NCBI GenBank assembly: GCA_903813345.2
Contig: CAIIXF020000005.1
Coordinates: 42,199,394 to 42,263,393, forward strand
Source: Owenia fusiformis
Lineage: Eukaryota; Annelida; Polychaeta; Sabellida; Oweniidae
DNA length: 64,000 nt
Direction: 5' to 3'
Shown: piece by piece, positions 1 to 64,000 of the stretch
How positions within the stretch are numbered: position 1 is the stretch's first letter
Layout of the letters: each line of letters opens with the position of its first letter
Notes under the pieces: generated by a model
What the model saw: only the letters and a program-made list of their open reading frames with translations
Told to the model about the DNA's origin: nothing
Database searches by the model: none
Position numbers and translations under genes: made by a program

Positions 1-221
1 GTATCTATAATTAATATTTCAATTGATCTTAGCATATCATCGATGTATCTATAATTAATATTTCAATTGATCTTAGCATATCATATATGAATCTCTAATA
101 AATATTTCAATTGATCTTAGCATGATATTATCTATGTATCTCTAATTAATAATTCAATTGATCTCAGCATAGCACTTATGTATCTCTAATAAACATTTCA
201 ATTGATCTAAGCATATACATA
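1..221. repeat. Minisatellite, about 44-46 bp unit (left part)
   Basis: About five copies of a unit containing ATTTCAATTGATCTTAGCAT and a GTATCTCTAAT box, starting at 1, 45, about 88, 136 and 180. The array resumes at 3488-3570 on the other side of a mariner-like insertion, so the element landed inside this array. Confidence 0.85.
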
Positions 222-223
222 TA

Positions 224-3200
224 CAGGGCGTTCAATAAGTATTGCTAATTTTGTTATAACTTTTGTTATCTTGCATATTTCTTCATGAAATTTTAACAAC
301 ATAAGCACCACATATCTGACCTTATTCTATCCAAAGGACAGGTGTCATTAAGAGCCCTTTTTGGCCCCCAAGGATATCTGATAATAATGCATATCATATT
401 GAAGAAAAATCATTTGTGCTTTATAAAAATACAATTTCAGCGAATTTTGACCTTTGATGTTCACACAACAGTCATTTAAAGATCATATACCATTTTTGGT
501 GCTTTTACAAAAAATTCTTTATTTATCGTTGTCTAAGTCAATAGTATGTAAATATTAACCAATTTAAATATATTAAAATGTAATATATGAAATACTGAAG
601 AAAAGATACAATTAAAACTATTTTCATGGAAAGCACATAGGGCAATATTGACAAAATGCAAATGCTATTTTGGTAGGTTCTGGGCTAGCAATGGGTACAT
701 TTCAACTGTGACTGTAATGGATTACTATTGACTTTTATCAACATCACAGGGCAATATTTAAGCAACTTAAATACAAGGAAAATCAAAGATTTCCTCTCAT
801 TTCTAAAACGAGGAACAAAAGCATGAATTCAAGGAAAATAAATGATAGCCTGTGCCAATTATATAACATATGAGAAAGTTGTGGCACAGTAAAGGATATG
901 TATAGGATATCATATGATTTTAAATGATTTTATCTTTATCTCCGAGTTGATATCAATATTATTGCCAAGTTAGCATAGCGAATTAGCGCAGATATTGATA
1001 TCAACGAGTTGGATTAACACAATATCACGAAAATTCATAAGATGTTCTATTTTTCCCATAGTTCACCTCTAAAACTAAACAAAGCATATCAAAACAACAT
1101 CCATTCATTCATTCATCCCCGTGATGTCATGAAATCACTATGTAACAAAACACATCATATTGGTGGTAGTTTTCAAATCCCTGCCAAAAGGTGATATTTG
1201 TGAAATATTTTCCGTATTCCACAGATATCACTTTTTCCACGCATTTGCAAAATATCATAAATATGTTTTTATGTTACCTAACAGAGCGGAACAGAGTTCA
1301 ACTATGGGATAAAGAATAAAAAATAGGTACATAATTGAATTACCACTCCAAAAATATTAAATATGAGGGTTTAAAGAAAGAATATTGAATATGAGATTCA
1401 AAAAGACAAGTGGCCTCATGTCTCACGTTACCCAAACCCCAGATCCTTGATGTCATATATACTTGTATACTGTATATCAATGTTATTTACTGGGAGGATT
1501 AAATATGGAGTGTATAGCAATGGTCAATACGATATTTCCAGATAGATATTTTTCCCTAGAAGCGGAACCCAAACTCAGTCATGACATAGAAGCTAACTTT
1601 TGCAATTAATAGAAACTTGTTTTTTATTATATTTTTGTGTTCTATATTTGAGATGAAATAATATGAGATTCATTTCTACAAGAGGATGGAACGAATGTGA
1701 ACTTGTATATTGAACTATACTCCTTTTCTGATTAAACAGAACAACATTTTATCCAAGCCAATTAAGAAAACCAAGGCCAATGAGTGTAATTTATGCCCAG
1801 TTAAACTAACACAATAACAACTTTTTTTCTGGACTCACTTATTATGTAAGAATTAATTGTATTACTGTTTACTGCATTAAATGTCAAGTATACTATCTGT
1901 ATTTAATTTCAAATGCCTATCTCACTTATCGAAGGTATGCAAGAAATGTTATTTTGAAACAAATTCAGCACAACCAAAACCATGTCCACATAATATGACA
2001 AATCCAAGATGGCTGCCACAATTTTAGATCCATGCACATGTGAAGAAGTTAGAAATACACATGGTCCACAAGTTCCATCCCCAATAAAATGGGAAGTTTA
2101 AGGTTTTCACACATATCAACTCTATTCCTATATACTTTATATTTGTGGTAAGGCTTGTGATCTAGGTAAACTTACCATGTTCATGTACCTCCTATCTTCT
2201 GAAGCTAAAAACAGAAATAGTGACTTCAATTGAGAAAAATGAATCTTATGGGCTCCATATACATTTTGAGTGGCTGTCCGGCTCAAGTTAGATACTACTA
2301 ATAATCTGAGATTGAAAATTATGTCAAGTTTAGTCCTCAGCCTCTCATAACGGATAACTTCGAGGTAATTGTGTTGTTACTGCAAAAACCTCTATTTCTT
2401 CATCACAAATCTACCATCTTTTGCATCTGTCAAAACCCCTCATTTCATTATAATTTTCAGACTTTTGCTTGTGCCATCATTAAATATATATATTCAACTT
2501 GTTATTCAGAATATTTTAAGAACTTTTCATGAATTTTTTTATTTTCACACTTTTGAAAAAATGACTAAGTCAGAGAATGGCCTCTTAATGGCATGTCCCC
2601 TTTCTGGACAACCGACTTAGTATTGACAAAGTTATGGTTACTAGGGTAACCATTGTCACGGATACGCGGGGCAACCTTAAGGGTTTACATGATGAATTAT
2701 TGTTATACATCAAATAAACACTTTGATGAATAAAAACTGTTGATATGGTCAAATCTTGATGTTGTCAGTTTGAATTATATGTATTATCCAACAGCGTTGA
2801 AACGAGATTTGAGAGGAATATCGCACTAGAATCTCAATCAGCGGATGTCTGCGGTGAACACAGCACATCCATAGCCCAATACACTTCAACGTCCTCAAAG
2901 AGCAATATCGACCTATACGGTTCACCAGGATAACGCCCCTGCTCACAGATCCTATATTCTCCTAAATACAATAACAGAGCTTGGCATGGAAGCATTGCCC
3001 CACACAGCATATTTTCCAGATAAGGCCCAACTTGATTTTTTCTGAGAGGAATATTGCACAAGAATCTCAATCAGCTGATGTCTGCAGTGAACACCTCTCT
3101 AGCCACACACTTTAAGGGTGGCTTCAAAAATGTGTACCACGAGTGTGCCACCAGACAGCAACTGTGCATTGATGCTTAGGGTGCCTGCCTATTTTGAGCA

Positions 3201-3485
3201 CCTCATGAAGTTAATAATATGGATCATGAAGTGACTCTGGAATGGATTATTTATAACTGCACTGCATATCCCAAGAGTTAAACTGCATTAAATGATACTG
3301 CTTTCAACACTCAAAATGTGGTCCAAAGTGACGTCAGAAATTTGCCCCGCATATCCATGATACTGGTGACCTTAGTAACCATAACTTTATTAATACTGGT
3401 TCGATTGTCTTGTGAAAGTTTCATGAAGAAAAAACAAACAGAACAAAAGTTATAGCAAAATTAGCAATACTTATTGAACGCCCTG
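224..3485 (+). mobile_element. Mariner-like DNA transposon (decayed), TA target
   Basis: Inverted termini begin CAGGGCGTTCAATAAGTATT at 224 and end with the complement at 3485; about 46 bp match with one or two differences. TA is duplicated at 222-223 and 3486-3487. The flanks are the two halves of one minisatellite. A transposase remnant lies at 2805-3110. Similarity of the right terminus (3338-3405) to the left side resumes only at about 2605-2672, so roughly 2.3 kb (310-2600) may be a later insertion inside the left inverted repeat. No other genes are seen in that stretch. Confidence 0.85.
2805..3110 (+). pseudogene. Mariner transposase remnant (catalytic C-terminal part)
   Basis: In one frame the sequence reads VHQDNAPAHRSYILLNTITE, then LGMEALPHTAYFPDKAQLDF. 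This matches the mariner signature: H-Q-D-N-A-x-x-H with the second catalytic Asp, then H-x-x-Y-x-P-D-x-A-x-x-D-F with the third Asp. Stops interrupt the frame upstream (TAG at about 2827 and 2870). About 50 bp coding for LRGI-H-NLNQ-MSAVNT occurs twice (2811 and 3043), an internal duplication within the gene. Dead element. Confidence 0.8.
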
Positions 3486-3487
3486 TA

Positions 3488-3570
3488 CATATGTATATAT
3501 CTCTTATTAATAATTCAATTGATCTTTGCATAGCATCTATGTATCTCTTATCAATATTTCGAGCATGTAC
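3488..3570. repeat. Minisatellite, right remnant
   Basis: Continuation of the 1-221 array (TTCAATTGATCTTTGCATAG and ATGTATCTCTTAT boxes) after the mariner-like insertion. Confidence 0.75.
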
Positions 3571-4860
3571 AAAAAACATCAAAAGATCTCTGTGGCAGAA
3601 GTGCTGTTTAAAGTTTTAACAATGTGACCAAATTATCCCTGTGAGGCTGGTTTGAGGAGTCTCATTTTGTGTATAATTGACACTTATTGAGAAATAATTC
3701 AATTGGCCACAGATAGACTGCAAAAAGTAATAAAACAATGTTCATTATAAGCAATCCCTTGTTTCCGATTGACAGCTGGTTCAGAGATAATATACTTTGT
3801 TCATATAGAATAGTGTTGAAGGCACATTAGAATTTCTCTTGTTAACTATACATCATGTCAGTGCCTCTGACACATGTGTCATTATGTCACTGTTAGTACA
3901 TGAAAACATTTCTGAATAGTATATTAGAGATAATTATTTGTAATACCCAATATTCAGTTAGGATGTTAACTACATGTATCATACAGTTTTCAAGCTTGAC
4001 AATGATTAATTACTATAACTTTTTATGATTCAACCAAGACAGAGTTTGAGAAAGTCATGAGTTGTTGTTTTGAATGTTTTAGAAGTATGGTAAGGTGACA
4101 TCAGTAGATCTGTAATACAGATTCTTTAAAACACAGCTAGAAATACAGGACATATTTACAACATAATGGGTTAATCAGATCGCAAGTAATTTCATTATCA
4201 TTGAATAAGTAGTCACATCTCTTCACTACGTTTTTTCTTTTTCTCTATATGTATATCGAACATTTATTTTCTATTCAAATTTCTGTAGAAAAATTCAATA
4301 TTCATTTTTCAAGGTTTTGCAAATAGTAATTAATGTCATATAATCATAAAATCATATATTGCTTAATTGCTTAATGTGAGAGGAAATAATTGCTTGTAAT
4401 AGAACTGCATTGACAATGGATAATTGAACGGAAGCCAAGTGTATATTATACATCCAACAAAATGATTAATTACCTATTTTTATTCTCTCAATTAATTTTT
4501 ATCACTTTGACTTCTTACTTTAATTGGACAACTCAGAATTATGGATATGCATAGCATACAACGGTGTACCCATTGCCATGTTGATTTTTACAAACCAGTG
4601 ATATCACAGGTAAATCTTATCTTGCACATATGGCTTTTTAGGATGAAAGATGGCAATGGCTTGGGGTAAAGATGGCTGTATCTTTGTTAGTCATCTGAGA
4701 AATGATATTCATAAGACATTCTCGAGAGACACAGATTAACAGCAGAATGAAACTGACTGAATTAAGTCTCATCTAAATTGTGGACAAAATGTATTTGATA
4801 TGTTGTAGACCATGGATTTTAAGCTTATAACTAAGTAAAATGTGAATTCATAAAGTCAGT
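3571..4860. other. Unassigned AT-rich DNA
   Basis: No convincing exon, transposon terminus or tandem array was found here. A possible CAG/GTAAAT splice pair near 4534-4612 gives a short open frame, but there is no supporting homology. Confidence 0.5.
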
Positions 4861-4861
4861 A

Positions 4862-5421
4862 CTGTATTCTCTCTAATAGGTGCATATACTCTAATAAATG
4901 CACGCTTTAACTTTTTCATGAAATACTCTGGTAACATGAGTTACAAAATTCAAGAAAAAATAAAAATTGGAAAAAATAATTGGGTGATTATAAGTTTATT
5001 TCACCTACTGCTACTGATTCTGCTGTTTCTGTGCATAGTGCTGTTACATACCTGTCTCCTGAAGCTTTAAAGCTGCATAAGTGATGATAATGTAATTATA
5101 AATGTGAAGCATTGAAAAAAAGTATTTTCTCTGACTATGAGTCTTGACAGAAGGCCTTTAGATTTAGACTTGGGTATAAATTTCCAAAATGGCAACCTGC
5201 ATGGATGAATGGATAATGAATATTTTCATTTAGTTTTGATGCATATGTTGATTAACCTAATAATAAAAACATGAGGAGAACATAAGATATGGCATTCTGT
5301 TAAGCTTTAGGGAGGAAAGTCATGAAATACTTTATTATTGCCCATATAAGATTTTGTAATTTGAGACATCTCCTACAGGAGAGTTTGGGAGGTGCATTTT
5401 GTGTTTATTAGAGAGAATACC
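4862..5421. mobile_element. MITE-like element with TGTATTCTCTCTAATA termini
   Basis: TGTATTCTCTCTAATA at the left is matched by the inverted TATTAGAGAGAATACC at the right, 560 bp apart. The same terminal motif (CCGTATTCTCTGTAATTACC) bounds the element at 14967-15746, so both probably belong to one superfamily. No coding potential. Confidence 0.6.
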
Positions 5422-6220
5422 TTTATCCTTTAATCATTTCAATGTACTTTGATTAATATATTGTTTGTTTATGTGAGGTCTAACTGATTTCCCATGGCAT
5501 GCTCTTTGATGTATTTACATCAGAAAATCCAATCTTCGACACATACTGTTATTAATAAAATATGTGTTTTATATCTTGAAACTTTAGGGCCGTCAATGAT
5601 TCCAGGTATTTCTTTTATTATTTTTAGCACAATCTCAAAAGTGAAAAGACCAAAACATTTTACAAAAAACACACTGGAACATTTCAGAGTGCAGCTAGTC
5701 ATATGGATCAAAACAAAGCCCCCCCCTCAAAAAACAAACAATTTGGTTAAATTCAATGGAACAGTGCTTTATGCACCCCTCCATACAAGTACAATGGAAC
5801 AGTGTTTTATGCACCCCTCCATACAAGTACCATTATCAGAATACAAGACCACAAAACCATGATGAAATGCATTCAAAAGTCATTACAAAATATAAAAAAA
5901 AGGAAACAGTGTCCAATGCAACCCCCCATACATAAATCATTTTCAGAATCCAAGACCACAAAACCATGGCATTACTTAACACAGATAATATCAATAGTAT
6001 GTCATATCAACCCATTTTTCTTAAATAGTTTTGTCAAATTTGATGAAATAACTCGCTTATTAGGTAAATTTTAAGAAAGACAGATTTTCTTATTTCCACT
6101 TTTGAGTGAATATGTGTCATAGCATGCCTACATGGAAAATGAAATTTCTCTTAATTTTCAAGTTGTTGATGCTATGCAAACAAACAAATCTTCTTTTCAA
6201 TTGAACACTCTATCTACACA
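5422..6220. repeat. Unassigned DNA with a short tandem duplication
   Basis: At 5752-5834 a roughly 40-bp unit (AATGGAACAGTG, TATGCACCCCTCCATACAAG) occurs twice and then decays. This creates the ORF at 5494-5862, which has no recognisable protein features. Confidence 0.5.
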
Positions 6221-6254
6221 TAAAAAATCATGAAGATGCCTTATCCTTATGTGG

Positions 6255-6440
6255 GTGGTATATTTTGTTTCAGTTTTGGCATCGAAAAAATTCGGCACCG
6301 TTCCGGCATCGTTTCGACACCGTTCCGGCACCGAAACCTTTCGACACCAAAATTTGCTACTGGACTAGTCAGTCCATTTGGTGCCGAAATGGCTCCGAAA
6401 TTTAGCACCGAAACGGCGTCGAAAATCAGATTGCATTTTG
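6255..6440. repeat. CGGCACCG-rich foldback sequence
   Basis: Short CGGCACCGAAAC-like motifs run in one orientation on the left and as GGTGCCGAAAT, CACCGAAACGGCGTCG on the right of a centre with TGGACT and AGTCCA arms. It is far richer in CpG than its surroundings. Confidence 0.5.
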
Positions 6441-6546
6441 GGGGTGTATAGCTGATTTTTTAGCTTTATTTTAATTTACCGCAATAAACTAGTCATTTTT
6501 TTCTCATTTTTCTCACTTTCTCATGAGTATCCATGTTTAAACGTAA

Positions 6547-6592
6547 ATCATGATACCATGGTATACCATGGTTAACCATGGTCTATCATGAT
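6547..6592. repeat. Nested perfect palindromes (CCATGG blocks)
   Basis: CCATGGTATACCATGG and CCATGGTTAACCATGG overlap by their shared CCATGG, each a perfect 16-bp palindrome, enclosed by ATCATGAT at both sides. Confidence 0.85.
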
Positions 6593-6599
6593 CGGCAAT

Positions 6600-8170
6600 G
6601 AAATTACCATCAACTGGTCCATTTAAACATGAATACCAAAGACTGTCACTTGGAGTACTGAGATTAGCTTGATTATACTGTTGAACATAGGAATCTGTAA
6701 AGCATGGTATTAGTTGACATTTTGCTTTATTCTCTACTTCAAGCTTCTTAATAACATAATGATAGGATGATACATTGACTTGTTTTGGATTTGATTCCTT
6801 TCTTGTATGATCCATCATAGAACTGACTTATGCGCCTATAATTATTATAACCCAAAGTGCAGTCAGATAATGAGGATTTTTCATCTTATTCTATGGTGAA
6901 TTAGTATGCTGTTTTTCCAGTTACGCATCATGTAATTTAATACTCTCTTGATGTTTGATTCTTGTGTCTAAATAATAGATAAGAAAATAGAGTGAATTCA
7001 TACAAACAGATTATTAGGATTTTATAGGGAACTATTAAATCTAAGGAAATCAAATAGTAATTTTAAAGACTATTTTATAGAATAATGAAAATATTCAAGC
7101 TATTCTATAGAATAGAGAATTGCATTTTCAAAATTTGATAAGAATAGTTTACATTTTATTTGTGATGTTTGCAAAAATGGTATATTGAATTAAAATTATG
7201 ATAGAGGTTCAAACATATACATTCTGTACCATTTATGAATTTGAACAATTATCCAAAATTTAAAAGTGTAGTGTGTCGGTCTGGTCTCTTGGTCAAATAC
7301 TTTTCCTAAAATAAAAATATGATTTCAGGTCAAAATTAACAAAATTGTCAAAAGAGTAAATTTATTTTTCAAATCATGTAATAATTGGGACCTAGTAAAG
7401 TGTTTTGCTTATTAGAGATGAATACTCAAGTGAAAAAGGCTGTTGATTAAAAGAAACAATTTCCTTTTCGTATAAATTGTACTAATGAAAACCTGAAGTT
7501 CAGTTGATTGAGAAAATATAAAGTTCAAATTATCTTCAACTTTCTCATTCTCGTTTGTTGACATTTGAAGAAATGCCAATATAATGATCCATATCTCAGC
7601 CTATCAAGCATGACATTTTGATACCATAACAATAATAATATTCAATCATAAAATATAAATTGCTAGTTTGATATTCTGTTTTATAACGCTTTAGGCTCTT
7701 GAGATAATATAACTGGCTATTTATCAATTTCTTCTCATTATTCTCGGACATTACAATCTTCTATATGATTTATTTAATTACCAGGCAGAAGCTGAGTATC
7801 AACAATAAAATGTTTTGTCTTCTTTTCATTTGCATTTGTCGATTTGATGTATGAAAAGAATAAAAAAAGAAATAATATGCCAAAGATCACCATTTAGAAT
7901 AATTGAAGAGGGGAATTGTGTCTATTTCTGTTCAGATCCTAGATGATGTATAAATGATTCAAAGTTAGATGGTTATTTTTTGTCATGGGAAATCACCAAA
8001 GGATGGAATTTAATAGATTCAATTTTCTATCTAATCAAGAGGTGGTTTACTTCATAAAGGTAAAGATCAATGCAGTAATTGCAACCTGCTGCAGATCAAT
8101 GAATGATCAATCAAAACCTTCAATTTCTCTCTTGTTTGGTTCACTCTATGTAGTAATTACTGTATGAGAA
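6600..8170. other. Unassigned AT-rich DNA
   Basis: No exon, terminal repeat or tandem array that I could support. Short ORFs here show no family features. Confidence 0.5.
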
Positions 8171-8177
8171 TAACATT

Positions 8178-8400
8178 TCTTTTTATTGTGTCCTTTGGGT
8201 GCTATATTGCGATCAGATTGCTGGACGGGCGTCCCAATGAATATTAATTGATAAGCCCATGTTTCACTGCCCACAGGATTCCGTGTTTGCAGAGTGCGGA
8301 ATGAATTTGCATTTTCCCGCGGTATTGTAGAAACAACTGTTTTGGTCAATCTCCGCAGAATTCTCCGTGGAATCAATATATTTTCCAAAAGTTTAAAGAG
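8178..8400. repeat. Fragment related to the 38724-39955 element
   Basis: GGGTGCTATATTGCGATCAG and the following GGACGGGCGTC resemble the first 60 bp of the 162-bp-repeat element at 38724 (GGTGCTATATTGTAATCAG, GGGTGGGCGTC). Similarity fades afterwards. Confidence 0.5.
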
Positions 8401-8818
8401 TCAGTGTTACTTGTAATAATTTGACACATTTTCAGTCAAATCCCTTGAAATTTTAAATCTCATAGTTTGATTTATGTCGCTAGATGGCAGCATGTATTGA
8501 GTAGTGACAAAGTGACTGACTGCATAAACTATCACGAAATTTTCCCGTTTTTTTATATCTATCACAATATTTTCCGCGGAAATTTCTGCAGAATTATAGC
8601 CTTCCCCCTTGCAGAATTCACTTATTTCACATGCAAAATTTATCATTTTAACTTGCAGAAAACTGGGGGGGAGTGATTTTTGGTGTCTAACCTGTTTCAA
8701 TCTGAATGAGATTGACTAAGGTGAATATCTACATGTGTAAGCTTAAATGCCAATGGGAAAACAAAAAAATCGTTACAAAACAGCAAGAAAAAGAAGACAT
8801 CTAAGAGTACACCAATCA

Positions 8819-8980
8819 CAGGCCCATAGCCAGGGTTCACTTTTGACAATTTTGGTCCAAAAATTGGCAAAATCACTTAAAAAGTACTTTGAATGGTGAA
8901 AAACTGCATGGTTTTGAGAAAATTTCCGCCCAGTAGGGTGGGTCGCTCAAATCCATCGAACCCCCCTGACTACGGGCCTG
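8819..8980. mobile_element. Small MITE, CAGGCCC-TAG-CAGGG termini
   Basis: CAGGCCCATAGCCAGGG at the left is mirrored by CCCCTGACTACGGGCCTG at the right (162 bp in all). The size and terminal repeats fit a non-autonomous DNA element. No clear target duplication. Confidence 0.65.
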
Positions 8981-10440
8981 AGAAATAAGGAAATTAAATC
9001 CCAATTATCCCAGATCACAATCCAATGTGAAAAGAAATGTGTCTAATTCCCCCTCACAATGCACCATAACACCAAGAGATCGAGAATATGGTAAAATCGA
9101 TGTGAAGTAGAATTTAGAGAACATGCGCTAATCACACTGACTTGATAGAGTGATTAATAACATAGTGTCTCACCGTTGTCATCCCTTTAATCTATCAAGA
9201 TAGCTTAAGCTGCAATCACATCCATGAGCAAGAGTTTCACTTCACTGAGATAATTTTATTACATTTAGCCAGTTTCAAAGCTACTATTTCAGCATGAAAC
9301 TTTACTTTTCCAAATTAAAAAGCCATGTCAAAGCTTCTTTTGATGATTACATAAAAACTGTATTCCTCATTTGAGGAGTTTAAAGGAGAGGATGGTTCAC
9401 TGGTCTGGATAAGGGAACTAATCACAAAGGTTATGATGATCTAAAACTGTATTGCAATTTATACATATTCACAAAGTAAATCTTGTCTGATCTGAACTGG
9501 ATTATATAGAGATTTTTCATCCAATTCTCAATTTCTTAATTCAGCTTTCATTACCATCGTGGTAAGCCACAACCTCTCCATCTCTATCCTTCTGGAGAGA
9601 CCGTGGTCTTATGTGGACTTAGTTTCAATCTCCGCGATCCTCAAATCAAGCTTTTTCGAGCTCTCTAATCAGAAGCATGAAACGCGATGACGTACGTTGA
9701 TTGACATCAGATGGCATCACTAGTGAGTCTATCCCATCGTAAAACTTCAGGCATTTTAGGATAGCCATCACGATGACTATGGAAGGTCACGTGATTCACT
9801 TAGAAAACAATTCATGGGATATCTTTCGTTCACTTCGAATTTATCCGATAAAACTTTGAGCGTGGTATGCTTGTTTAACAGGGCTTCTTTCCTTATCGCA
9901 ATTTAGATGTTTAGGTGTCTTAAATCAAGTATTTCCTGTTCGGTTTATCTTATTGGTACTTATTTAATATGTCACCGCTTAAATTGATATTATGAATATT
10001 TGGGCCCGCCTCTTTGATCAGCATTTCAACCTCGAAATATCAGAGCATCTGCGATGCAACATAGAGAGATGCTATGAGTATCAGAATATTTCATTACTGC
10101 AATTGATATCTGATTGCACAACGTCTTTAACACGTCCCTAGTTGGGTCGAAGTATGGCAACTACATTCATAGTTTAGAAGGATCAGGTTTTGAAGTACAT
10201 TACTTACAGAATTACTATAACAGAACGGTATGGTCGCCATCATACCTGTTTGAGTACTTTCGTGAAGTTTGTAAATAGACCCCAATATAAGTACGTCCAA
10301 TCCATTTGTACATAATTAAAGCCCATTTTCGAGAACATAGTGAGAACTAGTTTTGTGTGAAAGTAGGGTTAGGATAAACAGATCATGCATCCCTTAGTCA
10401 GATCAAGATATGGCCCTCAGGTCAATGGGGAAGTGAAATA
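8981..10440. other. Unassigned DNA
   Basis: Nothing recognisable apart from short AT-rich runs. A CG-containing stretch around 9540-9800 has no open frame of note. Confidence 0.45.
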
Positions 10441-10449
10441 AATTGGCCC

Positions 10450-10736
10450 TGATTCAGAGTTTTTTTTATATATATATTTCTGTAACTGCATTTGTCCATT
10501 CATCCATGTATTCTTCCATTTGCTCATTTGTCTTGGTGATAACTCAAATAATCATTGACAGATTTGGTTTAAATTTTATAGGCTTCTCTGGTCAAAAATA
10601 AATTTTCAGATTAACAGATTTGGTCCAAACTTTATACGCTTTTGCCTTATTTGATATCTGGCATCACATCAAGGTGTAGTATTAAATATGTATTGTTCAG
10701 TGGGGTTTGCTACTCCATAGAATTGCTGTTTTTTAG
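10450..10736 (+). mobile_element. Degraded Helitron-like fragment with 3' end
   Basis: Contains the family's GATAACTCAAAT-AGATTTGGTT block and ends GTTCAGTGGGGTTTGCTACTCC, a decayed hairpin, then TTAG at 10733-10736. This corresponds to the CTAG ends of the 12739, 34984 and 51875 copies. The 5' TCCCA end and CCGT tract are lost. Confidence 0.6.
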
Positions 10737-10964
10737 ATTGAATGATCCGCAAAAATGAAGAGAGAATCTATCTCTCAACTATTGTATTGAAGGAATTAAT
10801 CTCCAGTGAAACCCCAAAACTGGAAGAAATCCCCAGTGGAGCCCCACAAATTCAAGAAATCTTCAGTGAGGCTCTACATTGTTTCCCCGATTACATTCAT
10901 TATTTCCTTGAGACACATTAAGGAGCTGAAGAAATATTAAAAAATACAAGGATTATAGATTTGA

Positions 10965-11240
10965 ATGTCTTCTTTTGAATAGTCATAATTTAATTTGGGT
11001 AATATTTCTAGATTTTTCGCAAAAAAATATTAGCGCAGTACACTGATGAACTTCTTTCCCCAAATCGAGACTTGTATTTTATTGAATCGGTCTAATTGAG
11101 CGTTATCCCTGCTTCAGATCAATTTGTTATTTTTATATCTTGTAGATTTAAATGTCCTCTTTTGAATATTCATAATTTAATTTGGGTAATATTTCTATAT
11201 TTTTCATGAAAAAATTATTAGCCCAGAAGACGAGAATCGT
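10965..11240. repeat. Interspersed repeat A, two tandem copies
   Basis: The block CTTTTGAATA-TCATAATTTAATTTGGGTAA with a downstream TATTAG-GCAGA motif occurs at about 10970-11045 and again at 11152-11240. A third copy lies at 37490-38050. It accounts for the overlapping ORFs at 11148-11454. Confidence 0.7.
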
Positions 11241-12514
11241 CCTTTCAAAATGTGTTATTTTCACTGCATTTAGGTGTCTGTACTCTATGTTCGTATATCG
11301 CCACATTGATTTCTTTAGAATTTCATTTTTTCTGATATATTCATCAATATCTGGTCTTTCCTTGAATATTAAGAAGCATTTGTATGCTAGCTTATATATA
11401 AATACATGTACACTTGACTTATGTCTCATTTACTGCTTATACATGTACACTTGACTTTTGTCTCATTTACTGCTTACAGTCCATCTCATGCATGGTCGAA
11501 CAATGATAAGTAATGATAATGTTTGCATTCCAAATCCTATACCTGCTTGATTGTGGAGTAATTCTGGTGATGGGTTGAGGAGATTGTGAGAAACATTGAG
11601 AGTAATTGGCTATAAAATACATTGAGATCAATTCAAGTAATTCAATTCTCCATTCAGCCTAATATGGCCTGTCATTTTAAAGCTTTAAATCTCTTTCGAA
11701 CACAATAGTGAAATTGGCATACCATTAAGAACACTTAGCCAACAAAACATTTTCTGCATTTTCTACTCATTCAATATGTCTCTCTTATTGCAAAAATAGA
11801 TCGTCATAGTTACAGCTACCTCAATTTTATACTTAATAGTAAAATATTCTGAACTAGCCATTGAATTCATATGACTTACATTTTTTTTCTTAAAAGTTTC
11901 TTCTTCACTCTTTAAGTTTAAAGGCTGCTCTAGAAAAATCACATTGGCTTATGATGTAGTCATACCTTATGTTATCAACATGTTATCCATTTCATATCAA
12001 AAAGGAATTAAGAAGATTGGCTGAAGAATAAGAGAGAGAGATTAACTCATAAGCGCGGAAAAGTGGTTCAGAGAAAAATACATTATAGTTCTCTCATTGA
12101 AACCAATGGTGCAGAATCAAATGCTTAGAAAACGATAAAAATGAGTTTTTTGAAGAAAATCATCGATTTATTTTCATCAATTAAAGGGTTAAGATAAGTT
12201 CCCCATACAATGGTGGTATGGTAATTTCCTCTGAAATCATGTTAATTACAGAATTGATCCCAACAATGACCAATGTTGAAACATTATTGATATTTGTTTC
12301 CTTAACTTTGGTTGTAAAAATCAGTGAACATTTAAATGTCTGCTCATTAAGTTTAATAAATCTTTATGTGACTGTAATGGAGGAGAAATGACTGGTTGCT
12401 TAAACTGAGATGTTTAATGATATTTGCTATCTGCCTTGGCACTGTCACTCTCTAGTTATTTTCATCTTTAATTGTATATGTTATAAAATAATGCTTTAGT
12501 TTTCTTTTTTCCAG
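11241..12514. other. Unassigned intron/upstream DNA
   Basis: AT-rich with no supported element or exon. A small duplication of ACATGTACACTTGACTTATG occurs near 11403-11460. Confidence 0.5.
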
Positions 12515-12581
12515 TTATACCAGTATCAAAACAGAAGATTGATATAGATCCCCCAGAACTGTACTGCTATTTCACTGAGAG
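12515..12581 (+). CDS. FNIII protein, exon 1 of window
   Basis: A 67-nt exon follows a strong pyrimidine tract ending in CCAG and precedes GTAATC. Two of the three frames contain stops. The open one begins with 2 nt completing a codon and reads IPVSKQKIDIDPPELYCYFTE, then leaves 2 nt that join exon 2 to give Ser. The segment looks like a linker entering a beta-sandwich domain, but it has no diagnostic motif by itself. The preceding exon must end with 1 nt of a split codon; I did not find it in positions 1-12500. Confidence 0.7.
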
Positions 12582-12738
12582 GTAATCTATTCTTTACACT
12601 CTTGAATGTAATCCTTCTAGGGTAAAGGAGAGAGGGAGATTTTAAAAGATATATGTCAACATTTTAATTCTACATTTTTGGTATATAGACATTTTAAGAT
12701 AATATTTTAATGGTATACATAATGTTACTTAATATTTA

Positions 12739-14566
12739 TCCCATAGAACGAAGTTCGGAGGGATATAGGGAATGCCTCCGTCTGTCCGTCTGTCAATCCG
12801 TCTGTCCTCAAATACCGTTGACCCGATTTTGTTCATATCTTGTTCACATATACCCTATGGAGGTAGAAGTTCTGCTCGAAAGCCAATTTTCAAAATGGCC
12901 ACTCATTTAAAAATGGCGGCCTTTTTAGTGCCGATTTTACAGTAATTTAGGTGTAATATGTAAAACTGTAATAGCAATATGTTTTAAATGTAAAAAAATT
13001 ATATAGGACATTAATAAATAAACCAGAAATGTAGATGTTAAAGAAGCACATGGCAGCCATCTTGCGGGCAGGTGGCACATAAACCAAATCTTGTCATCAA
13101 ATTTCCAGGATAACTGCTTACCTGTTCAACTTGAAATTTTTACAGATGCAAGAGCAGACTAGTACCAAGATCTGATTAGGTTATGGGCATGCTGGGTAAA
13201 CTACGTGGTGGCCATTTTGAATTTTTCAACTTGCTCCAAATTGACCAAATCTTTTTTTTAAAAACATCTACAAGTTCTCAGAAGTTCAAATCTGACCTTA
13301 GATTTCAGATTTGACCATTCGTTGACCTTCAGTGACCTTGAAAACCAGAAATGTAGATGTTAAAGAAGCACATGGCAGCCATCTTGTGGGCGGGCGGCAC
13401 ATAAACCAAATCTTGTCATCAAATTTCCAGGATAACTGCTTACCTGTTCAACTTGAAATTTTTACAGATGCAAGAGCAGACTAGTACCAAGATCTGATTA
13501 GGTTATGGGCATGCTGGGTAAACTATGTGGTGGCCATTTTGAATTTTTCAACAAATCTTGTCATCAAAATTCCAGGAAAACCACTTTTCCGTTCAACTTG
13601 AAATTTTTACAGATGCAAGATCAGACTATTGCCAAGATCTGATTAGGTTTTGGGTATGCTGGCTGAATTACATGGTGGCCATTTTGAATTTTTCAATTTG
13701 GCGGCCATTTTGAATTTTTCAACTTGCTCCAAATTGACCAAATCTTTTTTTTAAAAACATCTACAAATTCTCAGAAGTTCAAACCTGACCTTAGATTTCA
13801 GATTTGACCTTTCGTTGACCTTCAGTGACCTTGAAAAGGTAAAAAAAGTTGATTTTCTAAATTGATATTTTGGATTTAAATTTAGGTCAGCTTAATTACA
13901 AAACACCTACTGAGGTCTGAAAAAGTGAAATTTTCAAGGTTGAAGGTCATTAAACTAGGTCACAGATTTGACCTTTCATTCACCTTCAGTGACCTTGAAA
14001 AGGTCAAAAAAGTTGATTTTCTTAATTGATATTTTGGATTTAAATTTAGGTCAGCTTAATTACAAGCGACCTACTGAGGTCTGAAAAAGTGAAATTTTCA
14101 AGGTCGAAGGTCATCAAATTAGGTCACAAACAATTTTATCTAAATTTTCCCAAAGTTCAAGACTACAAATAAATTCTTATCATCAAAATTGCAGGAAAAC
14201 CACTAACCTTGTCAACTTGAAATGTTTACAGATGCAAGAGCAGACTAGTGCCAAGGTCTGATTAGGTGTTGGTCATGCTGGGTAAATTGCATGGTGGCCA
14301 GTTTGCTCTTCAAAGTGCGATATTTATCACTGTGTGTCTTGTTCAAAAGGGCCGCCATTTTAGCGTATTGTTTAAAGTAGTTGAGCGATTTTTTTCATAT
14401 TTGGTATGTGAATACTATAAGCATGGCACACTGTCTAATGACACTTTTGATAGTAGGTGGCCATTTTTAAAAATGGCTGCCATTTTTTCTATGTACTTTG
14501 TTTGTAAAAATGCAAGCCATGGCTGTTTGATGGGATTTGCTAAGCTTTGGCGTTGCTGTTGTCTAG
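12739..14566 (+). mobile_element. Helitron-like element, family 1, copy in intron 1
   Basis: Starts A|TCCCATAGAACGAAGTTCGG at 12739 with a 5' CGAAC-type hairpin, followed by a short decayed CCGT tract. The interior has tandem modules, including a 322-bp duplication (13021 and 13343) with AAATGGCGGCC-type blocks. It ends GATGGGATTTGCTAAGC, a hairpin, then CTAG|T at 14563-14566. A|T flanks, 5' TC, 3' hairpin and CTRR fit Helitron insertion. No Rep/helicase ORF, so non-autonomous. Confidence 0.75.
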
Positions 14567-15905
14567 TATTCACACATATATTATGCTCAGGTAGTATTCT
14601 AAAATCCCCTGTATGACAGGTTTTGGATTTATATACATAAATATATTATGTCTAGGTAGTATTCTAAAATCCCCTGTATGACAGATTTTGATTTATATAC
14701 ATACATATATTATGCTCAGGTAGTATTCTAAAATCCCCTGTATGACAGGTTTTGGATTTATATACATATATATATTATGCTCAGGTAGTATTCTAAAATC
14801 CCCTGTATGACAGGTTTTGGATTTATATACTATATATATATATATTATGCCTAGGTAGTATTCTAAAATCCCCTGTATGACAGGTTTTGATTTATATACA
14901 TACATATATTATGCCTAGGTAGTATTCTAAAATCCCCTGTATGACAGGTTTTGATTTATATACATACCGTATTCTCTGTAATTACCGCCCACTCTCTAAT
15001 AAGCGCCCACCCCGCTTCACAAAGTTCAAGAAACATCGAGGAATCAACAAGAATTGAAGAATATATCAGGAAAAAAATATTTCTCAAAATCCAGGAGCGG
15101 GCGATAATAGAGTACTTACCCTAAAACTGCTGTAAACACGACGCGTTTTGTAATTCTATGCATCCTCTCGATACATATCTATCGATGGGTGCTTCCCACA
15201 CCATACCATGCTAATATTGTCTCCAAATAGTCCATAATGAATGAAGGAATTGTTCTTCATCGGCATTCAGAAATTTCAAAAGCTACTGCGCAGATGTTCT
15301 GCGCATGTCAAGGTCGTGAACTTTCTGGTTTCTTTTTAATGTTTCTCGACTTTTACACGACTTTTGCACGAATAATGATGATCTCTCATCAAATTAGAAA
15401 TAATGTATAACTTTAGATCGATATCCAGCAGTCTCTAGTGGAAATATTGAAGGTAATCGGCGATAATGACAAAGTGGGCGTGCCGGAAATAAATTAGACA
15501 TAGACGGGTCTTCAACCACTGTCAATATTGTCTAAGCGATCTTTACCGTATTCTCTCCAATAACAGCACTTGTCATATTATTATAAAAATATGTTGAAGA
15601 AAATGCATTCTTGTCAAGAAAAATTGCCATACATGAAATTCCTCGGGATTTCTGATTTCTTTCATACATGGGCGCTTATTAGAATGGTCTAAATAATGTA
15701 TTTTCAATTTTCTAAACGCCCTGGGCGCTAATTACAGAGAATACGGTACATATATTATGCTCAGGTAGTATTCTAAAATCCCCTGTATGACAGGTTTTGG
15801 ATTTATATACATATATATATATATTATGCCTAGGTAGTATTCTAAAATCCCCTGTATGACAGGTTTTGATTTATATTCATACATATATTATGCTCAGGTA
15901 GTAAT
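14567..15905. repeat. Minisatellite of about 62-66 bp, interrupted
   Basis: Units contain GGTAGTATTCTAAAATCCCC and TGTATGACAGGTTTTGATTT, separated by TATATACATA runs: about six copies at 14567-14966 and two to three at 15747-15905. A 780-bp MITE lies between. The minus-strand ORF at 14693-14905 is only this repeat. Confidence 0.85.
14967..15746. mobile_element. MITE with CCGTATTCTCTGTAATTACC termini
   Basis: CCGTATTCTCTGTAATTACC starts the element and its inverted copy (GCTAATTACAGAGAATACGG) ends it. TA is duplicated at 14965-14966 and 15747-15748, within a minisatellite. A further internal CCGTATTCTCTCCAATAAC at about 15546 suggests nested or rearranged ends. No coding capacity. Tc1/mariner-type TA insertion is inferred from the target only. 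Confidence 0.8.
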
Positions 15906-16011
15906 CTTTACACCATTTCCTTGATTGCTTTGAATGTTGATTACATACTGACCACTATATTTACCCAATTATCTTAATCAGTTATATAATTTAATGCTAT
16001 CATTTTTCCAG

Positions 16012-16150
16012 CCAAGATCCTAAGTTCAAGGACCGTTCTGCTCACATCTTATTTAAGCTACATCGCTTTTTTGAGAATGACACATTTCCGTTGATGTTTG
16101 TGCTTATGGCTGCCCCCGTGAATACTACAGACTGGGAAATCCTGGGTTTG
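16012..16150 (+). CDS. FNIII protein, exon 2 of window
   Basis: A 139-nt exon with acceptor TTTTTCCAG and donor GTAAGT. The frame set by exon 1 is open throughout and covers 46 codons, starting QDPKFKDRSAHILFKLHRFF and ending TTDWEILGL. Two sequons, NDT and NTT, suggest a glycosylated extracellular region. It probably supplies the first strands of a divergent FNIII-like domain completed by exon 3. The domain call is inference; the exon call rests on splice signals, phase and an open frame in stop-rich DNA. Confidence 0.85.
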
Positions 16151-16177
16151 GTAAGTTTTCTTTGTTATGTGTAGACT

Positions 16178-16424
16178 CAGGGGCGGATATAAGGACCAAC
16201 AAGTGGGGGGGTCCAAATTTCTGGTATGAGAAAAAGCGCGGAAAAAATATTGGGCCCCTAAAATCCAAAAGTGGATTGAGGCCCATTTTCTTCAAAATTT
16301 GGCCTAAAATTAAAAAAATAAGGCCTTAGAAGGCTCATTTATGACTAAAGAGGCCCACTTTTTTGGGCCTTAAGGCCTTTTTTGGCTCAAAAATCTTTTT
16401 GGCCCCCTCCCAGATCTGCCAGTG
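16178..16424. mobile_element. MITE, hAT-like CAGGGGCGGAT / ATCTGCCAGTG ends
   Basis: CAGGGGCGGATATA at the left is imperfectly mirrored by CAGATCTGCCAGTG at the right. AGACT occurs on both sides (16173-16177 and 16425-16429) as a possible target duplication, shorter than the 8 bp usual for hAT. The interior is rich in GGCC and AGGCC. It lies 27 bp after the exon 2 donor. Confidence 0.55.
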
Positions 16425-16899
16425 AGACTTGTATTCTTTTCAACAAATCACTTGTATTTGCATACACTTGAGACTTCACATGCACCCACTTGAGAATTTG
16501 GGAAATCAAGAAAAATTATGAGACTCTAATTTGAGTTTTTGTACCCAGTTTAGTCTAGAGACTTTCAACAATATAAACTAACATTTATAATGAAATAAAT
16601 TAAAATACTTTTGTGGATTGCACTATATGTAGTTGTGCAGCTACTAACTAAAAATGATGAATTCATATTTAGCATCCATATTATAGAAGAATTGCAAATG
16701 CAAAACTAAAAATTAATGCTTCTGTTATTTCCAAAGATGTTGTAATAATTAATGTGGGGCTTATTGAGATGTATGGCAAGAGAACTAATACGTGTAGTTA
16801 GGGAAACTCACCTAAAGACCAGTTATTAGGTCACCTGTCTTTGGTATTTCTAAATTTTATTTGTTACTGGGATTACATTACACTCAATCTTTTTTCTCT

Positions 16900-17040
16900 C
16901 AATCTTTCTCAATCGTTTGTTCATTCATTCATCTGTCCAGGCGATAACTCAAATACTGTTTGACAGATTTGATTCACATTATAAGACATACATGCCTTAC
17001 AGTTACTGGTATTTCTGAATTCATGTGTAAAATCAATTAG
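16900..17040 (+). repeat. Helitron-like family 1 fragment
   Basis: Matches the family module TTCATTCATCTGTCC, GGCGATAACTCAAATACTG, GACAGATTTGATTC. No termini remain. Confidence 0.55.
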
Positions 17041-17081
17041 GTTTGAAATTTATTAAAAATTCTTGGAAACTCATGGTTGCC

Positions 17082-17310
17082 TTTGGAGCAATTTGATACT
17101 CTTGTCACATGTTGGCAGAATGACAGTCATGAGAGCCTTGTCTCCTCAATGCATTTGGAGCAATTTGATACTCTTGTCACATGTTGGCAGAATGACAGTC
17201 ATGATAGCCTTGTCTCCTCAAGGATACATTGCATTTGGAGCAATTTGATACTCTTGTCACATGTTGGCAGAATGACAGTCATGATAGCCTTTTCTCCGCA
17301 TGGATACATT
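17082..17310. repeat. Three tandem copies of a 70-79-bp unit
   Basis: TGGAGCAATTTGATACTCTT followed by GTCACATGTTGGCAGAATGA occurs at about 17086, 17156 and 17235. The ORFs at 17063-17340 are products of this triplication. Confidence 0.85.
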
Positions 17311-17581
17311 GCAGAAAGACAATATGTTCTAAACTATTAATAGGATGTGTGGGTTTATTAATTGAAATGCATATCTGAGCCATAACTTGGAAATGTGAAA
17401 AAGTAATAATCATACCTGGGTTTTGTTTAAAAGCATGATGACCTGATAGAACATTTGAAGCAAAGAGAAAGAAAACTATAGGTGTATGTTTTTCGCTCAC
17501 CATTATTAGCTCACAGGGAGGAGTAGTCTATGGAATCACTAGACAAGAGAATCAATAATGACAGTATTAGCAAAAATTGAG

Positions 17582-18176
17582 CAAAGGACCGTGAGTTGTA
17601 GAATGAATCTGGGGAGCTTTTTCATGCATTTGGCTTTTGTTTTTCATCTAAAATACATCAATACACTTTAAAACATTTCATTAGGAAAGTTAATCACACA
17701 CACACGCACCTTACACACCTTAATATTGGGTTGTTTTGGTTTATATCACAACCCAATGAGGTGTGTATTAATGATTAACTTTCCTGTTATCTCAAAATCT
17801 GCTTTGAACTATACCATTGGATTACTTTGGGAAATTCCTCAAAGCGAAAACTCTTGGAATTAAGGTACCATTTACACAATTTGAGAAATTTTTGGCATAC
17901 ATGTACATGAAACCTATTTAAAACAGCATTAATATTATTCAAAATCGACCGTAATCAATGATTCCCAGCCTTCTGAAGTTTGAAAAATGAAAATACCTGG
18001 GTGTAAATCCATAATCCTTGAAAATGAGAAATATTTTTTGGGGGGTTATATGGTGCAATCTTATAGTCAATAAAATGTATTAAAGTGAATTGATGTTTTT
18101 TAAATGAAAAATACAGCAAAATGCAAGAAAAAACTCCCGCAATTCATTCTACAAACCAACTCGCGGTCCTTTTGTT
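17582..18176. repeat. Foldback element with nested inverted repeats
   Basis: Outer arms: AAGGACCGTGAGTTG-TAGAATGAAT at 17584 and the inverted ATTCATTCTACA-CAACTCGCGGTCCTT ending about 18173. Inner arms: GGAAAGTTAATCA-ACACCTTAATATTGGGTTGT against ACAACCCAATGAGGTGTG-TGATTAACTTTCC (about 17688-17790). A (CA)n run sits in the inner left arm. No coding. Confidence 0.7.
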
Positions 18177-18520
18177 TAAATGGATAAACTAGACTCAATG
18201 TCTTAATATCAACGCTCAACAATGTCAAGGTAACAATGTCGACAAGTTTTTGATTGACCACGAGGGATCATTTGGTTTGGAGTTATAATTTCCCTTGTGT
18301 AACCAAAATGAAATTATATGAAAATAGCTCCTGGATTAAGTCAGGCCAGGGTCTGTTTAAGTTTTGCCAGAGCATATTAGTTCATAAATGTGTTTTAAAT
18401 ACCCAAAAGGATGAAACTTTTATATGACTGATGTGTTTAAGTCATCCACTTTCAAACATGTTAAATGTCCTGCACTATAAATGACATGATTAAACCTTAC
18501 ATATAATTAAGACACGTGAG

Positions 18521-20178
18521 ACAGTGGAGACGATTAGGTTGTTTAACGTTTATTCTGACAATTGATGTCATTGTGCGTTAATTGCCAGGTATCACGTTAA
18601 TTGACGTACTTCAAATTCAAATTGATTTAGGCGTTATTTTCGTTGCATTTCATTTCAGAAAAATACTTTTTGCTGATATTTACATACAGGTAAGCTTAAC
18701 TTTTGATTATTTAGCATACAGAAGAAGATGACTTCACTTCTTTCTGTTTCAACCAGGTTTTTAGACGCAGAAACACCATAGTATAATCATTTGAACAACT
18801 GACGACGAAATATCAGGATGGCTTATTTTGTGATAAACACCCGCAAGAGAGGCATCAGTGACATGTTTATTACAATTTGGGCTACAGGATTTTGCTTTTA
18901 TTCAAAGCATTGGATAACTATCTTCAACATCCGTGTGGGAATACTGTTTTCTATGATGCAATGACTTTTTGCATAATGATCACGGTCTCATTGCTTCACC
19001 AATAAATTGCAATTATTGACAAATTCTGTTGGTATATTTTATTGAATAAAGGATAGGTATCGATATGGTGAACTGAATTCAACAATGTTTTTCTCTTAAA
19101 CCAATTATTGAAAACATTCTGTAAAAAAGAACGGTCCTTTATGTAATGTTGACTGATTGACAATTTAATGCAAAAATTATATATATTTCATATAACTGTT
19201 TTTGCTACATTTTTTGTTTTTTAGTGCAATTGTTTTTTGTTCCTTTCTACCAATTCTTGAGAATGAAATAAAATTTTCTTTCTGAACCTTGTTAGAACAA
19301 AGTAGCATATACAACATTTTCTTAGACCTCTCAATATTATATAGTTATACAAAGGAATTTTTGGTTGATTTTACAAAAAGTATGCAAAAACTTAAAACAA
19401 AACCCCCCAAAATAGATAAAAATTAAGTTAAACCTTTTATTTCATTCACAAGGTACTATTTAAAAATCAACCAAACTTTGCTTTGTACAATTACAATATT
19501 GAGAGACCTTAAAACACGTTGTGTTTGTGTCGTTTTGTTCCAATGAGGTTCGGATAGATGTTTCATTTCATCCAAACATATGATACCAAGAACAAGTGTC
19601 TGATGTGTTTTCTAAAACAATATAGAGAAAAGTATATATATATTTCAAATTAAAATGTTACCATCCAAAAGATTACCATTAAATTGATGAAGTGTAATAT
19701 TTTCAGAATGTTTTGATGACTGGTTTAAGAGAAACTTGTGTTCAAAAAGTTCACCATATCGATACCACTCCTTTAGATTTTCCATATCGATGAATACAAC
19801 ATTTTGAATATTTCATCCTAGAACGGGCTCATATTGCCAATTTCTCCCATTAGTGCATCTGACTAAAAAAGAGTCCATTCCAGAGTTTAATGAAATATCA
19901 CAATTAGAAGAAAAAATATCAATATGTTCTTCATATTTATGATGACAAGAACGTCTTTCAACATGTCCTTGACCAATTTTATGAATTGGACGTACATTTA
20001 ATATGAAATTTAAATTCCAAATTAGTAATTGCTAAATATACATAACAACGCAAGTCGGATTCAGTTCATTATTTATGATAATGATATACAGGCTAAATTC
20101 TAGACTATTAGCCAATGAGGTTAGCAGTAAAATAATTGCCAGAGATAAACGTTAAATAACCTAATTGTCTCCACTGTA
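18521..20178. repeat. Giant foldback element, about 0.8-kb inverted arms
   Basis: The termini are CAGTGGAGACGATTAGGTTG and its inverse, 1658 bp apart. Inverted similarity continues inward: GGTATCGATATGGTGAAC near 19057 matches an inverse at about 19755, and TCTCAATATT-TAGTTATACAAAG near 19330 matches an inverse near 19500. Almost the whole element can therefore fold, with a centre around 19400. It lies in intron 2. No ORF of note. Confidence 0.75.
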
Positions 20179-20219
20179 AGAGTAGTGAAATGAAATGACA
20201 CTTACTTCAAATCATTACC

Positions 20220-21030
20220 CAAAATGATGATGGTATACATTGTAGCAAATGATGGTATATGTATATATTGTAACAATGATGTTATAAATGATGGTATACA
20301 TTGTAACAAATGATGGTATACATTTTAAGAAATAATGGTATACATAGTAACAAATGATGGTATACATTGTAAGAAATGATGGTTTACATAGTAACACATG
20401 ATGTTATACATTGTAAGAAATGATGGTATACATAGTAACAAACGATGGTATACATTTTAAGAAATAATGGTATACATGGTAACAAATGATGGTATACATT
20501 GTAAGAAATGATGGTATACATAGTAACAAATGATGGTATACATTGTAACAAAAAATGATATAAATTGTTACAAATGATGGTATATATTGTAACAATGATG
20601 GTATTCATTGTAGCAAATGATGGTATATATTGTAACAATGATGGTATTCATTGTAGCAAATGATGGTATATATTGTAACAATGATGGTATACATTGTAAC
20701 AAATGATGGTGTACATAGTAACACATGGTATACATTGTAACAAATGATGGTTAACATCGTAACAAATGATGGTATACATAGTAACAAATGATGGTTTACA
20801 TAGTAACAAATGATGGTATACATAGTAACAAATGATTGTATACAAACTAACAAATGATTGTATACAAACTAACAAATGATTGTATACATTGTAACAAATG
20901 ACAATGGCATCCTTAAGATTTTCCAAGGGAGATGCTTCAAAGATTTTAATGTGGCACTGCATTGTAACAAATGATGATATACATTAACATATGATGGTAT
21001 ACATTGTAACAAATTATGGTTTACATAGTA
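20220..21030. repeat. 22-bp minisatellite
   Basis: Thirty or more copies of TGATGGTATACATTGTAACA with one or two trailing A, alternating with TGATGGTATACATAGTAACA variants; 59 bp of unrelated sequence interrupts at about 20901-20959. Minus-strand ORFs rich in Tyr, Ile and His (20215-20962) are artefacts of this array. Confidence 0.92.
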
Positions 21031-21105
21031 ACATATTAAAAACAGTCATCATGACAGTTGAACTAGAAACCTAGCTTTTCTACCACAGAGTCTATTTTTA
21101 CTTTG

Positions 21106-22372
21106 TCACGGTGTCCAATCCAAATGCTCTTACATGCACGACAGAGCATTACATTTACGCGGAAACGCTCCCGAGCAAAATAAAATGGTGGCTAATGAAG
21201 ATTCCACTATGACCGTAAGTATTGTTTCACTCGTTTCTCTTACATATCATATGTTATGGTGAAATATTATGTACCATTCGATGAACAATACCGTGACACC
21301 GGGTGACCGTGAGCAAAGATCTTATTTATTCAACTTCTGGTGGTAAACTGTTATTTGCTTGATCAAAGCTCCGTAGTGTAGAGCGAACGAATCTGAAGAT
21401 GACGAATTGACCACAAATTACGAATTAAACTAGTATATATATGAAAACGTTAATTTTTCTGATAAAGTATTAGATCACAAACTCGTATATTCTCATTTCC
21501 TAAAATCTCAGTCCAAATCCATAACTTGTTTTCGAGAAATCGCTTGTTTTCCTCGAAACCCTCCGTCGATTTAGGACACAATTTTTAGATATCATTTTAA
21601 GATTATTAGAGAAGAGTTCCGAATTGAATCTTTCTCTCAAAAACTTGTTGTACTAGTTAGGCAAATTGAAACGTCCGAACCTGGTGGTGCTAAACGTGCA
21701 ACTGGCTGATTTAAGCCTACATTAGATGATGTCATGCCTACATGTGTGCTAAATCATAAAACTATTGAAAACAATGAAAAGTTTATATGTGAACTAATCT
21801 TTCTTCTTTTGATGCCAAGGAGTATAATAGATCTTTTCTTTCTCTTTCTGAAAAGGAAATGCAAGCTATATATTTCCTAAACAGATCTAGACTACCGGAG
21901 CATTTCCAGTTCACTGTGTTAACCAGATCTATGAGAATGTCATCATTTTTAAGACTGGATTTTCGGTCATCAAATCACTATTACGATAATGTATGATGCG
22001 TCGAAGCATTGAAATTTGACTAAAATATACGTTGGTGCTCTAATCTTGGCTACAACTAATCACATGTCTCAACAAAAGGGGTTTTGACCAGTAGAATGAC
22101 AAATACGTTTTTGAATTTCAATAACTATAGTGCTTCGTACAGCTCTTCCTAATTGCTTCAAACATCAACAGCCAGCCAAGTACAACATAAATATCACACC
22201 CATCGAATGGTATACTCGAAATACGAACTCATACCTGAGCTTATTCCCATTATTGGGGAAATCGTCAGGCTCATCATTCCCACCCGCCAGTTTTCCTACT
22301 CCGGAGCGTTTCTTTGTTCAATTTCAGTAATGAAACGCTCCGTTGTGCATGTAAGATCGTTTGGGTTGGACA
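21106..22372. mobile_element. DNA element with CACGGTGTCCAA inverted ends
   Basis: CACGGTGTCCAATCCAAATG, then CTTACATGCAC at 21108-21142, is mirrored by GTGCATGTAAGATCGTTTGG, then TTGGACACCGTG near 22345-22377. Both arms carry a GAAACGCTCC block nearby. The 1.2 kb between holds short frames without recognisable transposase motifs (21470-22000 may be decayed coding). Confidence 0.65.
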
Positions 22373-22379
22373 CCGTGTT

Positions 22380-23134
22380 TGTACCATGAATAGAATCCCT
22401 GGGGAAGAGTACCTTAAACACCAAGGGGGGATGGTTCGCATCAAATGTACACCCATGATTAGGTATATTGAAAATAAACTCTCTGCTCATGATCAATAAG
22501 TTTCTATCATCAAGAGGACATGATTAGGAAGGAGGCTGATCATATCACAGTTATGATATTTTGTAACTGCTGTATTGGTGAGACTAGAATTGCTATCAGT
22601 ACCTGTAATCTTCTTTTTTCATCATCTCTAATTCTTATTTTTGTGGATTTGGAGGATAATTACAAAACAGATACATTGTGAGGTTTTTAGAATAATCTTA
22701 TCTTTCTGTTTTCCAACTACATATGGCCTTTCAGATTATCTGTATATTGTGAAAAAGAAAAAAAATTGTTTTTTGTTTAATTATATGATTTGTATTTTGT
22801 CACATACTCTTAATAATGTTTTTTCAATTTCAAGTACATGTTTATTGATTGAATTGATTATACCTGTTTGCATGATATTTCAGTTTATCATAATTATTCC
22901 ATTAGTCTTTGAAGTAGACTTAAAGTGATCTATCATCATAAAAGAATTCCCACATGGATGCCATAAAACAAAGATTGCTTGCACGCAACTTGATGCACTT
23001 TAATTAGATCAAATTGCGTGACTTGAAAAATGTGATTCTCTGTTAGCAAATGAATAATAAAAATGATTTGCTGGACCAAATAATGATATTTGTCTTATTA
23101 TTAGATAAGATGTGTATAATTTATATATTTTTAG
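22380..23134. other. Unassigned intron 2 DNA
   Basis: No element ends or arrays recognised. The ORF at 22641-22928 is AT-driven and hydrophobic, without family features. Confidence 0.45.
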
Positions 23135-23264
23135 GCCAATTACACGTTTGTGGAGGTTAAAAGACTGTTGCCAGGCAACAGGGCGAGGATGATGTCTACC
23201 CCTGTATTGGCTGATGGTATCGTTGGTGAACCCTTAATTTCAAAGCCTTATAGAACACACGAAG
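23135..23264 (+). CDS. FNIII protein, exon 3 of window
   Basis: A 130-nt exon after TTTTTAG, ending GAAG before GTGAGA. It begins in phase 0, as exon 2 requires. The peptide starts ANYTFVEVKRLLPGNRARMM and ends EPLISKPYRTHE, with an NYT sequon. The run LANYTFVEVKRL across the exon 2/3 junction resembles the F strand of an FNIII domain (Leu, Tyr and alternating hydrophobics). The exon is followed by the 25.4-kb intron 3; the reading frame resumes cleanly at 48621, so no exon needs to be missing between them. Confidence 0.85.
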
Positions 23265-23644
23265 GTGAGATTTATATGGGATAAGACAAAAAATCTTCAT
23301 TTTAAAGTTTTATTCTACTTGTGAAATGTTAATGCTTAAATATTCATGATGTGCCTGCTTATATCATGTTATTCAGAAACTGTTTTGAAAATGTAAGAAA
23401 AGTTAGAAAATTGACCTCAAGGACGATAACTCAAATACCGGTTGATGGATTTGATTCTTTTATAGAAGTATGCTTAAATTTACGAGTGAAGGATCTCTGT
23501 TGAGAAGGAATTCTCAATATAGCACCTTTGTGAATATTTTATTCTACTCATATTATAATGCAAAATGTGATTTCATTCACAAAATTTCACCCTGTGGTTT
23601 CATGATAATCTATGTTGTATTTGTTTACCACCTTCATATGAATA

Positions 23645-24808
23645 CCCCACATTGTTACTATACATGTACATGGTTAAGGAAAGCAGTTCTCCCCACATTG
23701 TTACTATACATGTACATGGTTAAGGAAAGCAGTTCTCCCCACATTGTTACTATACATGTACATGGTTAAGGAAAGCAGTTCTCCCCATTGTTACTATACA
23801 TGTACATGGTTAAGGAAAGCAGTTCTCCCCATTGTTACTATACATGTACATGGTTAAGGAAAGCAGTTCTCCCCATTGTTACTATACATGTACATGGTTA
23901 AGGAAAGCAGTTCTACCCATTGTTACTATACATGTACATGGTAAAGGAAAGGAGTTCTCCCCATTGTTACTATACATGTACATGGTTAAGGAAAGCAGTT
24001 CTCCCCATTGTTACTATACATGTACATGGTTAAGGAAAGCAGTTCTCCCCATTGTTACTATACATGTACATGGTTAAGGAAAGCAGTTCTCCCCATTGTT
24101 ACTATACATGTACATGGTTAAGGAAAGCAGTTCTCCCCATTGTTACTATACATGTACATGGTTAAGGAAAGCAGTTCTCCCCATTGTTACTATACATGTA
24201 CATGGTTAAGGAAAGCAGTTCTCCCCATTGTTACTATACATGTACATGGTCAAGGAAAGCAGTTCTCCCCATTGTTATTATACATGTACATGGTTAAGGA
24301 AAGCAGTTCTCCCCATTGTTACTATACATGTACATGGTTAAGGAAAGCAGTTCTCCCCATTGTTATTATACATGTACATGGTTAAGGAAAGCAGTTCTCC
24401 CCATTGTTACTATACATGTACATGGTTAAGGAAAGCAGTTCTCCCCACATTGTTACTATACATGTACATGGTTAAGGAAAGCAGTTCTCCCCATTGTTAC
24501 TATACATGTACATGGTTAAGGAAAGCAGTTCTCCCCATTGTTACTATACATGTACATGGTTAAGGAAAGCAGTTCTCCCCATTGTTACTTTACATGTACA
24601 TGGTTAACGAAAGCAGTTCTCCCCATTGTTACTATACATGTACATGGTTAAGGAAAGCAGTTCTCCACATTGTTACTATACATGTACATGGTTAAGGAAA
24701 GCAGTTCTCCCCATTGTTACTATACATGTACATGGTTAAGGAAAGCAGTTCTCCCCATTGTTACTATACATGTACATGGTTAAGGAAAGCAGTTCTCCCC
24801 ACATTGTT
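23645..24808. repeat. 44-bp minisatellite, left array
   Basis: About 26 head-to-tail copies of a 44-bp unit (ATTGTTACTATACATGTACA, TGGTTAAGGAAAGCAGTTCT, CCCC), a few of 46 bp with CCCCACATTG. Nearly all carry TATACATG. Each unit holds the palindrome CATGTACATG. Because 44 is not divisible by three, three units make 44 codons, which gives the repetitive MYMVKESSSPH-type ORFs; these are not genes. A Helitron-like family fragment (GATAACTCAAATACCGG) precedes it at 23405-23500. Confidence 0.95.
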
Positions 24809-24814
24809 ACTAAA

Positions 24815-25126
24815 AATTTTAAATGATATATTTTTTGATAACGATTTTGACCAGTTAATAAAAGAACCAACAAGAATCACACCAACATCTGCTACTTGCA
24901 TTGATCTCACAGTCACTAATGTCCCAGGTCTTATAAATTCTTCGACTGTAATTGAACCTATAGGCTCATCAGACCATTGTTCAATTTTTACTCAACTCGA
25001 CGTACTATTAAATAGAGAGGAAGATCAATTTAAACTTATTTGGAAATATGATACTGCAAATAAAGATGCCTTGAACCTTGAAATTGAAAAAATAAACTGG
25101 GCTAATTTTTTACTCAAAACCATGAT
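24815..25126 (+). pseudogene. LINE endonuclease domain, C-terminal fragment
   Basis: Reads QLIKEPTRITPTSATCIDLT, then VTNVPGLINSSTVIEPIGSS and DHCSIF. The T-x-I-D-L-x-x-T-N and S-D-H-C-x-I-F motifs are those ending the apurinic/apyrimidinic-type endonuclease of non-LTR elements, with the catalytic Ser-Asp-His triad retained. The frame is lost by a shift near 25118 (next block starts NHDMNTLNDQF). The ATG at 24714 belongs to the minisatellite and is fused by chance. Confidence 0.85.
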
Positions 25127-25675
25127 ATGAACACTTTAAATGATCAATTTACTGATACAATTCTTACCATCTTTAAAAAGCATATCCCTCACAAAATGAA
25201 AAGAATTAAAGCGAATGATAGACCTTGGTTCAATGAGAGTATATCTCATGCGATTCAGAAAAAGAAAAAACTCTATGTTAAATTCAAGAAAAGCAATCTT
25301 CCTGAACATTATACAGCATATAAGAATCAGACTGAAGCTGTCAAGAACCTTATTTTAGAAACCAAAGCAAAATTTACATCAGATCAAATAGAAAGTCTAA
25401 ATGGAGAAACACATGCAAGTGACAAATTTTGGCAACTTATAAAAAAGTTTTTAGGTAAAAAATTTAGCTCGCCTATTCCTACCATAGAAAACCCTTTAAC
25501 TGGAACTACCTGTTTGACCAGTCAGGAGAAAGCTACTGAATTTCAAAAATATTTCTCTAATATGTATCAGATGCCAGATGCATTGAATAATAATATTCAT
25601 TTTCCTGACAGATGCAATAACAAATTAGAGAACATTGACTTTGACCAACAGGAAATTATCTCTATAATTAACCTT
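25127..25675 (+). pseudogene. LINE linker between endonuclease and RT
   Basis: Lys-rich stretch including RIKANDRPWFNESISHAIQK and FWQLIKKFLGKKFSSPIPTI, typical of the region before the reverse transcriptase in CR1/Jockey-like elements (R-P-W-F/W-N and W-x-x-I-K-K-x-L-G). It runs to EIISIINLL at about 25675, where homology stops abruptly; the expected continuation KVKDLDPSKANGPDGV is found only at 26370. A stop follows at 25748 in the foreign DNA. Confidence 0.8.
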
Positions 25676-26369
25676 CTGCACTCCGACTTATTTCAGCAAA
25701 TATATCCCACGCATCTGACTTATTTTTCAAAAATGATATGCCTGGACTAAATAATTAATATCTCAATAACTACTGAATGAATCTGGATAAAATTTTCACA
25801 AAGGGAAGATACACTAGCGTGGCTCATGAGAAAAATGTTCTCATGAATTTTTTTCGTACATAAACACGACTGGGCTTGAATATACCATGAATACTCCTCC
25901 AGAATCCGCCGTTTCGCCCCTCGGGAGATTCAACGTCTGGTCAGAATCCAAAACTGAATTTGCAGAGATCGAATGTTCTTCTTTTCAGTTCAGAAAATAT
26001 TCTAGTTTCTATTTTTGATGACCATTATCGGCTTCCAAGAGCCTAAAGAGCTCGAAATCGCAATCCATTTCCTCCACATTTTCGTTGTGATCGTATTTGG
26101 CCGTCATTTTGTACGATTTGTTCACTAAAAACGACTTAAACACTGTTGAATTGTTGAATTGAGAAATATTTTTCGAAACATCGCCATTTCTAGGTCAACA
26201 GGAAGTCACCTACTAAGGACTGAATAAATCGGGCAATCTAATTGGATCATAAGAACGGCGGGAAAAAGTAAAGTTTTCAAAAGTTAGATTTGTGTCGTCC
26301 GGATCCGCCGGTGGATTCTGGGGGTAGTTTTGAATGGGCGGACGCGGTCGCCGGTGGTCTGCTAAAGGT
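25676..26369. mobile_element. Insertion within the LINE (unclassified)
   Basis: About 690 bp separate two parts of one LINE reading frame. Subterminal inverted blocks CCAGAATCCGCCG (about 25900) and CGCCGGTGGATTCTGG (about 26305) suggest a foldback or TIR element. It is GC-richer near 26290-26360 than the LINE. Exact ends were not resolved. Confidence 0.55.
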
Positions 26370-27162
26370 TAAGGATCTTGACCCCTCAAAAGCAAATGGT
26401 CCAGATGGAGTTACAATAAAAATGCTCCAGCTATGCAGGAATACTATTTCTGTGCCACTTAATTTACTTTTTCATAAAATTTTGACCACAGGTAATTTTC
26501 CCCAGAACTGGAAATTAGGGGATATCTGCCCAATATTTAAAAAGAATAATAAGAATGACATAAGAAATTATAGACCTATATCTCTTCTCAGTATTACTTC
26601 CAAAATATTAGAACGAATTGTCTACTCTAAGATGTACGAACATTTAATTGAAAATAACTTATTGTATAAATACCAGTCCGGTTTTTTGAAAGGGCACAGC
26701 AATGAGTTACAACTGTTAGCCATCCAAAACCTAATTTGGCGCAATTTTAGCGACGGCAATGATACACGTGCAATTTTTTTTGATATTTCGGCCGCGTTTG
26801 ACCGTGTCCCCCATTACCTTCTTCTAAAAAAGTTGAAAGCGTATGGATTTTCAGGAAACTTATTAGTTTTTCTAAAATCTTATTTGACTGATAGGAGTGT
26901 CAAAGTAACTGTGAATGGCAAATGTTCTGACACCTCTCCTAGCAACTACATAAACTGTTCTGTGCCTCAGGGAAGTATTCTCGGACCTTTGATGTTTCTC
27001 ATCTATATAAACGACTTATCGGACAACCTGACCTCAGAGTGCTTTATTTATGCAGACGACACCTCCCTCTTTGTACCTACTTCCCCAAACAATCCGCAGT
27101 CTCATATACAAATTCAAAATGATATAAAAAAATCGAAGCCTGGTCTAAACAGTGGAAACTAG
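26370..27162 (+). pseudogene. LINE reverse transcriptase domain
   Basis: Motifs in order: DPSKANGPDGV; NWKLGDICPIFKK; NYRPISLLSITSKILERIV; QSGFLKGHS; FFDISAAFDRVPH (catalytic Asp of motif A); VPQGSILGPLMFLIYINDL; YADDTSLF (catalytic YADD box). The core is complete. The frame then ends early at KSKPGLNSGN because of a one-base change in a run of seven A at 27126-27132. In the next frame the text continues IEAWSKQWKLDFKPEKSREM. Confidence 0.92.
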
Positions 27163-28238
27163 ATTTTAAACCAGAAAAGAGCAGAGAAATGACCTTTTCT
27201 AAGAAAAATAATCCAATCTATCCACCAGTTATCTTAAATGATAAACAAATTGAAAAAACTGACATTCATAAACACCTAGGCTTCATTTTTGATAAAAAAT
27301 TAAGTGGGTCAGCACATATAAATTCTATCTGTGCAAAAATCCAAACAGCTCTTAACCCCTTAAAAGCACTTAAGGGTAGACTAAAATCAAAACAATTAAA
27401 TATTCTCTATACAGCTTATATTCAGTCCTTATTTGATTATTGTGATATCCTTTACGACTGTGCTCCTATTTGTGACCTTAACAGACTTGACAGTCTCCAG
27501 TACCAAGCTGGTCTAATAGTCTCTGGTGCTCTCCCAGGCTCCAGCACTTCCAAAGTACTTAACATTTTGAACTGGTCCACCTTAACTGAGAGGAGGATCC
27601 TCCACTTTAAAACAATTATGTACAAAGCCGTGAACGATTTAACACCTATTTATATCTCAGATATATTTAGGCCATTCATAAACCCTCAAGCAAGATTGTA
27701 AAGGAAATCTCGAGATTTCACTATCCCTATTCACTATCCACATAAGTCTCCAATATACAAAATGATGAACCTATGGAATGATCCAGGATCTGTTCCCTTG
27801 GAACAAAAGCTCTTGCCAACTATTGCATCTTTTAAAAGAACACTTAAATTAAATTTGTTCCCTGGTGTTGTTTCAACAATTTGTTTAAAATTAACTCGTC
27901 AACAAGAACTTTATCTGAATAGAGCCAGGGTAGATTTAATTTTAAAAGCCCAGCTCAAAGCCCACAATTGGAGCTCAGTTGAGTCATCAAATTGTTTATG
28001 TGGTTCCCCTGAAACTTTTCCCCACTTCTTTTTCAAATGCCCTCTGAAAGAACAACAAAGAAATAAATTAATAACAGATACTTTAGGGATATATGGGGAC
28101 TTATTAACTCATTTCAGAACTCAGCAAGACAAAATTCACTTTTTTCTTTATGGGGATCCATCATTAACCCAATTAGAAATGGATAATCTATTTTCACTGG
28201 TTGCGAATTATCTCATTGAAAACACAACCAGAATCTAA
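27133..28238 (+). pseudogene. LINE RT thumb and C-terminal zinc knuckle
   Basis: Continues the RT after the frameshift: HKHLGFIFDKKLSG, HINSICAKI, LFDYCDILYD, then WNDPGSVPLEQK. A single in-frame TAA at 27699-27701 splits it (QARL-stop-RKSRDFTIPI). The C-terminus has a C-x-C-x8-H-x4-C type knuckle (CLCGSPETFPHFFFKC), as in zinc-binding domains that follow reverse transcriptases of this group. The stop after ENTTRI is at 28236. Confidence 0.88.
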
Positions 28239-28364
28239 ATATTTTCCTGCCTATGACCTGTTTCCAATTTTCAACATACTACCCCCCCAGGATATCAGCA
28301 GCCCTCCTATCTTTTGTTTCATTGCAAGGCATTCTACCATTTACAGGTGACATCCAGGTTAAAA

Positions 28365-28923
28365 TGAATATTATACAAATATTTAATTCTATTGAGGTGA
28401 ATACCTGTGCATCTTTCACAAGTGATATTCCACGAAGCCCGAAGGGCTAGTGGAATATCATCTTGTGAAAGTGTCACAGGTATTCACCGAAAATAGAATT
28501 AAATATTTGTTTTATTATATCACTGTCATAACATCTTCTGTAATTGAATAAGTCATATGTTAACATTGAAATACATTTATATTTCTTCTAACAATATAAC
28601 AATAGATATCAACTACCAAATTGTATAGTCAATAAATATCAACTCCCAAATTGTAGTATTTTAATTTAAGGTTTCATGTTAACATTATAATTTATTGTAA
28701 CATTGCAATGGGTCAATGAAAATGGAACCCTTGCGTTCATACTCATAGTATTGGCAATGTGGGAAACAAGGTTGGGAATGTTTTTCCAATATCCATGACC
28801 GTTGAATATCATTTGATATTCACCGGAAGTCACGTGACTTCCGTTGAATATCGCTAGTTATTTTTTAGTCACGTGTAGGACATGGACCAATAAAAGAGTG
28901 AGGAATATGACAGTGATATAATA
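28365..28923. mobile_element. Foldback MITE in LINE 3' UTR
   Basis: A 66-bp-armed hairpin at 28375-28510 (arms start ACAAATATTTAATTCTATT; loop GAA at 28441-28443, with GCCC/GGGC closing) is followed by an inverted pair, TATTATATCACTGTCATA (28513-28530) and its exact complement (28906-28923). Another palindrome, GGAAGTCACGTGACTTCC, lies near 28832. Non-coding. Confidence 0.8.
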
Positions 28924-29059
28924 ATGTACTTTATTGTTTATTTATATAAGGGGACATCTAATGCTTACAGCGCTTTGCCCCTTGTAATTGTATCTAAATG
29001 ACTTGTGCTTACAATAAATATGAAAGATGATAAAAAAAACTAAACATGTACATGGTTAA

Positions 29060-30033
29060 AGTGTGCGCCCAACCTGGCTACGTATATAACAGAGTTTATA
29101 CTGGCGGATTAGACTAGTTCATTTTTTATATGTGTGTGAAAGCTTTATCTTATTTGCGTTTTTTTTCGTTTAGTACGGTTTTGTTATAATTGCCGAGGTC
29201 ATATAACCGGGATAAAACAATGATTACCGTTGACTGCGCACACACAAAACATTAACGTCGAGTGAACAGTGTTATTAAAAACAACAAGCTTTAGAATACA
29301 AAGCCCAGTAGTGTGATAATAAGCTGTACACTACCACTGCTGCATGTACATATTAGGGCTCATAAAGAGTGGATAGGGAGGTTGTGTTTGTCACTTTTAA
29401 ATTTTACATTTCAAAATTGCCATTTTACATGTCATAATTTCTTGGTTTCATTCGTTTAGCCGATCAAAACATTGTAAAACAATAAATCGTCTGTTACGTA
29501 TAATCAATTTTGTTTAGTTGTCATAATGAAGTTACGTTCATCTGAATCCATGTTTCAAAACAAAAATCATATTTTCTTCACTTCAAAATACTTCAGTGAG
29601 ATGAATGCTCGGAATTGTCGTTTGCAATAACTTATTGTCGTAATCGTTCGTTCTACTCGATAGAAGCATTTAGTCGTACACTTGATGCCAGGTCACCTTC
29701 TCGCGTACCTCTTGGGGAGCCCCACATTTGTGTCTGTACTCATGGAAGTAAATTCCCCGGTGTAGCCGAGAGCCACAAACTTTCAACAAGTTCGAAATGG
29801 CCAATTTCTCTCATATATACTCATATTTTATTAATCATCACCTACAAAGTATTGCTAATAACTATATGTAATTTCCATAAGGAAACTTATCTGGCTACAT
29901 GTAAATTCAATATCAACACTAGATGTTCGCTCAACACATCCTGGCTTACCTTGTGATGACAAACCCTGGGTTTTCGCTATTTATAGTTTATCAACACCTG
30001 GACGCATGCGCATTTTATAGTTTATCAGGCACT
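29060..30033. mobile_element. TTAA-inserted non-autonomous DNA element
   Basis: A 974-bp segment splits a minisatellite unit exactly at its TTAA: CATGGTTAA before 29060 and TTAAGGAAAGCAG from 30034, so TTAA is duplicated. The ends are AGTG and CACT, followed by GCGC-containing subterminal sequence on both sides. TTAA targeting is typical of piggyBac-type elements, but the ends lack the usual CCC. The ORF at 29615-29956 shows no transposase features. Confidence 0.75.
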
Positions 30034-32582
30034 TTAAGGAAAGCAGTTCTCCCCATTGTTACTATACATGTACATGGTTAAGGAAAGCAGTTCTCCCCAT
30101 TGTTACTATACATGTACATGGTTAAGGAAAGCAGTTCTCCCCGCATTGTTACTAAACATGTACATGGTTAAGGAAAGCAGTTCTCCCCATTGTTACTATA
30201 CATGTACATGGTTAAGGAAAGCAGTTCTCCCCATTGTTACTAAACATGTACATGGTTAAGGAAAGCAGTTCTCCCCATTGTTACTAAACATGTACATGGT
30301 TAAGGAAAGCAGTTCTCCCCGCATTGTTACTAAACATGTACATGGTTAAGGAAAGCAGTTCTCCCCATTGTTACTATACATGTACATGGTTAAGGAAAGC
30401 AGTTCTCCCCATTGTTACTATACATGTACATGGTTAAGGAAAGCAGTTCTCCCCATTGTTACTATACATGTACATGGTTAAGGAAAGCAGTTCTCCCCAC
30501 ATTGTTACTATACATGTACATGGTTAAGGAAAGCAGTTCTCCCCATTGTTACTATACATGTACATGGTTAAGGAAAGCAGTTCTCCCCACATTGTTACTA
30601 TACATGTACGTGGTTAAGGAAAGCAGTTCTCCCCACATTGTTACTAAACATGTACATGGTTAAGGAAAGCAGTTCTCCCCATTGTTACTATACATGTACA
30701 TGGTTAAGGAAAGCAGTTCTCCCCATTGTTACTATACATGTACATGGTTAAGGAAAGCAGTTCTCCCCATTGTTACTAAACATGTACATGGTTAAGGAAA
30801 GCAGTTCTCCCCACATTGTTACTATACATGTACATGGTTAAGGAAAGCAGTTCTCCCCATTGTTACTATACATGTACATGGTTAAGGAAAGCAGTTCTCC
30901 CCACATTGTTACTATACATGTACATGGTTAAGGAAAGCAGTTCTCCCCATTTTTACTATACATGTACATGGTTAAGGAAAGCAGTTCTCCCCATTGTTAC
31001 TATACATGTACATGGTTAAGGAAAGCAGTTCTCCCCACATTGTTACTATACATGTACATGGTTAAGGAAAGCAGTTCTCCCCATTGTTACTATACATGTA
31101 CATGGTTAAGGAAAGCAGTTCTCCCCATTGTTACTAAACATGTACATGGTTAAGGAAAGCAGTTCTCCCCACATTGTTACTATACATGTACATGGTTAAG
31201 GAAAGCAGTTCTCCCCACATTGTTACTAAGCATGTACATGGTCAAGGAAAGCAGTTCTCCCCACATTGTTACTATACATGTACATGGTTAAGGAAAGCAG
31301 TTCTCCCCACATTGTTACTAAGCATGTACATGGTTAAGGAAAGCAGTTCTCCCCACATTGTTACTATACATGTACATGGTTAAGGAAAGCAGTTCTCCCC
31401 ATTGTTACTATACATGTACATGGTTAAGGAAAGCAGTTCTCCCCATTGTTACTATACATGTACATGGTTAAGGAAAGCAGTTCTCCCCACATTGTTACTA
31501 AACATGTACATGGTTAAGGAAAGCAGTTCTCCCCACATTGTTACTATACATGTACATGGTTAAGGAAAGCAGTTCTCCCCATTGTTACTATACATGTACA
31601 TGGTTAAGGAAAGCAGTTCTCCCCATTGTTACTAAACATGTACATGGTTAAGGAAAGCAGTTCTCCCCACATTGTTACTATACATGTACATGGTTAAGGA
31701 AAGCAGTTCTCCCCACATTGTTACTAAGCATGTACATGGTTAAGGAAAGCAGTTCTCCCCACATTGTTACTATACATGTACATGGTTAAGGAAAGCAGTT
31801 CTCCCCACATTGTTACTAAACATGTACATGGTTAAGGAAAGCAGTTCTCCCCACATTGTTACTAAACATGTACATGGTTAAGGAAAGCAGTTCTCCCCAC
31901 ATTGTTACTATACATGTACATGGTTAAGGAAAGCAGTTCTCCCCACATTGTTACTAAACATGTACATGGTTAAGGAAAGCAGTTCTCCCCAAATTGTTAC
32001 TATACATGTACATGGTTAAGGAAAGCAGTTCTCCCCATTGTTACTATACATGTACATGGTTAAGGAAAGCAGTTCTCCCCCCATTGCTACTATACATGTA
32101 CATGGTTAAGGAAAGCAGTTCTCCCCACATTGTTACTATACATGTACATGGTTAAGGAAAGCAGTTCTCCCCATTGTTACTAAACATGTACATGGTTAAG
32201 GAAAGCAGTTCTCCCCATTGTTACTATACATGTACATGGTTAAGGAAAGCAGTTCTCCCCATTGTTACTATACATGTACATGGTTAAGGAAAGCAGTTCT
32301 CCCCATTGTTACTATACATGTACATGGTTAAGGAAAGCAGTTCTCCCCATTGTTACTATACATGTACATGGTTAAGGAAAGCAGTTCTCCCCATTGTTAC
32401 TATACATGTACATGGTTAAGGAAAGCAGTTCTCCCCACATTGTTACTATACATGTACATGGTTAAGGAAAGCAGTTCTCCCCATTGTTACTATACATGTA
32501 CATGGTTAAGGAAAGCAGTTCTCCCCATTGTTACTATACATGTACATGGTTAAGGAAAGCAGTTCTCCCCATTGTTACTATA
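30034..32582. repeat. 44/46-bp minisatellite, right array
   Basis: About 57 copies of the same unit as 23645-24808. Unlike the left array, it mixes TATACATG, TAAACATG and TAAGCATG variants and 44-bp (CCCCATTG) with 46-bp (CCCCACATTG) units. Repetitive ORFs between 30056 and 32553 are artefacts. Confidence 0.95.
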
Positions 32583-33218
32583 CCTCTTGACTACCTGGAG
32601 TGACGAGATTTCTTGTCACCTCAGAAATGACCTTGAAACCCAGAGTGACGAGAAAATCCGTCACAAAATTGTTCACTAAAATTGCTCTTATTTGAACAAT
32701 TTTCATCCAATTTACACAGAAATTGTTTTAAAACATGTCGAACTTATCTCTGCCATCTAATTTTATGAAGTTGATCATTTAAAGTTGTATAGGTATATAG
32801 TAAAATGTCAAAAGGTGGCAAAAATGAAAAATTCTCTGGTTTGAAACTGAATTTAGAGCCTGGGATTCAAGAGGTTAATTGAAGGGATATTTCAATACAC
32901 AAATTAAGGATTGATATAAGAGAATGTAAAACATAGCACTATTCTAAGGAAGAAGTTATAGCACTAAAGATATACATCGAAATATACTTCACTTAAACAG
33001 GCCTTCAACATCCCCTACCTCTCTCCTTTCTGACAATGGTTGGACAATGGTTGGACAATATTGAAGAGAGTGTTTGAATTGACATTAAAACAACATGCAG
33101 CCAGTGAGGCAGCATGTGTATTTCGTTAAAGTAATGCCTACAGGTATTAAGACTTCTATTGTTTCCCAGGCACTGATTTATCCGCTTCTTTGCTTAACAT
33201 TTTCAGTAAATTGAATTT
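32583..33218. other. Unassigned intron 3 DNA
   Basis: CTGGAGTGACGAGATTTCTT and CCCAGAGTGACGAGAAAATC near 32597-32660 form a short direct repeat. Nothing else is recognised. Confidence 0.5.
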
Positions 33219-33600
33219 CTTTGTAAAAGTAAAATTAGTAAAATCCTCTTCTTATTTAAATGGATAAAAACATATTTATCATTGTTATACATGTAATTCA
33301 TGAATCTCTTTTGTAAAAGTAAAATTAGTAAATGTTTTCTTATTCACAGTGAATACAAAACATATTTTATGATCATGGTTACTATTCACGATTCTCTCCA
33401 TTGTAAAAGTAAAAATTTAGTAAATGTTTTCTTCTTATCTAAATGAATGAAACATATTTATCATAGTTATAATTCATGATTATCTTTTGTAAAAATAAAA
33501 TAAGTAAACGTCAGTGAATACAAAAACATCTTTTGTCATGATTCATTTATTCCTGATTCTCTATTGTAAAATAGAATTAGTTCTTATTCACAATACACAA
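33219..33600. repeat. Degenerate tandem repeat, about 90 bp
   Basis: Four to five copies with TTGTAAAAGTAAAATTAGTA and ATTCATGATTCTC-type boxes, diverged from each other. Confidence 0.7.
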
Positions 33601-33769
33601 GAAGACACTTATTATTGGTTTAAGTCAAAGCAGGTGTTGCTATATAAATGGATTGATAGATATCTGTAGAGGCTTTGGTTAGGCTAGAATAAACTTATAA
33701 AGCACGTTGGTTTGCCTGCCAGCCTGCCTTGGGCCCTCATACTCAGTCAACATACTAAGTTGGTAGATT

Positions 33770-34110
33770 GGCATTCTATGAAGGTCAGAGGTCAAGGTCA
33801 TTCTAAGGTAAGAGGTCTCTGGCTTTTCAAGAATGTTGGTCTGTGCTGTGACCCTTGACGATTTATGATAGTTGACCTGCGATCAAGGTCACCATTATGG
33901 GTCAGGGTCATTCTTAGGTCATTATCTTGGTATTTGGCGCTTTAATGCATTTGGATGGGCTATTGTGACCTTTTGAAACCCATAATTAGGTGATCTGAGG
34001 TCAAGGTCATTCCTAGGTCAAAGGTAGATATCTAGGCATTTGGTGATTTGTCCTTGATGCTGCTGTGACAATTGTTGACCAATGATAAGGTTACCTAAGG
34101 TCAAGGTTTT
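33770..34110 (+). repeat. Interspersed repeat B, GGTCA-rich
   Basis: Repeated GAGGTCAAGGTCATTC-AGGTCA blocks. The part CATTCCTAGGTCAAAGGTAG to GCTGCTGTGACAATTG has an inverted copy at 48428-48515. Confidence 0.7.
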
Positions 34111-34265
34111 AGCAAGTTTGAAGAAAAACGGTGCAGTATGAGAATCACAATCCTTGATTTTTGAACACCTGATTGGTCTAAAATTCAAATTAATGGTCAT
34201 AATGGGCATGTTTTATAAGCCACAAACCTTGCCAAAAGTTTTCTGATTTTGCTCATGTTTTTTTA

Positions 34266-34590
34266 TCCCATCGAACGAAGTTTGGAGGGATATAGGGAAC
34301 GCCTCCATCCATCCGTCCGTCCATCCGTCTGTTCGTACGTCCGTACGTACATACGTCCGTCCGTCCGGGTGATAACTCAAATGCTGTTGGCCCGATTTTG
34401 TTCATATTTTATACACATATACCCTATGGGGTTAGAAGTTCTGCTCAAAAGTTGATTTTCAAAATGGCCACTCATTTAAAAATGGTGGCCATTTTAGTGC
34501 CGATTTTACAGTAATTTAGGTACTGCATATAAAACTGTAACAGCAATATGTTTTAAATGTAAAAAAGTTATATAGGACATTGATTAAGCT
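34266..34590 (+). mobile_element. Helitron-like family 1, copy 2 (5' part, outermost layer)
   Basis: Starts A|TCCCATCGAACGAAGTTTGG, followed by CCGTCCGT runs and the family block GGTGATAACTCAAATGCTGT. It is broken after GGACATTGATTAAG by a mariner-like element and resumes at 37225 (ATATGGCAGCCATCTTG), in the same order as in the uninterrupted copies at 12739 and 51875. Its 3' end is not found beyond 37450. Confidence 0.8.
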
Positions 34591-34983
34591 CGGGGTGATC
34601 AATACGTTTTTTTACCCGGATGCTTTTTATAGACCAATACCTTCGATTTTCTTTCCAGTGATACATCATTCAATTATCTATCAACTGTGAAGATTTGAAA
34701 ACAAAACATGTAATATATTTTGATATATCTTTATTGCCGTGAAGGAGGTATAGGTACCCCGGGACTGACATGACGTCAAACATTATGAAGCTATTTTAGT
34801 TTGTTTAACATGCAATGCAGTTGAATGCAGGTTGAACAAAACAAACCATTATGGTCATGAATTACCCCATTTTGTCATGCCATAGATTTTGAATATTTTA
34901 TCATCACTATGTGGTATTCATGCCACATTCATTCTACAGGGCCCTCTACATAGGTTCCATCAAGTGCTACAGGTACATAATTA

Positions 34984-36089
34984 TCCCACCGAACGAAGTT
35001 CGAGAGGGATATAGGAAAGCCGTCCGTTCGTCCGTCCGTCCGTCCGTCCGTCCGTCTGTTTGTCCGGGCGATAACTCAAATACCGTTTCATGGATTTGAT
35101 TCAAATTTTATAGGCTTATGCTTTATGGGTGTAGGACCTCTGCTTGAGAAGGAATTTTCAATATGGCCACTGATTTCAAAGTGGCTGCCATTTTTCGTAA
35201 AACATGTAATCTTTAATAACTCAAATACTAGTTTGCGGATTTGGTTCAAATTTTAAAATTCTATATTTTAAAATGGCAGCCATCGTAAAAAAACTTAATC
35301 TCTGATAACTCAAATACCAGTGAACGGATTTGGTTCAAATTGTATATGATGATGCCAAGGGACACAGTTGATCTGTTCGAGTTACAATTTTCAAGATGGC
35401 CGCTGAATTTCAAAATGGCGGCCATTTTTCGTAAAAAAACGTAATCTCTGGTAACTCAAATACCAGTGAACGGATTTGGTTCAAATTTTATATGATGATG
35501 CCTAGGGACATAGGAGCTTCGCTCAGGATGGCATTTTTGAAATGCCCACTGAATTTCAAAATAGCAGCCATTTTTCGTAAAAAAAACGTAATCTTTGATA
35601 ACTCAAATACCAGTGAACGGATTTGGCTCAAATTTTATATGATGATGCCTAGGGACAAAGGAGATCTGTTCGAGAAAGAATTTTCAAGATGGCGGCTGAA
35701 TTTCAAAATGGACGCCATTTTTCGTAAAAAACGTAATCTTTGATAACTCAAATACCAGTGAACAGATTTGGCTCATTTTTTATATGATGATTCCTAGGGA
35801 CACAGTAGATCTGTTCGAGAAATTTTTTTCAAGATGGCGGCTGAATTTCAAAATGGACGCCATTTTTCGTAAAAAACGTAATCTTTGATAAGTCAAATAC
35901 CAGTGAACAGATTTGGTTCAAATTTTATATGCTGATGCCTAGAAACACAGTAGCTCTGTTCGAGAAAATTTTTTTAAGGCGGCTGATCTTCAGAATGGCT
36001 GCCATTTTTCATTTTCATTTTCGTAATCTTTGGTAACTCAACTGCCGTTCGGTGGGATTTGCTACTCCGTGGAGTTGCTGTTTTTCTAG
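34984..36089 (+). mobile_element. Helitron-like family 1, copy 3 (innermost layer)
   Basis: Starts A|TCCCACCGAACGAAGTTCG at 34984 with nine CCGT repeats. It has about six modules of 145-148 bp (GATAACTCAAATACCAGTGA, ACGGATTTGGTTCAAATTTT, AAATGG-CCATTTTTCGTAA). The inverted copy of its 5' 11 bp, GTTCGGTGGGA, lies at 36047-36057, followed by hairpin GCTACTCC-GT-GGAGTTGC and CTAG|T at 36086-36089. Confidence 0.85.
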
Positions 36090-36106
36090 TTCCTCATCCT
36101 CTTAAC

Positions 36107-36376
36107 TCAAGATTGTGAGACAAGGCTGAATCCATTCTCTGACATGGTAGCAAGATGTAGTTGCACAGGTTGTTTTATTTCATCAATGTCAATAAACCGG
36201 CGTCCCTTCTCTATAGAAATAAGTAGTATAGGAATAAATAAGTCATATGTGGGCAGATCGGGACAATATGGTGCATTGGCCAAGGGCTCAATTTTGAAGT
36301 CCATGGATATTGTTTTCTGAACATTTTGTCCATATGGAGTAGGGTGTTTCCTTCTCTCACCAACCCCATCTTCCAC
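36107..36376 (-). pseudogene. Mariner-type transposase C-terminal fragment
   Basis: The minus-strand frame reads KIEPLANAPYCPDLPTYDLF and continues IPILLISIEKGRRFIDIDEI. It matches the mariner C-terminal signature (A-P-Y-x-P-D-L-x-x-x-D-x-x-x-F with the last catalytic Asp, then a K/RGRRF block). The upstream part toward 37045 is decayed; QNVQKT before it aligns with the usual helix following the second Asp. It lies between the Helitron-like insertion and the right inverted repeat. Confidence 0.72.
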
Positions 36377-37223
36377 AGTGCCCTCTCAAACTGACCTGCA
36401 AACCCCGACCATACAACACTCTGACATCACAATACTTACTGTTGGTGTGTTACCAATCCACAAAATATTTCAAGGTATGAGTACCGTAATCCAACACCAA
36501 ATTCGAAAATTCAAAACAATACTTTGCACATATGGTGTTCGTGATCAACTATAAAATGCTTACCCCCCATAGTGTTATATATCAAAATGTACCTGTTCAT
36601 ATAGGGGTTCAATTGATCTACATCAAATTATAGGGAGTCAGGTTACTTTTTGAGATATCAGCGTCCATTTATTGTAACTCACGTTTGCTACCATTTCCTC
36701 AATTCTGAGATGACGGGCAAATGCGTAGTAAACATGCTCATGTCGGAACTGTTTTTGACCTACATCGCTATTTTCGTAATTCAAATGAAAGTTGAACTCC
36801 TCCTCTTTATTTTGATACCAAATAGTGGCATACTAGGTACCCTAGAAGCCAACTATGGCGATATTTAGAACAAAACCACAAGTTTTTAAATGGACTATAT
36901 AGGGGTCATACCTTTTGGCGGATGGATATGGAACCTCATACCTCAAACAACACAACAATTGTTGCATATAAAAAAAGTTTAAATCTAACTGAAATTTGCC
37001 AAACTGGCTAAAAACTGAATATGTGATGTAAATGTCGGTCCAGGGGTACCTGTACCTCCTTCATGGAAATAAGGATATATCAACATGTAATATATATTTT
37101 GTCTTAAAATCTTCAGAATTGATAGATAATTGAATGATGTATCATTGGTAGGAAAATCAAAGGGATTGGTCCATAAAAATATCTGTGTAAAAAAGCGTCC
37201 ATTACTTATTGATCACCCCTCGT

Positions 37224-37450
37224 AAAAAAAGAAGAAATATATGGCAGCCATCTTGATTAATGGCTGCCTTTGCACGTCATTTTACGATTTTTGCTGTAAC
37301 TTGAAAAGTAGTGGAGCGATTTTGTTCATATTTGGTATGTGAATACTTTAAGCATGGCACAATGTCTAATGACATTTTTGGTAGTAGGCAGCCATTTTGA
37401 AAAATGGTCGCCATTTGTACGTGTGTTATTTAAAATTTTTTACTGTAAGT
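37224..37450 (+). mobile_element. Helitron-like family 1, copy 2 (continuation)
   Basis: GGCAGCCATCTTGATTAATG, then GTAGTGGAGCGATTTTGTTC and GGTATGTGAATACTTTAAGC, match the interior of the 51875 copy directly downstream of the point where 34266-34590 stops. Confidence 0.8.
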
Positions 37451-37489
37451 CAAAAAGTAATGATTTTGATTATTTTAACATATTGTACA

Positions 37490-38050
37490 TTTAAATATCC
37501 TCTTTTGAATATATTCATAATAGACGAATGCGAATGCGAATAGAAATATCTTGATTTACGTCATTAAATATTCAAAATTCAGTCAAAGTGATGTCATATT
37601 TGAAATCTACATGTAAAAGTACATCTAGAAAAATAATTTCGAAAATTGTTTATCAACTTTGAAAATTTTTTTTTGAAAATGTGACTTCTAGCTCAGGTTG
37701 ATTCCTCATAGACCCCATGTTACAAAATCACAAAAAGTGAAATATCTTTTCTTGTATTGGACAGATAACATTTTCTTTTACTGGACATATTTTAATTTGC
37801 ATAACTATTAGATACATAAGGGTTATATAAAGATTGAACCACTAAAACAGATGTAATTTAAGTTAAAGGGAACTTTCTACTATTATCGCCATGTTATCTG
37901 ACCCGAATGAGCCACCTGGTGGCAAAACTGGTAACTACCTACTCGCATCTGCGTTATTTAATTTGGGTGTTATTTCTTAGTTTTTCATAAAAGAATTATT
38001 AGCACAGAAGATTTATAAACTTTGTTCTCCAAACCAAGACTTGTATTTGT
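37490..38050. repeat. Interspersed repeat A with a 435-bp insertion
   Basis: ATCCTCTTTTGAATAT-TTCATAAT is separated from TTAATTTGGGTGTTATTTC by 37522-37956. The insert starts AGACGAATGCGAATGCGAAT and ends CTACTCGCATCTGCGTTAT, imperfect inverted ends typical of a MITE. The uninterrupted form is seen at 11152-11240. Confidence 0.7.
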
Positions 38051-38121
38051 TTATTTTTCTTAAAAAGGAGAACCTTAACAGTTCGAATACATATTTGCTC
38101 ATTTATTAGACAATACCTGTT

Positions 38122-38544
38122 GAGACAATGAATTTCACTTCTCAATAATTCTGTCCTGCAGGGACTGGATAGATGAAAAGGATTTATGGTTCACTAATTC
38201 AGTTCTCCCCATACGTGGTACCTGTAGTTCCAGACGTTGGGTGATCAGGTTATCTGGGGAGGCAGTGATTAAGGGGGGATGAATCTAGGCACATTTTCTT
38301 TTAAACATTTGACACTCTTGTGGGATCTATTGCTTAGAGCCCCATCTTGTTAGAAAATGTAATGATTCCAAAATGAGCTCATATCAGAATGGTCCAAAAA
38401 CAACATAATTGGATCATCCGATATCAATGTCTGCGACAACCACATATTGGGAGAACTAACAGAATTGGTTTTATCATGGACCTCTTACATCTACTCAGTC
38501 CCTTACTAATGATAGAATTGTTGAGAAGTGAAATTCATTGTCTC
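38122..38544. repeat. Inverted repeat, about 100-bp arms
   Basis: GAGACAATGAATTTCACTTC to TTCAGTTCTCCCCA (38122-38217) pairs with TTGGGAGAACTAACAGAATT to GTGAAATTCATTGTCTC (38444-38544), with several mismatches. Possibly a small foldback element; its spacer has no coding. Confidence 0.75.
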
Positions 38545-38723
38545 TTCCACACATGAGACTGAGTTTTCTAGGTCTATTTGCTAATGGATTGAATAAATGT
38601 TTCAAAACTACCATATAGCTAGGTATATGGTGAAACTTGCGGTTTTTACTTTATGTCATATTCATGCGAGGAAAGGCAGGGAATCAGAATGTATGCTATT
38701 AAAGAGGGGAAATTACATTTTTA

Positions 38724-39955
38724 TCGCACCCTAAGGTGCTATATTGTAATCAGTTTGCCGGGTGGTTGGGCGGGTGGGCGTCTACAGGTTTTCAGCCAAA
38801 CCATTTGAGGGATTCATTTGAAATTCTCAGGGATTTTTCAACCTATGAAAGTTTAGAACTGATTAGTTTTTCGGCATTCTGGGTAAATGTTAAGGTGGCC
38901 ATTTTGGATTTTCCGTCCTAAAATCTTGTCTGTCAAGGCTTGTCTACAGGTTTCTAGCCAAACCGTTTGAGGGATTCATTTGAAATTCTCAGGGATGTTT
39001 CTACCTATGAAAGTTTAGAACTGATTAGTTTTTCGGCATTATGGGTAAATGTAAAGGTGGCCATTTTGGATTTTCTGTCCTAAAATCTTGTCTGTCAAGG
39101 CTTGTCTACAGGTTTCCAGCCAAACCGTATGAGGGATTCATTTGAAATTCTCAGGGATGTTTCTACCTTTGAAAGTTTAGAACTGATTAGTTTTTTGGCA
39201 TTCTGGGTAAATGTAAAGTCGGCCATTTTGGATTTTCCGTCCTAAAATCTTGTCTGTCAAGGCTTGTCTACAGGTTTTCAGCCAAACCGTTTGAGGGATT
39301 CATTTGAAATTCTCAGGGATGTTTCTACCTATGAAAGTTTAGAACTGATTAGTTTTTCGACATTCTGGATAAATGTTAAGACGGCCATTTTGGATTTTCC
39401 GTCCTAAAATCTTGTCTGTCAAGGCTTGTCTACAGGTTTCCAGCCAAACCGTTTGAGGGATTTATTTGAAATTCTCAGGGGTGTTCTACCTATAAAAGTT
39501 TAGAATTGGTTAGTTTTTCGGCATTCTTGGTAAATGTTAAGGTGGCCATTTTGGATTTTTCGTCCTAAAATCGTGTCTGTGAAGGCTTGTTTTAAAAAAT
39601 AAAAAATTTCCTATTGATTGTTAAATTAAAACATTTTTTAGAAATAACTAAACGGTCAATCTTTCCAATTTTCACATATTTTGTAATACATCAGTATATC
39701 TTTTACCAGGAGTTTTTCAGGAAAATCTGAATTGTAGAAAAAAAGCTGATACACTATAAAGAAATATTTTAAAACGTGTCTCTTGAGGGTTGTCTACAGG
39801 TTTCATGGATTCATCCTAAAATTTTAGAGATGTTTCTATGGCAAGTTTAGAACTGATTAGTTATTAGGCAGTCTGGGTAAATGTTAAGGTGGCCATTTTG
39901 AATTTTCCATCCCCACTGTTCAAGGGTGCGATTCTGTTCACCCTGTGGCTTGTTG
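38724..39955 (+). mobile_element. Helitron-like family 2 with five 162-bp repeats
   Basis: Starts A|TCGCACCCTAAGGTGC (5' hairpin GCACC-TAA-GGTGC). Five tandem units have an exact 162-bp spacing (TGTCTACAGG-type starts at 38779, 38941, 39103, 39265, 39427), and a partial sixth is near 39785. Each contains GGTGGCCATTTTGGATTTTC. The 3' side has AGGGTGCGA (39923-39931), a perfect inverted copy of the 5' TCGCACCCT. No CTRR end was certain, so the right boundary is approximate. No protein. Confidence 0.7.
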
Positions 39956-40199
39956 TACGTGGGGTTTAGGGCTTGAGTTAGCGTCAATCAGTGACGTAAA
40001 GGTAGGCTAATTTCTTTAATCAATATGCAGCATATACTTAAAACGTATCCTTCCTCCCGATTTCTCTCATTTAACACAAAATAATGAATGTGCTCCTTAT
40101 TATGCGCATGCGCAAACCGCCAACTAAGCAATTTCTAATGAAGTTACCTGTTACATTGGCAAAAAGGTTTCTTTGGGATCTAACCTTCGTTGAGTTTTC

Positions 40200-40980
40200 T
40201 ATGGGTTTGTGTAAAAAACTGGGTGACCGGGTAACCGGGTAACCGGGTGACCGGTTACTTAACGTTCCTAGCAGGGTTAGGAATTTTTTTATTTATAACG
40301 TTGGATCTGGACGATACATGTACGTTATTTTCGACGTCACGTTTTGAGGTTATTTCACATCGTAAGAACGTTTTGACAACATTAACTTTTAACATTAAAA
40401 TAACATTGGTAATGAACCGATTTAGTGAGAACATATTGACGTCTTTGTAACGTTTCCTGAATATGGAAATTTGCTGAATATTTAAATAACGTCAGATCAA
40501 TACGGTCCATGAATGTCATTATTGACGTCACGTTTTGAGGTTATTTCGAAATAGAAAAAAACGTTTTGGCAACGTTAAATTTTAACGTTAACAATACGTC
40601 AGAAATGAACCGACTTAGAGAGAACTCAAAGGTTTTGTCATGTTTTTTTCCAACAACAAATATTTTGATATTAAAAGCCTGTTTTGACAACGTTGAATTT
40701 TAACGTTTGAGTTACGTCACATATGGACCAATGTAGTAAAAAATCAAACGTTCCTGTTTTCCACACTAACAAACTTTATGGACACGTTACAACAACGTTC
40801 TTTTTATACCATCAATAGATGTCTCATGTTTACGTTGCCTCGATGTGTAAAGAACGAAAATGTGCAACGTCTTCTAGGAACTTATATGCTACTTATGAGC
40901 AACGTGACATGGACGTCACTGTTTGCTGGATCGATTTTTTTAAAAAGTGCTCTGTCTCGTATTGGGTAAAAATATCGAAC
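40200..40980. repeat. AACGTT/GACGTC-rich degenerate repeat region
   Basis: About eleven AACGTT hexamers and several GACGTC and ACGTCAC motifs occur in roughly 550 bp of otherwise CpG-poor DNA. A roughly 190-bp block (GACGTCACGTTTTGAGGTTA, CGTTTTG-CAACGTTAA) repeats at about 40336 and 40528 and partly at 40680. A GGGTAACCGGGTGACC microrepeat starts the region at 40220. Confidence 0.75.
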
Positions 40981-41970
40981 AGCAGTGCACTCAGTAGGCT
41001 AAGTCTGTCAAGTCAATTCGCTACAATATATCAAACCTGTTTACTCAATTGCTTAGTTATCAACTAAGCTTTTCTATTACGAAGGCGGAGGTGTTACTCT
41101 GGCCCAAAATTGCTTCGTTACGAAGCTTTTTGTCAAAATTCTTTGTAACAAAGCATTTCAACCGTCCTGTGTAACTGGGGTCAATAATAACACCATACTC
41201 TTAGAAGTTAAGATTGAGCTGCAGTGCCAACTGTTTTGACTGCTGACTTCAGCTGGGAGGATGTAAGTTCCAACTGACTTTAATAAATAAACTCATAAAA
41301 AAGGTATTTTTGTTATCTCAGATAATCAAAAAAGAATACCCATAAGCCCTAATTATTTTCAATACATTTTATTATGATCTGATTATGATGACCAACCTTT
41401 GAAACAATAACCAGGGCCCATTTTCAATTTGAATTATTAAATCCTCTAGTAAAAACAGTAATTTTCTACACTGTTGATATTTTATAAAAGCAGGCAAAGG
41501 TTAAGCAAAGTATAATGAACAGTCTATTTTAATAACGTTGTTCTGATGATGCGTTTATTTGTCACTCTGATACTTATTGCATCTCCATCGATAATGATTG
41601 AAATTGAAAAATTGCTTATTTCTTCAAGACATTTATATCTTGTAGATGGATACCTTAGACATGCAATTACCAATTTCCTTATATTATACTTACTCTGATT
41701 TCCTATTTGTAGTTATAAATTCGCTCAATCCTTAGTTGTATCTTTCATGGATTCATCCAAACTCTAAAACAGAGATGATTCTTACAGTATATCCAATTAG
41801 AAGTTCAAGCTAGAAATTCAAGTCATTTTGTTTTCTGGCTTATAAGTTGCTTATATTCATTTCATATTTGAGATTGATATTTTCTTCTTTATTTAAAAAA
41901 CTGTGGAAGGTATCGCAACCAATTTTAGACAGTAATATATATTAGATTATGCCTATTTTCTGAAGATTTA
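40981..41970. other. Unassigned intron 3 DNA
   Basis: Only a short imperfect inverted motif (TTACGAAG-CTTCGTTACGAAGC) near 41075-41125 stands out. Confidence 0.45.
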
Positions 41971-41978
41971 AAAAGGTG

Positions 41979-42308
41979 CATATGTTAGGCTAATGCATTA
42001 TCTAGAGAAAAGTACTCAAAGAGATGATCAAATAATTTGAAATTCGAGACAGGGAAGGTACAAACACCCCACCAACATTTTTTCAAAAATGTTTTCCAGA
42101 TTTTCATCCCCTTCAACTCACATTTTTTCAACGTTTAATGCATTAACATGTTGCAATTATAGACACAAGTAACCTCTTCAAATAATTTGGACCTTTTTCA
42201 AAAATATATTCCTGATTTTCATCCCCTTCCACTCATTTTTTCAATGTTTTATGAATCAATATGTTGCATTTGTAGGGTTAGGAAAAGGTCTTAAAAAGAA
42301 AATATGTT
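41979..42308 (+). repeat. Long inverted repeat, left arm
   Basis: GCATATGTTAGGCTAATGCA, then an internal tandem duplication of about 130 bp (CCTGATTTTCATCCCCTTCC, CTCATTTTTTCAATG), then TTTGTAGGGTTAGGAAAAGG. The reverse complement of nearly all of it lies at 48188-48392. Confidence 0.88.
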
Positions 42309-42695
42309 TCAAGTGGGATAAAGTGGAAAACAATATTTCCCATTGTCACAGGGTCGGGTTCTTTATACCTTAGCTGATGTTAATAATATGAAAACTGTTG
42401 GTTGTTTTTGAATTAAAATTAAAAATCTATTTCAAAGTTAATAAACATATTTACAAATTTACAGTTTGCGATGGAATTTTCCAAATAAAATTCTACCTTT
42501 AACTTTCCTTATCTTAACACTAATCTAATTAACTTTTCTAATAACTAAATTAACTCACTTCCAATAAACAATAGTTTTCAAATTAAATTTTTATATACTC
42601 AACAAGAAGTATATTTGCACTACTGTATATAATTGTGACCGCTCACTATTGTCATTAGTAAAGCCTGCTGTCGTCAATAAAATGTCAATTTTATG

Positions 42696-42908
42696 ATAAA
42701 TTTTAACTTATTTTAATAAGTTTAGTTTATGGATAACGAAATAAACCACGCCTGCCTAACCTTATATAGAGTTTGGCGTGACTTGTTTGACATGTTGTGG
42801 TTGCACACGGATGCACACGTATTATTAGAGCTATATTTGTAAAGTTATTTCTTCTTTCAAATGTAACCAAGCTGAATACACGTTGGTCTACATTTGTAAT
42901 TCAAGTAT
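42696..42908 (+). repeat. Split direct repeat A1
   Basis: 213 bp starting ATAAATTTTAACTTATT and ending TAATTCAAGTAT; identical to 45876-46088. Confidence 0.95.
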
Positions 42909-42944
42909 TATCACTTATAAACAAATAGAAGTCATAGAAATACT

Positions 42945-43217
42945 ATGCCTAACAAACAAATAGCAGACGAGTCCGTGAAGATGCTGGGATATAGGTTTCT
43001 CTCACGTTTAACAAAAACGACGTTGTTGGACAAATTCGGGACGATGGTAATGATATTACCGCTCATAGCACATCAGTTGGAAATGAAGAACCTCGAGAAA
43101 CGAATGTTGCGCTTGCTTCCAAGACTTATGATGAAGCGGCTGATATCACGGCATAACCTAGTACACGTCATCACAGAACATACCTCAGAACCAAGGAGCT
43201 ACTGTTTGGGGCTATAA
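42945..43217 (+). pseudogene. Possible gag-like remnant of the YR retroelement
   Basis: The position directly after A1 suits a first ORF. One frame gives a 90-residue ATG-started peptide. An overlapping frame (about 42990-43155) reads NKNDVVGQIRDDGNDITAHS and ends KTYDEAADITA, whose polar, low-complexity composition looks more like decayed coding sequence. No zinc knuckle or other diagnostic motif; the assignment rests on position. Confidence 0.35.
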
Positions 43218-44298
43218 TAATACTAACCATGACACCAAGTCACCACGTGAGAAACTATGACAGGCCCTCCAACAAAGATATAATTTATAACTCAGGTAAT
43301 GTCATTCTAGCATGTTGACAATATTTACGTACTATCGTTCAAACATGGTCTACATACCCCATACTCAATGTTATATTTTACTATACTTATGTTCTAAAGT
43401 GTATATATTCACGGATTTTCAGAATTTGCATTTGATCCCCGTATAAGATGAGTCTATTTGAATAGTACGTGCATCTATTATAAATAATTGTGAAGATCAT
43501 GATCAAGATGCGATACTTATAACTAAGTACTCATATTCAGATACACACAACCAGCAGCTTATGCTTATAAGGGAGTCTTTCGGTTATAAGTGCATCCATT
43601 TGAATATATACCCTTTACATTCGTTCGACTTCACTTCTTGAAAGTGATCTTCCTAGTTTATAACTAGATTCTGCGCGCAGGGTACCATTTGGAGCCAGTT
43701 TCCAAAGCACTCCGATGAATGATTGATTGCATTAAAGGGACAACAAGGCCTGTAGAGAGAAACCTTTTCTTTTCTTATGGAGCTAGCAGGGCAACGTTTG
43801 GCTTAACATTTCAATTGGGATACCTATTTTCGTAAATTTATTGATAAGCTATCATTTTCAGCAGTAGGGAGTGTAACTTCAGTTCAGGGCTTCTATAAAA
43901 GAAGTCCCACCTATAGATTTTAACATCTACCATGTTTTCAAGAGGGAAATCAGCTAAAATAATGTTCATCCAGGGTTTTCCTTGGGGATTATGAAAGTAT
44001 AAGTTAGTCTTCATGAAATATCCAAACTGGAATATCTTTTAGTCTGGTCCTTGATCGGTCAGCATTAATTGTTGCACCTTTAATTTTTATCGTATCTATA
44101 AAAAATTAGCTTCTTCATGGCACGTAAAAACAGCTCTCACGATCTACAAGTCACATTGTTTATACTTTCTAACTTGCGATTTTCAGAGGTTGTTTGTAAG
44201 ATTTGTATACTGCTTGGTGATTTATGTTACAGAATTCCTCAAGACAATCCTCGGAAATCCACCGGATAGCTGCTAGTGTGATATTCATCTACGTATTC

Positions 44299-44382
44299 AC
44301 AACATTGGACATTTCAACTATATTAAATCCCCACATGCTTCTCTTCATTGGACTTACTCAGTGCGCATGGGGTCTGAGTTGA
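44299..44382 (+). pseudogene. RNase H-like remnant of the YR retroelement
   Basis: The frame reads ILNPHMLLFIGLTQCAWGLS then stop. It resembles the first RNase H strand of DIRS/Ngaro elements (hydrophobic run, T-D-A-S-x-x-x-W-G-A), with the catalytic Asp replaced (G-L-T-Q-C-A-W-G). The match is weak alone but sits in the right order before the recombinase remnant. A further fragment at 44660-44727 (HTLAFLRVSLVRL) resembles the recombinase L-A-F-x-x-L-R-V-S-E block. Confidence 0.4.
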
Positions 44383-44877
44383 CCCCCCTACTTTTTCTGT
44401 AATACACTACAGTTTTTAAGAGGGTTAGGTCACCGGATTAGAAGCATTTGCGCAATGGCACCTTTGCACAAGAATAGTTCAAAGGATTCCACCCTTCTAT
44501 TAACTCTGCCTCTCTGGCGTTTCGATGAAATCCCATCCCATCAACATAAAGCAGGCAGATTATAGTTTATCAGTGGCTACAAAAGCAACATAAACCACTA
44601 GTGGACACCCTTAGAAAGGATTCTTCGACCCTTATGCAACCATTATTGTGAAAACAGCACACACCCTCGCCTTCCTCCGAGTTTCACTAGTCCGACTCAA
44701 ACGAACTATAAGGGTCTACGGGTGAAAGTCATTGCACCTGTCTGGTAAAACTTAATGAACTATCCACTTCTCTTCTTCGAAGACTGGTCCATAAAACATT
44801 AACATAATTTGGCCAGAAAACAAATTGAACCATCAACAGCCGAGAGCTATTTCATTGTTACGAAAGACTGGACATAT

Positions 44878-45063
44878 CTATTCCGCACACGTTTTACTAA
44901 CAATCTCAGCATATTAGGCATTGACCATCATTAATATAAGGGGATTTTCCTCCGTACCGGTCCAAGTATACAAGCTGCTACCGCACGAATAGGGGACCAT
45001 CTCATTAAAAATTCGTTCCAAGGTCTAGAGCCAGACATAGCGAAAGACCCAAACATCGGGTAG
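44878..45063 (+). pseudogene. Tyrosine recombinase C-terminal remnant
   Basis: In one frame: LFRTRFTNNLSILGIDHH-stop-YKGIFLRTGPSIQAATARIG, then DHLIKNSFQGLEPDIAKDPN. It aligns with the retroelement recombinase pattern x-L-G-x-D-x-x-x-Y-x-G-H-S-F-R-I-G-A-A-T-x-A-A-x-x-G-I-P-D-H-L-I-K. The Arg of H-x-x-R is kept, the His is replaced by Ile, one TAA lies in frame, and the region of the nucleophilic Tyr is not recognisable. Inactive. Confidence 0.75.
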
Positions 45064-45341
45064 AAATAGTCTGACGTTAACACAGAGGATTACTGATCTC
45101 TCTGAGAGTGGAGTAAGCAAGGCCTCGGCAACGGTGTATCAATCTGAATTTAACTCGTATACGTTATTTTTTAATGCAAAACAATAGTAGCCATACAAAA
45201 ACAATGTTCCATGTTTCAGCGAAAAACTACTTCTTTATTTTGTTGTAATAGCATATTAATATCTTCTATTACAATTGGGGTTCCCATATGCTTCACTAAT
45301 TTCACTTTTCCCAGTGAAATATCTGCTTCGCACATGGGTTG

Positions 45342-45882
45342 GCAATTATTCGTTTCAACTCATTCTTCCCCAACTGCAATTCATTACATTTTAATGATAG
45401 TGCAGCTGCTTCAAGATAAACCAGTTCATAGTATTCAATTATGTAAATATATATCGCTTTCTATGTACATAATTGTCTCCAATTTCAAACAATCATGTTC
45501 GCAACGCGACTTATCTAGCTGATAAGACAGGTACACTCTACGGTTTACCGTCATGATTGTTTGAAAGTGAATTAGGTTTACTTGGGCTTTTTCCCGACAA
45601 TCACGGTCCCGCAGGGCCACAGTTCCGCAGAGCTGGCTGGAGGACCCCGCGCATGGTCTCAACTCTAGCACCGATTGTCTCCTAAGTTAATACCACTTAA
45701 TGACTTATGCATATACGCAATTGCGTCACAACGGTGACTTCGCTATCATTTTTCAATGAACATTCTTTTGAGGCATAGGGAATAAAGCCAATTAATAGTT
45801 GATTGTATATATTTGGATGCAGAATTAAATATATTCATATTTTCTTGTTTCTAATTGATTGTTTTGTTGTTAGACATAAATT
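45342..45882 (+). repeat. Split direct repeat B1
   Basis: 541 bp from GCAATTATTCGTTTC to GTTAGACATAAATT; one difference from B2 (TAGTTGATT versus TAGATGATT). It contains a 15-bp perfect inverted pair, TTTCAAACAATCATG (45483-45497) and CATGATTGTTTGAAA (45552-45566). Confidence 0.95.
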
Positions 45883-46088
45883 TTAACTTATTTTAATAAG
45901 TTTAGTTTATGGATAACGAAATAAACCACGCCTGCCTAACCTTATATAGAGTTTGGCGTGACTTGTTTGACATGTTGTGGTTGCACACGGATGCACACGT
46001 ATTATTAGAGCTATATTTGTAAAGTTATTTCTTCTTTCAAATGTAACCAAGCTGAATACACGTTGGTCTACATTTGTAATTCAAGTAT
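45876..46088 (+). repeat. Split direct repeat A2
   Basis: Identical to A1; begins inside the last 7 bp of B1 (shared ATAAATT). Confidence 0.95.
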
Positions 46089-46161
46089 CCACCGCCATCC
46101 CCATCCTCATCACCTTCATTGAATTTTGCTAGTACGTTTTGGCATAGTTTGTTTTCAAGTT

Positions 46162-46702
46162 GCAATTATTCGTTTCAACTCATTCTTCCCCAACTGCAAT
46201 TCATTACATTTTAATGATAGTGCAGCTGCTTCAAGATAAACCAGTTCATAGTATTCAATTATGTAAATATATATCGCTTTCTATGTACATAATTGTCTCC
46301 AATTTCAAACAATCATGTTCGCAACGCGACTTATCTAGCTGATAAGACAGGTACACTCTACGGTTTACCGTCATGATTGTTTGAAAGTGAATTAGGTTTA
46401 CTTGGGCTTTTTCCCGACAATCACGGTCCCGCAGGGCCACAGTTCCGCAGAGCTGGCTGGAGGACCCCGCGCATGGTCTCAACTCTAGCACCGATTGTCT
46501 CCTAAGTTAATACCACTTAATGACTTATGCATATACGCAATTGCGTCACAACGGTGACTTCGCTATCATTTTTCAATGAACATTCTTTTGAGGCATAGGG
46601 AATAAAGCCAATTAATAGATGATTGTATATATTTGGATGCAGAATTAAATATATTCATATTTTCTTGTTTCTAATTGATTGTTTTGTTGTTAGACATAAA
46701 TT
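46162..46702 (+). repeat. Split direct repeat B2
   Basis: Copy of B1 ending GACATAAATT. A 73-bp unique segment (46089-46161, CCACCGCCATCCCC to TTTTCAAGTT) separates it from A2. Confidence 0.95.
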
Positions 46703-46719
46703 AATTATATCACCATATT

Positions 46720-47100
46720 TTGAAGATCCACTGTTGTTATTGTACGAAACACCTGCAGTCTAATAACTCTGCACACTGGTCTGCATCAGCGATACTAATC
46801 TGGCACGTACACAATTATAGTTATAGTTACATTGTCATAGATGCACAAACACTCGCAGTTTGTAGCTCCTGCACACTGGTTCACACTATCGATATATAAA
46901 CGGATATGTACACGTATTGTCTGTAGTTACGTCAAATGTTCATTTTACAGATACACAATTCTTACGGTACGAGTAGCTCCTGGACTCTTGCAATAATGTC
47001 GTATTCACATCACAGATTTTAATCACACGTATAATTGTCCTCATCAGTAAGAACAATAGCACGTTAATATACACACTTGTTTCACTTTTTGTAACGATTA
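46720..47100. repeat. Degenerate tandem repeat of about 110-120 bp
   Basis: Three diverged copies with CACCTGCAGTCTAATAACTC, ACTCGCAGTTTGTAGCTCC and ACGGTACGAGTAGCTCCTGG at similar spacing, each followed by a GTACACAATTAT or ACACGTATTG box. Confidence 0.55.
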
Positions 47101-47118
47101 TTAGTTCTTCATTAGTAA

Positions 47119-47703
47119 TTCAAGGCAATACTCCAACTCTAAAAAAGTTCGGGCCATACAACAGGTTATCACAAAGATTGGATCCAACAACCCCCCAGAA
47201 TCTTCAAATCGCAAGATATCCTGTATTGTCAACCAACTAATTAGTGGACATACCCAACTCAATAGCCACCAAGCCAAAATCAACCCAAACATTACATCAA
47301 ATCTCTGTGAGTACTGCAATAAACCAGAAACTGTCGACCACTATATTAATACATGTGGTCTCTTTGAGCTGGAAAGACAAGAGCTCTACTCGAAAGTTGA
47401 CAATATACTCCTAGGAGAAAATACAAATCCACTACTGGATCTACAGACTCTAAGTGGTCGTAACATAAACCTGTCACAATCAACAAACAGGACAATATTT
47501 CATGCCTTTTGCAATTACATTAGGCAAACCAGGAGATTTTAAATGAGCACATATAAAAACTGTATATAATAGTATAAGGAATTTTAGACTTTTGATAAAG
47601 AACAAGTGAATAAGTATCAAGAGCAAGCACAAGGGAATTACCAGTAACACGTGACCAATAAGCGGCATTATAACGCTATAAAGGATACAAACAAACAAAC
47701 AAA
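47119..47703 (+). mobile_element. LINE 3' fragment with (CAAA)n tail
   Basis: A 5'-truncated non-LTR element end: a 141-codon open frame, about 110 bp of 3' UTR with GCGTTATAACGC, then CAAACAAACAAACAAA. Imperfect flanking direct repeats TTCTTCATTAGTAA (47105-47118) and TTCTTCATCAGTTAGTAA (47704-47721) look like a target duplication, one copy with a 4-bp change. Confidence 0.78.
47120..47542 (+). pseudogene. LINE ORF2 C-terminal fragment with zinc knuckle
   Basis: The frame without a start codon is open for 140 codons, then TAA. It contains ISCIVNQLISGHTQLNSHQA, and a C-x2-C-x7-H-x4-C knuckle, CEYCNKPETVDHYINTC, followed by LFELERQELYSKVD. The G-H-x-x-L-x-x-x and knuckle arrangement is that of the region after RT/RNase H in non-LTR elements. 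It is truncated at the 5' side and unrelated in sequence to the LINEs at 24815 and 56627. Confidence 0.8.
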
Positions 47704-48187
47704 TTCTTCATCAGTTAGTAAAAGTTGAAACTATTGTCACAATTTTCACAAAGTTTCACTATCACTATGCAGTCACATAAGTCCATAACTGTTGTAGAAT
47801 ATCTCATATTCTAGTTAACTTTTATTTCACATATCTCAAATGATGCACAATTCACTTCATATATATCAAAAATATCACATTCTACATTTGTGCTTTTCTA
47901 ACTCTCTAAAACTCAGTTCACTTCTACTTTTTTTCCCTACATGTCTACTCTATATCACATATATGGCTTGTTCCCAGTTTCTACACTTAAAATTACAGTA
48001 CTAATTTTGACCTAATTTGGTAATAAGTGAATGTAAGAATTTGTAGGAAAGGCCAGGGTAATTAAAAATTTGAGGTATATTAGGCTAAACCAATTTAATA
48101 AGGTAGTATTTGTGACACCCATGTTATTTTTCAATAGGGAAACTCATGCGATCCATTGTTTTCAGTTACTTTTGGTCACCCAGAATT

Positions 48188-48392
48188 GGTATCTTTAAAA
48201 TCCCTGCTTGAAATATATTTTCTTTTTAAGACCTTTTCCTAACCCTACAAATGCAACATATTGATTCATAAAACATTGAAAAAATGAGTGGAAGGGGATG
48301 AAAATCAGGAATATATTTTTGAAAAAGGTCCAAATTATTTGATTGTCTCTTTAAGTACTTTTTTTAGATAATGCATTGGCCTAACATATGCC
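48188..48392 (-). repeat. Long inverted repeat, right arm
   Basis: Reverse complement of the left arm, with CCTTTTCCTAACCCTACAAA to GCCTAACATATGC; it lacks the internal duplication. The arms are 5.9 kb apart and enclose the tyrosine-recombinase retroelement and a LINE fragment. Confidence 0.88.
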
Positions 48393-48427
48393 CACAAGGT
48401 CCTTAAAATGCCAAATACTTGAGACCT

Positions 48428-48515
48428 TTGGTCACCAATTGTCACAGCAGCCTCAAGGACCTTAAACAATCAAATACCTAGATATTGACCTTTGACCTAG
48501 GAATGACCCTTAGAC
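48428..48515 (-). repeat. Interspersed repeat B, inverted copy
   Basis: CAATTGTCACAGCAGC-TCAAGG to CCTTTGACCTAGGAATGACC is the reverse complement of part of 33770-34110. Confidence 0.75.
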
Positions 48516-48620
48516 AGACAGCGTATGAGTACAAAGGAACAAACTGGGGTGAAAAACACCTTACAATGGTTCAATGGAATTTATATGATAATACAGACAT
48601 CACATTTTGTTTATTTTTAG

Positions 48621-48734
48621 TTGGGACAAAACCCTCTGCACCAAGAAGAGTGTGGCTAGAATCTGAAACGATGATTGGTAATACTACTAAAACTGCCTAT
48701 AACATCATTGTTGTTTCTTGGGAAACAAACAAAG
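48621..48734 (+). CDS. FNIII protein, exon 4: N-terminal half of an FNIII domain
   Basis: A 114-nt exon between TTTTTAG and GTAACA, completing the Val codon split from exon 3. The peptide opens GTKPSAPRRVWLES and ends AYNIIVVSWETNK. Pro-Ser-Ala-Pro followed by a hydrophobic strand and VVSW is the standard start of an FNIII domain: A strand, then the B-strand Trp. An NTT sequon lies between them. An ATG-initiated ORF seen at 48485 merely runs from intron sequence into this exon and is not a real start. Confidence 0.9.
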
Positions 48735-49069
48735 GTAACATTATCCCACCAAAATATAATCTTTGGTAACTCAAATACTTAAATCAATATCTAAGCACAA
48801 GTGTTAAATGGTAAACCTGTCATAATGAGAAGAATAGACCCTATTTATTCTAAAATCATGATCTAACCTGATAAGAAATAATGTCTAACACCCCATTCCG
48901 GTGACAGCTTAACTCAACCCCAAGTTAACTCAACTCAACCCTGTAAAACTTAAAACCCAGTAAAACTCATCCCCATTCATTTCTGCAATGTCATAAGTCA
49001 TGTTAGTTCATAGTCATTGTATACTTCGATAATACTTTGTAAAAATATTTGACAGTCAAACATATTTTA

Positions 49070-49555
49070 TGCAATGCACATCGCACATATGCACATTGCA
49101 TACACAATGCACATCGGACATATGTACATTGCATACGCAATGCACATCGTACATATGTACATTGCATACGCAATACACATCGCACATATGCACATTGCAT
49201 ACACAATGCACATCGGACATATGTACATTGCATACGCAATGCACATCGTACATATGTACATTGCATACGCAATACACATCGCACATATGCACATTGCATA
49301 CGCAATGCACATCGTACATATGCACATTGCATACGCAATGCACATCGCACATATGAACATTGCATACGCAATGCACATTGCACATATGCATATTGCATAC
49401 GCAATGCACATTGCATACACAATGCAAATCGCACATATGAACATTGCATACGCAATACACATCGCACATATGCATATTGCATATGCAACGCACATTGCAT
49501 ACACAATGCAAATCGCACATATGCACGTTGCATATGCAATGCACACCGCAAAGTA
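49070..49555. repeat. 33-bp satellite open in most frames
   Basis: About fifteen copies of ACATATGCACATTGCATACG plus CAATGCACATCG. The unit length is divisible by three and lacks stops in nearly all frames, so long ORFs arise on both strands (49003-49809 minus, 49049-49642 plus, and others). Peptides are pure repeats such as CALRMQCAYVR and MHIAYAMHIAH. No coding evidence beyond openness. Confidence 0.93.
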
Positions 49556-49973
49556 CAAAGTACACTATACATGTACCTGCATGTATATTTTTGGGAAGTT
49601 TGGATGAGTTCTGGAATATGTGACCACTTGATTTGCCTTTGAAATGTTAATATACTCATTACACTTTTGTAACATAACAAACATGAGAAGAATTTTAATC
49701 TGAAACTAATTCTCGCTCCATATACCAAACAATACATTTGAGAAGTGGTCCTAAGTACATGCTCATGAAAAGTTTGTATGTATACAGGTAGTTGTTCCCT
49801 TGGTGACACAGTTTTCTCCTTATATTGTTAAATGACCATATATACACTGTAACAGCTCATTCTTTCCTCACCTAGCTTTAAGTCTGTAAACAAGTCACTT
49901 TTCTGCATGCATCAAGGACACTTAATGCTGTTAAGTCTGATAAATGATAGTAATATCTTTTTTTTCTTTCTAG

Positions 49974-50059
49974 AACAGAGTTGCCAATACAGAGTGGAAT
50001 ATGCAAAGATGGATAGCAAGGACCCCAATGATAAAGAACAATATCCGGACTACCCTTAT
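49974..50059 (+). CDS. FNIII protein, exon 5: middle of the same FNIII domain
   Basis: An 86-nt exon after TTTCTTTCTAG, ending TAT before GTAAGT. It completes a Glu codon from exon 4 and reads QSCQYRVEYAKMD then DSKDPNDKEQYPDYPY. The CQYRVEYAK stretch fits the C strand of FNIII (Y-x-V-x-Y). The acidic, polar loop after it fits the C-to-E connection. It ends in phase 0. One unpaired Cys is visible in this exon. Confidence 0.88.
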
Positions 50060-50919
50060 GTAAGTTTAGGTAATTCTCAGCAATAGAAAAGACCGAATAT
50101 TGCTTTTGGGATAAAATCAATTGGCCTTTACATATTCTTCACCCTACCTTTTTGTAATTTAACAATCAAGTGACAAATAGTATACTTTATAATTTATAAC
50201 ATATTTTTTTATTGATAAAATATTGGTCATAAAATCGGCGAACAAAGATTAAAATGTTTTCAAATTTTGCCAGTGATCCGATTTTAAATGATCTTCAAAT
50301 GATAACTATGATTTCCATTGGAAATGTTTTGACTTCCCCGGCTCCGATTTATGAAAAGTATATTGTCACCATTTTCTAGACTCTTAAACTCACTTCTGGT
50401 TTATCAAAATAAAGATGAACTGAATAAATTCTATAACACTTTCAACTCTCAGTTCAAGCACAACTTTTAAAGGTTCAACTTGCTACTTTGAATGGTCCTT
50501 CATTCTTTTTTAAAAATAGAATCATCAGAGAAGATTTTAAACCATGCAATTGTCTATTAAGGCAGAAATATATTTTTAACTATTTTCGGCTTTTCTGCAC
50601 AATGTGCTTTGTTCATCATATCCAATAGATAAAAGCTTTTCAGTTCTAAATGATTTTTAGATAAACCAGCGTTAGTAAAATTCAGAACAATATAAAACTC
50701 ACAGCATCCATAGACAAACCTGTTAATCCAAATTTTGGGGTAAAGATTATACATGTAGTTTCTTGTGAAGATCTTGAAGTTGTGACACCATTTTGTGACC
50801 ACAAAAAGCAGTTCAATTTAATATGAGCTAACTGTTTCTTTCTAATTCATTCCATTCTGTACGTTTAGCATGAAATGAGTTTCTAATGAAGAATTATAAA
50901 ATTGTTTATCTTTATACAG

Positions 50920-51085
50920 TACACAGGATGGAAAGTGAGGCTGCATTTGGATTCTGGGAGTAAATACATTGTGAATGTCAGTGCAATGTCACCCGATTAC
51001 GAGCCAAGTCCAAACTCAACAACAAGCTTACAACTGCTTACTAAACACTGTGTGGAGATAAGTCAACACAGAAGAACACAATGCA
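50920..51085 (+). CDS. FNIII protein, exon 6: end of FNIII domain plus Cys-containing linker
   Basis: A 166-nt exon after TTTATACAG with donor GTAAGT. It reads YTGWKVRLHLDSGSKYIVNV and continues SAMSPDYEPSPNSTTSLQLL, then a linker TKHCVEISQHRRTQC. L-x-x-G-S-K-Y-x-V-x-V-S-A is the classic FNIII E-F strand signature, closing the domain begun in exon 4. NVS and NST sequons are present. The two Cys after the domain could form a disulfide in the hinge before the next FNIII domain. One base is left over to complete Ile in exon 7. Confidence 0.9.
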
Positions 51086-51874
51086 GTAAGTAAAGCCATA
51101 GGACATTTAATTAGGGACTCTTCAAGATAGTTGCTCAATGTGAAATGACTTAATTGTTATAGTCTCCAACTTTTTGTTGACAGCATTAGGACATAGACAT
51201 CTGTCAAGAAGGATGAATTTTCAAAATGACTGTTGATTTCAAAATGGCAGCTATTATTTCATATCATATGTATGTTTGAACAATTTAAAGATAATTTGTC
51301 AGATTTGGTTCCTATTTTAAGAACCAATATGCAGTATTGGCATTGGACTAAACTTGTCAAGAAGAAATATTGAATTCAAAATGACCAACATTTTTCATTA
51401 CAACTGAAATTTAAAGTGAAAACTGTTGAAACGTTATAACTGTTTTCACTTTAAATTTTTAGTGATCATTGATGCAGTATGCATTTGAAACGTCTAAAAT
51501 AAAAAATAAAATACAGTCTGACAATGAATACTAATTAACAGAATGCACATTAAGTCGTTTATAATATCCTTATTGAATTTAAGGTTCTAAGATGATTGCC
51601 TGGACAACTCAATTTAGTATTGCCAGCATATGGGAGAATCATTCATGAACATATAAATAATATGTATGAACAATGACTTAATAGTGAAATAGAAGGGCCT
51701 GTTGAGCAAATAATCTGTAGAGATCACTGATCATGATTAATGTACATCATATTTGAATAAGCTACTTCAAATATAACATGCATTATCAGTTCTTCAACAT
51801 TTCCCTTTTATATCAAGTAGATAATTGAAAATCCTCAACATAACAGGTTCAGTTCAATGGTTAATACTTAATTA

Positions 51875-53257
51875 TCCCATCGAACGAAGTTCGGAGGGAT
51901 ATAGGGAACGCCTCCGTCCGTCCGTCCGTCCGTCCGTCCGTCCGTCCGTCCGTCCGTCCGTCCGTCCGTCCGTCCGTCCGTACGTACGTCCGTCCGTCTG
52001 TCCGTCCGTCCGGGCAATAACTCAAATACCGTTGGCCCGATTTTGTTCATATTTTGTACACATATACCCTATGGGGGTAGAAGTTCTGCTCGAAAGCCGA
52101 TTTTCAAAATGGCCACTCATTTCAAAATGGCGGCCATTTTAGTGACGATTTTACAGTAATTTAGGTGCAATATGTAAAACTGTAATAGCAATATGTTTTA
52201 AATGTAAAAAAATTACAAAGGACATTAATAATGCTACAAATGTAGATATTAAAGAAGCACATGGCAGCCATCTTGAAAAATGGCCGCCTTTACTCGTCAT
52301 TTTACGATTTTTGCTGTAACTCAAAAAATAGTGGAGCGATTTTGTTCATATTTGGTATGTGAATACTATAAGCAGTGCACACTGTCTAAAGACACTTTTG
52401 GTAGAAGGTGGCCATTTTGAAAAATGGCCGCCATTTTAACGTATTTTACTATAACTCGAAAAGTAGTGGAGCGATTTTGTTCATATTCGGTATGTGAATA
52501 CTATAAGCATGGCACACTGTCCTATGACACTTTTGGTAGAAGTCTGCCATTTTGAAAAAAATTTTGAAAAATGGCCGCCATTTTAACATATTTCACATTT
52601 TAACATATTTTGCTATAACTCGAAAAGTAGTGGAGCGATTTTGTTCATATTTGGTATGTGAATACTATAAGCATGGCACACTGTCCTATGACACTTTTGG
52701 TAGAAGGCAGCCATTTTGAAAACAATTTTGAAAAATGGCCGCCATTTTAACGTATTTCACTATAACTCGAAGTGTAGTGTAGCGATTTTGTTCATATTTG
52801 GTATGTGAATACCATAAGCATGGCACACTGTCTATTTCTAATGACGCTTTTGGGAGAAGGTGGCCATTTTGAAAAATGGCCGCCATTTTAACGTATTTTA
52901 CTATAACTCGAAAAATAGTGGAGCGATTTTGTTCATATTTGATATGTGAATACTTTAAGCATGGCACATTGTCTAATAAAACTTTGGGGAGTAGTCGGCC
53001 ATTTTGAAAAATGGCCACCATTTTTATGTGTGTTTTATGTGTGTTTACAAGTACGTGTGTGATTTTTCAAAAATTTTAGAGGTGGCTACTTTAAAGCATA
53101 TTATTTTTTCTGATGACAACTTGGCTAGTGAACAACCATTTTGAAAATGGTGGCCTTTCTGGTGTGTTGTTTTATGATATTTGCGCTTCGTTTTTAAAAA
53201 CGCCAGCCATTTCTGTTCGATGGGATTCGCTACGCTTTGGCGTTGCTGTTGTTCTGG
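51875..53257 (+). mobile_element. Helitron-like family 1, copy 4 in intron 6
   Basis: Starts A|TCCCATCGAACGAAGTTCGG, followed by about 20 CCGT repeats (51915-52010). Modules of about 140-160 bp carry GTAGTGGAGCGATTTTGTTC and AAAATGGCCGCCATTTTAAC. GTTCGATGGGA (53215-53225) is the exact inverse of the first 11 bp. Hairpin GCTACGC-GCGTTGC and CTGG|T (53254-53257) end it. The 1383-bp element appears complete but non-coding; the ORFs at 51825-52142 and 52686-53021 are repeats. Confidence 0.87.
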
Positions 53258-53292
53258 TTGATTTTTATGTTTCATCTTTTTTCCAATTCTAG

Positions 53293-53513
53293 TACCCGGT
53301 CAACCAAAGTTCAGCAACTTCAACTTCAGCAAAAGCAGAAATACAACCTTCAGAGAGTTGTACAATGCATTTATTATGTGGCAGCCTCCGAAAGTTGGAG
53401 CAGACATTGTTGAATATTACAAAATAGAATGGCATCGCCGACCAAATTTTGATGGCCCCCTTAGCATAGACAAGACAGTTCCACATAACAGCGACAATAT
53501 GGAAATTACAACC
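53293..53513 (+). CDS. FNIII protein, exon 7: N-terminal half of the next FNIII domain
   Basis: A 221-nt exon after TTCCAATTCTAG, donor GTGAGT. It begins IPGQPKFSNFNFSKSRNTTF and contains FIMWQPPKVGADIVEYYKIE followed by WHRRPNFDGP. P-G-Q-P, M-W-Q-P-P and I-V-E-Y-Y-K-I-E-W are textbook FNIII A, B and C strands. NFS and NTT sequons are present. The 3' terminus of a Helitron-like element (51875-53257) lies 35 bp upstream, so part of the acceptor neighbourhood, possibly the branch point, sits at or beside transposon DNA. Confidence 0.92.
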
Positions 53514-53640
53514 GTGAGTATACACTTAATATAAATGATGTTGTCTCTCTACAAGAAAAGCATCTTTCTAGAGAAAAGATTGAAATACATAGTTTATTCA
53601 TTTTCATTGCAAGTTGTACATGGTGATTCATACATTTCAG

Positions 53641-53779
53641 AATTCTACCCATTATCTGATCCCTGATCTGTGGGGATCTTATGTATATGAGGTGTCAATC
53701 AAGGCAGTGTCACTGGCTGGGGAAGGCGAAGCAGTATTACACAGCAAGTTCATTGGGAAGAAATCACCAACTACATTAG
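53641..53779 (+). CDS. FNIII protein, exon 8: C-terminal half of FNIII domain
   Basis: A 139-nt exon after ACATTTCAG with donor GTACAG, separated from exon 7 by only 127 bp. It reads NSTHYLIPDLWGSYVYEVSI and continues KAVSLAGEGEAVLHSKFIGK. Y-V-Y-E-V-S-I-K-A-V-S-x-A-G-E-G-E is the FNIII F-G hairpin with the usual G-x-G turn, so exons 7 and 8 together make one domain. An NST sequon is present. The exon ends with 1 nt of a split codon (Gly if spliced to a G-starting dinucleotide). Confidence 0.92.
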
Positions 53780-55195
53780 GTACAGTATTTTGTTTGCCAC
53801 CAATGAAGATGAGCAATGCCTCTTGGGTATATCCTGTATATAAACGGTTGTAATTAACGCATTATCATGGAAGGCAGATCCAGGAACCTCTCCTCGAAGG
53901 AGCCCTGTGTTCTTTAATATACACTCATACATAGGCATCAGTGTTTTTCCTAAGCAAATATAAATCACAGGACCAATGGACTGGCAATATCAAAATTTCA
54001 ACCAGTCCAGGCTAAGCATCATCAGTCATCTGGACCTGTAACTTCTGCTACATCACAGGTCCAAGTGAAAACCAACCATGCAGTCCTTAAAATATTAAAG
54101 TTACTTCGAATTCAGAACTATATGTATTGGCACTTACCTAAAGGATAACTACGTATGATTTACATGTATACCATTATCACTATGTGTTTGTTATTATTCT
54201 CATCTTCACATCCTTGCGGTTTTTTATTGAAAATAGACCACATTTTGTGACATTTGTCAAAAGTTCAAAAAGAAATTTAAAAAATTAATACAGGAACCGG
54301 AAATTACTTTTGCTACTCTGGACGAAAGCAAATGTAGTTTGTATCTTCACCCGGGATTGTTTAACCTCTATTTATCCTACTCGATCAATTTATGAATCCC
54401 CATATAATTTCTCGTTATAATTATATTTATTTAATAGTTAGTGGACAGTAATGAAGCCCCCGTGTTGGAATTCCCGGTTAATTTGCTTCAATAATCAGAA
54501 ATTTTACACCGAACGAAATACCATATGGTCACTACTCACAATTCATTTCGACCAATCAGAAAACAGTTTTTCGAAGTTATTGATAGATTATGCTATGCAA
54601 TTTATCCTCGTTTGCACACCTGAAACTCAAAAAATATTTCAAAAAATCCTGTCTGTTTTAAAGATTTTCGATGTGATAATGAGTAAAATCTTGAGTAAAT
54701 GAAGTTCAACGATCGGACTGATGTTTTAGGTAAGACTTTGGTGCATATATTAGCCATGGGACTTGGACGGTCTTGTGGACTGGTTGGTTGGAATAAATCG
54801 TCAGTCCTGGGTCAACATCATCGGAAATGTCCCATGGTCCGACGCTTAGGAAGAACACTGATAGGCATACAAATAAATACACACCACAGTCTTTTTACGG
54901 GTCGTGGACCACTCAGTCAAACACCCTGAAGTACTTTACGCAACAAGCAAAGTGCCTAAGCTGGGGGAATCTGGGACCTATGCGTAATTGGTACATGTGC
55001 TCTACAGCTGATCTATACAGTTGGACTATTATTGATGTTATTAGTATTGGTTTATCAATTTATATTCATTCTTGCACATAGACTATAATGGCTTCTGTAT
55101 GAATGAAATGTCCCTTGGAGTTATGGCCCTGGGTTGTCATACTGGCATTTGTATGATTTGATCATGTTGGACTCTGGTTTGGGATAGTTGGTTTG
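53780..55195. other. Unassigned DNA, intron 8 or 3' of gene
   Basis: No element termini recognised. ORFs at 54451, 54699 and 54827 overlap in different frames and lack domain features. Confidence 0.45.
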
Positions 55196-55199
55196 TTAT

Positions 55200-55345
55200 C
55201 CCAATTAGAAGGAAGTTCTTTACGAACGTAGTGAAGCCATCTGTCTGTTTGTCCATCAGTACGTCCATCAGTCCCTCTGTCCCTCTGTCCCTCAAATACT
55301 AGTTGACAGATTTTCTTTATATTTTGGGGAAAGATGTATATTGAT
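55200..55345 (+). repeat. Diverged Helitron-like family 1 fragment
   Basis: ATCCCAATTAGAAGGAAGTT, a GTCCATCAGTACGTCC-CCTCTGTCC tract and CTCAAATACTAGTTGACAGA resemble the family's 5' part. No 3' end was identified by 56000. Confidence 0.5.
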
Positions 55346-55996
55346 GAATAGTTTTACGCAATAAAAAAATTATTTAGATGGTCACTGCTTTAAAATTTTT
55401 CGCAAAAATCTAATGTTTTTCATTTTAAACCAAAGCAATAAATATTATTATTTGAAATTATGATAGTAAATTCACCAAAAATATCTATTTCACATGTTTT
55501 TCAGATGTTTTTGAAGTATTGCTTTATTATACTCATATGAAAGGCAATTAAGAGTAGTTTGCAAATATTGTATGATTTTTCTGATTTGGACCTTGCAAAA
55601 TTAAAAATGGCTGCCTTATGTGGGATTTCGCAATAATTTTCTGATCTATTAGAAGTATAGGTATATTATAGTCAAATTGAAGGAATTTTTAAAGTACATC
55701 ACTATTATGGTATTGTTTTTCCGATTTGTGCCTCGGAAAATTCAAAATGGCTACCTAGAGCAGGAATTCGTCATTACTTTATCTTTAAAGTATGGTTACA
55801 TGATACTACAATGATCTCAAGTATTTATTGAAGGGAAGAGTAAATGAATTTATTGTGATTGTACAGATTCATGATTTATATAGTGTTTGCTGGGATTATA
55901 TGTATGCCAATAAACTTGTACATGTAGTATTTCCACCCATCATGTTAAACATCATTTTGTTCCTTATGGTCAGTTACATAAGATTGCAAAATTTTA

Positions 55997-56250
55997 GAAT
56001 CCAGTGGTGTCCCTGAAAAAAGATGCTATACAGTATATCAAAAATTTGGGTACGGGTCATTTTGAGGGCAACTTCTGGTCATTTCGAGGGCAATTTAAAG
56101 GAAAAATTTGCAATGTTTCAGAATCCAGTGGTGTCCCTGAAAAAAGATACAATGTATCAAAATATGTGGTTACGGATCATTTTGAGGGAAATTTCTGGTC
56201 ATTTCGATTTACCACTATTCCACCTTTAAAAATGTCCTTAAAAAGTAAGT
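55997..56250. repeat. Two tandem copies of a 124-bp unit
   Basis: GAATCCAGTGGTGTCCCTGA at 55997 and 56121, each followed by AAAAAGATAC-A and GGTCATTTTGAGGG boxes. Source of the overlapping ORFs at 56004-56297. Confidence 0.8.
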
Positions 56251-56626
56251 ACATTTTTCAGTATATTTTGGGACTGAAATTTGCTCTTAAAAAGTAAGTT
56301 TATTTTTCAGTTCATAAATATACAGAATATTTTTCAGTATATACAGGGTGGGTCAAAAAACCATCCCCTAGACAATATTCCTGATAAAATTATTTATTTT
56401 TTAATAAACACACCAACAATGATATATCATTTTAAAGACAATTTAATTTGCAAAAAAATGATATGTAATAGAACAATTTTCAACATTCCCATTTAGAGAT
56501 TTAACCAATTATATGACATAGGGGTAAAAAACACCTTCTCCATTTTCATCGATTTTGTGAACAATAGCCTATTTCTACCAAATTTTACTGTTTACTTAAA
56601 AATTGCAAAATGTTATGAGCCTTTCA

Positions 56627-58236
56627 ATAATTCTCTTTTACTTGATAGCACTTTTGTACATGAAGTAAAAGGGTTGATTAGAAATATAAATGAACATGAA
56701 TTAAACCAGATTAACTCAAAACAATTAAAATGGGAATTTTTGAAAGTCAAAATTAAAGAATTTGCAATTCAATTTTCAATCAAAAAATGTTCAATTTCAA
56801 AGAAAAAATTACATGTTCTAAATAAAGAGCTTGATTTAATACAGAGTAGTGATCATACTTCTGACACTACAAAAGCTAGAGAGCTTGAAATTTTATCTAT
56901 TTTTGAAAAATACCTTGAAAGCAAAACAAAGGGTGCCATCTTAAGGTCAAAAGAGCAAGAAATAGAATTTGGAGATAAAAACTCAAAATATTTTCTGAAT
57001 TTAGAAAAAGCACGTCAGGCAAATAATACAATTACATCATTGAAATCAGAAAATGGTATACTTAGATTAGATGAGGATATTTTGAAAGAAGAAATTAAAT
57101 TCTATAGCGAATTATATAGATCAAAATCCCAACCAACCAATAAAGTAAAAAATTATTTGAATTCAATTAACTTTCCTAATACATTAGCTAAACAAGATAA
57201 TGACATCCTTGAAGGTGTTATCAATAATAGTGAGTGTTTACCTGTTATCTCCAGTATGAAAAAAGATATTTCCCCAGGATCAGATGGTTTAACCACTGAT
57301 TTCTATAAATTCTTTTGGAAAGATATACATATTTATGTTATAGAAGCAATTAATGAGTCATATGAAGTTGGAATCTTACCAACGTCATTTCGTAAAATTA
57401 TCATATCTTTGTTATTCAAAAAAGGAGACCGTGAACTATTAAAAAATTATCGTCCAATATCATTATCTAATACAGATTATAAAATTTTTGCTTTTATCTT
57501 GGCAAAAAGACTACAAAAGGTTATAGGTAAATTAATTGGTATGCAACAAACGGCTTATATTAATGGTCGTTTTATAGGAAATAGTAGCCGACTGGTATTA
57601 GATGTATTTGAATATTTTGAAAATCAAAATCAGATAGGTGGCGCTATAATCTTTCTTGACTTCCAAAAAGCGTTTGATAGTATAGAGTGGAATTTTATGT
57701 ATGAAACGTTGAAAAAATTTAAATTCAGTGATAAGATTATAAAATGGCTCAAACTTTTATACGAAAAACCTTTCTTAAACATTAAGCAAAATGGATGGTT
57801 ATCAAAAAATATTGATGTTGAACGCTCATGTCGGCAGGGCTGCCCCGTTTCCGCAATGGCATTTATTTTATGTTGCGAAGTTATGAACTTAGCAATTCAG
57901 CAAAATAATGATATATCAGGTATAACTGTTGATGGTAAAGAATATAAGATGTCCCAATATGCGGACGATACTTCACTTTTCATTAAAGATAAAGAGTCAT
58001 TGAAAAATGCTCTTAATACTATTTCCAATTTCTCAAAATTTTCTGGTCTGAAGTTAAACATAGAAAAAACTGAAGGCATTTGGCTTGGAAAAAATAAGGA
58101 CTTTGAAAAGAAATGTGAAAATATAACTTTTACTGATGAACCAATCAAATATTTAGGAATCTTTTTAGGACACAACAAACAAAGATGTTATGAATTAAAC
58201 TGGGAAGATAGAGTAAAAAAGGTAGAAAAATATTAG
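56627..58236 (+). pseudogene. LINE reverse transcriptase (truncated ORF2)
   Basis: About 535 residues. Motifs in order: FGDKNSKYFLNLEK; KKDISPGSDGLTTDFYKFFW; RKIIISLLFKKGD; NYRPISLSNTDYKIFAFILA; QQTAYINGRFIG; IIFLDFQKAFDSIEW (catalytic Asp); RQGCPVSAMAFILCCEVM; QYADDTSLFI (YADD-type catalytic box); LKLNIEKTEGIWLG; KYLGIFLGH. The R-Q-G-C-P-x-S and Q-x-A-x-I-x-G-R-F-I-G forms are of the L1/Tx1 style. The ATG at 56557 lies in pre-existing genomic DNA upstream of the insertion and is not the gene's start. Confidence 0.92.
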
Positions 58237-59546
58237 ACAGCTGGAAGAACCGATACTTAACACTTTTTGTAATTTATGCAGCATCAGTATTATCTGTGCC
58301 ACATGAGATTATAAAAAAAGTAAACAATCTTGTATTTAAATTTCTATGGGATGGAAAAAAGGACAAAATAAGAAGATCTATAATCATAAATAATATTAAT
58401 AAGGGTGGAATAAATATGATTGACTTAGAGTCTCAAATACATGCACTTAAAGCAGCATGGATCCCCCGTTTGCATAATCAAAACATGTACAATAAAATCC
58501 CTTACTTCTATTTCAATAAATTTCTTCCAAATATAGATGTATTATTCAAGATAAATGATACTAGATTCAAAGAATTTGAAAATGTTCCACTTTTTTATCA
58601 ACAAGTGCTGGAAGCACATTGTTTATGTAAATGCATCAAAAATATAAGAGATATGAAGCAACATGAACTCTTGCAAGAGGTTATATGGGGAAACAAATTA
58701 TTCACCGTCAAAAATAAACCAATTTTCTTTGAATCATGGATCAAAAGTGGAATTATATACATAAAAGACTTGATAATTCAGAACAGGTTCCTTGATGTTA
58801 ATATGTTATATCAAAAACTTGTAAATAATTAAAATTGGATATCTGAATATTACAGAGTTTTATCAGCCATGGGCACACTGAAAGAAAGATTCAATTTAGA
58901 ATCTGTCAAGTATACAAATATTCATAATACTTTTAAATTTAATATAAATAATGTGATTATCACTGTGAATAATCAGAAATCCAAATTCTTTTATGAAATA
59001 TTAAAAAACAAACGATCGGAAAAATGGTTTATGAAAAGGAAATGGGAACAAGAGTTTTGCTATGAAGCCAATGATGAAATAAATTGGCAAAACTTTTTCT
59101 CTACAAAAATAAGTTGTAAAGAAAAGAAAATAGGTAATTTCAACTTTAGAATAATCAACAATATTCTTCCTAGCCTTAGTGATTTATATATATTTGGTAA
59201 AAGTGAAACCTACAAATGTAGTTTATGTAATGAATTATGTACCTTGAAACATTTGTTATTTTCATGCTCATATTCTCAAAACATTTGGAAACATATTTAT
59301 AATATCTCAGGGTTAAGAGTAACTTACAGAAAATTGATAATTGGTTACGATGGAAATGACAGTCATACTGAATTTTTAAACTATTTTATAAGTATTGTGT
59401 CATTTGTTATATATAAAACATATATTCAAGAACTGAATAATGGTATTAAGCGTAATTTTGAAGGCACTATTAAAACTTTAAATTTTGAAATCTGTACTCG
59501 TAAAAATGTATTTTTTAAAAACAAATGGAAAATGATTAAAACATAA
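58231..59546 (+). pseudogene. LINE ORF2 C-terminal part with zinc knuckle
   Basis: After the frameshift the text continues ILDSWKNRYLTLF, PHEIIKKVNNLVFKFLWDGK, LKAAWIPRL. One TAA (58830-58832) divides it from NWISEYYRVLSAMGTLKERF. The end holds ISCKEKKIGNFNFRIINNIL and a knuckle, C-x2-C-x7-H-x4-C (CSLCNELCTLKHLLFSC), of the zinc-binding type found behind L1-like reverse transcriptases. It ends KNKWKMIKT at 59546. Confidence 0.88.
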
Positions 59547-59650
59547 CTCATTATACATTATTGTAATTAATTGTATCATTGTATTTCTGTATCGTAAAAA
59601 CCTAAATTGGAATAAACTCTATTTGAAAAATAAAAAAAATGAGCCTTTCA

Positions 59651-59870
59651 TAATAAGATATTATATATTGTTTTCATTCAGTTTTTGAACCATGCATACT
59701 CAATATACATGTGTATGCTTATAAAACAAATTTATTTCTTATTCAGTCTTTCCAAATGTATGAATCAATAGACCCACCCTCTGATTGGATTATTCGCTTA
59801 AGACGCAGAAGCCATTGGTTGATGGCATAATTGATTGATGTATGCGGAAGTACCATTCAGCTGCTAGTTA
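59651..59870. other. Short spacer
   Basis: Genomic DNA between the LINE target duplication and the next element. GACCCACCCTCT at 59770 is an inverse of AGGGTGGGTC at 56345, only 10 bp, not enough to call termini. Confidence 0.4.
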
Positions 59871-61696
59871 TTAGACTCCAGATTGAAAATCTGGAGTCTA
59901 TTGTTTTCGTCAGTTTTCTTCTTATTAGACTCCAGATTGAAAATCTGGAGTCTATTGTTTTTGCCTGTTTTCTTATTATTATTATTATTCTTTTTTCTTC
60001 CTCCTCACCAAATTTCTCGTCAACTATAACAGCTTACTTAATCCAACTTACATGGTTAACTAAAGACTGTACCCGGCTTTCTCGGAAATTAGGTCAAATT
60101 TTTATCTAGGTCAAAGGTCAAGAACTAGGTCAAATCTTACATTTTCAACATTCTTCATCATATCTTCGTCAATATTCTTCGTAACTCCTTCATCTTTTTT
60201 TCATCGTGTAGCTTAGAAAAAGGCGAATCAAAGATATGACATCAGAATTTTGATTACTCTTACCGATTTTGAGATATGGCGTCCGAAATGTAGGTCACGC
60301 CTAAACATGCTCCAAATCGAATGTGTGAGCTATGAAAAAGATGTAGATTTATCTCAGGAATCCAAATCTGCAAACCAAATTTAGATCGGACTTCCAGTTC
60401 GGAAGTTATGGCGTTTTGAAAGCTCAAAAATCGCTAAATTTGGTGCCTATGTTAAGTCAATGGGAAAAAAGACTTTTTCGAAGTGTAAAATACAGGATAT
60501 AGACTGAGTACAGCTTATCATAATGAATGCTTATATAAGAAGGGGACCTCAAAAGCTACATAGCTTCAAAATTTGGACACCAAAATGCCTTGGTCAAAAT
60601 CTAGGTCAAATTCATAGTTTTTCCTTATTTTTACGATTCTGACACTACACTTTAATAATTTAGTTCAAAATTTTGTATACAGGTTGCAAAGAATGTGCTA
60701 ATAGTGTTAGCCTTTTGCCGTCAGAAAGTATTTTGACCCACTTTTGAGATATGGTGTCCGAAAAGTAGGTCAAAATAAAAAGTTCTCCAAATTCAACGTA
60801 TGAGTTATGAATTAAGGGTAGAATTTTCTCAGGAATCCGAATCTGCAAACCAAATTTCGATCCGACTTCCGGTTCGGAAGTTATGGCGTGTCCAAAAAGT
60901 AGGTCAAAATAAAAAAATTCCAAATTTAACGTATGAGTTATGAATTAGGGGTAGAATTTTGTCAGCAATCCGAATCTGCAAATCAGATTTCGATCCGACT
61001 AACGGTTCCAAAGTTATGGCGTTTTGAAAGCTCAAAAATTGCTAAATTTGGTGCCCCATGTTATGTCAATGAGAAAAAGGATTTTTTTGAAGTGTAAAAT
61101 ACCAGATATAGACTGAGTACAGCTTAATATTCTGAAAGCCTATAAAAGGAGGGGACCTCGAAGGCTATCTAGCTTTAAAATTTGGACGCAAAAATGCCTA
61201 GGTCAAAATCTAGGTCAAATTCATAGTTTTTCCTTATTTTTGCGATTCTGACATTACACTTTGATGATTTGCTTCCAAATTTTGTAGACAGGTAGCAAAG
61301 AGTGTGCTTATAGTGTTAGCCTTTTGCCGTCAGAAAGTATTTTGCCCCACTTTTGAGATATGGTGTCCGAAATGTAGGTCAAAATAAAAAGTTCTCCCAA
61401 TTTAATGTATGAGTTATGAATTAAGGGTAGATTTTTCTCAGGAATCCGAATCTTTAAAGCAAATTTCAATCCAACTTCTGGTTACATAGTTATTGCAGTT
61501 TGAAGTCTCGAAAAGTCGATATGATGATTTCCCCATGTTAAGCCAATGGAGTCGAAGATAACATTCTTAAGAGTTGTCTAAATGTCTATATTCTAGCTGA
61601 CTCAGCTTATTCTGAATGACTCAGCTTACAAGATTCTGGATGACTCAGCTTGAAATCTGGAGTCTTAAATTGAACTTGTTCAATTTACATGTCTAG
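59871..61696 (+). mobile_element. Helitron-like family 3, unit 1
   Basis: The 5' end has two perfect 12-bp hairpins AGACTCCAGATT-GAA-AATCTGGAGTCT (59873-59899 and 59927-59953). The body contains AGGTCAAAGGTCAAGAACTA and tandem modules with TTCGATCCGACTTCCGGTTC and GTTATGGCGTTTTGAAA. The 3' end: CTGGAGTCT (inverse of the 5' end), hairpin AAATTGAAC-TT-GTTCAATTT (61667-61686) and CTAG|T (61693-61696). No protein coded; the minus-strand ORF at 60660 is repeat. Confidence 0.72.
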
Positions 61697-63113
61697 TTAT
61701 TATTATTCTTATTATTCTAACCCAGTTTTCTCAATAACCATAAGGTCTTCAGTAAAGTCAATCATTTGGTCAATTTAGGTTCAGAATCTAGTTCTCTGGA
61801 AATTGGGTCAAAATTTTATCTAGGTCAAAGGTCAAGAACTAGGTCAAATCCAGTACTTCGTCAATTTTTTCGATTTTCTCGGTCGTCCTTCAATATTTTC
61901 GATCCGGGTTTTTTTCATTGTGTTCCTTATAAAAAAGTAGGAAAGCTAGGTTCAATTTTGTTTTTTGATATCTCAAACCGATTTCGAGATATCAGTGTCC
62001 GAAAGCGAGGTCCAAAAAAAAGTTCTCCGAATCAAATGTCCAGGATATTAGTCTTATAGGAAATTTTCTCAGGATTCTGAATCTGCAAACCAAATTTCGA
62101 TCAAACTACCGGTTCGGAAGTTATGGCGTTTTGAAAACTCAAAAATCGCTAAATTTGGTGCCCATGTTAAGTCAATGGGAAAAAATATTTTTTTGAAGTG
62201 AAAAATACGGAATATAGACTGAGTTCAGCTTCATATAATCAAAGCCTTCAAAAGAAGGGGACCTCAAAAGCCATCTAGCTTCAAAATTTGGACACCGAAA
62301 TGCCTAGGTCAAAATCTAGGTCAAATTCATAGGTTTTCCTTATTTTTTCGATTCTGACACTACACTTTAATTATATTCTTCGAAATTTTGTATACATGTA
62401 GCCAAGAATATGCTTATAGTGTTAGCTTTTTGCCGTCAGAAAGTATTTTGACCCACTTTTGAGATATGGTGTCCGAAAAGTAGGTCAAAATAAAAAGTTC
62501 TCCAAATTTAATATATGAGTTATGAATAAAGAAAGGAATTTTGTCAGGAATCCGAATCTGCAAACCAAATTTCGATCCGACTTCTGGTTCGGAAGTTATG
62601 GCGTGTCCGAAAAGTAGGTCAAAATAAAAAATCTCCAAATTTAACGTATGAGTTATGAATTAGGGATAGAATTTTGTCAGAAATCTGAATATGCAAACCA
62701 AATTTCGATCCGACTTCCGGTTCGGAAATTATGGCGTTTTGAAATTTCGAGAAAAAACGATCTGATGGTATCCTGATAAAAAGTCAAGAGTAGAGAAGAA
62801 AATATTGAAAAATTCATCCATCCTTCCTATCTCATCCTATCCTTCCTATCTATCCTTCCTTTGTATCTTTTCCTTCCTATCCTTCCTATCCTATCCTATC
62901 CTTTCTTCCTATTCTATTCTATCCTATCCTTCTTTCTTATTCTATCCTATCGTTCTTTCCTATTCTATCCTATCCTACCTTCTATTTTATTTATCCATCT
63001 TTTTCTGGATGACTCAGCTTATTCTGGATGACTCGGCTTATTCTAGATGACTCGGCTAAAAAAAGTCTAGATCTGGAGTCTGAAATTGAACTCGTTCAAT
63101 TTCCAAAATCTAG
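61697..63113 (+). mobile_element. Helitron-like family 3, unit 2 (tandem)
   Basis: Begins right after the CTAG of unit 1 with TTATTATTATTCTTATTATT and repeats the same body order (GGTCAAAGGTCAAGAACTAG near 61822, TTATGGCGTTTTGAAAAC, GTCCGAAAAGTAGGTCAAAA). It ends ATCTGGAGTCT (63071-63081), hairpin AAATTGAAC-TC-GTTCAATTT (63083-63102) and CTAG|T (63110-63113). It lacks the 5' AGACTCC hairpins, so it is a head-to-tail partial copy. Confidence 0.72.
62815..62995. repeat. CCTATC/CCTTCCTAT pyrimidine microsatellite
   Basis: An almost pure pyrimidine strand (interrupted only by A) of CCTAT, CCTTC and TCTAT units inside the unit 2 element; gives the Ser/Tyr/Leu-rich ORF at 62805-63050. Confidence 0.9.
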
Positions 63114-63863
63114 TTATTCTTTCTTTTGGTTCTTCTACATCCTTGATAGGCTGGGTATCTTTATAGACCAACTGTTCTAGATGTCCCCACTGGACTGCCA
63201 GTAAGCCATTTGTCTAGGCTAGACATTTTCGAATCTCCAAAAACTCCAGGGTAGCATTGGACCTGTGTGATGGAGCACTGTTCTATCAGAAAATGAAATT
63301 TCTTTCACATGTTTTTTATATCTTTGAGGAGTAACCTTTTCTAACACCTCATTTCAGTAATATTCAGAGTAAAGGAGAACCCCCGATAAGGAGAGCTTTT
63401 TAGAAGGACACAACTATTTTATTCTGGAAGTGATCATCATGAAATGTTAGCATACTTTTAGAAATGGGGTGAATTTATACATCCTGAAATATCTTTTTTG
63501 AATTATTACAACGTGCGTTTGAAGAACAGTTTTTGTGAAGTGATAAAATTCAATTTTCCATATTTAACCATTACATTTTGCTTAAAATGAATAACTTTCC
63601 CATTACTGTACGAGCAAAATAGAATGTGGCTAAGTAACATAATGAAGCGAAGTCTAAGTTTTCGTAAAGAAATCGATGGGCGCTCCACCAGAAATATATT
63701 TTGAGTATTTTTTACGAATTGGTTCCATTATTCCGTCATTCTCATGAGTGTAAAGGGTCTCAAAAACATATTTCTAGGAAAACTCCCATTGATATCTTTT
63801 ATTTTCTAAGAGTTCAAATAGAACTTATCTTATAATTGTGACACTCTGTTCCTATCCTACCAG
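63114..63863. other. Unassigned DNA before the window end
   Basis: No element termini. The minus-strand ORF at 63506-63688 has no family features. Confidence 0.45.
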
Positions 63864-64000
63864 GCCATACACGGATTTTAACCACAAATAAAGAGTCTAA
63901 CCTTAAAAAACGAGTTCATTGCCTTGCAAAAAATGTTCTTAAAAAGCAATTTTTATATCACACATGTTGGTTTTGGGAATATCTAAGATCACCCAATATC
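63864..64000 (+). CDS. Tentative next exon of the FNIII gene, running off the window
   Basis: A good acceptor (CTGTTCCTATCCTACCAG) precedes a frame that has exactly the phase needed after exon 8 (GGC Gly across the junction). The frame stays open for 45 codons to the window end, starting HTRILTTNKESNLKKRVHCL. No FNIII motif and no internal donor can be seen. An open frame of this length by chance is not negligible, so this is only a candidate; the intervening intron would be 10.1 kb. Confidence 0.28.

Follow-up and report, generated by a model that had tools for sequence, protein, structure and literature searches.

A very probable Ngaro-type retroelement insertion with split direct repeats and a decayed, mosaic interior

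The window analyzed here, a stretch of 64,000 nucleotides, contains at 42696-46702 two pairs of nearly identical direct repeats, A and B. They surround an interior (42909-45341, plus strand) in which the six-frame list of open reading frames and an analysis of the frames gave no usable reading frame. This raises the question of what kind of element the repeats belong to, and how a copy without usable frames came to lie there. A1 (42696-42908) and A2 (45876-46088) are identical at 213 of 213 positions, while B1 (45342-45882) and B2 (46162-46702) agree at 540 of 541, with a T/A difference at 45799/46619 as the sole mismatch. The order A1-interior-B1-A2-B2 put forward in the original prediction is therefore present, with the addition of a 73-bp spacer (46089-46161, plus strand) that the prediction did not include and that occurs only between A2 and B2. 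The motif ATAAATT, said to be shared by B1 and A2, is indeed their overlap (45876-45882, plus strand), where it forms an internal copy of the recombination core. The longest exact repeat of the region measures 457 nt, whereas those in 20 first-order Markov sequences simulated with the same composition reach 12-14 nt.

In the 498-Mb eukaryotic, animal-like assembly that contains the window, A and B match around 20 other places, twenty of which were fetched and mapped. The full order A1-interior-B1-A2-spacer-B2 recurs in L011 (C12) and L015 (C2), and its 3′ part is retained in L013 and L017. L012, L016, and L014 consist of A-interior-B only, and L018, L019, and L024 of A-spacer-B only. The spacer is conserved in L011, L013, L015, L017, L018, and L019, and has diverged in L024. 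This split-repeat order is likewise found, built from different sequences, in three sister families (L076, L077, and L078). Four other loci (L026, L027, L028, and L029) are B1-A2-B2 remnants; they share their internal deletions and their right flank, and therefore probably spread inside a larger repeat.

The repeats are concerted within elements. A1 and A2 differ at 0/206 positions in the window copy, 0/206 in L011, and 1/206 in L015, and B1 and B2 at 1-8 of ~538. Between elements, the window copy differs from L011 at 3/206 positions in A and 5/539 in B, and from L015 at 7/206 in A1 and 15/538 in B2. This is the pattern predicted if both repeats are copied in one replication cycle. Near-identical repeats are also expected after a recent segmental duplication of unrelated sequence, which the original prediction had named among the findings that would count against it, or from an assembly artefact. 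However, concerted repeats combined with the same order at independent loci exclude segmental duplication. With ~20 copies elsewhere, sister families of the same order, and the clean empty sites described below, the chance that either a duplication or an artefact accounts for the feature is practically negligible.

A second alternative is that two DNA elements, a long A-interior-B and a short A-spacer-B, came to lie head to tail with no retroelement replication involved. Both units exist alone in the copies listed above, and the B1/A2 overlap resembles a tandem junction. We nevertheless consider this very unlikely: copies at independent loci, and three sister families of different sequence, repeat the four-part order; A1 equals A2 and B1 equals B2 within elements but not between them; and in relatives the DNA flanked by the repeats codes for reverse transcriptase (RT) and RNase H.

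The boundaries of the insertion could be read from empty sites. When the two flanks of the window copy are joined, all 300 nt align to C60:2569-2868 at 99% identity, and the joined sequence has many further genomic copies at 97-98%. Empty sites were also found for L011, L014, and L015, which brings the resolved copies to four. At 4/4 of these sites, TTTTAAC...GACATAAA is inserted at ^ in ...NNNNN^N..., with neither a target-site duplication nor a loss. Read in this way, the insertion in the window spans 42701-46700 on the plus strand, exactly 4,000 bp, and is made up of A1 (42701-42908), the interior, B1 (45342-45880), A2 (45881-46088), the spacer, and B2 (46162-46700). The original prediction placed ATAAATT at both outer ends as well; the motif is found there, but the left ATAAA (42696-42700), which has the same sequence as the element core, is already present in the empty site and is thus target DNA rather than part of the element.

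The five target bases to the left of nine junctions read ATAAA, ATTAT, TTTAA, TTTAA, ATAAT, TTGAT, ACAAA, TTAAA, and GCATT. They resemble the ATAAA of the element, and position 4 is an A in 8/9 (binomial P ~9e-4). A search for empty sites of L018, L019, and L012 found none, and L024 gave one weak spanning match. L011 (453-998, minus strand) interrupts a short-chain-dehydrogenase-like reading frame that belongs to a tandem cluster (C12:7434947-7443773) with at least 5 further copies of the target site; intact tandem copies lie close by. The insertion in the window is flanked by inverted arms (41978-42319 and 48200-48391) that are 98% identical over 142 bp; given these arms and the many genomic copies of its joined flanks, it sits in another dispersed repeat.

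Direct repeats around a retroelement interior could also belong to an LTR or Penelope-like element joined in tandem to part of a second copy. LTR retrotransposons are characterized by identical LTRs, an rve integrase, and a 4-6 bp target-site duplication, a combination that this family does not have. No target-site duplication accompanies the four resolved insertions, the repeats enclose a tyrosine recombinase (YR; HxxR...Y) rather than an rve integrase or GIY-YIG, and A and B are unlike each other and split. An Rfam search of the element, covering ribozymes and other RNAs, gave no match, and thus no Penelope-type hammerhead. An element of this type is highly improbable, in agreement with the earlier claim that the repeats are not LTRs.

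Relatives with recombinase genes, whose absence the original prediction would have counted against itself, do exist: near-relatives on C2 and C9 carry the same repeats along with Gag, RT, RNase H, and YR frames. In L015 and L016, these frames lie on one strand in the order Gag, RT, RNase H, YR. Gag, of 399 and 394 aa, respectively, has a C-terminal CX2CX4HX4C knuckle; the RT matches PF00078 (4e-7), and the RNase H matches PF13456 weakly (1e-3, under the curated cut-off). The YR, of 364 aa, is encoded in a frame overlapping that of RNase H and contains R...K...HxxR...W...Y. Aligned with its paralogues, it shows LRCGEF, a conserved SK, HSFRxG, and LGRWSS..YRRYI, and the tyrosine-recombinase set of R, K, HxxR, W, and Y is invariant or nearly so. 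Among YR paralogues of this genome there are matches to PF00589 and PF02899; the YR of the L015/L016 family by itself stays below the Pfam Phage_integrase model, which the paralogues alone reach, and weakly. PDB sequence searches starting from either the single YR or its alignment gave only a marginal match to XerD (E 0.91) and chance matches.

L015 and L016 are the two closest coding relatives, but a lesion interrupts the RT-RNase H frame in each of them. They cannot be called intact, and no fully intact helper with the exact repeats of the window copy was found among the relatives. In the sister families L076 and L077, the Gag, RT-RNase H, and YR frames are all uninterrupted. No Pfam match to a methyltransferase was obtained in the coding relatives, and the L015 interior outside the four frames amounts to ~255 bp, which leaves no room for one. 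At another locus (L033, C9:13071406-13072458), a single 544-aa open frame combines gag-like with YR-like sequence without an intervening RT.

Ngaro elements have the layout A1-[ORFs]-B1A2B2 (PMC8547959, PMC4157794), and the type is recognized by split direct repeats, an RT, a YR, and no methyltransferase (PMC4157794; PMC8547959). The family studied here has this repeat order, with the internal repeats downstream of the YR, and no target-site duplication at its four empty sites. RT and RNase H lie between the repeats in L015 and L016, despite their lesions, with the YR downstream of the RT in the same orientation; Gag, RT-RNase H, and YR follow one another on one strand as in Ngaro, and a methyltransferase is missing. 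In the window copy, RT and RNase H are absent and the YR has decayed. This copy differs from Ngaro in having no coding capacity and a mosaic interior, and in the 73-bp spacer between A2 and B2. PAT elements, of the DIRS group, are defined with a methyltransferase (PMC4157794). The family resembles them in its split direct repeats and in the Gag zinc knuckle, known from Pat1, but it has no methyltransferase, and the interior of L015 could not accommodate one. The published criteria of repeat order and domain content thus support a Ngaro-type family, so that of the earlier assignment to Ngaro/PAT-type elements the first half stands and the second does not. Ngaro and DIRS sequences have been reported from annelids and many other animals (PMC8556966), and the kind of element is therefore already known.

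Based on the repeat order, the concerted repeats, the duplication-free insertion at a core-like target, the enzyme-encoding relatives, and the amplification of a broken interior described below, we are highly confident that a non-autonomous Ngaro-type tyrosine-recombinase retroelement with split direct repeats inserted here recently. From how this family is known to work, we infer an RNA step, a circle, and a supply of enzymes in trans. The RNA of the element would presumably be copied by the RT and RNase H of related coding elements, and the internal B1-A2 junction would supply the sequence that joins the end of B2 to the start of A1 in a circular DNA, with a predicted junction of GACATAAATTTTAAC. 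The YR would then recombine the circle with a similar AT-rich chromosomal site at a core of ~5-6 bp (ATAAA/T), an exchange expected to leave TTTTAAC...GACATAAA inserted with no target-site duplication.

Of the genes, the window copy keeps only debris of gag and the YR. As it has no coding capacity, it must owe its mobility to another source. The gag remnant (42953-43216, plus strand) was detected by tblastn with the L015 gag frame, at 36% identity (E 1e-7 to 2e-7). Its two in-frame stops, at gag positions 46 and 103, are common to the window copy, L011, L012, and L014, and stops at YR positions 70 and 71 are common to the window copy, L011, L012, and L013. Identical stops in copies at different loci indicate that an already broken interior multiplied, which would be achieved most simply by enzymes supplied in trans.

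The original prediction had described recombinase and RNase H traces in the expected order inside the element. Traces of the YR are present, but RNase H was undetectable in the window copy at E 1e-3, and the YR fragments stand in the wrong order, with a C-terminal one (44833-45009, plus strand; one stop; L015 YR residues 267-329) ahead of an N-terminal one (45056-45244, plus strand; two stops; residues 27-89). A Pfam search of the small frames of the window itself gave no match. Compared to L011 and L012, the window copy has lost ~1 kb comprising most of the YR, leaving a scar with 14 bp of microhomology (45263-45276, plus strand); these bases, interior positions 2355-2368, occur on both sides of the deleted segment in L011.

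Interior positions 253-1961 (43161-44869, plus strand) are 88% identical to L049, and positions 253-879 are 83% identical to L050. These two belong to another YR-retroelement lineage, whose 5′ and 3′ ends are different ones and ~96.5% identical between L049 and L050. The flanking interior parts match L015 at 70-88%, and the repeats match the coding relatives L015 and L016 at 95-98%. The disorder of the YR pieces follows from the interior being a mosaic of two lineages. Recombination between two YR-retroelement lineages, with ends from the L015 type, explains the mosaic and probably came about by template switching during reverse transcription. When L047-L050 were searched for A and B as a test of end swapping, both were absent altogether. 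Within the interior, 43732-44085 is a very abundant dispersed repeat, with thousands of first-look candidates, that is already present in the old relatives L047-L049.

Five copies (L017, L020, L021, L022, and L025) start at ATATGCTTCAC or no more than a few bases away, a point that adjoins a hairpin (TTTCACT..AGTGAAA) ~56 nt 5′ of B1; in the window copy, ATATGCTTCAC and the hairpin occupy 45286-45336 (plus strand). All five end at the normal GACATAAA. These units are 577-625 bp long, and L017 measures 1,423 bp. L020 has a clean empty site, and L017 has one with a few target bases lost at the left end. The ATATGCTTCAC-to-GACATAAA copies either constitute a second short form or reflect truncation at a favored point.

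A short form is also known for VIPER in Trypanosoma: SIRE consists of A2, ~30 bp of unique DNA, and B2, and it was left open whether SIRE is mobile or a mere remnant, and from which event it arose (PMC6681497). L018, L019, and L024 likewise are exactly A + spacer + B; VIPER, however, belongs to another clade, and the window family additionally contains the A-interior-B form. As the repeats within one element are so similar, short forms arising by homologous recombination (A1 with A2, or B1 with B2) look the same as those arising by YR resolution.

A tentative proposal, which we think doubtful, is that the recombination cores within one element serve as exchange points for YR resolution and for the regeneration of ends, with a second short form ending at the hairpin. 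If true, YR resolution between cores would yield separate A-interior-B and A-spacer-B circles that reinsert alone, and could be a general origin of SIRE-like short forms. Ends would be regenerated from the B1-A2 junction of another element, so that a dead mosaic interior keeps gaining fresh ends from coding relatives, and the unit with a fixed left end at the hairpin 5′ of B1, found in five copies, would be the second short form. Little is understood about YR retroelements, and how they integrate has mostly been inferred. The window family provides base-resolved empty sites for several insertions, which define the core, and natural short forms side by side in one family (A-spacer-B, A-interior-B, and hairpin-B). 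These short forms could be used to test the open question on SIRE (PMC6681497).

Other repeats were seen in the window. Two tandem arrays, at 30034-32583 and 23645-24814, have a period of ~44-46 bp and are ~96% alike, and a long array of short tandem units at 49043-49827 has open frames in several phases.
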